From: Acidobacteriota bacterium
Lineage (GTDB): Bacteria > Acidobacteriota > Thermoanaerobaculia > Multivoradales > Multivoraceae
Direction: 5' to 3'
NCBI GenBank assembly: GCA_011523565.1
Contig: WTGL01000173.1
Span: 1 to 50,101 of the forward strand
Length of the DNA: 50,101 nucleotides
How positions within the stretch are numbered: position 1 is the first letter of the stretch; each line of letters opens with the position of its first letter. A model generated the notes under the pieces. The model searched no databases, had not been told where the DNA came from, and saw only the letters and a program-made list of their open reading frames with translations. Positions 1-50,101 of this stretch are shown in pieces. Made by a program: the position numbers and the translations under genes.

Positions 1-255
1 GCGACGGGCGGGGGCCTGATCTTCGGCGGCGATTCGAGCGGGGGCTTCCGCGCCTTCGACCACGAGACCGGCGAGGTGCTGTGGAAAGTGAGCCTCGGCG
101 CTCCGGCCATGGGCTATCCGATCTCCTACGCCGTGGACGGTCGACAGTACGTCGCCATATCGACCGGGCCGGGGAGTCTCAGGCACACGCCCGAGGGCGC
201 CGCCCGCGCCCGGGGCGGCAGTCTGTTCGTGTTCGCCTTACCTGGCCGACGCTGA
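1..255 (+). CDS. PQQ-dependent dehydrogenase-like beta-propeller, C-terminal end (partial)
   Basis: The reading frame is open from the first base of the window and stops with TGA at 253-255, giving the last 84 residues of a longer protein. The visible part reads like the end of a quinoprotein alcohol/glucose dehydrogenase propeller: a GGDSSGGFRAFD strand, then DHETGEVLWKVSLG, which is a typical blade motif (D-x-x-T-G-x-x-L-W), then GYPISYAVDGRQYVAI, the usual last-blade pattern of this family. Such enzymes oxidise alcohols or sugars in the periplasm with PQQ. Substrate and cofactor residues are outside the window, so only the fold family is supported. An overlapping small frame at 81-281 is a shadow. 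Confidence 0.75.
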   Translation, partial: ATGGGLIFGGDSSGGFRAFDHETGEVLWKVSLGAPAMGYPISYAVDGRQYVAISTGPGSLRHTPEGAARARGGSLFVFALPGRR

Positions 256-418
256 CGCCAAGATTTTCAAAGAGACGCTAAGATCGGCCGATCACAGGCT
301 CCGTCGCGGTTGTCGCCCGGTGCCCGTGGTGCGGCCCCCGGTCCGGGCTGTTCCCGGATTCGGCGTGAGCACAACGGGAGGGGGGAGTTTCGGCGGCGAG
401 CCGCACTCTCTATCGCCG

Positions 419-2158
419 ATGCCCTCCTTGCCTGACCGCCGCTCGTACACCTTCGGGCCCTACCTGCTCGATGTCGGTCAGCGGCAGCTACTCAGAAACG
501 GCCAGAAGGTAGCCATTCGCCCGAAGATCTTCGACACGCTGCGCGCACTCGTCGAGAACAGTGACCGGCTCCTGCACAAGGAGGAGTTGATGGCGATCGT
601 CTGGCCGGACGCCGCGGTCGACGAAAGCAATCTGATGCACAATCTCTCCGTCCTGCGGAAGGTCCTGGGGCAGGACAAGGAGACCCAGTACGTCGTCACG
701 GTTCCCGGCCGGGGCTACCGGTTCACCGCTCCCGTCGAAGCCACTCTCGAAGGGTCGATCGCCGTCAGGCCCTTCACCAACATGACGCCCGATCCGGAGC
801 AGGACTTCTTCTGCGACGGCGTGGCGGAAGAGATCATCGACGCTCTTGCGGCCGTCGAGGGCCTGCGGGTTGTCGGCCGAACGTCGTCGTTCGACCGTCG
901 TCTGCGTGATCTCGGTGCCTCCGGCGTCGGTGAGAGCCTGGGCGTCTCGTCGATTCTCGAAGGTAGCGTGCGTCAAGCTGGCGAGCGCCTCCGCATCTCC
1001 GCGCAACTGATCCGGACTTCGGACGGCACGCAGCTCTGGTCCGAGCACTATGACCGGGAGCTTGGCGATGTCTTCGATATCCAGGAGGACATCGCTGAAG
1101 CGATCGTCGTGCGGGTGCGCACCAAGCTCTTGGATCCGCATCCCGGTCCCTTCGTACCGCGCTACACGGACAACCAGGAGGTCTACCGGCTCTACCTGGA
1201 GGCCCGGTACTGCGCCAATCAGCAGACCGGCCGCCGGCTCCAGCAGGCGATCGGCTTTCTGGAGCGGGCGATCGAGCTGGAACCGGGTTTCGCTCGCGGT
1301 CATGCGCAACTCTCGGTGTGCTACGTCAACCTGGCGGTGTACGGCTACCTGCCGGTATCGGAGACGGTGGCCAAGGCGGAAGCCGCGGTCCGGCGGGCGC
1401 TGGAGCTCAACGACTCGAGCGTGCTCGCGTATCGGGCCCAGGGTCTCCTGAGCGCGGTGTTTCGATGGGACTGGGCGGCATCGGAGCGGGCGTTCCTGCG
1501 GGCTTTGGAGCTCGACCCCGGCAACTCAATGGCCCACTACTCGTACGGGAACCACTTCCTTTCGCCGGTCGGCCGCGTCGAGGAAGCGGAACGTCAGATC
1601 AGAGTTGCCGTCGACCTGGATCCCCTGGCACCCGTGTTCGCCCAGGGGTTGTGCCAGATCCTCTACTACAGGCGGCGTTTCGAAGAGGGCGTCGAGCAGG
1701 CTCGGCACACACTTGCCCTGGAAGGCGAGTATCCCATCGTGCGCTCGCTGCTGGCGGCCTGCTATAGCGCTCTGGGTCGAACGGACGAGGCAGTCCGGGA
1801 GCGTCAGTTGCACTTGCGGAACACGGGCCGCCACGAAGAAGCGGAAGCGATCGGGAAGGTCTACGCGAAGGACGGGGAGCCGGGCGTCCTCCGCTGGATG
1901 GTGGACTGGCAGTTGAAGCGGACGAGCAGCGGGGAGGACCGGTCTGCGGCTCTGGCGATGCTCTACGCCTGGCTCGGCGAAAAGGAAGCTGCATTGAACT
2001 GCCTGGAGACTGCGCTCGGTGCGAAGTTCGGGGCCGTGCTCTGGACCAAGGTGCATCCGGCCTTCGACTGTCTGCGTGATGAACCACGCTTCCAGCAGTT
2101 GGTGGATGGCATGGGCGTCAACGATCCCCGGGTCGCGACGCCCCAGGCGGTCGCCTAG
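419..2158 (+). CDS. Winged-helix (OmpR/CadC-type) regulator with TolB-like and TPR domains
   Basis: A cytoplasmic regulator of 579 residues if it starts at ATG 419; an in-frame ATG at 320 would add 33 low-complexity residues that match no domain, so 419 is preferred. Residues about 10-107 form a Trans_reg_C winged helix (FGPYLLDVGQRQLLRNG, then the wing motif VPGRGYRF). Residues about 113-237 resemble the TolB-like/adenylate-cyclase-associated domain (IAVRPFTNM, ILEGSVRQAGERLRI, LWSEHYDREL). From about 254 to 480 follow TPR helices, with AIELEPG and ALELDPGNSMAHY as clear repeats. No membrane segment is visible, unlike true CadC. Proteins of this layout are very common in Acidobacteriota and are thought to bind DNA and sense a partner or ligand through the TPRs. 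Its target is unknown. Confidence 0.85.
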   Translation: MPSLPDRRSYTFGPYLLDVGQRQLLRNGQKVAIRPKIFDTLRALVENSDRLLHKEELMAIVWPDAAVDESNLMHNLSVLRKVLGQDKETQYVVTVPGRGYRFTAPVEATLEGSIAVRPFTNMTPDPEQDFFCDGVAEEIIDALAAVEGLRVVGRTSSFDRRLRDLGASGVGESLGVSSILEGSVRQAGERLRISAQLIRTSDGTQLWSEHYDRELGDVFDIQEDIAEAIVVRVRTKLLDPHPGPFVPRYTDNQEVYRLYLEARYCANQQTGRRLQQAIGFLERAIELEPGFARGHAQLSVCYVNLAVYGYLPVSETVAKAEAAVRRALELNDSSVLAYRAQGLLSAVFRWDWAASERAFLRALELDPGNSMAHYSYGNHFLSPVGRVEEAERQIRVAVDLDPLAPVFAQGLCQILYYRRRFEEGVEQARHTLALEGEYPIVRSLLAACYSALGRTDEAVRERQLHLRNTGRHEEAEAIGKVYAKDGEPGVLRWMVDWQLKRTSSGEDRSAALAMLYAWLGEKEAALNCLETALGAKFGAVLWTKVHPAFDCLRDEPRFQQLVDGMGVNDPRVATPQAVA

Positions 2159-2212
2159 GAGTCGAGTCGCGGCGTCCGCGCCGCGCTGACGCACAGGAAA
2201 CAGGCCTGTTCC

Positions 2213-3034
2213 ATGCAAGTCCGCGAGATCGACGCTTACGGCGGCGCCGCCTTGATTACTGGCGCGTCGAGCGGTATTGGCGAGGCCTATGCGCGCCGGC
2301 TCGCCGCGGAGGGCATGGATCTCGTGCTGGTCGCCCGTCGCGCCGACCGCCTCGAGAAACTGGCGCGGGAACTGCGCTCCGCGTCGGGAATCACCGTGCA
2401 TGTGGTGCCTCAGGACCTCATGGACCGCGATGGTCCACGGCTCGTGTTCGACGCCGTGGACCGTCTCGGAATCGAAATCGGGGTGCTGGTGTCCAACGCG
2501 GGCTTCGGTACCTACGGCCGCTTCATCGACCAGGATCCCGAGCTTCAATTGCAGATCCCGGAAGTCAACAACCGGGCGGCCGTGGGTCTGGCGGCGATTC
2601 TCGCTCCGCGCCTCGTCGAGCGAGGGCGCGGCGCCATGATCTTCCTGTCGAGCACGGCCGCGTACCAGCCGGTGGCGTTCGAGGCTGTCTACGGCGCGTC
2701 GAAGGCGTTCAACCTGATGTTCGGCGAAGCGCTCTGGGCGGAACTCGCCGAACACGGAATCGACGTGATCGTGCTCTCCCCGGGGTTCACGCCTACCGAG
2801 TACCAGCGGAAGGCGGGCATGGGCGAGCCCCAGCCGATCACCGGATGGACGAGTCCGGAGCAGGTCGTGGACGCAAGTCTTCGGGGGCTGGGCCGAAGGT
2901 CCTCGGTCGTGCCGGGATGGCGCAACCGGGTCGTCATCTTCCTGATGCGGATCCTGACGCGGCGCGCCGCGGCGCGGCTGACCTACCGGGTCAACAAGCC
3001 GGCGGACCGGTCCGGTTCGGCAACAGCGGACTAG
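2213..3034 (+). CDS. Short-chain dehydrogenase/reductase (SDR)
   Basis: A classical SDR of 273 residues, the usual family length. The N-terminal Rossmann motif GASSGIGEAYA (about residues 17-27), the NAG element (VSNAGFGTYG), a catalytic Ser in FLSSTAAYQ and the YxxxK pair (Y160, K164 in YGASK) are all present. The basic ARRADRLE after the second strand suggests NADP(H) preference. It follows the TPR regulator by 54 bases on the same strand, so the two may be co-transcribed, and it meets the deiodinase gene tail to tail with a 4-base gap. The substrate cannot be told. The C-terminal tail after residue 230 is basic and hydrophobic (IFLMRILTRRAAARL), as in DltE/YqjQ-like SDRs that lie at the membrane. 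Confidence 0.88.
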   Translation: MQVREIDAYGGAALITGASSGIGEAYARRLAAEGMDLVLVARRADRLEKLARELRSASGITVHVVPQDLMDRDGPRLVFDAVDRLGIEIGVLVSNAGFGTYGRFIDQDPELQLQIPEVNNRAAVGLAAILAPRLVERGRGAMIFLSSTAAYQPVAFEAVYGASKAFNLMFGEALWAELAEHGIDVIVLSPGFTPTEYQRKAGMGEPQPITGWTSPEQVVDASLRGLGRRSSVVPGWRNRVVIFLMRILTRRAAARLTYRVNKPADRSGSATAD

Positions 3035-3038
3035 GCGC

Positions 3039-3722
3039 CTAACCCGCGGTCGCTTCGCTCCCGCCGCGCAGCCCGCCGTAGTTGTCCTCGAGGAACTCCT
3101 CGAGTTCGTCGGTGTTGAAGAGGAACGGTCCCATGCCGCCCTTGTAGGCGATCGTGCCGCCCTGATCGATCACGTAGATCCGCTCGGGCCACCCGGCATA
3201 GCAGGCGTTCGCGATGTTCGAGATGTCGTCGACCAGCGTCCGGGTCCTGACGTCCATCTCCTCGACGAACTTGGTCGCCAGGTCCATCCGTTCGACCATC
3301 GTCTTCGGCTGGTCGAAGATCAGCTCGTTGGCCACGTTCTTCGGGGCCTGCCACTCGTCGTCGGGATGGGCTTCCTTGATGTAGATGTAGCTGAACTCGA
3401 TCGCCGGACTCCACTCCTCACGCAACTCCTCGAGCCGGGCCACACGGGCCCGGAAGGGCGGTCACGTGTAGCTGCCGAAGACGAGGACCAGGGGCTTGGC
3501 GGCCCAGAGGTCGGAGAGCCGCGTCTCCTCGCCGTCGACGACGGACAGCGCGAGGTCGGGCGCCAGTTCGCCGACCTGGAGAATGCCTTCCGTCCGGATG
3601 TCGTATTCGTTGATCTTGATGAAGCCGCGCTCCGCGAGGAAGCGGTAGCCCTTGTAGCCGCCCCAGCCGAGCGCGCCGGCGACGACCACCCCGCAGGCGG
3701 CGATTGTGATCCAGCGTTTCAT
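3039..3722 (-). CDS. Iodothyronine deiodinase-like selenoprotein (Sec encoded by in-frame UGA)
   Basis: A 227-residue protein read through one in-frame TGA at 3462-3464 (residue 87). Both sides of the TGA match the deiodinase family: PLVLVFGSYT-U-PPFRARV corresponds to the vertebrate GSCTUPSF site. YIKEAHPDDEW (E117, H119) matches the conserved YIEEAH segment, and WPERIYVIDQGGTIAYKG the C-terminal PERLYIIQEG region. The Cys two residues before Sec in DIO1 is Tyr85 here. One N-terminal membrane segment (about residues 4-23) anchors a thioredoxin-fold domain, as in animal deiodinases. Start ATG has GGGAG 8 bases upstream. Family members remove iodine reductively from iodothyronines; bacterial substrates are unknown, and a peroxidase/thiol role is possible. 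Standard gene callers would split it at 3462. It lies 63 bases after the thiolase gene. Confidence 0.9.
3435..3453 (-). promoter_or_regulatory. Bacterial SECIS-like hairpin downstream of the Sec codon
   Basis: On the minus strand the eight bases after TGA are followed by CCGGGCC, loop CGTGT, and GGCCCGG: a perfect 7-bp stem. The loop lies 16-20 bases after the UGA and has G at its second position followed by U. This fits the known bacterial SECIS pattern, an apical loop about 16-37 bases downstream with a G in the first two loop positions, which SelB binds. The hairpin lies inside the coding region and encodes part of PFRARVARL, so it is under dual constraint. Confidence 0.75.
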
Positions 3723-3755
3723 GGTGAAGTCTCCCTGTTCGTAGAACTGTTGGGC

Positions 3756-3764
3756 ACTATAGCA
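3756..3764 (-). promoter_or_regulatory. Possible extended -10 promoter of the deiodinase gene
   Basis: On the minus strand, in the gap between thiolase and deiodinase, stands TGCTATAGT, a good extended -10 element (TGn plus TATAGT). No strong -35 is seen 16-18 bases before it. Transcription would begin about 27 bases before the ATG, with the GGGAG ribosome site in between. The AT-rich patch stands out in this GC-rich DNA. It suggests the deiodinase can be expressed apart from the upstream thiolase operon. Confidence 0.4.
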
Positions 3765-3785
3765 GAAAAACTAACGCCGTTCGGT

Positions 3786-4967
3786 CTACGCGGCTTTTCC
3801 GACCACGGACACGCAGCTCACGCAGTTGCCGGGAAGACCGCCCAGGTTGTGGGTAAGTCCGATCTTCGGGTCGGCGATCTGGCGCGGGCCCGCTTCGCCG
3901 CGTAGCTGCAGCCAGATCTCGTACATCATGCGCAGCCCGCTGGCGCCGATCGGGTGGCCGAAACTCTTGAGCCCCCCGTCGGAGTTGACCGGCTGGTTGC
4001 CGTCGAGCCGGAAGCGGCCGTCCAGGCAGTCCTTCCAGGCCCTGCCGCGCTCGGAGAAGCCGAGATCCTCCATCAACACGAGTTCGGTCGGAGTGAAGCA
4101 GTCATGGACCTCGGCCACACAGATCTCCTCGCGCGGGTTCGTGATGCCCGCCTGCCGGTAGGCGTCTTCGGCGCTCGCCACCACTTCGGGGAAGGTGGTG
4201 AAGTCGTAGTCCGGTTTCTTCGTCCCCTCCGCCGGGCCGACGACGAAGCCGACTCCCTTCAGCACGACCGGGTCGCTGCAGTAACGGTGGGCGTCTTCCG
4301 CCCGGCACAGGATCGCGGCCGCCGCCCCGTCGCTCACTCCCGAGCAGTCGAAGAGCCCGAGCTTGCCCGCGATCGTGGGAGAAGACCTGATCCGTTCGAG
4401 CGGCACCTCGCGCCGGAACTGGGCCTTGGGGTTCTTGGCCCCGTTGGCGTGGTTCTTGTACGCGATGTGGGACAACACGTCCTTCAGCGTGTCTTCGCTG
4501 ACGCCGTACTTCTCGGCGTAGGCCGGCACGATCATGGAAAACGCCGCCGGCGGTGTCATCTCGAGTTCGGTGCCGTCGGTGGTCGGATTCAGGTCGAAGA
4601 GCCCGGAGTAGCCCGAGTCCTTGAGCTTCTCGACGCCCAGGGCCATCGCGATGTCATAGGCGCCGCTGGCGACGGCGTAGGCGGCGTTGCGGAGTGCTTC
4701 GCTCCCCGTGGCGCAGAAGTTCTCGACGTGGGTGACCGGCTTGTAGCGGATCTTGAGCGGTTCGGCGAGGAGCAAGCCTGACGCCAGCGTGCCGGCGCTG
4801 CCGAGCCAGAAGGCGTCGATGGCGTCGAGATCGAGTCCGGCCGACCCGAGCGCCTCCTGCGACGCGGTCAACGCGAGGTCGCCGATGCTCTGGTCCCAGT
4901 GTTCGCCGAAGGACGTGCATCCCATCCCGATGATCGCGACTCGATCCCTGATTCCGTGACTGGGCAT
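3786..4967 (-). CDS. Thiolase family protein (acetyl-CoA acetyltransferase / SCP-x type)
   Basis: A 393-residue thiolase-fold enzyme. The N-terminal VAIIGMGCTSFGEHW is typical of the SCP-x/archaeal-type thiolases. The nucleophile Cys85 sits in ENFCATGSEA and the catalytic His338 in GHPIGASG. The C-terminal loop reads HNLGGLPGNCVSCVSVVG, with cysteines near the expected second active-site Cys. It would cleave 3-oxoacyl-CoA with CoA, or run the reverse condensation. The gene follows a HMG-CoA-synthase-like/DUF35 fusion by 37 bases on the same strand; thiolase and DUF35 proteins are known to form complexes. Start ATG has a purine-rich GGGGAGAG just upstream. Steroid-type retro-aldolases (Ltp2) are related, but the intact Cys favours a true thiolase. 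Confidence 0.88.
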   Translation of the reverse strand: MPSHGIRDRVAIIGMGCTSFGEHWDQSIGDLALTASQEALGSAGLDLDAIDAFWLGSAGTLASGLLLAEPLKIRYKPVTHVENFCATGSEALRNAAYAVASGAYDIAMALGVEKLKDSGYSGLFDLNPTTDGTELEMTPPAAFSMIVPAYAEKYGVSEDTLKDVLSHIAYKNHANGAKNPKAQFRREVPLERIRSSPTIAGKLGLFDCSGVSDGAAAAILCRAEDAHRYCSDPVVLKGVGFVVGPAEGTKKPDYDFTTFPEVVASAEDAYRQAGITNPREEICVAEVHDCFTPTELVLMEDLGFSERGRAWKDCLDGRFRLDGNQPVNSDGGLKSFGHPIGASGLRMMYEIWLQLRGEAGPRQIADPKIGLTHNLGGLPGNCVSCVSVVGKAA

Positions 4968-4982
4968 GATTCTCTCCCCTTC

Positions 4983-5000
4983 CCCGGCCGCGCGGCCGGG
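4983..5000. other. 18-bp perfect GC palindrome between the DUF35 fusion and thiolase genes
   Basis: CCCGGCCGCGCGGCCGGG reads the same on both strands and sits in the 37-base gap just 5' of the thiolase ribosome site. In RNA it could fold as a short, very stable hairpin. There is no U-tract, so it is not a standard terminator; an RNA-stability or translation-tuning element is possible. Chance in GC-rich DNA cannot be ruled out. Confidence 0.4.
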
Positions 5001-5004
5001 CTGT

Positions 5005-6387
5005 TCAACGTTGCGGTCTGGCCTTCCAGAAGTAGTTGTGAATTCCCTCCGCGGTGTGCAGGCAGCGGAACGTCATCTCGACGCGGTCCCCGAGCCGCAA
5101 CTGCTCCGGATCGACGTCGGTGAGCTGGCAGGGGAATCTGCCGCCGGCCTCGAAGTCGAGCATGGCCATCACCACCGGCGGTTGCAGGGAATAGGCGAGA
5201 TGGTCGTGCGTATAGGTGGCGATCGTCGCGGTGGCGTCGGCGAAGGGCTCGGGCTCCGTCTCGTCGATCGAATCGCACTGGACGCACACCCGCTGCGGCG
5301 GCAGGTTCGCCGTGCCGCACTTTGCACAGCGCGACCCGACGAAGGCGAACTTCCAGCGCTCGGCCCGGCGCGATGGCGGTCCCGCCGGCCGCTTCGGGTC
5401 CGGGCGCCGCGGCTTCTCGAAGGGGAGCACGCCGCGCCACTTGAGGTAGGTGTTGTACTCCAGATCGTTCCGCTTCGCCTCGACCCACCGCTCCACGCTG
5501 CGCTCGGGGCGATGGCGGGCGATCGCGTCCGTCACTTCCAGCACCATCGCGTCGGCGCCGTCGATGCCGGTGACGACCGCGATCGTGTCGCCGGGCTCGG
5601 CCCGGTCCAGGGCGTTGGCGAGGGCGAGGCCGACCTGAGCCGTGCCGGCGCGACCGACGTTAGCGCCGAGGTCGTCGGCCAGAAGATCTCCGGGAATGCC
5701 GGCTCCGGCGGCGAAGCCCCGCGCCGCCCGCGGATTCGCACTGTCCACGATGACCCGGGTCAGCTTCTCCGCCCGGACACCGGCCTCGGCGAGGGCCCGC
5801 TCGAAGGCGCCGATCATGAGCGGGACGAGAATCTGGACGCCGAACCGCTCCTCCCACTGGCTGGCAAAGGGCTCGGCCGGCGCGCGCCAGACGTCCATGA
5901 ACTCCTCGGTCGCCGAGCCGCTGCCGAGGATCTCGGCCGAGGCTTCGGAGCCGGGGCCGAAGGTGAACGCCGCGGCCCCGTCGCCGGCCATCGCTTCGCG
6001 CAGGCCGCCGGGTGCACCCACCATGACCTCGGATACGCAGACGAGCGGGCGCCGGCCGGCCTGGGCCATGTCGTTGGCGAGCAGAAGCGACGTCAGGCCG
6101 GCCCGGCCGGAGCCGCCGAGGTCGTGCCCTCTGACCGCGGACGGCAGGTCGAGCGCGGCGCAGATGGTTGCGGCATCCAGTTTCTCGGCGTAGCCGGGTG
6201 TGGTGGTCACGAAGCAGACATCGTCGATCGGCCCGGCCCCGCGGATCGCTTCGCGCCCCGCCTCGACCGCCATCGACACGGAGTTCTCGTCGTAGCTCGA
6301 TACGGCTCGTTCGCCGCGGCCGCCGAAGGCGCTTCGGCTCAGGCGGTTGTAGGGCACGTAGGCGCCGTAGGTGACGATTCCAGCCAA
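5005..6387 (-). CDS. HMG-CoA synthase/KAS III-like domain fused to a DUF35 Zn-ribbon/OB-fold domain
   Basis: A two-part protein of 460 residues. Residues about 1-320 have the fold of archaeal-type HMG-CoA synthase (GIVTYGAYVPYNRLSR start, VCVSEVMVGAPGGLREAMAGDGAAA in the middle). Residues about 345-460 are a DUF35 unit: a rubredoxin-like Zn ribbon with C354, C357, C368 and C371, then an OB fold. The segment that should hold the nucleophile reads DLGGSGRAG, with Gly94 where family members have Cys (DLEFACKAG), and no clear catalytic His follows. The synthase half is therefore probably inactive or changed. In archaea a thiolase, a HMG-CoA synthase and a DUF35 protein form one complex; here two of these are fused and the thiolase gene is next, so a scaffold or CoA-channelling role is inferred. 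Confidence 0.85.
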   Translation of the reverse strand: MAGIVTYGAYVPYNRLSRSAFGGRGERAVSSYDENSVSMAVEAGREAIRGAGPIDDVCFVTTTPGYAEKLDAATICAALDLPSAVRGHDLGGSGRAGLTSLLLANDMAQAGRRPLVCVSEVMVGAPGGLREAMAGDGAAAFTFGPGSEASAEILGSGSATEEFMDVWRAPAEPFASQWEERFGVQILVPLMIGAFERALAEAGVRAEKLTRVIVDSANPRAARGFAAGAGIPGDLLADDLGANVGRAGTAQVGLALANALDRAEPGDTIAVVTGIDGADAMVLEVTDAIARHRPERSVERWVEAKRNDLEYNTYLKWRGVLPFEKPRRPDPKRPAGPPSRRAERWKFAFVGSRCAKCGTANLPPQRVCVQCDSIDETEPEPFADATATIATYTHDHLAYSLQPPVVMAMLDFEAGGRFPCQLTDVDPEQLRLGDRVEMTFRCLHTAEGIHNYFWKARPQR

Positions 6388-6421
6388 GGTTCGTGTCTCC
6401 TGGTGTTCTTCCGGCCTCTGC

Positions 6422-9022
6422 TCAGGGCGCCCCGACCCAGAACGGACTCGACCAGGCCCGGCCGCCGTCGAGTTGGGTCACCCGAACGTAGTAATAGTCG
6501 CCGTCGGAGACACCCTCCAGGTCGACGAACTGGACTTCCCGGTCGAGGGCGCTCCGCGGATCGACGACCTGCAGCGCAACATGATCGGGGTGAGGCCCGA
6601 CCGGCAGTTCGTGCCGCAGGCGGCCGGCCTCCAGGTCGCCGAGACTCACCGTGAACTCGACCGGCGCGATGCGGGCGCCGGGCCGGAACCACGCGGAGGA
6701 GCCGAATTCGGCGGCTTCCTCGAGGCGGAATCGCAGGCGGGTCGCGGAGCCCGCGCCGTCGAGTTCCAGCAGGAACGAATCGGCGCGGCCGCGGGTCAGG
6801 ACGCTGAAGCGAGCGCCCTCGCCCGATCCCTGGTCCAGCGGCGAGACGGAGTCCCGCAACGGATTGTCGAAGCCGGTTGGCTGGATTCCGAGAACGCGGG
6901 CGCCCTCGACCTCGACGGCGCCTCGCCACGGCCGGTAGCCCCGGGGGCTGTCGACATCCTCGCCGAAGACCTCGGACGACGAGTCGAAGGACACCCGCAG
7001 CCAAGTGCGCGGCTCGAGGGGCGCGGCCAGGTAACGCTTGCTCAGAATGATCTCGCCGTTGCGAACGACGTCGATCGTGTCGATGGGCGAGGTGCCGTTG
7101 ACGGTGACGTCGATCACCCGGCGCTCGGAACTCTCCTGACGGGTTCCCATGGCCGCGCCGTTGACGGTCGCCTCGAGCAGGATGCGCTGGCCCGAAGTGG
7201 CGTAGGAGGACAGGTTGCGGAGCGCCGAGAACACGGCGTGCCGGGTGAGTTCCGGCGCGATGACCGCGGCCAGGCCGCCCGGCTGGGAAACGCCGGAGAG
7301 GGGGCCCGGCGCCAGTCCGGGCTTCGCGAGGTGGTTGTCCGACGCGGCGACGAAGCCGAGTTGGAAGCCGTTCTGCAGGTAGCGGTTGGCGAACCACTCG
7401 AAGCTGCCGTGAACGGAGTAGAGCTCGACCAGCCTTTCGAGTTCGGGATCGCTCTGGGTCCAGTCGCCGGCGCGATGGGCATGCGGGATGACCAGGACCT
7501 CGTCAGGCTGGTGGAGCGCGTGCAAGTCGCGGTAGAGATCAGGCAGATCCGTCGCCTCCTGAACCGGTACGCGGCGGCTCCAGGGATCGCGGAAGAACAC
7601 GTTGTGGTGCCCGCCCCGGTTGGTGAAGGCCGTCCACTCGTAGCCCGGTATGGCGACGAAACGCCCTTCCTCGCTGAAGTCTTCGGCCAGTTCCTGGAGT
7701 TGCAGCCATTCGCTGTCGTCCATCCAGATGTCGTGTTCCGAGAGCGCGGCGAAGTCGAGGCGGGCGTCGGCGACGGCGTACTCGAAGTAGGCGCGGGCCG
7801 ATCCCGTTCCCTCGGCCATTCCCGTGTGGCCGTGGGTGTCGCCCCAGAAGAGCCGCCGCCGCGGCTCCTGTTCGACGCGAATCGGGTTGGAGACGGCGCG
7901 CAGACGACCGTCGCGGGAACGCGCTTCGAGACGATGAACCCCCTCCGCCTCGATGCTCAGGCCGCTGACCACGGTCACCGCTTCGTCGCCGGCTTCGACC
8001 GCCGCCAGGGTCTGGCCGTCGAGGAACACGTCGTAGGCCGGGATCGCCCCACTGGCGCGGTTGATCGCCCGGTCCTCGCTTCGGAGCGTGACCTCGAACG
8101 GCTCGCCGGCGGCGAGCACGGACGGCGCGAGCAGCCGGGCGGCGTGGACTTGCGGTTCGCCGACGATCTCGATTCCGGGCAGGCGGGGCGTCAGGTAGGT
8201 CGCACTGCCGTCGATGTCGGCGTAAACCGGCAGCAGCAGCTCGTCGTTGCTGAACATCGCCACGCGGAACCGGCTCGAGTCGCCGCCGTAACGGAACGTG
8301 ACCGTCTCGCCGGGTTCGAGGGCCGCCCCGCCGAGCCGGAATGCCGGCAGCGGACGACTGGCCGGGACATGGGAATGGACGCCGTTCCACTCCACCTGGT
8401 GAGGCTCGAACGTGGCCGCCGGGTTCGAACTCCGTACCGACACGAAGTTGTCCGCGGCCGGGTCCCGGTTCTGGGGGCGCGCCTCGTCGGTCGTTCCCGA
8501 CTTGCCGACCAGGAATCCGCCTCCCTCCCCCATGCCCCGTGAACCGACGGTGTAGACCTGCTCGACGATCTCGAGGTCGCCGGCCACCAGGGGACCGGGG
8601 GTCGAGATGGCGAGTTCGCCGACGGCTGCCGGATCGGTCTCCTTCAGGTCGAGTTCGCGCACGTACTCGTCGAAGCGCCTGATGTGCAGCGGGAGGTCCA
8701 TGTCGACTCCGGGCGGCAGGCGCACGACGCCGCCATCGGCCTCGGCGAAGCGGATCAGGGAGACCGTAAGGGGCAGGTCCGCCGGCAGGACACCGCCATC
8801 GAGCGCGAAACGGTTGGCCCAGTCCCAGAGGGTGTCGGTTCGCCGGAAGACGGTGTCCACCGAGGTCGGTTCCCGCTCGACGTCGGCGAGCAGTTGCTCG
8901 ATCCGGCCCCGCAGTTCCCGGTCGTCCCCGGCGGCGTCCGGATCGGCCGCGGGCGCGCAACCGATCCAACCCAGGGCCAGCGATCCGGCCAGTACGGCCG
9001 CCGCCTGCCGGTTGTCCCGCAT
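6422..9022 (-). CDS. DUF3604 family lipoprotein, copy 1
   Basis: 866 residues from ATG 9022, which overlaps the stop of the upstream SDR by one base (TGATG), so translation is likely coupled. The N-terminus (AGSLALGWIGCAP) is a probable lipoprotein signal. Residues about 40-385 form an all-beta region shared with copies 2 and 3. The DUF3604 part starts at about 392 with WGDTHGHTG (D395, H397, H399) and has SEHD, IPHAHRAGDW and AASDNH, metal-binding motifs like those of PHP-type phosphoesterases. The C-terminus ends in the shared motif AWSSPFWVG. DUF3604 has no well-proven activity; a metal-dependent hydrolase on the cell surface or in the periplasm is inferred. It lies between cytoplasmic CoA-metabolism genes of the same operon. 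Confidence 0.87.
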   Translation of the reverse strand: MRDNRQAAAVLAGSLALGWIGCAPAADPDAAGDDRELRGRIEQLLADVEREPTSVDTVFRRTDTLWDWANRFALDGGVLPADLPLTVSLIRFAEADGGVVRLPPGVDMDLPLHIRRFDEYVRELDLKETDPAAVGELAISTPGPLVAGDLEIVEQVYTVGSRGMGEGGGFLVGKSGTTDEARPQNRDPAADNFVSVRSSNPAATFEPHQVEWNGVHSHVPASRPLPAFRLGGAALEPGETVTFRYGGDSSRFRVAMFSNDELLLPVYADIDGSATYLTPRLPGIEIVGEPQVHAARLLAPSVLAAGEPFEVTLRSEDRAINRASGAIPAYDVFLDGQTLAAVEAGDEAVTVVSGLSIEAEGVHRLEARSRDGRLRAVSNPIRVEQEPRRRLFWGDTHGHTGMAEGTGSARAYFEYAVADARLDFAALSEHDIWMDDSEWLQLQELAEDFSEEGRFVAIPGYEWTAFTNRGGHHNVFFRDPWSRRVPVQEATDLPDLYRDLHALHQPDEVLVIPHAHRAGDWTQSDPELERLVELYSVHGSFEWFANRYLQNGFQLGFVAASDNHLAKPGLAPGPLSGVSQPGGLAAVIAPELTRHAVFSALRNLSSYATSGQRILLEATVNGAAMGTRQESSERRVIDVTVNGTSPIDTIDVVRNGEIILSKRYLAAPLEPRTWLRVSFDSSSEVFGEDVDSPRGYRPWRGAVEVEGARVLGIQPTGFDNPLRDSVSPLDQGSGEGARFSVLTRGRADSFLLELDGAGSATRLRFRLEEAAEFGSSAWFRPGARIAPVEFTVSLGDLEAGRLRHELPVGPHPDHVALQVVDPRSALDREVQFVDLEGVSDGDYYYVRVTQLDGGRAWSSPFWVGAP

Positions 9023-9870
9023 CAACCGTTCATCACCTGGCCGATGACGTGACGGATCGCGGCGGGCTTCCAGGGCTCGTCGCCGACGTGCTGCTTGGCG
9101 CCGACGGTGCTCATCATGCGGTAGGCGAAGATGTGGGTGCCCTCGATCCCGAAGGTCTGGCCGGTGATGTCGGCGGCTTCGTCGGAGGCCAGGAAGGCGA
9201 CCAGCGGCGAGACGTGCTGGGGACCGTAGCGGACGCCGAAGGCCTCGGTGACGCCGGGATTGTCCGAGGTCATCCGGGTGTAGGCGGTGGGCGAGATCGC
9301 GTTGACCGTGATCCCGTAGCGCTGCAGTTCCATCGCCGCGGTTCGCGTGAGGGCGTAGATGCCGGCCTTGGCGGCCGCGTAGTTGCTCTGGCCGAAGTTG
9401 CCCTGCATGCCGGCGACCGACGTCGTGTTGATGATCCGGCCGCCGCGTCCCTGTTCGCGCATCGCCCGCGCCGCCGCCTGGAGGCAACTGAAGGTGCCGG
9501 TCAGGTGCACGGCGATCACCGGGGCCCACTCCTCCTCGCTCATCTTCAGCGCCGTCCGGTCGCGCAGGATGCCGGCGTTGTTGACCAGGACGTCGACCCC
9601 GCCGAAGGCCTGGACCGCTTCCTGAACGAGTTGGCCGGCGGCTTCGAAGCTGCCGACGGCCACCTTGCTGGTCGAGGCTTCTCCGCCCGCCGCGCGGATC
9701 TCCTCGACCACCTCGTCGGCGACGTCGCTCCTGCCTGAACCGTCCCGGGCGCAGCCCGGGTCGTTGACGACTACGCGAGCGCCTTCTCTGGCGAGGACGA
9801 GGGCGTGCGACCTCCCCAGTCCGTTGCCCGCCCCGGTCACTACGGCCACCTTGTCGACTAGCAGTCCCAT
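9022..9870 (-). CDS. SDR, MFE-2-like (R)-3-hydroxyacyl-CoA dehydrogenase type
   Basis: 282 residues. The cofactor motif GAGNGLGRSHA, the acidic VVVNDPG after the second strand (NAD preference), LVNNAGILRD and the YAAAK catalytic pair are present. The phrase VVVNDPG...A.EVVEEIRAAGG and the overall length match the dehydrogenase domain of peroxisomal multifunctional enzyme 2, which oxidises (3R)-hydroxyacyl-CoA. It is the first gene of a minus-strand operon that goes on to the DUF3604 lipoprotein (1-base overlap), the HMG-CoA-synthase-like/DUF35 fusion and the thiolase. A hydratase-2 gene that would form its substrate is at 24712. The 106-base gap to the divergent gene at 9977 must hold both promoters, but no strong boxes were seen. 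Confidence 0.85.
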   Translation of the reverse strand: MGLLVDKVAVVTGAGNGLGRSHALVLAREGARVVVNDPGCARDGSGRSDVADEVVEEIRAAGGEASTSKVAVGSFEAAGQLVQEAVQAFGGVDVLVNNAGILRDRTALKMSEEEWAPVIAVHLTGTFSCLQAAARAMREQGRGGRIINTTSVAGMQGNFGQSNYAAAKAGIYALTRTAAMELQRYGITVNAISPTAYTRMTSDNPGVTEAFGVRYGPQHVSPLVAFLASDEAADITGQTFGIEGTHIFAYRMMSTVGAKQHVGDEPWKPAAIRHVIGQVMNG

Positions 9871-9976
9871 CCGTTCACCACCCGAACGCTGTTTGATTGT
9901 TGCGCCCCGATACTACAGACTGGGGATTGGCCGGGTGCCACGCCCTGCCAGGAAACCGACCCGGAGGAGCGTGATC

Positions 9977-12580
9977 ATGCTGGGCGTTCCCCTGAAGCGA
10001 GCCCTCGCCGTCTGTGTGTTTGCCGGCGCCTGTGCGCCGTCGACCGGCGGCGACTATCTGGATGCAGGTCTGCGTTCGCGCGTGGAGGCGCTGAAAACGG
10101 AAGTGGCTGCGACGCCGTCGGGCCAGGAGAACGCGACAAGTCGCGCCATGGTGTTCTGGGAGTGGATCAACGCCTATGCCGTGACCGGCCGCACTCTGCC
10201 CATCGATTCGACGACCACGGTCATGCGGGTGGTCAGGCAGAACGAGGGCGGCCAGGGCATCGCCCCCGGGATGCTCGCCACCCTGGACGCGAAGATCCTC
10301 GAACTGGCGATCCGGGACGACGATCCGGACGCGATCGGCGACGTCACGGCCAGGGTGGACGAACCGCTGGTCGTCGGCGCCCGGGCGCAACTCGAGCAGA
10401 CCTACACGGTCGGTTCGATGGGAATGGCCACCGGCGGGACCTTCCTGCTGGGCGCCCAGATCATGTCCGACCAGGAGAAGATGCAGCACGAGGATCCGGG
10501 CGCGGACAACTACGTTTCCCTGCACTCGTCGAACGCCGCCGCGCGCTGGGAGAAGATCCGGATCCCGCTGTCCGGGAAGCACGGCGGATTCCAGGACGAG
10601 GAGGACATGGTCGCCTTCCGTCTCGTGGAGGGCACGCTCGGGCAGGGCGACACGGTGACCTTCACCTACGGCGACCGTTCGGGCGGCGGCGCGGGTCTCC
10701 GCTTCCAGACCCTGACCACCGACAAGCTCGTGCTGCCGGTCTACGTCGACCTTGAGGGGGACGGCGTCTTCTTCTCGCCCCGCTGGCCGGCGCATCAGGT
10801 CGTCGCCCGGGACGAGGTCGAGTCGCTGACCGTCTTTGCACCGTCCGTCGTCGGCGTGGGCGAGGAGTTCGCGATCACGGTCCGCAGCGAGGACCGCTAC
10901 GTCAACCGCTCGCGGGGCGTCACCGGGCAGGACTACGCCGTGCTTCTCGACGGACAGGAAATCGCCGCGCTAGCGGCAGGGTCCCCGTCCTTCGCCCGGG
11001 TGGAGGGACTGTCCGTGGACAGCCCGGGCACCCTGCGCTTCGTCGTCCGGTCCGCGGACGGCCGGCTCGAGGCGGAGAGCAACCCGGTCTGGGTGGACAG
11101 CGAGCCCGAGCAGCGGATCTACTGGGGAGAGCTGCACGGTCATGCCGGCTTCGCCGAAGGCCAGGGCGGGGGCGAGGAGTTCTACCGCTACGCCCGCGAC
11201 GACGCCCGTCTCGACTTCGCCTCGCTCACGGATCATGACTCGTCGATGGACGACCTGGAGTGGCGCCACCTCCAGGAACTCGCCCGCGACTTCACCCGGG
11301 AGGGTGAGTTCATCGCCGTGCTCGGCTACGAGTGGAGCGCCAGCCGCGACCAGGGAGGGCACCACAACGTCTTCTTCCGTTCGAGCGACGCCGACCGCGT
11401 GCCCGACCAGGAGGCTCCCACGCTGGCGCAGATGTTCGAGCGGCTGCGAGCCGAGAACGCACCGTCCGAGGTGCTGGTCATTCCGCACGCCCACCAGGCC
11501 GGAGACTGGAACCTGAGCGACGGCTCGGTCGAGACGCTGGTGGAGATCATGTCCCAGCACGGCACCTTCGAGTGGTTCGGCAACCGCTACCTGCGGAACG
11601 GCTTCGAGATCGGTTTCATCTCCGCCTCCGACGACCACCGCGCCAAGCCAGGCTACAACCCGGGGCTCTTCTTCTCGCCCCATGTGCAGGGCCCGGGTCT
11701 CGCCGCGGCCGTGGCGCCCGAGAAGACGACCGACGCGGTCTTCGACGCGCTCCGCGCGCGGCGCGCCTACGCGACCTCGGGCCAGCGGATCCTACTGCGC
11801 GCCACTCTGAACGGCGAGCCGATGGGTACGAGGCAGCCGTTGACGGAGCGGCGCGAGTTCGTCTGCCGGGTCGCCGGCACCTCTCCCATCGACCGCATCG
11901 ACCTGATCAAGAACGGGCGCGTGCTGCGCAGCCGGAGCTACATGGCGGCACCGCTCGCGGCGGACGCCACGTTGCAGATCGGGTTCGATTCGTCCTCGGA
12001 GGTCTTTGTTCCCGACCGCGACAACCCCCGCTTGTACCGGGTCTGGTCGGGGTTGCTCGAAGTCGAAGGCGCCCGGTTGCTCGGCGTCGAGTCCCCCGGG
12101 TTCAAGAACCCCTACCTCGAGTGGGCCGAGATCGATCCCGATCAGCCGCAGCGGGTGAGGTTCTACACCGAGACCCGCGGCCGGATGAACACGATGCTCC
12201 TCCACCTGAGCGGGGTGAGCAGCTCGACCCGGGTCGCCATCCAGCTCGATGCGGCGCGCGAGAGCGGCTTCGCACCCCCGCTCATTCGCCAGCCCGCCGA
12301 CATTCCCGCGGCCGAGGTGGCGTTCTCACTCGACGAGTTGTCGGACGGCCGCCTCGAGAACGTCCTGCCGGTCGACCGTCACCTCGACCATGTCCGCCTC
12401 CAGGTGATCGACGCGGACGCCCCGATGGACCGGGAGTTCGAGTTCGTCGATCTGGAGGAGGCGGCGCCGGGCGACTACTACTACTTCCGCGTCAGCCAGC
12501 TCGACGGCGGCCAGGCGTGGTCGAGTCCGTTCTGGGTCGGTCGGCGGGACGACGGCGGCGACGCGGCGGCGGGCGGGTGA
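9977..12580 (+). CDS. DUF3604 family lipoprotein, copy 2
   Basis: 867 residues from ATG 9977, preceded by GGAGGA at 9963-9968 (8-base spacing), which decides this start over longer frames. A probable lipoprotein signal ends at FAGAC. The layout is that of copy 1: a beta-rich region (TYTVGSMGMATGG, FTYGDRSGGG), then the DUF3604 core with YWGELHGHAG (H387), TDHDSSMDD, IPHAHQAGDW and SASDDHRAKPG, and the C-terminal QLDGGQAWSSPFWVG. The last four bases overlap the next gene, an acyl-CoA ligase (GTGA), so the two are coupled. It is divergent from the copy-1 operon, and the two copies face away from each other across a shared control region. Function unknown; a metal-dependent surface hydrolase is inferred. 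Confidence 0.87.
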   Translation: MLGVPLKRALAVCVFAGACAPSTGGDYLDAGLRSRVEALKTEVAATPSGQENATSRAMVFWEWINAYAVTGRTLPIDSTTTVMRVVRQNEGGQGIAPGMLATLDAKILELAIRDDDPDAIGDVTARVDEPLVVGARAQLEQTYTVGSMGMATGGTFLLGAQIMSDQEKMQHEDPGADNYVSLHSSNAAARWEKIRIPLSGKHGGFQDEEDMVAFRLVEGTLGQGDTVTFTYGDRSGGGAGLRFQTLTTDKLVLPVYVDLEGDGVFFSPRWPAHQVVARDEVESLTVFAPSVVGVGEEFAITVRSEDRYVNRSRGVTGQDYAVLLDGQEIAALAAGSPSFARVEGLSVDSPGTLRFVVRSADGRLEAESNPVWVDSEPEQRIYWGELHGHAGFAEGQGGGEEFYRYARDDARLDFASLTDHDSSMDDLEWRHLQELARDFTREGEFIAVLGYEWSASRDQGGHHNVFFRSSDADRVPDQEAPTLAQMFERLRAENAPSEVLVIPHAHQAGDWNLSDGSVETLVEIMSQHGTFEWFGNRYLRNGFEIGFISASDDHRAKPGYNPGLFFSPHVQGPGLAAAVAPEKTTDAVFDALRARRAYATSGQRILLRATLNGEPMGTRQPLTERREFVCRVAGTSPIDRIDLIKNGRVLRSRSYMAAPLAADATLQIGFDSSSEVFVPDRDNPRLYRVWSGLLEVEGARLLGVESPGFKNPYLEWAEIDPDQPQRVRFYTETRGRMNTMLLHLSGVSSSTRVAIQLDAARESGFAPPLIRQPADIPAAEVAFSLDELSDGRLENVLPVDRHLDHVRLQVIDADAPMDREFEFVDLEEAAPGDYYYFRVSQLDGGQAWSSPFWVGRRDDGGDAAAGG

Positions 12581-14193
12581 CCCGCCAGCGGGGCGCGGCC
12601 GAAGCGGAGCCGGTGGCGCTGCCTTTGTCCTACTGGCCGGCCGACACCAGCGAGCCGGTCCTGGACTGGACCGTGGGGCGGCTGCTCCGCGAGGCGGCGG
12701 CCGCGGACCCGGACGGCGTGGCGCTGGTCGAGGGCGTGCCCGATCCGGACTCCCGCCGCCGCTTCACGTTCGCCGAGTTGAACGACATCGCGGAGCAGGT
12801 GGCGCGCCGGCTTCTCCGGTACTTCGAGCCGGGAGAACGGCTGGCGGTCTGGGCGCCGAACCTGCCGGAATGGGTGTTCGTCGAGCTCGGCGCCGCCCTG
12901 GCCGGGCTCACGCTGGTCACCGTCAACCCCGCCTACCGCAGCAGCGAACTCGAGTACGTCCTCGGCCAGTCGCGCGCCTCCGGCCTGTTCCTTGTCCGCG
13001 ACTATCGAGGTCAGTCCATGGCCGCCGCGCTCACCGAGGCGCGTCCGCGCCTCGAGCGCCTGCGGCACGTGTTCTTCTTCGACGAGTGGCGCGAGTTCAT
13101 GAGCGGCGCGCCGGTCACCGGCGAGCTCCCGGAGGTAAGCCCCGATGCGGCGGTCCAGATCCAGTACACCTCGGGCACGACCGGGGTGCCCAAGGGGGCT
13201 CTCCTGCACCACCGCGGCATGGTCAACAACGCCCGGCTCGTCGCCCGGCGAGGCCGGCTGGGCAAGGTGTGGGTCAACGCCGTGCCACTGTTCCACTCGA
13301 GCGGCGGCGGCCTGGCGATCTTCGGCCCGCTGTTCGAGACGGCGACGGTGGTGCTGGTCGAGCAGTTCGACCCGGGCCTGATCCTGGAGTTGATCGAGAG
13401 CGAGCGGGTCACCTTTCTGCCGGGCGTGCCCACGATGCTGATCAAGATCATCGAGCACCCGGACTTCAGGCGGCGCGACCTGTCTTCGCTGACCAGCGTC
13501 TGCTCCGGCGGCACCTCCGTTCCTCCCGAACTGGTACGCCGGATCGAAGAGTCCCTGGGGGTCAGCTTCTCGATCTCCTACGGCCAGACGGAGGCGTCGC
13601 CGGGAGTGACCCAGAACTTCCCGGACGACTCGATCGAGGACAAGGCGCTGACGGCCGGCCCTCCCCTGCCCCAGACCGAAGTCAAGATCGTCGACCGGGA
13701 GACCGGCGAGGTGCTCCCGTTGGGCGAGCCGGGTGAACTCTGCACCCGGGGCTACCTGGTCATGCACGGCTACTTCGACATGCCGGAAGCGACAGCGGCG
13801 GCGATCGACGAGGAGGGATGGCTCCATACCGGTGACGTCGGTTCGATGGACGAGCGCGGCTACTGCCGGATCCATGGCCGGCTGAAGGAGATGATCATCC
13901 GCGGCGGCGAGAACATCTACCCCAAGGAGATCGAGGACGTGCTCCTGGAGCGCTCCGACATCGCCGAGGTGGCGGTCGTCGGCGTCCCGGATCCGCAGTG
14001 GGGCGAGCAGGTGGCCGCGGTGCTTCGATCGGTCGGGCCCGAACGCCCCGACGAGCAGGAACTGTTCGAGTACGTGCGCGAGCGCCTTGCGCCTTACAAG
14101 ACGCCGAGGGTGTGGCGCTTCGTCGACGAGTTCCCGCTCAACGCCTCGGGCAAGATCCTCAAGACCGAGCTGGTCGAGACGCTGACTCGCTAG
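12577..14193 (+). CDS. AMP-dependent acyl-CoA synthetase/ligase (1)
   Basis: 538 residues starting at GTG 12577, inside the GTGA overlap with DUF3604 copy 2. All landmarks of the ANL family are there: P-loop YTSGTTGVPKGAL, YGQTEASPG, the GWLHTGDVGSMDERGY hinge region, RLKEMIIRGGENIYPKEIED, and the C-terminal catalytic Lys in NASGKILKTEL. It would activate a carboxylic acid to its acyl-CoA with ATP in the cytoplasm. The order resembles medium/long-chain FadD3/FadK-type ligases, but the acid cannot be named. Its 3' end overlaps the convergent MFS gene by 35 bases. Longer frames starting near 11332 run inside the previous gene and are not real N-termini. Confidence 0.9.
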   Translation: MTRQRGAAEAEPVALPLSYWPADTSEPVLDWTVGRLLREAAAADPDGVALVEGVPDPDSRRRFTFAELNDIAEQVARRLLRYFEPGERLAVWAPNLPEWVFVELGAALAGLTLVTVNPAYRSSELEYVLGQSRASGLFLVRDYRGQSMAAALTEARPRLERLRHVFFFDEWREFMSGAPVTGELPEVSPDAAVQIQYTSGTTGVPKGALLHHRGMVNNARLVARRGRLGKVWVNAVPLFHSSGGGLAIFGPLFETATVVLVEQFDPGLILELIESERVTFLPGVPTMLIKIIEHPDFRRRDLSSLTSVCSGGTSVPPELVRRIEESLGVSFSISYGQTEASPGVTQNFPDDSIEDKALTAGPPLPQTEVKIVDRETGEVLPLGEPGELCTRGYLVMHGYFDMPEATAAAIDEEGWLHTGDVGSMDERGYCRIHGRLKEMIIRGGENIYPKEIEDVLLERSDIAEVAVVGVPDPQWGEQVAAVLRSVGPERPDEQELFEYVRERLAPYKTPRVWRFVDEFPLNASGKILKTELVETLTR

Positions 14194-15772
14194 TCTCCAG
14201 CGCTGCCAGGGCCGGCCCCACGTGGGCGCGCGCGCGCCACAGGAAGGCGACGGAGACCGCCCAGAACAGCATGCTCAGCATCATCGCGTAGCGCAGCGAG
14301 TCGGCGGGGGACTGGCCGGCGGAGTCCAGGATGTCGCTGACCTTGCCGACCGTGAACGGCCCGAGCGCGAAACCGATCAGCGTGTTGAGCAGCAGGTAGA
14401 TCGCGGACGCCGTGGAGCGCATCCGCGGCGGTACGAGTTCGTTCGCCGAGGCGGCGCCCGGACCGAGCCAGAACGAGACGACGGCGACGGTGACCAGAAA
14501 GGCCATCGAAGCGCGAGTGAGGCTTCCCGCCGTGAGCATGATCAGCATGGACGGTACGCCCAGAGCGACGGTCGCCAGTCCCATGTATACGCGACCGTTC
14601 GGAGTCCTCTGCTGGAGGCGATCGGAGGCGAGGCCGCCGAGCGTGACCCCGATCCAGCCGCCGACCGCGACGCCGATGCCCATGAGGGCTCCCACCCGGG
14701 TCGGGGTGGCGTCGAAGCTCCGGATCAGGAGCGGCGCCGTCCAGAAGGCGAGGCCGTTCGTCACGAAGGACAGGCTGGCGAAGCCGACGCTGCTGTACAT
14801 GAAGGCCCGGCTGCCGAGGATGCTCCGGAAGGTGAGCGGGTCGCGGTAGGCCAACCCCTGGCCCCAGGAGAAAGCCGCGTAGACGCCGAGAGCGAGGGCG
14901 ACCCACTGAGCGGGCTCGCCGACCGAGGCGACCAGGCCCCAGGCCAGCAGCGCCAGGGCGGCGGTGCAGGCGCCGTGGATGGCGAACCCCCTGCGGTCGC
15001 ACCCGGATCGCCACAGGGCGAGGACGCTGAAAGGCGGAATCACCGCCCCGAACTCCTTGAGGGGCTCGGGCTTGCCCGCCGGTTCCACCGTGATTCCCTC
15101 CTGCTGGCCCTTGACCGGCTCTCTCAGGGTCCACACCCAGACGGCCATCAGCAGGCCGGGCAGGCCCACGGCCAGGAAGGCGACCTGCCAGGCCGCGAGT
15201 CCGAGCGGCGCCGACCCGACCGGGTATCGGTCGTTCCAGAAATCGACGATCCAGCCACCGAGGGCGAATCCCAGCGCGGCGCCGAAGTAGATGCCGCTGG
15301 AGTAGAGGGCCAGGGCGGTGGCGCGCAGTCGTTGGGGGAAGTAGTCGACGATCAGCGAGTAGGCCGACGGGCTGAGGCTTGCCTCTCCGACACCTACGCC
15401 GACCCGGTAGGTGCCGAGCAGGGCGAAGTTGCGGGCAGTGCCGGATAGCGCGGTCATCAGGCTCCAGAAGAAGAGCCCGATGGCGATCAGGTTCTTGCGG
15501 ATCCAGGCGTCGGCGAGTCGCCCGAAGGGGATGCCGAACACGGCGTAGAACACCGCGAATGCCGTGCCGTAGAGGAACCCGATCTGGGCGTCGGTCAGGC
15601 CGAGATCGCGCTTCACGTCCTCGGCCAGGATGGAGAGGATGTTGCGGTCGATGTAGTTGAAGAGGTAGCAGATGACGAGGACGACCAGGGCATACCAGGA
15701 GTACGCGCCGAACAGCCGCTGGCCGGGTGGGTTCGAACCCGGTTCGCCGGCGCCGACCTTCCTGTCGCTCAT
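14159..15772 (-). CDS. MFS transporter, spinster-like
   Basis: 537 residues with about 12 membrane segments. The N-terminal YLFNYIDRNILSILAEDVK followed by GLTDAQIGFLYGTAFAVFY is the signature of the spinster/ACS-like branch of the major facilitator family, as is RVGVGVGEASLSPSAYSLI. The loop motif GIPFGRLADAWIRKN matches the MFS G-x-x-x-D-R-x-x-R/K region. Spinster-type carriers move lipids, sphingosine-like or organic-anion substrates. The gene is last in the operon DUF3604 copy 3 - MaoC - MFS; its ATG overlaps the MaoC stop by four bases (ATGA). It probably imports the compound handled by that operon, or exports a product. Confidence 0.88.
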   Translation of the reverse strand: MSDRKVGAGEPGSNPPGQRLFGAYSWYALVVLVICYLFNYIDRNILSILAEDVKRDLGLTDAQIGFLYGTAFAVFYAVFGIPFGRLADAWIRKNLIAIGLFFWSLMTALSGTARNFALLGTYRVGVGVGEASLSPSAYSLIVDYFPQRLRATALALYSSGIYFGAALGFALGGWIVDFWNDRYPVGSAPLGLAAWQVAFLAVGLPGLLMAVWVWTLREPVKGQQEGITVEPAGKPEPLKEFGAVIPPFSVLALWRSGCDRRGFAIHGACTAALALLAWGLVASVGEPAQWVALALGVYAAFSWGQGLAYRDPLTFRSILGSRAFMYSSVGFASLSFVTNGLAFWTAPLLIRSFDATPTRVGALMGIGVAVGGWIGVTLGGLASDRLQQRTPNGRVYMGLATVALGVPSMLIMLTAGSLTRASMAFLVTVAVVSFWLGPGAASANELVPPRMRSTASAIYLLLNTLIGFALGPFTVGKVSDILDSAGQSPADSLRYAMMLSMLFWAVSVAFLWRARAHVGPALAALETSESASRPARS

Positions 15773-16293
15773 GGCCTGTCACCCTTCGTTCCCGTAGCGC
15801 GCGCGTCCTCCCCGCCTCCAACCACTGGCGGCATGAACAGAACCAGGGGCCGGGCGACGTAGGCGAGGCGGCCTTCACCCGCCACGCGCACCCTGACCTC
15901 GCGCACCAGCAGCGTGCCGCCGCGCCGGCGCTGCACGTCGGCGAGCCGCACGCTGGCCTCGAGCCGGGCTCCGGCCGGCACCGGGCTGATGAACCGGACA
16001 CGGTCCAGGCCGTAGTTCGTCGCGTTGCCGTAGCTCGTCACCTCGAAGTCGCCGCCGCCCGGGAGGTCGGGGAACAGGCTCAGCGTGAGCATGCCGTGGG
16101 CGATCGGCTGGCCGAACGGACTCTCCTGCCGCGACCGCTCGACATCGACGTGGATCCAGTTGCGGTCGCCGGAGAGCTCCGCGAACGAGTCGATCATTGC
16201 CTGGCTTACCTCCACCGGTTCGCTCCAGGGGCCGAAGTCGTCGCTGATCTCGGCGCGCAGGGCCTCGACGTCGTCGAAGCGGATCGTCTTCAC
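15769..16293 (-). CDS. MaoC-like (R)-specific enoyl-CoA hydratase
   Basis: 174 residues with a single hot-dog fold. The hydratase motif is intact: LSGDRNWIHVD with Asp43 and His48 as the catalytic pair, followed by PFGQPIAHGMLTLSL. Proteins of this kind add water to trans-2-enoyl-CoA to form (3R)-hydroxyacyl-CoA. The gene sits tightly between two partners, with ATGA overlaps on both sides (DUF3604 copy 3 before it, MFS after it), so all three are likely translated in a coupled way. The product fits the (R)-specific SDR encoded at 9022-9870. FAS1-type dehydratase use or a nodulation NodN-like role is possible but less likely. Confidence 0.87.
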   Translation of the reverse strand: MKTIRFDDVEALRAEISDDFGPWSEPVEVSQAMIDSFAELSGDRNWIHVDVERSRQESPFGQPIAHGMLTLSLFPDLPGGGDFEVTSYGNATNYGLDRVRFISPVPAGARLEASVRLADVQRRRGGTLLVREVRVRVAGEGRLAYVARPLVLFMPPVVGGGEDARATGTKGDRP

Positions 16294-18950
16294 TGTCCGC
16301 CTCCGCCGGCTCGTTGCGGGGTCGCGGCGCGCTCGCCGACCCAGAAGGGACTCGACCAGGCCTGGCCGCCGTCGAGCTGGGTCACGCGGACGTAGTAGTA
16401 GTCGCCCGGGGCCGCAGGTTCCATGTCGAGGTAGTCGAAGACGCGGTCGAGAGGCGCATCGGGTTCGACGACCTGCAGGGTGAGGCGGTCCGTGTGCTCG
16501 CCGAACGGAACTTCGTGTTCGAGCCGGTTGTCCCGGAGACCGCCCAACCCGAGTTCGATGCGGGTGCCGGGGATGTCCATCGCCGGCCGCTCGTGGCCCT
16601 GGCCGAGGCCGTACTCGCGCGCGGACTCGAGTTCGACCTCGATCCGGGTAGAGGCGGTTGCGCCCTCCAGGTCCAGGAGAATCGTGTCGGCGCGGCCGCG
16701 GGTGCGGATGTCGAAGCGAAGGACCCCGGCTTCTCCGGTCTCGATCCAGTCCAGCACGCGGTTGTCCAGGCCCACCGGGACCACGCCGAGGACCTGTGCG
16801 CCGCTCACCCGCAGCGTGCCGCGCCAGATGCGATAGGGGCGGGGATTGTCGACCCTGTCTGGTGTGAACACCTCGGATGAGGACTCGAATCCGAGTTGCA
16901 GCCAGGACCGGTCGCGCAGCGGCGCCGACAGGTAGCTGCGGCTGAACGCCACCTCGCCGTTCCTGATCACCTCGATGCGGTCGATGGGCGAGGTGCCCGA
17001 GACCCGGACCGCCAGTCGACGTTCGTCGTTATCGGACTGCCGGGTCCCCATGGGATGACCGTTCAGATCGGCGTCGAGCAGGATGCGCGGGCCGGAAACC
17101 GCGTAGACGGAGCGCTGCCGGAGGGCATCGAAGATCGCGTCGGGCGTCTTCTCGGGCGCGAGCGCCGCAGCCAGTCCGGGTACGCCGATGAGCGATGCCT
17201 GGAAGTGGCCCTGGGGCGCCCCGGGCTTGGCGCGATGGTCGTCGGAAGCCCCCAGGAAGCCGACTTCGAAGCCGTTCCTGAGGAACATGTTGCCGTACCA
17301 CTCGAAGGTGCCGTGCTCGCTGTAGATCTCGACGACGCGTTCGAGTTCGCCGTCGCTGCGGGTCCAGTCGCCCGCGGAGTGTGCGTGGGGAATGACCAGC
17401 ACGTCGTTGGGGTCGCTGGCGGCGCGGAGACCCTCCCAGAGCAGGGGCAAGCGGTGGGCCTCCTGCACCGGCACGCGCTCCCGGTCTGGAGTGCGGAAGA
17501 GCACGTTGTGGTGGCCGCCGCGCTTTCGGGTCGGTGTCCATTCGTAGCCCAGGAAAGCCACCGCGCGACCCGCCTCCGTCGTGCGGCGCGTCATCTCCTG
17601 CAACTGGTTCCACTCGTGGTCGTCGAGCCAGAAGTCGTGTTCGGACAGGGTCAGGAAGTCGAGGCGCGCGTCCTCGACGCCGTAGCGGAAGTACGCGGCG
17701 GGTGATCCCTGCCCCTCGGCGAAGCCGGTGTGGCCGTGGGTCTCGCCCCAGAGGATCCTCCGCTCGGGGTCGACTTCGACCCAGACGGGATTGCTGGTTG
17801 CTTCGAGGGCGCCGTCGCCCGAGCGCACGACGAAGCGGTAGGTGCCGGGTGCTTCGATCGTCAGGCCGCCGGCGATGGCGACGGCCTGAGCGGGCTGCTC
17901 GATGTTTGCCACGACGTCTCCCTCCAGGAGGACCTCGTATCCCGGCAGGGTTCCGGTGGCGCGGTTGAACGCCGCGTCCTCGCTTCGAATGGTCAAGTCG
18001 AAGGCCTCGCCCACCGCGACCACCGACGGGGCCAGCACCCGCACGCCTTCGACCGGCCCGCCGATCACCCGGAGGGGGGGCCACTCTGGCGTCAACCAGT
18101 TCCCGTTGCCCTGGAGGTCGATGTAGAGGGGCAGGAGCAGCGCGTCGGTCTCGAAGGCCTGGACGCCGATGCCCTCCGAACCGCCGGAGCGGTCGCCGTA
18201 GGTCACGGTGATCGTGTCGCCGGATTCGAGCGGGGCGCCGGCCAGCAGGAAGGCCGGCGTCGGCTTCGGGAAGCGCTGCGATCCGTGGGGTCCCACGAGG
18301 GGCACCATGACCGGTTCGAGCCGCGCGCCGGGCCTCGAGGTCCGGGCGGTCAGGTAGTTGGGCGCTGCCGGATCCTGGTTCTGGAAGTCGTTGACATCCG
18401 CCAGCCACTGGCGTCCGGCAAGGACGCCGCCGCCGATCTCCATCGGCATGTTGCCGACCTCGTAAGTGAGCTCCACGGTGGCCTTCGAACCGGCGAGCAG
18501 CGGCTCCTCCGGCATGACCCTGAGGACGCCGATCGCGCCGGGGTCTTCGTCCTTGATCTGCAACTCTCCGAGATAGCGGTCGATGTAGGGGACGTAGTCC
18601 TCGACGGTGTTGAGTTCTACGTCGGCGACCAGCCGCACGTCCGGCGGCGAGCCGTCCGCCTCCGCCCAGCGCATGACCGCCGTGTCGAGGGCGAAGTTCA
18701 CCGGCAGCGGGCCGCCCGTCAGGGAGTACGCGTTCGCCCACTCCCACAGGATGTCCACGCGCTCGTACACGTTGGCCGAAGTCGTGGGCTCGGCGGCACG
18801 GTCCAGCTTGAGTTGCTCTACGCGCGCACGGAGCTCGGGCGTGAGGTAGTCGTCTCCGGCCGGAGGTTCGGCCGTGCAGCCCGGCAGCAGGACGGCGATC
18901 AGACCGGCCTGCAGGGGGGCCGGGATCCGGAGGGTCCGGCTGCTGTTCAT
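16290..18950 (-). CDS. DUF3604 family lipoprotein, copy 3
   Basis: 886 residues with a clear lipobox (LLPGC). The same three-part layout as copies 1 and 2: N-terminal beta-rich region (YEVGNMPMEIGGGV, TVTYGDRSGG), DUF3604 core with LWGETHGHTGFAEGQG (H405), LSEHDFWLDDHEW, IPHAHSAGDW and GASDDHRAKPG, and the end QLDGGQAWSSPFWVG. The four metal-ligand motifs are intact, so it should be an active metalloenzyme; the reaction is not known. Its stop overlaps the MaoC start by four bases. It is divergent from the sulfatase at 19007 across a 56-base gap. Three alike copies within 12.5 kb point to local duplication followed by pairing with different CoA genes. Confidence 0.87.
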   Translation of the reverse strand: MNSSRTLRIPAPLQAGLIAVLLPGCTAEPPAGDDYLTPELRARVEQLKLDRAAEPTTSANVYERVDILWEWANAYSLTGGPLPVNFALDTAVMRWAEADGSPPDVRLVADVELNTVEDYVPYIDRYLGELQIKDEDPGAIGVLRVMPEEPLLAGSKATVELTYEVGNMPMEIGGGVLAGRQWLADVNDFQNQDPAAPNYLTARTSRPGARLEPVMVPLVGPHGSQRFPKPTPAFLLAGAPLESGDTITVTYGDRSGGSEGIGVQAFETDALLLPLYIDLQGNGNWLTPEWPPLRVIGGPVEGVRVLAPSVVAVGEAFDLTIRSEDAAFNRATGTLPGYEVLLEGDVVANIEQPAQAVAIAGGLTIEAPGTYRFVVRSGDGALEATSNPVWVEVDPERRILWGETHGHTGFAEGQGSPAAYFRYGVEDARLDFLTLSEHDFWLDDHEWNQLQEMTRRTTEAGRAVAFLGYEWTPTRKRGGHHNVLFRTPDRERVPVQEAHRLPLLWEGLRAASDPNDVLVIPHAHSAGDWTRSDGELERVVEIYSEHGTFEWYGNMFLRNGFEVGFLGASDDHRAKPGAPQGHFQASLIGVPGLAAALAPEKTPDAIFDALRQRSVYAVSGPRILLDADLNGHPMGTRQSDNDERRLAVRVSGTSPIDRIEVIRNGEVAFSRSYLSAPLRDRSWLQLGFESSSEVFTPDRVDNPRPYRIWRGTLRVSGAQVLGVVPVGLDNRVLDWIETGEAGVLRFDIRTRGRADTILLDLEGATASTRIEVELESAREYGLGQGHERPAMDIPGTRIELGLGGLRDNRLEHEVPFGEHTDRLTLQVVEPDAPLDRVFDYLDMEPAAPGDYYYVRVTQLDGGQAWSSPFWVGERAATPQRAGGGGQ

Positions 18951-19006
18951 GGGTGTGCGCTAGTGTAGCCCCACAGTTATCCAAGTGCGGAAGGGGGATA
19001 TGAGAG

Positions 19007-20503
19007 ATGTCCCGAACCACGCGACGCGAGTTCCTCACGGGTTCGCTGGCGACCGGCGTACTGTCCGCGACCGCCGGCTGCCGCCCCCAGGAGCCGGCGG
19101 CCGAGCCGCCCTCGCGGCCGAACATCCTGTTCCTGTTCTCGGATCAGCACCGCTGGGACTGGACCCCGGCGAACCCGGACATTCCCGTGCCGATGCCGCA
19201 TCTCGAGGCGCTGGCGGCACGCGGACTGACGGTCGAACGCGCCTACTGCGCGGCCCCGGTCTGCGGTCCGTCCCGCGCCTGTCTGGCGTTCGGTCGCGAG
19301 TACGACGACTGCGGCGTGCCGACGAACCGCGTGAGCCTGCCGCTCGACCGGGAGACGTTCTACGGCCGGCTCCGCGACGCCGGCTACCACAGCCTTGGCT
19401 GCGGCAAGCTGGACCTGGCTGCCGGCGCTCTGTACGCGATCATCGAGAAGCCCGTGCAGTCCGACCAGCCGGTCGGTCTCGGCCTGGACGGACGCCGGTT
19501 CACGGAGCAGTGGGGGTTCACCGACGCGATCAACAACGCGGGCAAGGGAGCGGGGGCGTTGATCTACCTCACCGACCCCGTCGGTCCCAAGGACTCCTAC
19601 TACGCCTACCTTGAAGGTCTCGACCCGGCGCAGGGACGCCTCTGCGCGGAGGACATGGTCGAACGCCGCTCGCCGGAGACGGTCCAGCAGTGGGGGAAGA
19701 CGCACCTTTCGCCCCTCGGTGAAGCCGCATACCTGGACAACTGGATCGGCGACAACGGCATGTCGCTGCTGGACGGCGTTCCGGGTGGGGAGCCGTGGTT
19801 CCTGATCGTCAACTTCGCCGGCCCGCATCCGCCGATGGACATCACCCCTCGAATGGAGCGCCTCTACCGGGGACCGGATCGGATGATCGACGGTTTTCCA
19901 CAGCCGCGCGGCTACGACGGACCGTGGGATGCGGACCATCACATCCGCATTCGCCAGAACTACGCGGCGATGATCGAGAACATCGATCGCTGGATCGGCC
20001 GGTTCGTCGAGCGTCTCGAAGAACGCGGCGAGCTGGACAACACGATCATCGTTTACTCGAGCGATCACGGCGAGATGCTCGGAGACCGCTCGCGCTGGGG
20101 CAAGCAGTTGCCGTTCGACGCCTCGTCCCGCGTACCCCTCGTCATCGCGGGTCCCGGCGTGGCGCCGGGGCGCAGCACCGACGCGATGGTGAGCCTGATC
20201 GACCTTACGGCGACCTTCCTCGATGTGGGAGAAGCGGCGACTCCCGAGGACATGGACGGCATCTCGCTGCGCCCGTTGCTGGCGGGGGAGACCGACCGCC
20301 ATCGCGGGTACATGCTGTCGGGCCTCTACGAGTGGCGGATGGTCTACGACGGCCGCTACAAGCTGATCACCGGCTTCGAGGGGAAGGAACTCCTGTACGA
20401 CCTGGAGAACGATCCCTGGGAGGAGGTCGATCTCGGCCCTGACCATCCTCGGCGGAGCGAGCTCGAGGCGATGTTGCGCGCGGGCAGCTACCGGGTGGTT
20501 TAG
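19007..20503 (+). CDS. Type I sulfatase, Tat-exported lipoprotein
   Basis: 498 residues. The N-terminus has a twin-arginine motif (TRREFLTG) and a lipobox-like TAGC, so it is likely folded in the cytoplasm, exported by Tat and lipid-anchored. The sulfatase core starts at PNILFLFSDQHRWDW (metal Asp). Cys86 in APVCGPSRA is the C-x-P-S-R site that a formylglycine-generating enzyme converts to the catalytic residue. YSSDHGEMLGDRSRWGK supplies further metal and sulfate-binding residues. The family hydrolyses sulfate esters; phosphonate monoester hydrolases are related. Substrate unknown. A GGGGGA ribosome site lies 9-10 bases upstream of ATG 19007. The next gene on the strand is a TonB-dependent receptor, a common pairing for uptake of sulfated compounds. 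Confidence 0.9.
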   Translation: MSRTTRREFLTGSLATGVLSATAGCRPQEPAAEPPSRPNILFLFSDQHRWDWTPANPDIPVPMPHLEALAARGLTVERAYCAAPVCGPSRACLAFGREYDDCGVPTNRVSLPLDRETFYGRLRDAGYHSLGCGKLDLAAGALYAIIEKPVQSDQPVGLGLDGRRFTEQWGFTDAINNAGKGAGALIYLTDPVGPKDSYYAYLEGLDPAQGRLCAEDMVERRSPETVQQWGKTHLSPLGEAAYLDNWIGDNGMSLLDGVPGGEPWFLIVNFAGPHPPMDITPRMERLYRGPDRMIDGFPQPRGYDGPWDADHHIRIRQNYAAMIENIDRWIGRFVERLEERGELDNTIIVYSSDHGEMLGDRSRWGKQLPFDASSRVPLVIAGPGVAPGRSTDAMVSLIDLTATFLDVGEAATPEDMDGISLRPLLAGETDRHRGYMLSGLYEWRMVYDGRYKLITGFEGKELLYDLENDPWEEVDLGPDHPRRSELEAMLRAGSYRVV

Positions 20504-20664
20504 GCAAGCTCCGTTCACGGACCCCGGCTAACATGCGGGAGGGGATCTGCGCAGGGCCTCGGGAGCCGAGCGCCGGGTGTGATCCCATCGGTGTTGGTGT
20601 TTCCAACTGCGTTAGCATAGAGTCCTCAGTAGCAACCCACCAACGACAGCTCGGAGGAGCACCC

Positions 20665-23382
20665 ATGAAGGACCGCAGATCTCACCCGTGGCCTTGGATC
20701 CTCGCAGTCGTCCTCTGCTGCCCCCTGACGCTCTGGGCGGACGGTGTCCAGACCGGAACGGTCGACGGTGTCGTTCGCGACAACGCCGGCGCTCAGGTGC
20801 CGGGCGCTACCGTGACCCTCAGCGGCGACCGGGGCGACATGACGGTCATCACCGACGCGGAAGGGGCCTTCCGTTTCCTGTTGGTGGCGCCCGGCTCGTA
20901 CCGGGTGAGTGCCAACCTGGAGGGCATGGGCATGTCCGAAGCCGCGGTGCAGGTCGAAGCCGGCGGCCGGCGGACGCTCGACATGACCCTGATCTCGGCG
21001 ACGGAGGAGACGATCACGGTGGTCTCGGACGCGGTGACCGTCGACAAGTATGCCGTGGGCCTGTCGGCGAGTCTCGAAGCCGAGCTGGCCGAGCAGTTGA
21101 GCTTCAAGGGCCGCAACTACCAGTCCTCGATCGAGGCGCTTCCGGGTGTGGTCCATGACGCCGTGTCCCGCTTCCAGGGTGACCTCAAGTTCGCCGTCAA
21201 CGGCGGGCAGGACGTGGAAACCGCCGGGTTCGTGGACGGCGTGGACATCAGCTTCATGCGCTTCGGCGGCAGCCCGCGTGCCATGCTGCCCTCGAGTTCC
21301 CTTGAGGAAGTCAAGCTGGAGGACGCGGGCTTCGGCACGGAGTTCGGCCGGGTGGTCGGCGGCGTGACGAACGCGGTCATCAAGACCGGCACCAACGAGT
21401 TCCACGGCCTGGGGCTCTGGATCCCGCAGAGCCAGAAGTGGAAGGCGACCAGCGACGTCGCTCCCGGACACCCCCGCTCGAGCGACATCGAGAACAGCTA
21501 CGAGGCGAACATCGGCGGCTACCTGAGGCGCGACAAGGCCTGGTTCTTCGCCGCGCACTCGAAGCAGAACACGAACAGTCTCGACATTCTCGCCGACCGC
21601 ACCCTGACGGACATTAGCTTCAAGGCCGAGGTGGCGACGCTCAAGCTCAGCTTCCAGCCGAGCGAACGCCACTACTTCACGCTGACCGGAGTCGACAGTC
21701 CGATCGCCAAGAACCACGCCAACTTCTCGACAGGCGACCAGTACGCGATCTGCAAGTGCGACCTGCCGGGCGAGTTCTTCGCCGGTACCTGGGGGGCGAC
21801 GATCGGTTCGGCGTCCTTCCTGGAGTTCAAGATCGCGTCGCAGGAGAACACGGTTCTGCGGGGAGTCGCGGTCAGACGCACGCCGGCGGCGGGCGCGGAC
21901 TCCCACAGCCCCCTGGGCAACAGCTTCTCGTACGAGGACCGGGGCTCGCGGATCCGCTACAACGCGATCGGCCAGGCGGCCGGCGAAGGGCACGTGACGA
22001 TTCCGAGGGAGCAGGCGAACGTCGCGTTCAGCACCTTCCGCGGCGATCACCAGTTCAAGTTCGGGGTGGACTACCAGGACATCGAGACGGAGTTCCTGAA
22101 CGTGATCGGCCACCGGTTCTTCGGCATCGGCTACAACCCGAACCTTCCGGGTGGCTTCGCGCGGCCCCAGTTCCTGAACGTCTACGACGACGCGGCTCCG
22201 ACGACCAACACGGACAAGATCCTCTCGGTCTATGCCGACGACCGGTTCGCGGCGTCGGACAGGTGGAACCTCTACTACGGACTCCGCCTGGACAGCCAGA
22301 CGCAGAACAACGACGTCGGCATCGAGATCAACGACTGGACGAATGTCGCGCCGCGGCTGGCCGCGAACTACGACTTCCGGAACGACGGCAGGCTGGTGCT
22401 CAAGATGAACCTGGGGCGCTACTACCAGACCATCATGGCGGACCTGATCACCCGCGAATTCGGCACTCTGCCCAATGGCCGCAATCTGTTCAACCAGTAC
22501 AACTGGAATCCGGCGACACAGCGCTACGACCGCTTTGCGCGGCGGGGGACGCCGGCGAATCCGAACGAGGTGCAGCCTGTCGATCCGTACTACAAGGACG
22601 AGTTCACGCTTGGCATCGCCGCTCAGATGGGCGAGGTCTGGCTGTTCGAGGCGACCGGCATCTTCTGGGAACTCGACGACCTGTACCTGGCCACGCATCA
22701 GTTCGACGCGGCCGGACGCATCTTCCGCGAGGTCCGGAACCGCGACGACGCCTTCCGCGAATACGAGGGCCTGCGCCTGACGCTGCGCCGGGGCATGCGC
22801 AACAACTGGACGATGCAGGCGAACTACACCTGGTCGAACAGCAACGGCAACAACTTCGGGCGCAACGACAACGTCGTGCTCTTCGACGACGACCTGGGGG
22901 AGGGGCTCGGCGGCATCGAACTCGGCACCGGCGCCACGAACGCGACCACCGTCTTCCGGGAGGGCCGGGGGTTCATGGACCGCACCCACAACCTGAACGT
23001 CGTCGCGTTGCGGAACGTCGTCCTGGGCCGGCACAACATCTCGCTCGGGGTCTACTACGGCTTCCGCAGCGGCGAGCGCTGGGGCTTGCGTCGGCCGACG
23101 CGGCTGCGGCATCCGGTCAGCGGCGCGACGATCAACACGAGTGCCTACCGCGAACCGCGGGACACCAACCAGCTTGAGGACACGCATACTCTGAACCTGA
23201 CCGGGATGTGGGATTTCCCCCTCGGGGGCGGGATCAACGGCAGGTTCGGCGTCGAGCTGGTCAACATCACGAACGAGCAGGAGATCATCGGCATCAACCG
23301 GGCCAATGGCCGCCAGATCCCGGGAACGGCTGCTCTGCAATCGCCGCGCGAGGTGCGGCTGCAGGCCGGCATCCGCTTCTGA
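20665..23382 (+). CDS. TonB-dependent receptor, Oar-like with carboxypeptidase-regulatory N-domain
   Basis: 905 residues from ATG 20665, which has GGAGGAG six to eight bases upstream; longer frames lack a signal. The signal peptide (WILAVVLCCPLTLWA) is followed by a carboxypeptidase-regulatory-like beta-sandwich (GTVDGVVRDNAGAQVPGATV to about residue 115), then a plug (about 130-240, with FAVNGGQDVETAGFVDGVD and the VVGGVTNAVIKTGTNEFHG end) and an outer-membrane barrel ending in RLQAGIRF with a terminal Phe. This is the Oar/SusC-like layout very frequent in Acidobacteriota. It would import or bind a large substrate with TonB energy. It follows the sulfatase by 161 bases, where no strong promoter was recognised, though a GTTGG/CCAAC inverted repeat is at 20593-20607. 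Confidence 0.88.
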   Translation: MKDRRSHPWPWILAVVLCCPLTLWADGVQTGTVDGVVRDNAGAQVPGATVTLSGDRGDMTVITDAEGAFRFLLVAPGSYRVSANLEGMGMSEAAVQVEAGGRRTLDMTLISATEETITVVSDAVTVDKYAVGLSASLEAELAEQLSFKGRNYQSSIEALPGVVHDAVSRFQGDLKFAVNGGQDVETAGFVDGVDISFMRFGGSPRAMLPSSSLEEVKLEDAGFGTEFGRVVGGVTNAVIKTGTNEFHGLGLWIPQSQKWKATSDVAPGHPRSSDIENSYEANIGGYLRRDKAWFFAAHSKQNTNSLDILADRTLTDISFKAEVATLKLSFQPSERHYFTLTGVDSPIAKNHANFSTGDQYAICKCDLPGEFFAGTWGATIGSASFLEFKIASQENTVLRGVAVRRTPAAGADSHSPLGNSFSYEDRGSRIRYNAIGQAAGEGHVTIPREQANVAFSTFRGDHQFKFGVDYQDIETEFLNVIGHRFFGIGYNPNLPGGFARPQFLNVYDDAAPTTNTDKILSVYADDRFAASDRWNLYYGLRLDSQTQNNDVGIEINDWTNVAPRLAANYDFRNDGRLVLKMNLGRYYQTIMADLITREFGTLPNGRNLFNQYNWNPATQRYDRFARRGTPANPNEVQPVDPYYKDEFTLGIAAQMGEVWLFEATGIFWELDDLYLATHQFDAAGRIFREVRNRDDAFREYEGLRLTLRRGMRNNWTMQANYTWSNSNGNNFGRNDNVVLFDDDLGEGLGGIELGTGATNATTVFREGRGFMDRTHNLNVVALRNVVLGRHNISLGVYYGFRSGERWGLRRPTRLRHPVSGATINTSAYREPRDTNQLEDTHTLNLTGMWDFPLGGGINGRFGVELVNITNEQEIIGINRANGRQIPGTAALQSPREVRLQAGIRF

Positions 23383-23422
23383 GTCGGACTCTTCCGGAGG
23401 AACGAGCCTGCCGGTCCTGCGG

Positions 23423-24601
23423 TCAGGCCCAGGGCGGTGCGCCGTGGGGATCCCGGCACAGGCGGCGGGCCACCACCATGCGGTGGACTTCGTCCGGCCC
23501 GTCGTAGATCCGGGCGTAGCGCGCCTCGCGGTACATGTGCTCCAGGGGCGTGTCGCCGGTGACCCCGAGGGCGCCGTGGACCTGGATGGCGCGGTCGATC
23601 ACGTTGTGGAGCATGCGCGCGCCCCAGAACTTGATCAGGGAGATCTCCACCCGAGCTTCGCCTCCCTGATCGAGCACCTGAGCCGCGTTCAGGGTCATCA
23701 TCCTGGCCGCCTGGATTTCGGCTGCCGATTCCGCGATGAAGCGCTGGATCTCTCCCTTCTCGGAGAGCATCGATCCGTGGGCCCAGCGGCTCGAGGCCCG
23801 TTCGCACATCAGCTCGAAGGCTCTCTGGGCCTGTCCCAGCCATCTCATGCAGTGAAAGATCCGGCCCGGCCCCAGACGCTTCTGAGCGATCACGAATCCC
23901 TCGCCACGGTTGCCCAGCAGGTTGGCCCTGGGCACGCGCACGTTCTCGAGTCGGACCTCGCAGTGGCCGCTGCGGACGTTGCCCATGGTCGGGATGACCC
24001 GCACGATGTTGTAGCCGGGCGTGTCGGTGGGAACGATGATCGAAGAGAACTTCGCGTAGCGGTCCGCATCGGGCTCGGTGATGCAGAAGACGGTGGTGAA
24101 GGCGGCGATGTCGGCGCTGGAGGTGAACCACTTGTGGCCGTTGATCACCCAGTCGTCGCCGTCGAGGACGGCGGTCGTCTGCATCAGGGTCGGGTCCGAA
24201 CCCGCGACGTCGGGCTCGGTCAGGCCGACCGAGGGGTACATGTCGCCGGCCACCAGGGGCTTCAGGAAGCGCTCCCGCTGCTCGTCGCTGGCGTACAGGT
24301 TCAGCATGATCGAGTCCTGCATCGAGACGCTGCCGACGCAGACTTGGCCCCAGTACGAGCGGCCGATGATCTCGTTCAGATAGACGAAGGGCATGAAGCC
24401 GAGGCCGCCGCCGCCCAGTTCGGTCGGATGGCCGATGGCCCAGAGCCCCTGGCGCTTGGCCTCGGCCTTGAGGCGCGTGAAGGTCGGGCCGGTCGGGTCA
24501 TACTCCGACGCCAGCGCCGCCTCTTCGGGGATCACGTAGTCGTTGATGAAGGTGCGGAACCGCTGTCGGAGTTCGCGTACTTCGTCGGTCAGACCGTACA
24601 T
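23423..24601 (-). CDS. Acyl-CoA dehydrogenase, ACAD10/11-like
   Basis: 392 residues covering the full acyl-CoA dehydrogenase fold. FAD and substrate motifs are visible (GLTEPDVAGSDPT, INGHKWFTSSAD, QVHGALGVTGDTPLE). Near the C-terminus the active-site region reads IYDGPDEVHRMVVARR, where short/medium-chain enzymes have IYEGT with the catalytic Glu; the DGPDEVH form with Asp is that of the ACAD10/11 group. These act on branched, long or hydroxylated acyl-CoAs. AGGAG lies 8 bases before ATG 24601. It is divergent from the hydratase operon at 24712 with 110 bases between, so the alpha,beta-dehydrogenation and hydration steps probably share a control region. It is convergent with the receptor gene. 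Confidence 0.9.
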   Translation of the reverse strand: MYGLTDEVRELRQRFRTFINDYVIPEEAALASEYDPTGPTFTRLKAEAKRQGLWAIGHPTELGGGGLGFMPFVYLNEIIGRSYWGQVCVGSVSMQDSIMLNLYASDEQRERFLKPLVAGDMYPSVGLTEPDVAGSDPTLMQTTAVLDGDDWVINGHKWFTSSADIAAFTTVFCITEPDADRYAKFSSIIVPTDTPGYNIVRVIPTMGNVRSGHCEVRLENVRVPRANLLGNRGEGFVIAQKRLGPGRIFHCMRWLGQAQRAFELMCERASSRWAHGSMLSEKGEIQRFIAESAAEIQAARMMTLNAAQVLDQGGEARVEISLIKFWGARMLHNVIDRAIQVHGALGVTGDTPLEHMYREARYARIYDGPDEVHRMVVARRLCRDPHGAPPWA

Positions 24602-24711
24602 GGGGTGGTCTCCTGCGTTCCGACTCGTGCCGGGATGAGGTGGAAGGGGCCTCGCGGGGGGTTGTTATGGTAGTCGAACCGATCAGGGAAGCCGCCGCCA
24701 CGGAGGAGCAG

Positions 24712-25548
24712 ATGCCGGAACCGGGCCTTGCAGATCTCATCGGTCTGGAGACCGAGCCGCGGTCCGTCGCCTACGGCTGGAAGGACGTCGTTCTCTACGC
24801 CCTTGGCGTGGGCGTGCCGGTCGAGGACCTGGGGTTTCTCTACGAGCGATCCTCGGGCGGCCTTCAGGTGCTGCCGAGCTACTGCGTGATCCCCGAGTAC
24901 GAGGCGATGAGCGATCTGGAAGGACGGTTCGATCAGACGCGGATGCTGCACGGCGAGCAACTGATCCGCACGTTCCGTCCGATTCCGCCCGAGGGTCCGC
25001 TGGTCGTGAACGCAAGGGTCGTCAACATCTTCGACAAGGGCAAGGCGGCGGTCATCCACACGAGCGCGACCGGCGCGACGGTGGAGGGCGAGAAGGTCTT
25101 CGAGACCCTCAAGGTCGGCTTCTACCGGGGCGGCGGCGGATTCGGCGGCGACCCTGGTCCGAAGGCCGAAGTCCTGGATCCGCCCGCGGGCGAGCGGCCC
25201 GATCTCGACATCACGTACACGATCCCCACAGGGCAGGCGGCTCTGTACCGCTTGAGCGGCGACTACAACCCGCTCCACATCGATCCGGAGTTCGCCAGGA
25301 CGGCCGGGTTCGACCGGCCGATCCTCCATGGTCTGTGCACCTACGGTTTCGCCGTGCGGGCGATCGTCGAGGGGCTCTGCGACGGCGACGTGGGGCGTTT
25401 CCGCGAGTTCAAGGCGCGCTTCTCGGACGTGGTGTTTCCGGGCGAGGAACTCACCACCCGGGGTTGGAAGGAGAACGGCCGCACCCTGATTCAGGTTTCG
25501 ACTCCCCGGGGAGTCGTCATCAGCAACGCCTACGCCGTCACCGACTGA
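24712..25548 (+). CDS. Hydratase-2 (MFE-2 type) double hot-dog enoyl-CoA hydratase
   Basis: 278 residues from ATG 24712, chosen because GGAGGA stands at 24702-24707 and because the paralogue next door begins in the same way (MP..P..LADI). The C-terminal hot-dog has an intact hydratase-2 motif, LSGDYNPLHIDPEFA with Asp184 and His189, then FDRPILHGLCTYGF. The N-terminal half is a second, non-catalytic hot-dog that holds the acyl chain, as in eukaryotic MFE-2. It turns trans-2-enoyl-CoA into (3R)-hydroxyacyl-CoA, the substrate of an MFE-2-like SDR such as that at 9022-9870. The gene opens a five-gene operon; its stop overlaps the next ATG by one base (TGATG). Confidence 0.87.
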   Translation: MPEPGLADLIGLETEPRSVAYGWKDVVLYALGVGVPVEDLGFLYERSSGGLQVLPSYCVIPEYEAMSDLEGRFDQTRMLHGEQLIRTFRPIPPEGPLVVNARVVNIFDKGKAAVIHTSATGATVEGEKVFETLKVGFYRGGGGFGGDPGPKAEVLDPPAGERPDLDITYTIPTGQAALYRLSGDYNPLHIDPEFARTAGFDRPILHGLCTYGFAVRAIVEGLCDGDVGRFREFKARFSDVVFPGEELTTRGWKENGRTLIQVSTPRGVVISNAYAVTD

Positions 25549-26399
25549 TGCCGGCGAGGCCTCCCAAGGCCAATCTCGCCGACATCGGGCGCCGGGCCGG
25601 CCCCGAGGTGTTCGCCTACGACCAGCGCGATGTCGGTCTCTACGCCCTGAGCGTGGGCGCGGGTGTGGAGGATCTCGGCCTCTTCGCCGGGGGTGGGGAC
25701 GGAGGGATGCGGGTCCTGCCGACCTTCTGCCTGGTCGCCATGCACTCGCTGAGCCCGCACTTCGAGGACCTGGTGCGCGACTACCATCGCGTCGAGGCCG
25801 GCGAGCACCTGCGCATGGAGCGTCCACTGCCGGCAGCGGGCCGCCTGCACGTGTCCGCGGAGGTGACCGACATCTGGGACAAGGGCTCGCTCGCGATCAT
25901 GAGGACCCGGGTCGAGGGCCGCTCCGACGACGGGGATCGGATCTTCGAGCTGACCGCCAGCTCCGCGATGCTGGGATCGGGAGGATTCGGCGGCGATCCG
26001 GGGCCTCCGTCGCCGGCGAAGCGTCGAGCGCCCGATCGTCCACCGGATCTCCGCTGGTCGACGACGATTCCGGAGACCCAGGCGATTCTCTACCAGCTCA
26101 ACGGCGTCACCGATCCGATCCACCTCGAGGGGGAGTTCGCGCGCAGCCGTGGATTCGAGCGGCCCATCCTGCAGGGGCCGGCGACTCTCGGCTTCGCGGC
26201 GGTCGCTCTTGTTCGCGAGTTCTGCGGGGGCAACCCGGAGCGGCTGACGGAGATCGAGGTCCGGTTCTCGGCGCCGGTCGTGCCCGGCGACGGGCTGACC
26301 GTCGACGCCTGGCAGGTCGGCGGCGGGGAAGTGCTGTTCTCCGCCTCGACCGGGGAATTGCCGGTGCTCACCCAGGGCCGGGCGGTGATCGATGGCTGA
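25548..26399 (+). CDS. Hydratase-2 paralogue with altered catalytic motif
   Basis: 283 residues from ATG 25548. It is a paralogue of the preceding protein along its full length (AYDQRDVGLYALSVGAG against AYGWKDVVLYALGVGVP; GFERPILQGPATLGF against GFDRPILHGLCTYGF). The hydratase-2 motif is damaged: GVTDPIHLEGEFA has Val187 in place of the catalytic Asp, Asp for Asn, and HLEG for HIDP, while His192 is kept. Water addition by the normal mechanism is unlikely. It may form a heterodimer with the active paralogue, bind a special acyl-CoA or catalyse another step. The 1-base TGATG overlap upstream and the 8-base overlap with the following ligase suggest fixed stoichiometry. ChsH1/ChsH2-type hetero-hydratases offer a precedent for split pairs. 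Confidence 0.85.
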   Translation: MPARPPKANLADIGRRAGPEVFAYDQRDVGLYALSVGAGVEDLGLFAGGGDGGMRVLPTFCLVAMHSLSPHFEDLVRDYHRVEAGEHLRMERPLPAAGRLHVSAEVTDIWDKGSLAIMRTRVEGRSDDGDRIFELTASSAMLGSGGFGGDPGPPSPAKRRAPDRPPDLRWSTTIPETQAILYQLNGVTDPIHLEGEFARSRGFERPILQGPATLGFAAVALVREFCGGNPERLTEIEVRFSAPVVPGDGLTVDAWQVGGGEVLFSASTGELPVLTQGRAVIDG

Positions 26400-28149
26400 T
26401 CGGCCGGCCGAAGCGGCGCGCCTCGAGGCCGAACTCGGCCGCGACGGCGAGCTCGTCCTCGACCGGCTCGAGGAATGGGCGGTCAGCCGGGGCGAGCGGA
26501 CCTTCATCTACTACGGCGAGGAGGACCGCACGGTCTCGTTCGCCGAGATGGAGCGCCTGTGCTCGAACATCGCCGCCGGCCTGCGCGGGCTCGGTGTCGG
26601 CGCGGGTGACCGGGTCGCCTTGTTCCTGACCAATCCCCTGGTCGCCACTCTGTCGATGTTCTCCCTGTGGCGCGTCGGCGCCGTCTACTGTCCGATCAAC
26701 TACAGCCTGACGGGGAGCCTGCTCGGCCATCAACTGCGCGACTTGGAGCCCCGGCTCGTGATCGCTGAGGAGAGTCTGCTGCCACGGTTGGCGTCGGCTG
26801 CCGACGTCCTGGCTGAGCCGGACCTGGTTGTGCATCGACCGGCCCGGGACGACCACGATTTCGACCCGGCCCTTTCCGGCGCGACGGCCGAGCACTGCCG
26901 AACAGTCGGTTCCTTCGCCGACCTCCTCGCGGGTGGCGCCGACGGCTCGCGCGCACCGCAGCAGCCGGCCGATCTGGCGAACATCCTCTACACCTCGGGC
27001 ACGACGGGGCCGAGCAAGGGCGTGCTGCAGTCCCATCGCTGGATGAACCAGTTCAGCTACGCCCCGCGGCGCCTGATCGACCGCGACGACGTGGTCTACA
27101 ACGATCTGCCGCTCTACCACGCCGCGGGCGCGATCAGCAATGTCGTACGCGCCGCCTGGGTCGGGTGCGAGGTGGCGATGTGGGACCGTTTCAGCGCCGG
27201 CGACTACTGGCGGCGGATCGCCCGCCGGGGCGCCACGACGGCGATTCTGATCGACGTCATGATCTCCAGGCTGGTAGCCGCGCCCCGGAAGGCGGACGAT
27301 GCGCGGAACACCCTCCACTGCGTCAACCTGACGCCGCTCCCGGAGAAACACCACGAGCTGGCCCGCCGCTTCGGCCTGGACATCTGCGCGACCGCCTACG
27401 GTCAGACGGAGACGGGGCTCGGCGCCCTCGCCCTGATCGATCAGTTCCCGGACGGCGGTGGAACGCCACCGGAGCTCTATCGCGGCCGTCCCAGGGAAGA
27501 GATGCTCGAGTTCGCGCGCCGCTCGGGATACCCGGTCTTCCGGGGCGACCGCGAGATCCGCAAGGGTCTGATGGGCGCCCCCAGCGTGTTCGTCGAAGCC
27601 GCGATCCTCGGCCCCGACGACGAGGTGCTGCCGCCGGAGCGGTATGGTCAGCTCGCGTTCCGGGAGCGGCTGCCCGACCTGTTCACCGCGGGCTACTGGG
27701 GCCGGCCGGAAGCCACCGCCGAACTCCTCGCGAACGGCTGGCTCCACACGGGTGACGCCGCGGTCATGGACGACGACGGGCTGCTCTACTTCGCCGACCG
27801 CATGGGGAACTTCATCCGTTCGAAGGGTGAGAACATCTCGTCGTACGAGGTGGAGGAATTGGTCGGCGAACATCCCGACGTCCGCCTCTGCGCCGCCGTG
27901 GGCGTGCCGGCCAGCGAGGGTGACGAGGAAGAGGTGGCGGTGTTCGCGGTGTTGAGGTCAGCGGCCGAGGTCGGTGCCGCTGACCTCGAAGATTGGCTGC
28001 ACCGGAACCTGCCACGGCACATGCGCCCCGGTCATGTCCGGCTGCTGGACGACCTGCCCCGAACCCCGACCAACAAGGTCCAGAAGTTCCGGCTGCGAGA
28101 CTCGCTCCTGGCCGAACTCGGAACGCGGCCGGGCGGACCGGGGCGATGA
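26392..28149 (+). CDS. AMP-dependent acyl-CoA synthetase/ligase (2), CaiC-like
   Basis: 585 residues, overlapping the previous gene by eight bases. ANL family motifs: YTSGTTGPSKGVLQSH (P-loop), AYGQTETGLG, GWLHTGDAAVMDDDGL, RMGNFIRSKGENISSYEVEE and the end PTNKVQKFRLRD with the catalytic Lys. The start region and RSKGENISSYEVE resemble crotonobetaine/carnitine-CoA ligase (CaiC) and related short or polar acid ligases rather than long-chain FadD. It would make the acyl-CoA used by the two upstream hydratase-2 proteins after dehydrogenation. Its stop overlaps the start of the next sulfatase gene (ATGA), so ligase and secreted sulfatase are translationally linked. Confidence 0.88.
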   Translation: MADRPAEAARLEAELGRDGELVLDRLEEWAVSRGERTFIYYGEEDRTVSFAEMERLCSNIAAGLRGLGVGAGDRVALFLTNPLVATLSMFSLWRVGAVYCPINYSLTGSLLGHQLRDLEPRLVIAEESLLPRLASAADVLAEPDLVVHRPARDDHDFDPALSGATAEHCRTVGSFADLLAGGADGSRAPQQPADLANILYTSGTTGPSKGVLQSHRWMNQFSYAPRRLIDRDDVVYNDLPLYHAAGAISNVVRAAWVGCEVAMWDRFSAGDYWRRIARRGATTAILIDVMISRLVAAPRKADDARNTLHCVNLTPLPEKHHELARRFGLDICATAYGQTETGLGALALIDQFPDGGGTPPELYRGRPREEMLEFARRSGYPVFRGDREIRKGLMGAPSVFVEAAILGPDDEVLPPERYGQLAFRERLPDLFTAGYWGRPEATAELLANGWLHTGDAAVMDDDGLLYFADRMGNFIRSKGENISSYEVEELVGEHPDVRLCAAVGVPASEGDEEEVAVFAVLRSAAEVGAADLEDWLHRNLPRHMRPGHVRLLDDLPRTPTNKVQKFRLRDSLLAELGTRPGGPGR

Positions 28150-29621
28150 AGGGCGCGGCTTCCGGCATCGGGCTGCTGTCCCTGGCGGTTCTGCTTCCGG
28201 CCTGCGAGCGACAGGAAGGAGCGCCGCCGCCGGCGGATCCCCTGCCGCCGCCCAACGTCGTCGTCATCCTCGCCGACGATCTCGGCTATGGCGACGTCTG
28301 TTCCTACGGTTGCGAGAACGGGCGCACGCCCCATCTGGACGCGCTGGCGGCCGCGGGCATTCGTTTCACCGACGGCTACGTCAGCGCTCCGCTGTGCAGC
28401 CCGACGCGAGCCGGTCTGCTCACCGGTCGCTACCAGCAGCGTTTCGGCCACGAGTTCGGCGCCGGCTCCATGCAACGGGTCGAAGACGCGGGACTGGGTA
28501 CGCCGACTTCCGAGATCATGTTGCCGGAGCTGTTGAAGGGCGCCGGCTACGCCACCGGCATGGTGGGGAAGTGGCACCTCGGCTCGCAGCCGCGGTTTCA
28601 GCCGCAGCAGCGCGGCTTCGACGAGTTCTTCGGTTTTCTGCACGGTGGCAACCTCTACATGGACCCCGCGGATCAACCGGGAGTCAGGACGGTCCCCTCG
28701 GCGTCGATCGCCGGTGGCCGCGGACCCCACGAGTTTCGGCATCGACCCGGGATCAACCCCATTCAACGCGGCAGCGAGGCGGTCCACGAGTCGGAGTACC
28801 TGACCGACGCCTTCACCCGGGAGGCGGTCGACTTCATCGACCGCCATCGGGGTCGGCCCTTCTTCCTATACGTCGCGTACAACGCCCCGCACACGCCCCT
28901 GCAGGTGACGGATGAGTACTACGATCGCTTCCCCGACGTCGGCGACGAGCGCAGGCGCATCTTCGCGGCCATGGTCGCGGCCCTCGACGACGGAGTCGGC
29001 GAGATCATGGCCAGGCTCCGCTCGACAGGGGTGGAGGAACGCACCCTGGTGCTCTTCCTGTCGGACAACGGCTGCGCCACCTACGTGGAGGCCTGTTCCA
29101 ACGATCCGCTTCTGGGCGGCAAGCTGCTGCACTTCGAGGGCGGCGTGCGCGTGCCGTTACTGGCTTCGTGGTCAGGCCGGATCGAGGCCGGAAGAGTCGA
29201 GTCGACGCCGGTGAGTTCTCTCGATGTCCTGCCCACGGTGCTCGGACTGGCGGGCGTTTCGCCGCCGGCCGACCTGACGGTGGATGGCGTCGACCTGACA
29301 CCCCTGCTGATCGACGGCGAGCCGCCTCCGGCGAGGCCGCTGTTCTGGCGCAATGCCGAGAACTTCGCGGTGCGAAGTGGTCCATGGAAGCTGGTGAGTG
29401 TCAACGAGCGCCACCTCTTCCTCTTCGATCTCCGGGCTTCACCGGGCGAGGTCGAGGATCTCTCCCGCCTCGAACCGGCGCGGGTCGAAGCGCTCCTTGA
29501 GCTCTACCGAGGCTGGGAGGCGGAGATGAGCAAACCCTTATGGACCCCGGTCAACAGGGGGCCGATCGACGTCTTCCTCCCATGGCTGGGCGTGACGGAG
29601 ACCTTCGATGCGACCGTCTGA
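28146..29621 (+). CDS. Type I sulfatase (arylsulfatase family), lipoprotein
   Basis: 491 residues from ATG 28146, inside an ATGA overlap with the CoA ligase. The signal ends in the lipobox LLPAC, so this is a Sec-exported lipoprotein, unlike the Tat-type sulfatase at 19007. Core motifs: VVVILADDLGYGDV with the metal Asp pair, the formylglycine site Cys84 in LCSPTRAG (C-x-P-x-R, complete with the following GLLTGRY), GKWHLG and LFLSDNGCATY. It hydrolyses sulfate esters in the periplasm or on the cell surface. Membership in an operon with CoA ligase and hydratases suggests that the desulfated product is a carboxylic acid taken into beta-oxidation, which is inference. Confidence 0.92.
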   Translation: MKGAASGIGLLSLAVLLPACERQEGAPPPADPLPPPNVVVILADDLGYGDVCSYGCENGRTPHLDALAAAGIRFTDGYVSAPLCSPTRAGLLTGRYQQRFGHEFGAGSMQRVEDAGLGTPTSEIMLPELLKGAGYATGMVGKWHLGSQPRFQPQQRGFDEFFGFLHGGNLYMDPADQPGVRTVPSASIAGGRGPHEFRHRPGINPIQRGSEAVHESEYLTDAFTREAVDFIDRHRGRPFFLYVAYNAPHTPLQVTDEYYDRFPDVGDERRRIFAAMVAALDDGVGEIMARLRSTGVEERTLVLFLSDNGCATYVEACSNDPLLGGKLLHFEGGVRVPLLASWSGRIEAGRVESTPVSSLDVLPTVLGLAGVSPPADLTVDGVDLTPLLIDGEPPPARPLFWRNAENFAVRSGPWKLVSVNERHLFLFDLRASPGEVEDLSRLEPARVEALLELYRGWEAEMSKPLWTPVNRGPIDVFLPWLGVTETFDATV

Positions 29622-29633
29622 ACTCGGGTGAAC

Positions 29634-30590
29634 ATGACCGTCCTGCGCGAGGTCACGACCGGTCTGGACTTCCCCGAGGGCCCGATCGCGATGGACGACG
29701 GCAGCGTCATCGTCGTGGAGATCGCGGGCGGCAACCTCAAGCGCGTCAAGCCGGACGGCCGCCACCAGGTCCTGGCCCGCTGCGGCGGCGGGCCGAACGG
29801 TGCCGCCTTCGGGCCCGACGGCAGGGTCTACATCTGCAACAACGGCGGTTTCGACTACCAGCGCCTGGAGGTCGGGCCGCTGCCGCTCGCCGGCTTCCCG
29901 GGCGGAGAGCTGCACGTCCCGGGGCTCCAGCATCCGGACTACATCGGCGGCCGGATCCAGCGGGCGGACATCCACACCGGCCGGGTCGAGGATCTCTACA
30001 CGGAGTGCGACGGCAGGCCCCTGCGGGCACCGAACGACATCGTCTTCGACGACTGCGGCGGCTTCTGGTTCACCGATCACGGCCAGACCCGTGAGCGGGA
30101 CCGCGACCGCACCGGCGTCTTCTACGCCAGGGCGGACGGCTCCCTGATCGAAGAGGTCATCTTTCCGCTTGACGGGCCGAACGGCATCGGACTCTCGCCT
30201 GGCGGCGGCCTCCTCTACGTGGCCGAGACGTATCCGACGCGCCTGTGGAGCTGGCCGATTCCGTTGCCGGGGACCGTCGTCCAGGACACGACGGTGCTGC
30301 CCATCAGCGGCCGTCTGGTGGTCGACCCGCCGGGTCTCGGGTTGTGGGACTCCCTGGCGGTCGAGGCGGGCGGCAACATCTGCATCGGCACCCTGATCAC
30401 CGGCTGCATCACCGTCGTCTCGCCCGAGGGCGAGATCGTTGAACGGGTGTCCGCTCCCGATCCCCTGACCACGAACATCTGCTTCGGCGGAGCGGACCTC
30501 AAGACCGCCTACATCACGTTGTCGGGGATCGGCGCCCTGGTCGCGGCCGACTGGCCGCGGCCGGGTTTGCGGCTGAACTATCAGCAGTAA
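29634..30590 (+). CDS. SMP-30/gluconolactonase-like propeller protein
   Basis: 318 residues from ATG 29634; a GTG at 29628 in the same frame is an alternative start. The six-bladed propeller of the SMP-30/gluconolactonase/LRE family is shown by LDFPEGPIAMDDGSVI (first metal Glu), GGGPNGAAFGPDGRVY, RAPNDIVFDDCGGFWFTD (metal Asn), GPNGIGLSPGG and YVAETYPTRLW. No signal peptide is visible, so it is likely cytoplasmic. Family members hydrolyse lactones with one divalent cation. It ends the plus-strand operon, 12 bases after the sulfatase, and could open a lactone formed in the same pathway. It is convergent with the crotonase gene. Confidence 0.87.
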   Translation: MTVLREVTTGLDFPEGPIAMDDGSVIVVEIAGGNLKRVKPDGRHQVLARCGGGPNGAAFGPDGRVYICNNGGFDYQRLEVGPLPLAGFPGGELHVPGLQHPDYIGGRIQRADIHTGRVEDLYTECDGRPLRAPNDIVFDDCGGFWFTDHGQTRERDRDRTGVFYARADGSLIEEVIFPLDGPNGIGLSPGGGLLYVAETYPTRLWSWPIPLPGTVVQDTTVLPISGRLVVDPPGLGLWDSLAVEAGGNICIGTLITGCITVVSPEGEIVERVSAPDPLTTNICFGGADLKTAYITLSGIGALVAADWPRPGLRLNYQQ

Positions 30591-30611
30591 GGGCGCAGCC
30601 TCCTAGCGCCC
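30591..30611. terminator. Possible bidirectional hairpin between convergent genes
   Basis: GGGCGC, a nine-base loop and GCGCCC form a 6-bp inverted repeat in the 12-base gap and the first codons beyond it, between the stops of the SMP-30-like and crotonase genes. There is no clear U-tract on either strand. A weak terminator or 3' end-protecting hairpin is possible. Confidence 0.3.
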
Positions 30612-31412
30612 CGTGAACACGGGCTCCCGCCTCTCCACGAAGGACCGGACGCCCTCCTCGCCGTCCTCGCTCGCCTCGCAGACGCTCTGGGCGAAGGCCT
30701 CATAGGCGGTCAGGCTCTCCATGCTGTCGCCTTCGAAGGTGCGGTAGGCCATCTTCTTCATGAACTCGATCGCGAGCGAGGGGCCGCTGGCGATGCTCCG
30801 GGCGATCTCCATGCAGGCCGGCATCAGGTCGTCGTGGGGAACGACCCGGTTCGCCAGACCGAGCTCCACTGCCCGCTGCGCGTCGATGATCTCGCCGGAG
30901 TACATGAACTCGAGCGCCTGCGCCAGGCCCATGATCTTGACCAGCATGTAGACGCCGCCGTTGTCGGGAACCCGGCCCCGCTTGACGAACAGGGCGCCGA
31001 ACTTCGCACGGTCCGAGGCGATCCGGAAGTCCGCCATGAGCCCGGCCGAGAACGCCCCGCCCAGCATGTGCCCGTTGACGGCGGCGATGATCGGCTTGCG
31101 GCAGCGCCAGAGGGCGTACTGCAGGCGCCCGCCGAGAGACAGCGGCAGGAGCCGGGTGCCGCGGGGAAACTCGGGGCCGTAGGGCGCCGCGCCGGCCAGC
31201 TTCGGGTCCGAGAAGTCACGCCCGACCGACCAGCCCCGCCCGGCCCCGGTCCAGATGGCGCACTTGATGTCATCGTCGCGCTCGATCTCCTCGAAGGCCG
31301 CGATCAGCGAGTCCATCATGTCCATGGACTGGGCGTTGAGCTTTTCCGGCCGGTTCATGGTCAGAGTGACCACTCCGCCGTCGCGCTCCCAGGTGACGTC
31401 CTTGAGTTGCAT
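30603..31412 (-). CDS. Crotonase (enoyl-CoA hydratase/isomerase) family protein
   Basis: 269 residues from ATG 31412, which has AAAGGAG seven to nine bases upstream. Crotonase fold motifs: LTMNRPEKLNAQSM, the oxyanion-hole AAVNGHMLGGAFSAGLMADFRIAS and the following FGALFVKRGRVPDNGG. The two catalytic Glu residues of true hydratases are missing (GGAFSAG in place of GGCELA; no Glu before the VKRG segment). The Asp in VPDNGG is placed as in PaaG-type isomerases. An isomerase, or another crotonase reaction such as dehalogenation, is thus more likely than hydration. It follows the fourth DUF3604 gene by 31 bases on the same strand. Confidence 0.87.
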   Translation of the reverse strand: MQLKDVTWERDGGVVTLTMNRPEKLNAQSMDMMDSLIAAFEEIERDDDIKCAIWTGAGRGWSVGRDFSDPKLAGAAPYGPEFPRGTRLLPLSLGGRLQYALWRCRKPIIAAVNGHMLGGAFSAGLMADFRIASDRAKFGALFVKRGRVPDNGGVYMLVKIMGLAQALEFMYSGEIIDAQRAVELGLANRVVPHDDLMPACMEIARSIASGPSLAIEFMKKMAYRTFEGDSMESLTAYEAFAQSVCEASEDGEEGVRSFVERREPVFTGR

Positions 31413-31443
31413 GGCCGCTCCTTTCCCTGCTGTGCTGCGCCGT

Positions 31444-34230
31444 CTACTCGAACTCAACCCAGATCGGCGAACTCCAGGCCATCTGGCCGTCTTCCTGGAC
31501 GAGCCGGGCATGGTAGTAGGTTCGTCCGGGCTCGGGCGAAAGGTCCGCGTAGCGAAGATCGATCTCGGTACCGCCCGGATCGTTGCGGTAGACCGGTTCG
31601 CCGTTGCGCAGGATCTCGACCGTCGAGAAGGGCCTGGTACCCACCGCGACGACCCGGATCTCCGGCAGTACCTCGGTCGCGGTGAACTCGGCTCCCATGA
31701 AGTGTTCGCCGATCCAGAACTCGAGCACGATGTTGTCCGTGGCGGCGTACGTACGTCGCTGGCGCATCGCGTCGAGGACGGCATGGCGCGACCGCTCGTT
31801 CACGAAGACCATCGCGTAGGAGATGTGCGTGGAAAGGTGGTCGGAGCTGGCGATGACGCCGAGCCGGTAGCCCTTCTCCCACGCGTTGGACACGAAGCCC
31901 TGGTCGTGCTGGCGCGTGAGTTCGGACTGGATCGCGGCGCCGCTGTCGGTCAGGGGAGCGCCCGGGGCCTCGTAGCTGTACCGGTCTCCCTGGAAGATCT
32001 CGACCAGGGGCTCGATCTCGGGGTCGTTGTCGCGCCAGTCGGTGCCCATCGTGGTGGCGCTGGTATGGGGAATCGTGATGCCACCCGAACGCCGGACCTC
32101 CTCGTAGAGCATCTTCGTGTCGTCGTCCTGAACGGTGGGCGCACCGTTGTGGTAGCGGATGTTCGGGAAGTCGACGTAGGCGGTCTTCTGGAAGAAGGGC
32201 ACCGGCATGTGGCCGCGTTCGGCGTGGAGCACGTTGCGGTGTCCCATGGGGAAGTTGATCGAGCGCTCGTAACCGAAGAGCGCGATGTAGCTCTCCGGGG
32301 TGTGGAAGAGATCGGCCAGTTTCTCCTCCAGCCACCACCAGTACTCGAGTTCGCCCCCGTACTGGTGGTCGCTGATCAGTCCGAAGTCCATTGCGGCGGC
32401 GTCGATCATGTAGCGGTAGAAGTCGAGGACGGACCCGTCCGGGACACCGCGCAGGTCCGGCGACAGCTCGGTGTGGCGGTGGGTGTCGCCGCGCAGGATC
32501 CGCAGGTCCTGGCCGTCGACGCGGGTTCTCCAGGCGCGGATTCGCTCTACGTCCTCCTCCTCGTTCTCGTGACCGGCGGGACGTTCCGGGAAGCGCGGCG
32601 CCGGCGGCGCTTCCGTCCTGAGCCCGGGAGCGGTCGCCGGCTCCCATCGCGCCGCGTAGACGTTCTCGACGACCGTCTCTTCAGGCAGAGTGATCATGGC
32701 CGAGAAGGTCGGGTAGTTGTCGCGCGGCCAGCCGAGCCACAGGCCGCCGTCCGCGGACGGGGTCGCCGAGGCCGACATCGAGAGGCGGCCGACGCTCCAG
32801 GGCACGGCGGCGGGAGCGCCCCAGCCGTCGGCATCCATCGTCGTGACGTAGAGCCGCCAGTACTGGGCGTAGCCGCCGGCACCCTCCATGGCTCGCACCA
32901 GGAGGTTCATCCGACCGCGGCCGTCCACGGCCAGATGGGGGCTGCTGAGGGAGGGATTCGGGGTCTTCGTGTAGTGCAGGCGCTGGCGCGCCGGGAAGAG
33001 GGTGCCGAGTTCGGGAACGGCGGCCGTGATCTCCGTGCCGTCGAGAATGCGGACCGCGACCGTCCGCTCGCGGTTGAGCATGGAGCCCGGCTGGCGCTCC
33101 CGGTCGACCAGGAGTCCCTGGTCCTTGCCCCACCCGGCTTCGCCGAGTTCGTAGGCGATCCAGACGCGGTCACGGGAGTCGACGGCGACGCTCGGCCTGG
33201 CCTCGAAGAAGGGCGTTGCGGCGACCGCTCGCACGGGCCCGAGGCGGCTCCGGTGGAGACGGCGGGCGAAGACGTCGTAGTCGCCGCGGTCGTAGCTGTC
33301 CCAGGCGATCCAGGCGGCGCCCTCCGAGTCCAGGGCCAGGGCCGGCGTCCAGTCGTTGCGCGGGCTGTCGGAAATGCGTCTCTCCCCGGACCAGGATTCG
33401 CCGTCGTAGCTCATGTACAGGATGTCGGCCTGCCCGTCGCGGATCCCCTGCCACGCCAGATGCAGCGAACCGTCGGGTGCGCCTACCAGGCGGTGGTTGA
33501 AGTCGGTCCCTGGAGCCGAAGTCAGACGTTCCAGGCGCCCCCAGCGCGTGCCGTCGAACCAGCGTCCATAGAGGTCGAAGTTCGGCTCGTCTTCGAACAG
33601 CTGTTCCGGCTGCGCCCACACGACCCAGAGCCGCTTGTCGCCGTCGAAGGCGAGGCTCGGACGCCAGGCGTCGCCAATGGCGCCGGGGACCACGTTCCAC
33701 GGCCCCCACGTGCCGGTACCCGGATCTCTCCGGGCCAGTTGCACCCGGTCTCGCCGACCCGAGTAGCTGGTCCAGACCATCCAGACATCGTCGCGGTTGT
33801 CCGGGTCGGAGAGGATGAACGGGTAGTCGTCGTTGCGGAAGTCGTCGGACAGACGGATGGGGTCGTGAAACCTCGGATCCACCACCGGTTCGGGGTCGGC
33901 CTGCCGTGGATGGAGCAGGGGCTCGGCCCATTCCGGCATGGACGGGTCGACGTGGTTGAGCTCGTGCCAGGCCGGAGCGTCGCTGCGCACCCGGCCCGGC
34001 GCCAGGGGGTGAGCGGCCGACCCGGGATTGCGCCCCGGCGTTTCGAAGCGCCGCGTGGCGGGATTCTCCTCGGAGCGGAGGGGCGGGAACACGCGCTCTT
34101 CGGGCGCGGGCGCGTTCCCGCTCGAGAGCAGCGGACGCGTCGTCTCCTGGACCAGCGCCGGACTCCAGACCAGGACCGCCGCGACCACGACCGCCGCGAT
34201 GAACCCGGACCAGCGAAGGCGACTCCTCAT
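31444..34230 (-). CDS. DUF3604 protein, copy 4, with N-terminal propeller-like domain
   Basis: 928 residues from ATG 34230. A signal/anchor sequence (FIAAVVVAAVLVWSPAL) is present but no lipobox. Residues about 100-500 contain repeated blade-like motifs (WMVWTSYSGRRD, LWVVWAQPEQ, LHLAWQGIRDG, AWIAWDSYDRGD), as in sialidase-type or BNR propellers. The DUF3604 part begins at about 579 with LRGDTHRHTEL (D582, H584) and has LISDHQYGG, IPHTSATTMG and ASSDHLSTH. Some ligands differ from copies 1-3 (IPHTS in place of IPHAH). The end AWSSPIWVEF is shared. It belongs to another branch of the family than copies 1-3. An upstream operon start is near the divergent CoA ligase at 34346; the crotonase gene follows. 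Confidence 0.85.
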   Translation of the reverse strand: MRSRLRWSGFIAAVVVAAVLVWSPALVQETTRPLLSSGNAPAPEERVFPPLRSEENPATRRFETPGRNPGSAAHPLAPGRVRSDAPAWHELNHVDPSMPEWAEPLLHPRQADPEPVVDPRFHDPIRLSDDFRNDDYPFILSDPDNRDDVWMVWTSYSGRRDRVQLARRDPGTGTWGPWNVVPGAIGDAWRPSLAFDGDKRLWVVWAQPEQLFEDEPNFDLYGRWFDGTRWGRLERLTSAPGTDFNHRLVGAPDGSLHLAWQGIRDGQADILYMSYDGESWSGERRISDSPRNDWTPALALDSEGAAWIAWDSYDRGDYDVFARRLHRSRLGPVRAVAATPFFEARPSVAVDSRDRVWIAYELGEAGWGKDQGLLVDRERQPGSMLNRERTVAVRILDGTEITAAVPELGTLFPARQRLHYTKTPNPSLSSPHLAVDGRGRMNLLVRAMEGAGGYAQYWRLYVTTMDADGWGAPAAVPWSVGRLSMSASATPSADGGLWLGWPRDNYPTFSAMITLPEETVVENVYAARWEPATAPGLRTEAPPAPRFPERPAGHENEEEDVERIRAWRTRVDGQDLRILRGDTHRHTELSPDLRGVPDGSVLDFYRYMIDAAAMDFGLISDHQYGGELEYWWWLEEKLADLFHTPESYIALFGYERSINFPMGHRNVLHAERGHMPVPFFQKTAYVDFPNIRYHNGAPTVQDDDTKMLYEEVRRSGGITIPHTSATTMGTDWRDNDPEIEPLVEIFQGDRYSYEAPGAPLTDSGAAIQSELTRQHDQGFVSNAWEKGYRLGVIASSDHLSTHISYAMVFVNERSRHAVLDAMRQRRTYAATDNIVLEFWIGEHFMGAEFTATEVLPEIRVVAVGTRPFSTVEILRNGEPVYRNDPGGTEIDLRYADLSPEPGRTYYHARLVQEDGQMAWSSPIWVEFE

Positions 34231-34345
34231 CGACTGCCCTCCCGACGGCACACTACCGCAGCGGATGGCAGGCGGGCATCCTTTCGCATCCGGGTGTGGT
34301 ACGAATGTTCCTGGCAATCCTCGATCACCCGCGGAGGACCCCGAC

Positions 34346-35851
34346 TTGAACGCAGGGAACCTGGCCCTGGACAACATCGAGCGCTTCGGCGAGTACCCGA
34401 TCCTCCATTGGCAGGGCACGACCATTTCGAACGTCGAACTGGACACGCGGGCGCGGAAGCTGGCCCGGGTGCTGAAGGACCGGGGCGTTGCGGCCGGTGA
34501 CCGCGTGGCCGTGGTCATGCCCAACTCCCCGGAGGTCTTCGAGGCGTTCCAGGCGGTGTGGAAGATCGGCGCCGTGATCCTCCCGATCAGGCCTCAGCTT
34601 GCGGCACCCGAGATCGAGCACATGATGAGGGACTCAGAGGCCCGTACGGTGATCACGGCGGGCGAACTCGTGCCGCTCATCCGGGGGGCCTGTCCGGAGC
34701 TGGAGTCGCTTCTCGTCGTGGACGGACAGGCGGCGGAGGGGGCGATCGACCTGGCTTCGGAGACGGCCGGAGCCGAGCCCCTGGCCGGAATGGCGGATCG
34801 GTCGGGGGATGACCTGGCGCTGCTCCTTTACACCTCCGGCACGACGGGCAGGCCGAAGGGCGTCATGCTGACGCACGACAGCGTCGTCGCCGTGCCGCAC
34901 CCGAAGATGGTCGACCTGCCGCCCTTCATGCCGACCCTGCACGCGCTGCCGCTGTCCCACTCGTTCGGGGTCCTGATGATGAACCTGGGGTTCATCAAGG
35001 GCATGCAGGCGAAGCTCCTCGTGCACTGGGACACTCGCCGTGTCTTCGAGGCCATTCAGGAGCTTCGGGTGATGCGGTTCTCCATGGTCCCCACCATGCT
35101 GACCTACATGCTGGAGTTCGCCGACCGCGATCGCTACGACACCTCGAGCCTCAAGAGCGTGTGGACCGGCGGCGCCCCGCTGCCGGACGCGGTGCGGCGC
35201 GAGTTCGAGCGGGTCTTCTCGTGCCGCGTCCGTGACGGCTACGGCATGACGGAGACAGGCGGGGCAGGCGCCGCCTACTACGACGAGGATGTCTTCCGGC
35301 CCGGCTCGGTGGGACGCGCCCAGCCCGACACGTCGATCCGGGTGGTCGACGAGAACGGCGCCGACGTGGCCGCCGGCGTGCAAGGCGAGATCCTGATCGG
35401 CGCGCCGACGCTGATGGCCGGCTACTGGCGCAACCAGGAAGCCACCGAGGAGACCCTGGTGGACGGTTGGCTCTACTCGGGAGACATCGGCTATCTCGAC
35501 GAGGACGGCTACTTGTACATCACCGACCGGAAGAAGGACCTGATCATCAAGGGCGGCGAGAACATCTCGCCGCGCGAGATCGAGGAGGCGCTCTACGCGC
35601 ACGAAGCCGTCGCCGAGGCGGTGGTCTTCGGGGTGCCGGACGCCCGCTTCGGCGAGAACCTGTGGGCGGCGGTAGCACTCGGCGCCGGTTCTACGGCGAG
35701 CGAGCGGGAACTGCTCCGGCACGTGGGACGACATGTCACCCGATTCAAGGTGCCGGAGCGCGTCTTCGTGCTCGATGAGATTCCCAAGAACGCGACCGGC
35801 AAGCTGCAGAAGCGCGCCGTGCGGGATCGTCTGCTGGCGCAGGGGCGCTAG
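34346..35851 (+). CDS. AMP-dependent acyl-CoA synthetase/ligase (3)
   Basis: 501 residues if translation starts at TTG 34346, which has an excellent GGAGGA seven bases upstream (34333-34338) and lies just before the first conserved residues (NLALDNIERFGEYPIL). ATG 34265 is an alternative that adds 27 unconserved residues. Motifs: LLYTSGTTGRPKGVMLTH, GYGMTETGGAG, GWLYSGDIGYLDEDGYLY, RKKDLIIKGGENISPREIEE and NATGKLQKRAVRD with the catalytic Lys. It resembles FadD/long-chain and bile-acid-type ligases of the ANL family; the substrate is not known. It is divergent from DUF3604 copy 4 and overlaps the convergent TetR gene by four bases. Confidence 0.88.
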   Translation: MNAGNLALDNIERFGEYPILHWQGTTISNVELDTRARKLARVLKDRGVAAGDRVAVVMPNSPEVFEAFQAVWKIGAVILPIRPQLAAPEIEHMMRDSEARTVITAGELVPLIRGACPELESLLVVDGQAAEGAIDLASETAGAEPLAGMADRSGDDLALLLYTSGTTGRPKGVMLTHDSVVAVPHPKMVDLPPFMPTLHALPLSHSFGVLMMNLGFIKGMQAKLLVHWDTRRVFEAIQELRVMRFSMVPTMLTYMLEFADRDRYDTSSLKSVWTGGAPLPDAVRREFERVFSCRVRDGYGMTETGGAGAAYYDEDVFRPGSVGRAQPDTSIRVVDENGADVAAGVQGEILIGAPTLMAGYWRNQEATEETLVDGWLYSGDIGYLDEDGYLYITDRKKDLIIKGGENISPREIEEALYAHEAVAEAVVFGVPDARFGENLWAAVALGAGSTASERELLRHVGRHVTRFKVPERVFVLDEIPKNATGKLQKRAVRDRLLAQGR

Positions 35852-36450
35852 CCTCGCATTCCGTCCAGCAGTGTCTGCGTCGTCTGACGGATCAGCGCGT
35901 CCACGTCGACGTTCGGGTCGATCTGCCGCTCGATCAGGAGGGAAGCCAGCCCATGCACGGCGCTCCAGGCCACGTAGGCCTGTGACCGCGGATCCTCCCG
36001 CTCAATCTCGCCGCGCTGCTGGTGGACTCGGATCACGCCGATCAGGTGGTCCAGGAGGGCGCCGGCCGCCTCCCGCAGCTCCGGGTGGTCCTGGCGCGCG
36101 AGGGCCTCCCTGCCGTACATCAGCCGGTAGTGCGCCGGGTTCTCGAGGGCGAAGCGGACGTACTGTTCTCCCATGTGCCGGAGCCGCTCGACACTCGATC
36201 CGGGTGTGCCGGTGCCGTTGCCGCGGAGACGTTGGTTGAGACGCCGGAACCCCTCGACAGCGACCGCCACCAGGAGTGCCGTCTTGTCCGGGAAGTGACG
36301 GTAGGGAGCGGCCCGCGATACGCCGAGCCGACCGCCGATCGCGCGCATCGTCACGCTGGTGGCGCCGTCCTCCGAGATCATGGCCGCGGCTTCCTCGACC
36401 AGCGCCGCTCGAAGGTCGCCGTGGTGGTAGGTACGGTCCCGCTCAGCCAT
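35848..36450 (-). CDS. TetR family transcriptional regulator
   Basis: 200 residues from ATG 36450; a longer frame to 36534 would run through the operator region and is rejected. The HTH is typical: TYHHGDLRAALVEEAAAMI, then TSVTMRAIGGRLGVSRAAPYRHFPDKTALL. The C-terminal domain is of the WHG/TetR_C_33 kind (AYVAWSAVHGLASLLIERQ). It should be a ligand-released repressor. Two identical 17-bp palindromes lie in the 104-base gap to the divergent FG-GAP gene and are its probable binding sites. Such YHHGDLR-type TetRs often answer to acyl-CoA or hydrophobic compounds, which would suit the surrounding CoA genes, but this is inference. Confidence 0.9.
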   Translation of the reverse strand: MAERDRTYHHGDLRAALVEEAAAMISEDGATSVTMRAIGGRLGVSRAAPYRHFPDKTALLVAVAVEGFRRLNQRLRGNGTGTPGSSVERLRHMGEQYVRFALENPAHYRLMYGREALARQDHPELREAAGALLDHLIGVIRVHQQRGEIEREDPRSQAYVAWSAVHGLASLLIERQIDPNVDVDALIRQTTQTLLDGMRG

Positions 36451-36489
36451 ACGAGGATTATGGCAAGAGGGCGGGCGATCTCCGGCGGG

Positions 36490-36506
36490 TGTTGACATTG
36501 TCAACA
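36490..36506. promoter_or_regulatory. TetR operator 1 (17-bp palindrome)
   Basis: TGTTGAC ATT GTCAACA is a perfect inverted repeat with 7-bp arms. It covers the -35 box (TTGACA, 36492-36497) of the promoter reading into the FG-GAP gene. The same arms recur 27 bp downstream. Its position in the gap next to a divergent tetR makes it a probable binding site of that repressor. Confidence 0.75.
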
Positions 36507-36520
36507 ACGGTGTGTATGTT
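36492..36520 (+). promoter_or_regulatory. Sigma-70-type promoter for the FG-GAP lipoprotein gene
   Basis: A consensus -35 TTGACA (36492-36497), a 17-base spacer and a -10 TATGTT (36515-36520, 4 of 6 matches). Transcription would begin near 36527 and leave a leader of about 28 bases with GGGAGGG as ribosome site. Both operator palindromes overlap it, which predicts strong repression by TetR. Confidence 0.65.
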
Positions 36521-36533
36521 GACGCGGTCAACA
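36517..36533. promoter_or_regulatory. TetR operator 2 (17-bp palindrome)
   Basis: TGTTGAC GCG GTCAACA has the same 7-bp arms as operator 1, with a different 3-base centre. It covers the end of the -10 box and the likely start site. The centres of the two operators are 27 bp apart, about two and a half helix turns. Confidence 0.75.
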
Positions 36534-36554
36534 TCCTCGGGAGGGATTGAAGTC

Positions 36555-38150
36555 ATGAAGAAACGACTGACAACCGGCAGTGGGAAGCACAGTTCACGGA
36601 GCCGGATCGCCATGCTGGCGCTGAGGGTCTGCCTGTCCGGGTGCATCATGCCCGTTGCCGCTCACTCCGGTTCACAGACGGTAGGGGCATACGTCCCGGC
36701 ACGCTACGAGGTCGCCCTCGGCACGGCCGAGCGCCAGACCGTCCTTGCCGGGTTCCTGCTCGGAGGTCCGGTAGCGGACATCGCCGTCCTGGAGGTGAAC
36801 GTCGAGGGAGTGCGCGGGCTTCGCATCTTCAGCTTCCAGGACGGCGCCTGGTCGCCAGCGCTCGAGTCGTCGCTTCGCCGCGACGTGTCGTTCGTGGACA
36901 TCGCGAACATCGACGATCGAGACCGTCTGGTCGCGTACGGCAACGGTCGGCTGACCTGGTTCGACCCGGCGTCCGGGGAGGAACGGGAACTCGTCGCCGT
37001 GACCTCCGACTTCAAGGCGTCGCCGAGACGCGAGGTTCTCCACGTGGACATCAGCCGGGACCTGAATGGGGACGGCCGCGACGACCTCGCGGTGCCGCAC
37101 GGGCATGGATTCCAGGTCCTCGTTCAGTCGAGCGGCGGCTCGTTCCCGGGACCGCTGACGATCGGCCCCTCGATTGGCCTGGACCGCGTCTACGGGGCCG
37201 ATGGGTACCGGTACACCCCCTGGGACGAGGGCGGCCGGATCCACGAGATGGACTACGACCTGGATGGCCGCAGCGACCTCGTGTTCTGGAACGACGGCCA
37301 CTTCGCCGTTCATCTCCAGGACGAGAGTGGGCTGTTCCGAACCGAGGCCCGGACGTTCACGACCGGGATCGCGTTCGACTCCGACCAGATCGCTTCGCTC
37401 GCCGCGCCGGAGGGGATCCGCCGCAGGCGGCTCGACCACATGCCCGAGGGCGAAAGCACGGGCAGAGTGATGCACTCGCTGACCGACATGAACGGCGACA
37501 GCGTCACCGACCTCGTCGTGTTCTCGCTCAAGGGGTCGAGCCTGTGGAAGATGCACTCCTCCTACGAGGTGTACTTCGGTGCGCCGGGCCCGAGTGGAGG
37601 CGTGGAGTTCTCGCCCGAACCGGATGCCGTCGTCGAGTCCGAGGGCATCATCTCTGGAATCGACCGGCACGATTTCGATCGCGATGGCCAGGTCGACGTG
37701 ATGGTGACCGCCTTCGAACCGACGGTCTTCTCGGCCATTCGGGTGCTCGTCATGTCGATTCTGACCGGCGCCGGGTCGTTCGATCTCGAGATGTTCCGCA
37801 TGGAGGACGGCCGCTACGCCGACCGCCCGAACGCGGTACGCCAGATCAGACCCAGATCCCCAAGGAAGAGCGGCGAGAGGACGTTCTGGCCTGCGGTCCG
37901 GATGGGAGACGTGAACGGCGACGGACGCTCCGACGTCCTGATTGCGAGGAACCGGAAGATGCTGCATGTCCATCTCGGCGTGCCGGGCCCGGGGTTGCTG
38001 GCGAAGAAGCCTCAGCGGATCGCGATCCCCGTGCCCGAGGACGAGGAGTACACCTGGCTGACCGATCTCAACCGGGATGGCAGGCAGGACGTCCTGATGC
38101 ACCACACGTCGACGACGCCGCAGCGGGTGACGATCCTGATGTCGCGGTAG
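36555..38150 (+). CDS. FG-GAP/VCBS repeat lipoprotein
   Basis: 531 residues from ATG 36555, with GGGAGGG nine bases upstream. The N-terminus (RIAMLALRVCLSGC) has a good lipobox, so it is likely a lipoprotein. The rest is a seven-bladed FG-GAP-like propeller with six calcium-type loops: DLNGDGRDDLAV, DYDLDGRSDLVF, DMNGDSVTDLVV, DFDRDGQVDVMV, DVNGDGRSDVLI and DLNRDGRQDVLM. Such propellers bind ligands or partner proteins at the cell surface and usually have no catalytic activity. The gene is under a promoter with two TetR operators, which is unusual for this kind of protein, and it is convergent with the DUF5916 gene (adjacent stops at 38150 and 38151). Confidence 0.85.
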   Translation: MKKRLTTGSGKHSSRSRIAMLALRVCLSGCIMPVAAHSGSQTVGAYVPARYEVALGTAERQTVLAGFLLGGPVADIAVLEVNVEGVRGLRIFSFQDGAWSPALESSLRRDVSFVDIANIDDRDRLVAYGNGRLTWFDPASGEERELVAVTSDFKASPRREVLHVDISRDLNGDGRDDLAVPHGHGFQVLVQSSGGSFPGPLTIGPSIGLDRVYGADGYRYTPWDEGGRIHEMDYDLDGRSDLVFWNDGHFAVHLQDESGLFRTEARTFTTGIAFDSDQIASLAAPEGIRRRRLDHMPEGESTGRVMHSLTDMNGDSVTDLVVFSLKGSSLWKMHSSYEVYFGAPGPSGGVEFSPEPDAVVESEGIISGIDRHDFDRDGQVDVMVTAFEPTVFSAIRVLVMSILTGAGSFDLEMFRMEDGRYADRPNAVRQIRPRSPRKSGERTFWPAVRMGDVNGDGRSDVLIARNRKMLHVHLGVPGPGLLAKKPQRIAIPVPEDEEYTWLTDLNRDGRQDVLMHHTSTTPQRVTILMSR

Positions 38151-40478
38151 CTACAGCCGGAACAGGCGGGTGATCTTGACGATCAGGGCCCGGTTGTTGA
38201 GCCCCGGAAAGCCCTCGGTCAGGGTGTCGCGCTGTTCGTTGTAGACGACGAAGAGCTCGCTGCCGGGTTGGTACTCCCAGCGGAGACGCACATTCGCGGC
38301 CAGTCCCCGGCTCTCGGAGTCGTACTGAAACAGCGCGGTCACGAACATCCGCGGGTTCATCGTGTAGATCGCGCGCAGGTCGACGAGTTCCACATCGAAG
38401 TCGCCTTGCGGCAGCTCCACGCGGTTGAACGAGATGCTGGGTTCGAGCAGGAAGTGCGAGCTCAGACTCACACGCCCCCAGCCCCAGCCGAAGGACGTCT
38501 TGCGGCCGCTGTAGAAGTCGCCGACCTCGAGGAAGAACTCGCCCGAGATACGTCGCTGCTGGCCGAGTTGATACTCGACTTGCACGTAGTCGAAGTCGTA
38601 GCCGCCGACTCCGAGCGTGATGTCAGAAGCGATGGGGAACGGATGCGGGAGAAACTCGTAGGTCCGCACGTACGTCAGTCCGAACTCATCTCCGCTGTGG
38701 AACTCGATCTCCAGTTCCCCCTCGGACTCCCGCGTCTCGACGAGGCCGGCGCCGTTCTCAATGTAGGCCGTCGAGCCGGACCACGAGTACTTGCGCACCA
38801 GCTTGCTGTCGGCCGGTCGAGGGCTGAACCGGAACTGACCGTAGGAACGGCGCATGTCGTGGCGGCGGACGAAGCCGATGCCGGGGTTGAAGTTGCCGCC
38901 CACCCGCAGGCGCTCCAGCCGGACCCCGTAGCGGTCGCCGTTGAAGTCCATCCGCAGGCGGTAGCTGGCGTCGTCGTTTGTGAGCCCGGGTGTGCTCGTT
39001 TCGGCCCAGTAGGTGTTGAACGTGAGGTGGTCGAAGAAGGCGAACGTCCCGTCGACGCCGTAGGCCTCGTTGCGTCCGGCGCCGGCCTGGTCGACCGAGC
39101 GGCGCGTGTAGATGACGCCGACGCTGCTCCGGCGCAGGATGTCCCGCTTGAGTCGCATCACGCCGAAGTTCGTCGCGACTGCGCCCGACAACGGTTCGTC
39201 GTCCGACTGGATGTTCAGCAGCCCGAGGGTGTAGCGGCCCGTCCGTCCGGTCAGCCGGGCGCCGGCCTCGATGGGCACCGCGCGTCCCCGGTGCAGGCCG
39301 ATGCGCCGGCTGTAGAACAGCGACGGCGTATCGAACCCTCCCCCGAATCCGCCGCCGCCGGCCCCGCCGAAGGCGAAGGTCCCCTGGTTCTCGAGGAAGA
39401 AGTCGCGCTTCTCGGGAAAGAACAGACTGAAGCGCGTCAGGTCGACCTGCTGCTGGTCGTTTTCGACCTGGGCGAAGTCGGTGTTGAAGGTGAAGTCGGC
39501 CGTGAGGTTCTGGCTGAGTCCGTACTTGATGTCGATGCCGAGATCGGCGTCCACTTCGTCCGAGACTTCCGGGGTCGCCAGTCGGTCGCTGACCATGTCG
39601 GCGACCAGGTACGGCTTGAACTCGAGGTTCCTCGAGGCCGGCGGGACTTGGAGACCGACCAGGGTTGCGGCCAGCGACACCTGCATGATGCCCATCTCGC
39701 CGAACGCCTCCGGGATTCGGGTCAGGGTCGAGCTCTCGTTCTTCCACTGCGTGTAGCGCTGCAGGTTGACGCCCCAGATCTGGGTGGGGCCGGGCCGATA
39801 CCGGAGCGATCGGAACGGGATCGCGGCTTCCACCGTCCAGCCGCCCTCGAACCTGCCCGCCCTGAGATCCCAGATCGGATTCCAGTCGACGTTCATCTGG
39901 CTCTCGTCGGTGATCTGGGCGTCGAAGCGGCCGCCCGAGGCGTAGACGGTGAAGACGACGGCGTTGCGGCCGTCATGGAACGTGTCGAGGACGATGTCGA
40001 CGTAGTCGTCCTGGCTCCATGCGTCTCGCCGCATGTCGTTGGCGGCGATCCGGTCGGGGTCCTGCCAGCAGCGGAGCGACACGAAGACCGTGGTTTCGTC
40101 GAACGTGATCCAGACATCCGTCCTGTCGGTGGCCGGCTCTCCCGGCCGCGGTTCGACCTGAAGGAAGTCCGAAATCGGCGGCACGGCGTCGTAGAGGGCC
40201 TCGTCGAGCCGGCCGTCGATGCGGAGCGGCGCGGCGAGGCGGACCGCTCGCACCGTGGCCTGGCCCGAGTCGTCCCGGTTCACCACGGCCGGCGGCACGG
40301 GCGGAGGCGGACCGTCGAAGGTGAGGGGAAGGTCCAGCGGCTCCGTCAGCGGCGCCGGGGAGCCGGGCGGCGAGCCGGCTTCCTGGCGCGCCTCCACGGC
40401 TTGAGCCGGAAGGAGGCCGGTGGTGAGCAGGCAGATCGCCAGGTGCGTGCGCGCCATGCCGCGCGAGACTAGCCGCAT
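38151..40478 (-). CDS. DUF5916 protein with CBM9-like N-domain and predicted barrel
   Basis: 775 residues with a signal peptide (LAICLLTTGLLPAQA). Residues about 75-270 are a carbohydrate-binding family 9-like sandwich (LRIDGRLDEALYDAVPPISDFLQVEP, TVFVSLRCWQDPDRI, WTVEAAIPFRSLRY). The remainder is DUF5916, with FFPEKRDFFLENQGTFAFG and a long run of alternating beta-strands ending in IVKITRLFRL, which looks like an outer-membrane barrel with a terminal aromatic region. No enzymatic role is established. These proteins are common in Acidobacteriota and Gemmatimonadota. The gene begins three bases after the stop of the PhoD-like phosphatase gene, so both are in one operon. An inner ATG at 40457 is a possible later start. 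Confidence 0.85.
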   Translation of the reverse strand: MRLVSRGMARTHLAICLLTTGLLPAQAVEARQEAGSPPGSPAPLTEPLDLPLTFDGPPPPVPPAVVNRDDSGQATVRAVRLAAPLRIDGRLDEALYDAVPPISDFLQVEPRPGEPATDRTDVWITFDETTVFVSLRCWQDPDRIAANDMRRDAWSQDDYVDIVLDTFHDGRNAVVFTVYASGGRFDAQITDESQMNVDWNPIWDLRAGRFEGGWTVEAAIPFRSLRYRPGPTQIWGVNLQRYTQWKNESSTLTRIPEAFGEMGIMQVSLAATLVGLQVPPASRNLEFKPYLVADMVSDRLATPEVSDEVDADLGIDIKYGLSQNLTADFTFNTDFAQVENDQQQVDLTRFSLFFPEKRDFFLENQGTFAFGGAGGGGFGGGFDTPSLFYSRRIGLHRGRAVPIEAGARLTGRTGRYTLGLLNIQSDDEPLSGAVATNFGVMRLKRDILRRSSVGVIYTRRSVDQAGAGRNEAYGVDGTFAFFDHLTFNTYWAETSTPGLTNDDASYRLRMDFNGDRYGVRLERLRVGGNFNPGIGFVRRHDMRRSYGQFRFSPRPADSKLVRKYSWSGSTAYIENGAGLVETRESEGELEIEFHSGDEFGLTYVRTYEFLPHPFPIASDITLGVGGYDFDYVQVEYQLGQQRRISGEFFLEVGDFYSGRKTSFGWGWGRVSLSSHFLLEPSISFNRVELPQGDFDVELVDLRAIYTMNPRMFVTALFQYDSESRGLAANVRLRWEYQPGSELFVVYNEQRDTLTEGFPGLNNRALIVKITRLFRL

Positions 40479-40481
40479 ACC

Positions 40482-42779
40482 TCAACCGATCCGGTTCTCG
40501 CCCGCGTTCTCGTCCTGGTGCACGGTCACCGGCCAGCCGGGGAACTGGGCGTCGCTGCCGCCGTCATCGGCTGTGCTCAGGAAGCGGAACGCCTCGATCC
40601 GGTAGGTCTTCGCCTCCGTGTCGACCGTGACCAGGCCGAAGCCGCTGCTCTTCTGGTGCGCCCGCTCGTAGGGATCGGGCGCGGTGCCGACCTCCGGATT
40701 GCCGATCGCGTAGACGTAGACCCGGTTGCCCAGCGGATCGCGGAACTCGCCGGTGTGTGCCAGACCGTGCCGGGGCCGGTTCCGGTGCGGGGTACCGACC
40801 TCGGCGGGTCGCCACCAGCGCGGATAGCCGGCGCTGATCGCCGGCGTGCAGAAGGCCCAGCCGCCGTCGCGCTGGGCATCGGCGCCGTACTGGACGAGGG
40901 ACGGCAGGTGCTGGTCGCCGCAAACGTGCAGGCACTTCGCCTTCCGCAGGATGCGGACGAGGCGGTTGCGCGGTGTTTGCGGCCAGCCGCCGCAATCGAG
41001 ATCCGCGATCAGGTAGTCGTCGAAGCCGCCGTGATGCGTAGCGACGCCGGCGAACACGGTCTGGCTGAGCAGCACCTTCATCGTGTGGCCCCGCCAGTCG
41101 CCGGCCCACTGTTCCAGGAACGCTTCCTGCCGCTCGCCGAGCAGTGCGAGGCCCGGCCGATCGAGCGTGGAGGTGTCGACGCTTTCGTCCAGTACGTGGT
41201 CTGCCCGGCCGGGGCCGGTGTCGACATGCTCCGGTCCGCTCTTGAACTGCCGGTCGGCGAGGACCGCGAACCCCACGCCGCCGTAAACCATGTCGCCGTA
41301 GTAGACGCTGATGTCCTGTTCGACCGGCGCCGGGTCGAACGGGTCCGGGTGATGGGAGGCGTTCGTGCGGTGGACCACGTTGACCATCCGGGCCGGCTCC
41401 CGGTAGCCGCCGAGCGAGGAGGTGCCCCGGCCAGTGTCCATCGCCTTGCCGCCCTCCCCCCAGATGTTGCCCTGGAACACATCGTGGTCATCCGGAATAC
41501 ATAACGTCGGCCGGTCCCGCATCGTTTCCCTGAACGCCCAGCCGAACATGTAGTACTTGCGCAGGCCGTAGCCGCCGTGGTTCTCGTAGAGCTGGTCGCC
41601 GGAGAAGAAGAGCAGATCGGGGTCGCGCGTCAGGACGTGGTCCGCGACCGGGGCGTAGGGGAAGGAGTAGTCGTTCTGACAGGTGAGCCCCGCCAGCCGC
41701 AGCGGCCGCCCGGCAGGGTTTGCCCGGATCGTGCCCCGCCATTCGTGCTCCGTCTCGCCGCCGTCCGTGTGCTGTTCGCGGTAGACGAGCCGGAACGGCG
41801 CCGCAGCGCGCTCGTTCCAGTTGGGCAGGCGGAACGTCGCCGTCCAGGCGTCCGGGTCGAGTGCGGCGAAGCCGTGGGATCGCCACTCCCCGTCCTGCTC
41901 CGTCAGCAGCTCGACCCGTAGGTTGTCGTCGGCGCCCAGCGGCGGTAGCAGCGCCGTCAGCTTGACGACGAACCCCTCGTCGCCGCGGGAGTCGCTCATC
42001 GAGTACATCGACCACAGGATCGGCCCGAACCAGCGGTCCTCGCGGACCTCGAAGGCATCCCCGTCCACCGTCCACTCGCTGAAGCGGTACCGGGCGCCCT
42101 CGCCCTTCGGGATCTCCCGGTCGAAGTTGCTGACGATGGCGATGTTGCCTTCGATGTCCGCGGCCGGCACCGTATGAGTGAGGTTGCCCAACTCACGCCC
42201 GGAGGCTGTCTGAACCCTCAGGCTGAGTTCACAGTCCTGGCCCTCGGTGCTGCCCTCGAGAACCAGGACGATCCCCTCAGCTGCGACGGCGTCGCCGTCG
42301 GCTGCCTCCCCGCTCGCTCCGCCAAGTACCAGCCGACTGCCGACCAGCCCGGCGTCGACGCCAACGCCACGCGCGAAGCAGTTGCTCCGATGCTCGTCGA
42401 TCCGGTTACGGATGCCGAGCCGGAACCCCGCGCCGCCGTCTTGCTCTGCGGCTTCCACCCGCTGGCAACGGATGGACATTCGAAACCGCCCTTCTTCGCC
42501 GGTCAGTCGATGGGTGATCAGGTGCACGTTCCGGTCCCCTCCCGAGGTCTGCACCTCCGCGGCACCGTCCACAACCCGCCAGTCCTCCATCGGATTGGCC
42601 CAGAACGACTCCCCGAGCCACACCCGGTCATGGGTCCGGTCCCAGCGATCCACTCTGGTTCCAGTGCCGGGCTCTCCTCTCTCGTCCTGCGCCGCTTCGA
42701 CGCGTCCGATCCGCTTCGGCAGGGACACGACCGCCGCTACCAGACCGAGTAAGCCGCGGCGGCTCAGGCCACGCTTCAT
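40482..42779 (-). CDS. PhoD-like metallophosphatase, Tat-exported
   Basis: 765 residues with a twin-arginine signal ([14 protein letters not shown]). The C-terminal half carries PhoD-type metallophosphoesterase motifs: [42 protein letters not shown] and [16 protein letters not shown], ending in [12 protein letters not shown]. The N-terminal about 350 residues are beta-rich, with a concanavalin-like part. PhoD enzymes are calcium/iron phosphodiesterases or alkaline phosphatases in the periplasm; long variants of this kind with WGEGGKAMD are less well known and the substrate is open. It lies directly upstream of the DUF5916 gene on the same strand. The upstream gap of 129 bases shows no obvious promoter. 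Confidence 0.85.
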
Positions 42780-42908
42780 CGGAGTCTTCGTCGCCCTTGG
42801 TGTCGTCGACGTCGCATCCGTCGCAGTATCGCACTCAGAAAGTCGGGTCGAGGCCTCGTCTCCCCGGAGGTTCTGCCTCGCCGGGCGGGGCGGTGGGAAC
42901 GCTGGAAC

Positions 42909-45900
42909 TCAGGGGCGGCAACTATCGGTGAACGCACCGCTGTCCGTGATCGCCGGTGCCGGTGGACCGGGCTCCTTCGTGTATGTCCAGATCGCGTCCG
43001 TTTCCGCGTCGATGACCGTGATGTCGAGCCCGAGGTCAGTGGCGGCAGCCGAATACACCCAGTAGTTGCCGTTCACGGCACAACCGTCGAGCACCTTGAT
43101 CAGCATCTCCCAGTTGTTCGGATCGAAGAAGTAGAAAAGGCCGGAGTTGTTCGTCCCGCCAGGCACCATGCTCGCTGAACCCTCCTGACCATCCGCCGTC
43201 GACCAGTCCACCTTCACCTCGAAGCGGCCGTCCACGAGGCACAGGGACGAGTCCGCTTCCTCGCAACCCGGATTGGAGGCGGCAACGTCGGTCAGCGGCT
43301 TCGACGCGACCGTGGCGACCGATGCTGAGCAGGCCCGTGGGAATGCCGTGGCGTCCGTGATGGCGGGAGCCGGTTGTCCGGGCTCGTTCCGGTACTCGCT
43401 GAAGTCTCCGGTCCTGGTGTCCGTGACCCGGATCGAGTAGCCGAGGTCCGTGGTCGAGGCCCCATACACCCAGTGGTGGTTGTTGACCGAGCAGCCGTCC
43501 AGCACCTTGATCAGGATCTCCCAGTTGTCCTCGTCGAAGAACCGGAACAGCCCGGAGTCCTTCGTGGCTTTAGGCACCACCACAGCCGGCCCGCTTCTGG
43601 CGTCGCTGGTCCACCAATTCGCCTCCACGGTGTAGCGACCGTCGTGCAGACAGAGGGTCAGGTCGCTCGCCTCGCAGGGTTCCCCAGGGGTCGGATCCGG
43701 GTCCGGGTCTGGCTCAGGGTCCGGGTCGGGTTCGGGGTCCGTCGTGGAGACACTGGTGGAGAACTGCGAACGTCCGCCCGTGATGTGGTTCCAATAGTCC
43801 GCCACCTGGTCCCGGAACCGAACGTGCACGGCCAGCCCATCGCGGTCCGGCGACGTGCCCGGTTCCAGCAGATAGACGAAGCCCGCGTTGAAGTCCCTTT
43901 GGGCGTTCGCCGCCGAGGGGCTCCGCATGCCGTGGACATCCAACACCTGCTGGATTGACACGTTCTCGCGCACACCGGTGTACCGCGAACCGGACTGCCT
44001 CTGTGGGTTCGTGAGGATGAAGAAGTCAGGCACTTCGCCCACGTCGGCGAGCCCCATGAGGTACAGGTCGAGCCAGGAGAAGCCGCCGTTCCAGATGCCG
44101 TTGTACGGTGTAAATGTGCCGTCGGCGTTGCTGCGCCAGTCTTGCCCTCCCATCAAGGATGTCGCACCGGCCTGGTCCGGGTGCCAGGGAAACGCCGCGG
44201 GGGCGTGAAGCCATGCCTGCCAGTGGCACAGGCAACCGTCCCCGGCCAGCGGTACCGACTCACCATTGCGGTTGCGGTAGACGTAGGCGAGCCACAGGTG
44301 CGAGAACTCGTGGGCGAACAACCACAGCCCGTAGTCGTAGCGGCTGTCTTCCCTGACGCCGCTCCGGTACACCTGGTCGGAGTAGATCCAGACGGGGGAG
44401 TTCCAGCGACCCTTGAGCCGCTTTGCGCCGCAGGGGGGACCGTCGATGGTGCCCCCGCGTCCCACGCCTTCCACGGGATCGTTCCCGAAGAACGGCCTGA
44501 ACGGTGTCGTGGCTTCCTGCTTGTCGGTGCGAAACTGGCTGTGGAAGACCACCAGATCGAACTCGTCGCCGAGTGTGTTCGTGACGTGACATGCGATGTC
44601 GTCGAGATTCTCCACCGTCGGATAGTTGAACACCTCGTACTGGTACTGCGCGGACAGGGTGGTGGCTTCCGACAGGTCGGTGTTGGGACCGGTCGAAGTC
44701 GGCAGTCGGAACTGCGCCACGTTGGACGATTCCCCCTCGACGAATCGTCCGCCGGCGAATTGCGCGGCGTTGGCGAACACGGCTACGGGCGTTCCCTCGA
44801 GGCCGGTGATGTTCGCCAGCAACGCGATGCGGCTGGGGTCGGTCGTCTCCACCACTCCCGCGACGCCCGTCCCGGATGCCAGCCTCAACCCTCCATCCGT
44901 CACGTAGAACCGCCAGTCGAAGTCCAGGTCCTCGGAGCCGGTCCACCAGGGCTCCTCCACGTCGAAGAACAGGCGGTACACGTACAGGTGCCCCGATGGC
45001 GGCACCGGGATCGGCTCTCTCAGCGTGAACTCGGCGATCACGCCACCCGTACCCGACTGCTGCAGGGTCACCTTCAGGAGGTCGAGGTGGCCCGGCCGGC
45101 CGGTGTTCCGGCCGTGGCTTAGCTCCGCAATGAGGGCTCCTCGCCTCCTCCTTTCGGGTCCCAGCAGCCCGACAATGCCGTCGCTGAAGGAGACGCTGTT
45201 GTCGTAGTTGAGGCGGACGCTTCCATCCGCCGCGAGGACGGCCTGGAAGCGGGTCGGCGTCCGTGGAGCCACACCCTGCACGTAGTGAACAGGCTCGGTA
45301 GTGGTCCAGGTGACGACCACTCGGTCGGCCTGATGGGCGACGTGCTGCGTTGCCCCGTGTTGGTCGAAGAATCCACCGAGCAGCGGCTTGTATAGAGCGC
45401 TGATGGCCGTCTCATCGACCAGCAGGTGGTTGAGCTGCTGCATCGTCTCGAACCGGAGCCCGGTGTTCACGTAGTCGTACTGGAGCGGGGCGCCGAACGT
45501 GACGATGCCCAGGCGACTGACGAAGAACGAAGTCCACGTCCTGCCGGCGAACTCGAAGTCGAAGCCCCGGAGCGACACTTCCTCACCGGAGCGGACTAGC
45601 CCGCCGATGTTCTGCTCCCAGGCAACCCGCTGGACCGACCGGGAGTAGCCGCCTTGCCCGTCCGGCGTGAACACCACGGTGCGTCCGCTCAGGTCGAAGA
45701 AGTTGGCATCGGTGAGGTCGTTCGGTGCGAGCTCCAGGATGATCTGGTTGTCCGTTGTGGTCCGTATGGTCCTCGAGGCCGACCCCACCCGGATGGCGCC
45801 ATCGTTCACCAGGTCGCGCAAGTCGAGGAAGTCGACGGCGCTAGTTTCCGCGGGATCGACGGGTGGGAGTCGCATGAGCGTGTCCCGGACCTCTTCCGAT

Positions 45901-45989
45901 GCCGACTCGGCCGCGCCCGCTGCGTTGCCCGCCACGGTGAGGAGGCACGCCAGCACCAGCCGGGCGCGTGACTGTCTGTTGGACTTCAC
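42909..45989 (-). CDS. Large secreted zincin-like protein with two C-terminal Cys-bounded repeats
   Basis: 1026 residues with a signal peptide (LVLACLLTVAGNAAGA). A zinc-protease motif, FAHEFSHLWLAYV (H560, E561, H564), lies mid-protein, followed by FSWLDLYLMGL, a segment often found downstream of HExxH in such proteins and possibly the Met-turn. No classic third ligand pattern was identified, so the peptidase family is not assigned. A DP/EP-rich linker (about residues 750-768) leads to two repeats of 116 residues (772-887 and 909-1024), each beginning and ending with Cys and sharing LCL.DGR, GLF.FFD..NWE and LIKVLDGC. These may be substrate- or surface-binding modules. It lies 129 bases upstream of the phosphatase gene. 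Confidence 0.8.
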   Translation of the reverse strand: MKSNRQSRARLVLACLLTVAGNAAGAAESASEEVRDTLMRLPPVDPAETSAVDFLDLRDLVNDGAIRVGSASRTIRTTTDNQIILELAPNDLTDANFFDLSGRTVVFTPDGQGGYSRSVQRVAWEQNIGGLVRSGEEVSLRGFDFEFAGRTWTSFFVSRLGIVTFGAPLQYDYVNTGLRFETMQQLNHLLVDETAISALYKPLLGGFFDQHGATQHVAHQADRVVVTWTTTEPVHYVQGVAPRTPTRFQAVLAADGSVRLNYDNSVSFSDGIVGLLGPERRRRGALIAELSHGRNTGRPGHLDLLKVTLQQSGTGGVIAEFTLREPIPVPPSGHLYVYRLFFDVEEPWWTGSEDLDFDWRFYVTDGGLRLASGTGVAGVVETTDPSRIALLANITGLEGTPVAVFANAAQFAGGRFVEGESSNVAQFRLPTSTGPNTDLSEATTLSAQYQYEVFNYPTVENLDDIACHVTNTLGDEFDLVVFHSQFRTDKQEATTPFRPFFGNDPVEGVGRGGTIDGPPCGAKRLKGRWNSPVWIYSDQVYRSGVREDSRYDYGLWLFAHEFSHLWLAYVYRNRNGESVPLAGDGCLCHWQAWLHAPAAFPWHPDQAGATSLMGGQDWRSNADGTFTPYNGIWNGGFSWLDLYLMGLADVGEVPDFFILTNPQRQSGSRYTGVRENVSIQQVLDVHGMRSPSAANAQRDFNAGFVYLLEPGTSPDRDGLAVHVRFRDQVADYWNHITGGRSQFSTSVSTTDPEPDPDPEPDPDPDPTPGEPCEASDLTLCLHDGRYTVEANWWTSDARSGPAVVVPKATKDSGLFRFFDEDNWEILIKVLDGCSVNNHHWVYGASTTDLGYSIRVTDTRTGDFSEYRNEPGQPAPAITDATAFPRACSASVATVASKPLTDVAASNPGCEEADSSLCLVDGRFEVKVDWSTADGQEGSASMVPGGTNNSGLFYFFDPNNWEMLIKVLDGCAVNGNYWVYSAAATDLGLDITVIDAETDAIWTYTKEPGPPAPAITDSGAFTDSCRP
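42918..43265 (-). repeat. C-terminal 116-residue repeat, copy 2
   Basis: Codes residues 909-1024 of the zincin-like protein. It has the same four Cys as copy 1 and keeps NWEMLIKVLDGCAVN and EPGPPAPAITD. It is in direct order with copy 1, with 21 residues between them. Confidence 0.8.
43329..43676 (-). repeat. C-terminal 116-residue repeat, copy 1
   Basis: Codes residues 772-887. Four Cys are in the same positions as in copy 2; NWEILIKVLDGCSVN and EPGQPAPAITD are nearly identical to it. The exact equal length points to a structural module made by duplication. Confidence 0.8.
43688..43743 (-). repeat. Low-complexity Asp-Pro/Glu-Pro linker
   Basis: Near-perfect 6-base units coding for alternating DP and EP residues between the catalytic part and the repeat modules. 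Such acidic Pro-rich strings are common extended linkers in secreted multi-domain enzymes. Confidence 0.8.
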
Positions 45990-46062
45990 TTCTCGGGTAG
46001 AGCCGCGCTATCGGTCTTGCAGAACTAGCCGACGGCGGGCGGGTGACTTCGACGCCGCCGCG

Positions 46063-48315
46063 TTAGTGCGTCAGCGGATCCGGCCGGATCTGGAACTTGA
46101 CGAACTTGCCCCGCGTGCCCTTGCCGCCCTCGGTGTGCCAGATGTAGTTCGTGCCGTAGTTGGCCCAGAGGGCGCGGCCCTTCCAGCCGGCGTCGGGGTC
46201 GTCGATGCGGCCGTCGAGGCCGCGGGAGAAAAAGCCGAGGGGGTAGGGGACGCGCAGCGTGGTCCATTCGCCGGTGTCGGGGTCGAGGACCAGCAGGCTG
46301 TCCGAGTTCGATCCGGTGGCGATCGGCGTGTTCTCGCCGAAGCCGCCGACGTCGTGCTGATCGACCCAGTTGTAGTAGTGAAAGTCCGCCGGCACGTCCG
46401 AGCCCTTCATCGTGGGGCCTTCGGTCCGATGCAGGGTCCAGCCCTCCGGGCACTGGCTGCCGTCCGGGCTGTCCGGCTCGTCCCGCGGCTCGCACTTGCG
46501 CACGTCCAGGCTCGCCAGGTGGCTGCTGCCGGCCAGCGCCGTCCACACGACCCCGTCGCTCGTGATGTCGATGCCGCGCGGGTCGAAGCCGGGTTCGGGG
46601 ACGCGGAAGATCTGCGACCGGCAACTGGTCGGCGGGTCCTCGCCGCGCATCAGGCGGATGATGTAGCCGGGATAGGTCTGGGAGGCGCCCCACAACGAGT
46701 CGTCGACCGGGCTCGGGATGACCGAGTAGAGGCCGTAGGAGAGTTGCGTGTCGTATCTCGGATCGGGCTCGGGCGTCGTCTCGGCCTCGCCCGCCGCGGC
46801 CCGTTCCTCCTGAGCCCTGACGGCATCGACCCGGTAGGTGTAACCGCCCGCGGACGCGACCGCGACGTTCCATGGCTTGGTGATGACGCCGTCGCCGTTC
46901 GTGTCGACGACCAGGGGGCACCAGCCGACGGCCTGCTGCTCGTCGCCGGTCTCGTCGAAGACCTTCGTGTCGACCCAGGAGAAGCCGGCGCCGCCGCCGT
47001 TGAAGTACACGGTCTCGTGGGCGTCGTTGTCGAACTGCAGGTGGTGAGTCGAGAAGCAGGTCTCGATCAGCGTGAACTTCTGGGTCACCGGGTCGAAGAA
47101 GGAGGCGTGACGGCCGCCGGACCGCGGTGTCCACCACGCGGCGTACCTGTTCTCCGGGTCGCTGCACCAGGCCGGCGGGCGGCGCGCACCGCGGATCTTG
47201 GAGGTCAGCCAGACCCGACCCTTGCTGTCGATCATCGGGTTGTGCGGGTCGGCCGGGTTGTACGGCGGATTGCCCCAGATGTGCTCGTCGCCCCAGAAGA
47301 AGGAGGGCCGCATCGGCGGCGGAAAGCGCGACGGGACCTCGCTTCGCGGTTCCCGGGTGGGGATGTTCCGGGCGTAGCTGACGTTCTGGACGGGATCCAG
47401 CACGACGAGTTGGCCGTGCCCCGAACTCGCGGCGTAGATCGGGCCGCCGGCGTTGACCCCGGGCCTGTTCTTGTCGGTCGACACGAGGTCGTGCATGAAG
47501 GTCTTGTCGCTGCCGACGTCCCAGAGGGTGAGGACGAGGTTGCGCTCGATCCCCTGCGGCCGCGGCGGCGCAGGCGGCAACTCTCCCGCCGCGATGCGCT
47601 CGGTCCAGTCGGCGTACACGTCGAGGGACGCGTCCATGCCCTGAATCCGGAGCACGTTGTACATCTGGTTGCCGCGCACTCCGGTCCCAAGCCGCCATTC
47701 CCAGGCTTCCTTGTGCGTGGTGAGCTCCGGCTTGGCCTCGAACACGTGGTCGACGGTGCGGGTCTGGCGGCTGCCGAGCTGGTGGCAGAAGTTGCAGTCC
47801 GACTTCAGCGAGTCGAGCCAGTGGGCCTGGGAGAGCATGCGGGTTCCCATGCCGTTGCCGTCGTCGCCGGTGCCGGGGAAGAGGCTCTCGTCCGGCGCCG
47901 CCATCAGGGACAGCCAGTAGTCGCCCGGGTACACCCGCGCCGCTTCCTCGGGGGTCGCCGCGGCGGTGGCCTGGAGCGTCACCTGGTCGGCGGTGGGCCT
48001 CATCTCGAGCGGCTCCGAATCGACCAGGCCGTAGCCCCGCACCCACACGGCGTAGCTCGCATCGGGCAGTTCCGGCAGCGTGAACCGGCCGTCGTCGCCG
48101 GTGACGACGATCTTCACGAACTTCGTCGGCAAGTCTTCCGTCTCGGCGATCACCCAGACGCCTGCTTCGGGGCCCTGGGCGCTCTGGACGGTGCCGCCGA
48201 TGTAGCCCTCGGGTGCGGGGAACAGGGCTGCGGGGGCGGTTTCGGTCGGCGTACAGGCAACGGCCAGAAGAACGCCAGGGGCGACAACGAACTGGATCAG
48301 CCTGGAAGTGGTCAT
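46063..48315 (-). CDS. Lipoprotein with carboxypeptidase-regulatory domain, CxxCH haem site and propeller
   Basis: 750 residues with a lipobox-type signal (GVLLAVAC). Residues about 37-115 form a carboxypeptidase-regulatory-like sandwich (GYIGGTVQSAQGPEAGVWV, DDGRFTLPELPDASYAVWV). Next comes one c-type haem motif, DCNFCHQLGSRQTR (C174, C177, H178). The long C-terminal part has lyase-type propeller phrases like those of virginiamycin B lyase or streptogramin lyase (PMIDSKGRVWLTSKI, GIDITSDGVVWTALAGSSHLA). Proteins of this build are predicted to be extracytoplasmic and perhaps electron-linked oxidoreductases; none is characterised to my knowledge. Gaps of 73 bases lie on both sides within a minus-strand series. 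Confidence 0.82.
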   Translation of the reverse strand: MTTSRLIQFVVAPGVLLAVACTPTETAPAALFPAPEGYIGGTVQSAQGPEAGVWVIAETEDLPTKFVKIVVTGDDGRFTLPELPDASYAVWVRGYGLVDSEPLEMRPTADQVTLQATAAATPEEAARVYPGDYWLSLMAAPDESLFPGTGDDGNGMGTRMLSQAHWLDSLKSDCNFCHQLGSRQTRTVDHVFEAKPELTTHKEAWEWRLGTGVRGNQMYNVLRIQGMDASLDVYADWTERIAAGELPPAPPRPQGIERNLVLTLWDVGSDKTFMHDLVSTDKNRPGVNAGGPIYAASSGHGQLVVLDPVQNVSYARNIPTREPRSEVPSRFPPPMRPSFFWGDEHIWGNPPYNPADPHNPMIDSKGRVWLTSKIRGARRPPAWCSDPENRYAAWWTPRSGGRHASFFDPVTQKFTLIETCFSTHHLQFDNDAHETVYFNGGGAGFSWVDTKVFDETGDEQQAVGWCPLVVDTNGDGVITKPWNVAVASAGGYTYRVDAVRAQEERAAAGEAETTPEPDPRYDTQLSYGLYSVIPSPVDDSLWGASQTYPGYIIRLMRGEDPPTSCRSQIFRVPEPGFDPRGIDITSDGVVWTALAGSSHLASLDVRKCEPRDEPDSPDGSQCPEGWTLHRTEGPTMKGSDVPADFHYYNWVDQHDVGGFGENTPIATGSNSDSLLVLDPDTGEWTTLRVPYPLGFFSRGLDGRIDDPDAGWKGRALWANYGTNYIWHTEGGKGTRGKFVKFQIRPDPLTH

Positions 48316-48388
48316 CTAGACACCTTAGCGTCCCCTGTTCCAGCGGCGGAGTTGCGGATCGCCGCGATGTCGGCCTCGGCGTGGGCGG

Positions 48389-48838
48389 CTACTTGCGGTG
48401 CCGTTCCTCCGCGGTCTGCTTGAGCGCCCTGCCGACGGCTGCGAAGCCGCGGTGCATGGCGCCGCCGAACAGGAGCCGGGCCATCGGCGCCAGTGGCCCT
48501 TCGAGGGTGTCGGTGTTGAAGTAGGTGCAGCTCGTCTCGCTGCGCTTCTCGAGGCGCTGCACGCGCAGCGCCTTCACGAGTCCGAGGGCGACGTTCGTGC
48601 TCCAGGCTAGCCGGGTCGGCGGTTCGATGATCGCGAGGCGCTCGGTCTGCTTCCGGTTGTAGCGGTCCAGCTTGACGTCGAAGTGGATCGTGGAGCCGAC
48701 GCGTACATTCGTCTTCCTGTAGGTCTGGGCGAAGGGATTCCATTCGTGGTATCGGTCGAGATCGACGAGGAGGTCCCAGGCCACCTCGATCGGCGCGTCG
48801 ATCTCGACCGGCTCTGATTCGATTGAGTGCTTGAACAT
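48389..48838 (-). CDS. SRPBCC (START/Bet v1-like) domain protein
   Basis: 149 residues, close to a single SRPBCC domain. The start region IDAPIEVAWDLLVDLDRYHEWNPF and the later LEKRSETSCTYFNTDTLEGPLAP with a C-terminal long helix (GGAMHRGFAAVGRALKQTAEE) are typical of polyketide-cyclase/dehydrase-type small ligand-binding proteins. No signal peptide, so cytoplasmic. It lies 18 bases after the SDR gene at 48857-49810 and probably shares its transcript. The ligand is unknown; a hydrophobic compound is expected from the fold. Confidence 0.87.
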   Translation of the reverse strand: MFKHSIESEPVEIDAPIEVAWDLLVDLDRYHEWNPFAQTYRKTNVRVGSTIHFDVKLDRYNRKQTERLAIIEPPTRLAWSTNVALGLVKALRVQRLEKRSETSCTYFNTDTLEGPLAPMARLLFGGAMHRGFAAVGRALKQTAEERHRK

Positions 48839-48856
48839 CGGGGGCCTCCTGCGCCG

Positions 48857-49810
48857 CTACTCCTGGCCGAGCGACCGGACCCAGCGGTCCGATTCTTCCC
48901 AGAGGCGTCGTGACGCGGCTTCGTCCCGGGCGTCGGGGATGGGTTCGGCCTTTGCGCAGCGTTCATGGTAGTGGCCGCCTTCCAGGTGCGGATCCGTCGC
49001 GCAGTGGATCGTGGTCTGGGCGGCCTGGTCCGGCGTCAGGAGAATCAGCGGCGCCAGCGGCGTGATCAGGCGCTTCGTCCGTCTGAGCCACCGGGGCTCG
49101 TCCTGCCAGCCGAACGTCATGTTCGAGTAGACGGAGCCCGGATGCAGGGCGGCCGCCCGGAGATTGCCGTCCGCGGCGTAGCGGCGCTGCAACTCGAACG
49201 CGTGGTGAATCAGGGCCAGCTTGGACTGACCGTAGGCGGTCCAGGAGTCCAACCTGTCAGGGGGCGCGAAGAGGCGGTCGTTGCTGCCCTTGTCGTGCTG
49301 GTGCGAGGAGACGTTGACCACCCGCGCATCGCCGCTCCGGCGGCCGGACTCGAGCAGCATCGGCAGCAGCAGGCGCGTCAGGTGGAAGGTGCCGATGTAG
49401 TTCGTGCGCCAGTGGATCTCGAAGCCGTCGGCCGAGACCCTGCGCTCGCGCCAGCGCCAGAGAACGTCGCGGAGGATGCCGGCGTTGTTGATCAGCACGT
49501 CCAGGCGGCCGCCGGACATCTCCCGGTACCAGGCGGCGAAGTCCGCGACGCTTCGGGCGTCGGCGAGATCGAGCCGGTGGGCCTCGATTCCGTTCTGTTG
49601 CTGTCCGGCGTCCCGAAGATCCCACAGCAGGGCCTCCCGGGCGGTTTTGCTGTCGCGCGGGCAGGTCACCGCGACGTCGGCGCCCCAGGCGGCCAGCGTC
49701 CTGGCGACCTGGTAGCCGATCGACCCGGGCGTTCCGCCGGTGACGATCACCCTTCTGCCCGACATGTCGACCCACTCGGCCATCGGCTTCGGCGAGCAGA
49801 GCTCCCACAT
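48857..49810 (-). CDS. SDR, retinol-dehydrogenase/WWOX-like
   Basis: 317 residues from ATG 49810. ATG 49783 (MAEWVDMSGRRV) and GTG 49855 are other in-frame starts, and the choice is uncertain because no strong ribosome site is seen. Motifs: VIVTGGTPGSIGYQVA (cofactor loop, with an unusual TPGSIG in place of TSGIG), DVLINNAGILRD, NVSSHQHDKGS, YGQSK (catalytic Tyr and Lys) and LHPGSVYSNM. The ILLTPDQAAQTTIHCATDP region is typical of the retinol dehydrogenase-like SDRs. It is followed by the SRPBCC gene. The next upstream gene, cut by the window edge, is a paralogue. Confidence 0.85.
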   Translation of the reverse strand: MWELCSPKPMAEWVDMSGRRVIVTGGTPGSIGYQVARTLAAWGADVAVTCPRDSKTAREALLWDLRDAGQQQNGIEAHRLDLADARSVADFAAWYREMSGGRLDVLINNAGILRDVLWRWRERRVSADGFEIHWRTNYIGTFHLTRLLLPMLLESGRRSGDARVVNVSSHQHDKGSNDRLFAPPDRLDSWTAYGQSKLALIHHAFELQRRYAADGNLRAAALHPGSVYSNMTFGWQDEPRWLRRTKRLITPLAPLILLTPDQAAQTTIHCATDPHLEGGHYHERCAKAEPIPDARDEAASRRLWEESDRWVRSLGQE

Positions 49811-49860
49811 GTGGTGGAAGGCCTTCGAGAGGCCGGATCCTGGTCGGTAGGCCACTGGCT

Positions 49861-50101
49861 TCAGCTCGGCGGCGCGTGCGTCTCGAGTAGCGCCTGGCTG
49901 GCCTGCCACAGCCGGGCGCCGTTGGCCGGATCTGTGGCGTGCCCGGATGGGCGCTTCTCGCGCAGCATGTGCAAGTAGATGCCGCTGCGCTTGCCGGTGT
50001 TGCCGGCGCAGCACAGGTAGCTCACGGGCCTGGCGGCCTTGTCCGGCGTCAGGAAGAAGAACCTCATCATCGGGACCACCAGGGGCTTCAGGAACCACGG
50101 G
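49861..50101 (-). CDS. SDR, retinol-dehydrogenase-like, C-terminal end (partial)
   Basis: The frame is open from the right edge and ends with TGA at 49861-49863, giving about 79 residues. PWFLKPLVVPMMRFFFLTPDKAARPVSYLCCAGN corresponds to the LAPLILLTPDQAAQTTIHCATDP region of the neighbouring SDR, so the two are tandem paralogues. The catalytic part lies outside the window. Confidence 0.72.
   Translation of the reverse strand, partial: PWFLKPLVVPMMRFFFLTPDKAARPVSYLCCAGNTGKRSGIYLHMLREKRPSGHATDPANGARLWQASQALLETHAPPS

Follow-up and report, generated by a model that had tools for sequence, protein, structure and literature searches.

A stretch of 50,101 nucleotides from an Acidobacteriota bacterium, referred to here as the window, carries two minus-strand open reading frames (3462-3722 and 3039-3443) that share one frame, interrupted by a TGA. 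The locus raises the question of whether these are two short genes or a single selenoprotein gene of the iodothyronine deiodinase family and, if the latter, whether its product acts as the animal enzymes do, which remove iodine from thyroid hormone. Deiodinase-like proteins of bacteria with selenocysteine (Sec) or Cys were reported from the Sargasso Sea in 2005 (PMC1088965), and 22 Sec sequences of the family were counted in the GOS survey of 2008 (PMC2398784). The remark in the initial annotation that such proteins had been noted before, with their function unknown, agrees with these papers and with a later review (PMC13188914).

One reading frame through an in-frame UGA

When the TGA at 3464-3462 is read as Sec, the region 3722-3039 of the minus strand forms a single gene of 227 codons that ends at a TAG (3041-3039), with the residues VLVFGSYT-U-PPFRAR around the TGA. 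The initial annotation had proposed this fusion with exact coordinates and the same protein length. Its expectation that automatic annotation would return two pieces was borne out, as ORF calling yields two ORFs. The features of the locus are listed in Table 1.

Table 1. Features of the deiodinase-family locus, in window coordinates
Feature	Positions	Strand	Basis
Complete deiodinase-family selenoprotein gene, 227 codons + TAG	3039..3722	minus	Reading frame; Pfam T4_deiodinase, 7.9e-33; same-genus orthologue, 81% identical, with the same TGA
Possible ribosome-binding site GGGAG, upstream of ATG 3722	3731..3735	minus	Sequence inspection
Predicted N-terminal membrane-anchor helix, residues 2-31	3630..3719	minus	AlphaFold2; borderline hydropathy, peaking at 1.61 (KD19) at residue 4
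Thioredoxin/peroxiredoxin-fold catalytic domain, residues 48-214	3081..3581	minus	Pfam span; Foldseek Dio2/Dio3
In-frame UGA, selenocysteine 87, active site GSYTUPPF	3462..3464	minus	Frame and TGA conservation among relatives
SECIS-like hairpin (stem of 7 bp, CCGGGCC/GGCCCGG; loop CGUGU, 15 nt past the UGA)	3435..3453	minus	Sequence and family/background comparison
Loop-D edge YIKEAHPDDEW: Tyr114, Glu117, His119, Trp124 = Dio2 Tyr157/Glu160/His162/Trp167	3351..3383	minus	Y/E/H in 84/84 rows, W in 67/84
Cys174, candidate resolving cysteine	3201..3203	minus	Sole other Cys of the catalytic domain; putative role
W178-P179-E180-R181, Pro replacing the Dio Phe gate, then conserved Glu-Arg	3180..3191	minus	P179 in 84/84 rows, R181 in 83/84

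The orthologue in a genome of the same genus (G015) has an identical 227-codon layout with the TGA at codon 87, and a single TGA stands at the same position in seven other relatives of the order and class, each 31-41% identical over the full alignment. A scan of 84,980 species genomes, from which 80 loci were retained, extended this pattern to Acidobacteriota, Planctomycetota, Myxococcota, Verrucomicrobiota, Alphaproteobacteria, Chloroflexota, Armatimonadota and others. The equivalent of codon 87 is TGA in 71 of these loci and TGC or TGT (Cys) in the remaining 9, and the family tree requires at least 8 changes between Sec and Cys.

The comparison of G015 with the genome that carries the window (G000) gave dN/dS values of 0.143/0.897 (approximately 0.16) before the TGA and 0.088/0.496 (approximately 0.18) after it. 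Downstream of the TGA the two genes differ at 8, 13 and 40 sites in codon positions 1, 2 and 3, so that 40 of 61 differences are in third positions. These substitutions show purifying selection downstream of the TGA, and the low ratio together with the third-position excess indicates that the second half is translated in the same frame.

The splitting of the locus by ORF calling is what would be expected of two separate genes or of a pseudogene, with the TGA as a true stop or a sequencing error for Cys. We regard this reading as very improbable, since the TGA is kept across independent genomes and phyla, and since the selection downstream, the SECIS-like hairpin and the presence of the Sec machinery (see below) all speak against it. 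The orthologue in G015, the 71 TGA loci and the downstream purifying selection rule out a stop or an error at this codon. The possibility of a sequencing error, which had been set out beforehand as a ground for rejecting the fusion, is thereby removed.

Selenocysteine signal and machinery

Bacterial selenoprotein genes are expected to have a SECIS hairpin 3' of the UGA whose apical loop carries a G near its start. Such a hairpin directly follows the codon here, with G as the second loop base. Its folding energy as a single sequence is not exceptional (z −1.57); since such energies are uninformative at this GC content, a test against the family and the background was used instead. The rule applied called for at least 6 pairs, a loop of 3-6 nt, G in loop position 1 or 2, and the loop 14-28 nt past the codon. 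It was satisfied in 51 of 72 UGA forms, in 0 of 9 Cys forms and, as background, in 953 of 12,802 in-frame sites elsewhere in these genes (7.4%). Fisher tests of the UGA forms, uncorrected for relatedness, gave p = 5.5e-5 for the comparison with the Cys forms and p = 1.5e-40 for that with the background. A MAFFT alignment of the DNA around the UGA introduced gaps and was set aside as a source of covariation. In the Cys forms the peptide at the hairpin site is similar, but the hairpin is missing, which indicates that the hairpin tracks the UGA and not the peptide. Its position in the coding region is of the bacterial type, whereas animal deiodinases (Dio) use an element in the 3' untranslated region.

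All four genes of the Sec machinery, whose absence had been named as the other ground for rejection, were found in G000. These are selB (contig C213, an ORF of 635 aa), selA (C222:11820-13133, 435 bits), selD (C141:18269-19189, 259 bits) and selC. The last is split between contigs: a search with the G015 selC region placed the 5' part, including the anticodon TCA, at the very end of contig C67 (9989 of 9989) and the 3' part at the start of contig C193, from base 1. A search of G000 with the Rfam tRNA-Sec covariance model returned just Ser/Leu and other ordinary tRNAs; the best match (51.9 bits, above the cut-off) is a tRNA-Ser(TGA) and a further one is a tRNA-Ser(GCU) interrupted by Ns, and both were rejected as selC. 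The apparent lack of selC is a practical trap, arising only because the contig ends inside the gene. The same model gave matches of 66-75 bits in 12 of 12 relatives tested, and ARAGORN identified a tRNA-SeC with anticodon TCA in 11 of these.

Approximately 55 bases of the selC 3' part are repeated approximately 87 bases further on in C193 (L160, 1-142; the end of C67 is L159), and the stretch read in G015 has a single copy. The second copy probably broke the assembly. Two more repeat families, with many copies in G000, flank selC in G015 (L112 617-748 and 1606-1796). Another Acidobacteriota genome, G095, has two tRNA-Sec genes with anticodon TCA (L109 and L119).

Among 99 relatives, selB was found in 92 and selA above the cut-off in 90, and all 10 further UGA-bearing genomes of the phylum have a selB match, above the cut-off in 9. 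The Sec trait is near universal in the group, and its co-occurrence with the UGA gene alone is therefore weak evidence.

Fold and active site

The best Pfam match of the window protein is T4_deiodinase (PF00837; 114.2 bits against a gathering cut-off of 27), and AhpC-TSA is also matched (2.6e-8). A phmmer search of PDB sequences returned Dio2 (5.5e-24) and Dio3 (2.7e-23), with the next match at 6e-4. The AlphaFold2 model, built from an alignment of 49 rows (pLDDT 91.7, pTM 0.82), consists of the N-terminal helix followed by a thioredoxin/peroxiredoxin domain. Comparison of this model with 350,542 PDB chains using Foldseek placed mouse Dio2 first (3.6e-16, TMt 0.84) and Dio3 second (2.4e-14, TMt 0.81), above ResA/TlpA-like thioredoxins and peroxiredoxins. 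Membership of the deiodinase family is thus supported by sequence and by the modelled fold, the two comparisons that the initial annotation had recommended. The resemblances on which it relied were also recovered: the TGA falls at the animal Sec position, as the alignment and the GS.TUPPF site agree, the YIKEAH and PERIYVI...GG...IAYKGG segments are seen in direct alignment to mouse Dio2 and Dio3, and the animal-like layout of the anchor is reproduced by the model helix, with borderline hydropathy. The NCBIfam model of a deiodinase family protein (NF038285, deiodinase_rel), which has 347 positions and an additional N-terminal region, matches residues 49-209 (E 9e-50) with 170 bits against a cut-off of 250. 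By NCBI's own rule the window protein is therefore not a member of that family.

The active site was compared over 84 bacterial rows, using the numbering of mouse Dio2 and Dio3 and the roles assigned to Dio2 residues (relay, gate, clamp) in the structural work (PMC11592359). Dio2 Ser127, Thr129, Sec130, Tyr157, Glu160 and His162 correspond to Ser84, Thr86, U87, Tyr114, Glu117 and His119. The proton relay proposed for a functional iodothyronine deiodinase, formed by these Dio2 residues other than the Sec, is present in the window protein and kept in 84/84 rows, and position 87 is Sec or Cys. The later Glu-Arg pair is retained as Glu180 and Arg181 (Dio2 Glu225 and Arg226), the former being Glu in 38 rows and Asp in 29.

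Three other features of the animal enzymes are missing. The second relay His (Dio2 His182, Dio3 His219) is replaced by Pro139, a Pro in 62 of the 84 rows and a His in 5. The Phe gate (Dio2 Phe224, Dio3 Phe258) is replaced by Pro179, at what we take to be the position where thioredoxin-fold proteins carry their cis-proline. The Lys/Arg clamp (Lys241/Arg275) is replaced by Met197, at a position that varies among the rows; this clamp is also absent in Dio1. With the network kept and the gate, relay His and clamp lost, the chemical end of the site appears animal-like while the thyronine-specific contacts are missing. Because these three substrate-contact features fail, the sequence does not support functional identity with an iodothyronine deiodinase, and thyroid hormone is an unlikely substrate.

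The motifs of other selenoenzyme types were also compared. Peroxiredoxins carry the motif PxxxT/SxxC(U). In the window protein the spacing from Ser84 to U87 is right, but residue 80 is Leu instead of Pro. A UxxC motif is likewise absent, the window protein having UPPF and 71 Sec relatives UPP(F/Y).

In 83 of the 84 rows the catalytic domain has one or more Cys residues in addition to position 87, and in 66 exactly one. Such a Cys occurs at position 152 (42 rows), 135 (26), 153 (9) or elsewhere, and at 174 only in the window protein and G015. This distribution suggests a resolving cysteine that is placed differently in different lineages. The proximal Cys of Dio (position 85) is present in 4 bacterial rows and absent from the window protein.

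The window protein thus shares with animal Dio1-3 (4tr3, 9h48) the fold, GS.TUPPF, the Y..EAH..D.W edge of loop D, the later Glu-Arg pair and a predicted N-terminal membrane helix. With the known bacterial deiodinase-like selenoproteins it shares the Pfam family, the active-site Sec, a bacterial SECIS and the occurrence of Sec and Cys forms. It differs from them as described in reviews of 2022 and 2026, which give the family the motif UxxC (PMC9312934; PMC13188914, PF00837 row), in that the site is UPPF in it and in its relatives, and the second Cys lies at another position. The bacterial family is already known, and the window protein is a further member in the animal-like UPPF form.

Evolution, neighborhood and possible function

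In a family tree built with Dio2 and Dio3, the only two animal sequences of a quick search, these two are placed within the bacterial UPPF family (a 31-row group, SH-aLRT 93), on a long branch whose exact place is unsettled. The family is patchy in the phylum (15 of 297 genomes), and within the genus the gene was found only in G000 and G015 among 21 genomes. These two share a colinear block of a short-chain dehydrogenase/reductase (SDR), the deiodinase and a thiolase that starts near window position 2218; in the other species of the genus, matches are confined to a paralogous thiolase and the upstream stretch. At the edge of the block lies an interspersed repeat of approximately 65 bp (window 2154-2224), of which dozens of copies, 80-97% identical, occur across the genomes of the genus.

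The neighbors (the SDR, the thiolase, a synthase-like protein with a ChsH2 OB domain and a DUF3604 protein) give no indication of the substrate. A search for a conserved gene neighborhood in approximately 80 loci returned only clusters confined to closely related genomes and frames antisense to the gene. No report of bacterial deiodinase activity was found in the literature covered, from which most subscription journals are absent.

Other forms of the protein were seen in the family. Same-order relatives (L023, L024, L025, L027, L028 and L029) have a Cys form, GSH(S/T)CPVYR, with a lipobox-like N-terminus (e.g., LTAGCFPK), on a separate branch. Longer Sec proteins of 444 and 454 aa (L030 and L031), with GCLTUPPF and a long C-terminal region, form a distant branch. 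A further Cys form is part of one long frame of 560 aa (L232 4864-6546) whose N-terminal region is TPR-like and which may be a fusion.

On these comparisons, the window protein truly belongs to the deiodinase family as a Sec enzyme. The catalytic network is retained but three substrate-contact features are missing, and thyronines are probably not its substrates. We consider it fairly likely that it is a membrane-anchored reductase in which the selenolate would remove an electrophile, either a halogen or a peroxide oxygen, and be regenerated by a second Cys together with thiols. SelB and Sec-tRNA(Sec) would insert Sec at UGA 87, guided by the hairpin directly after it, and the predicted product would be an N-terminal helix, presumably anchored in the membrane, bearing the thioredoxin/peroxiredoxin-fold domain. 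The Sec87 selenolate would abstract an electrophilic atom from a small substrate molecule, and the network of Ser84, Thr86, Tyr114, Glu117 and His119 may protonate the leaving group. The oxidized Sec could then be reduced through a selenenyl-sulfide with Cys174 and an external thiol, by analogy with a recycling route, similar to that of peroxiredoxins, that has been proposed for animal Dio. The atom removed may be a halogen, taken from a phenolic compound, or a hydroperoxide oxygen, and to each we give somewhat less than an even chance.

The protein could share only ancestry and fold with Dio and be a Se-dependent hydroperoxide reductase of the peroxiredoxin or glutathione peroxidase kind, with Sec87 attacking the O-O bond. 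The fold, the AhpC-TSA match, the ResA and peroxiredoxin structures that rank after Dio2 and Dio3, the thioredoxin-like Pro in place of the Dio-specific Phe and the second Cys in most rows all agree with such an enzyme. Plain peroxidase chemistry would, however, not require the near-invariant Y..EAH edge and the Ser-x-Thr-Sec-Pro-Pro-Phe site, and we hold this account to be a serious possibility that falls short of probable. More doubtful is that the protein is truly a reductive dehalogenase acting on phenols or tyrosines that bear iodine or bromine, and that the animal deiodinases descend from this bacterial stock. The conserved network and the position of Dio2 and Dio3 inside, not outside, the bacterial UPPF family favor this view, against the loss of the Phe gate, relay His and clamp, a tree whose internal order is unresolved and whose animal branch is long, and a lack of recognized halogen-metabolism genes adjoining the gene.

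The ResA/TlpA-like structures directly below Dio in the fold ranking and the predicted membrane anchor would also suit a membrane-tethered thiol-disulfide oxidoreductase in which Sec replaces the attacking Cys. This function is improbable, given that UPPF has no second Cys three residues on, leaving neither CxxC nor UxxC, and that the sequence scores far better to Dio. A bolder reading is one in which the bacterial UPPF enzymes are Se-dependent halophenol dehalogenases and the animal deiodinases a late offshoot that exchanged the thioredoxin-like Pro for a Phe gate and gained the His and Lys/Arg contacts; we consider it unlikely.

Bacterial deiodinase-like selenoproteins have been known for approximately twenty years without a function. 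The gene of the window protein is intact, the genome has the full Sec machinery, and the UPPF site and a near-complete animal catalytic network are accompanied by natural differences, with Pro for Phe and a moved second Cys. This combination offers a small enzyme that can be expressed and used to explore the role of the deiodinase fold before thyroid hormone existed.
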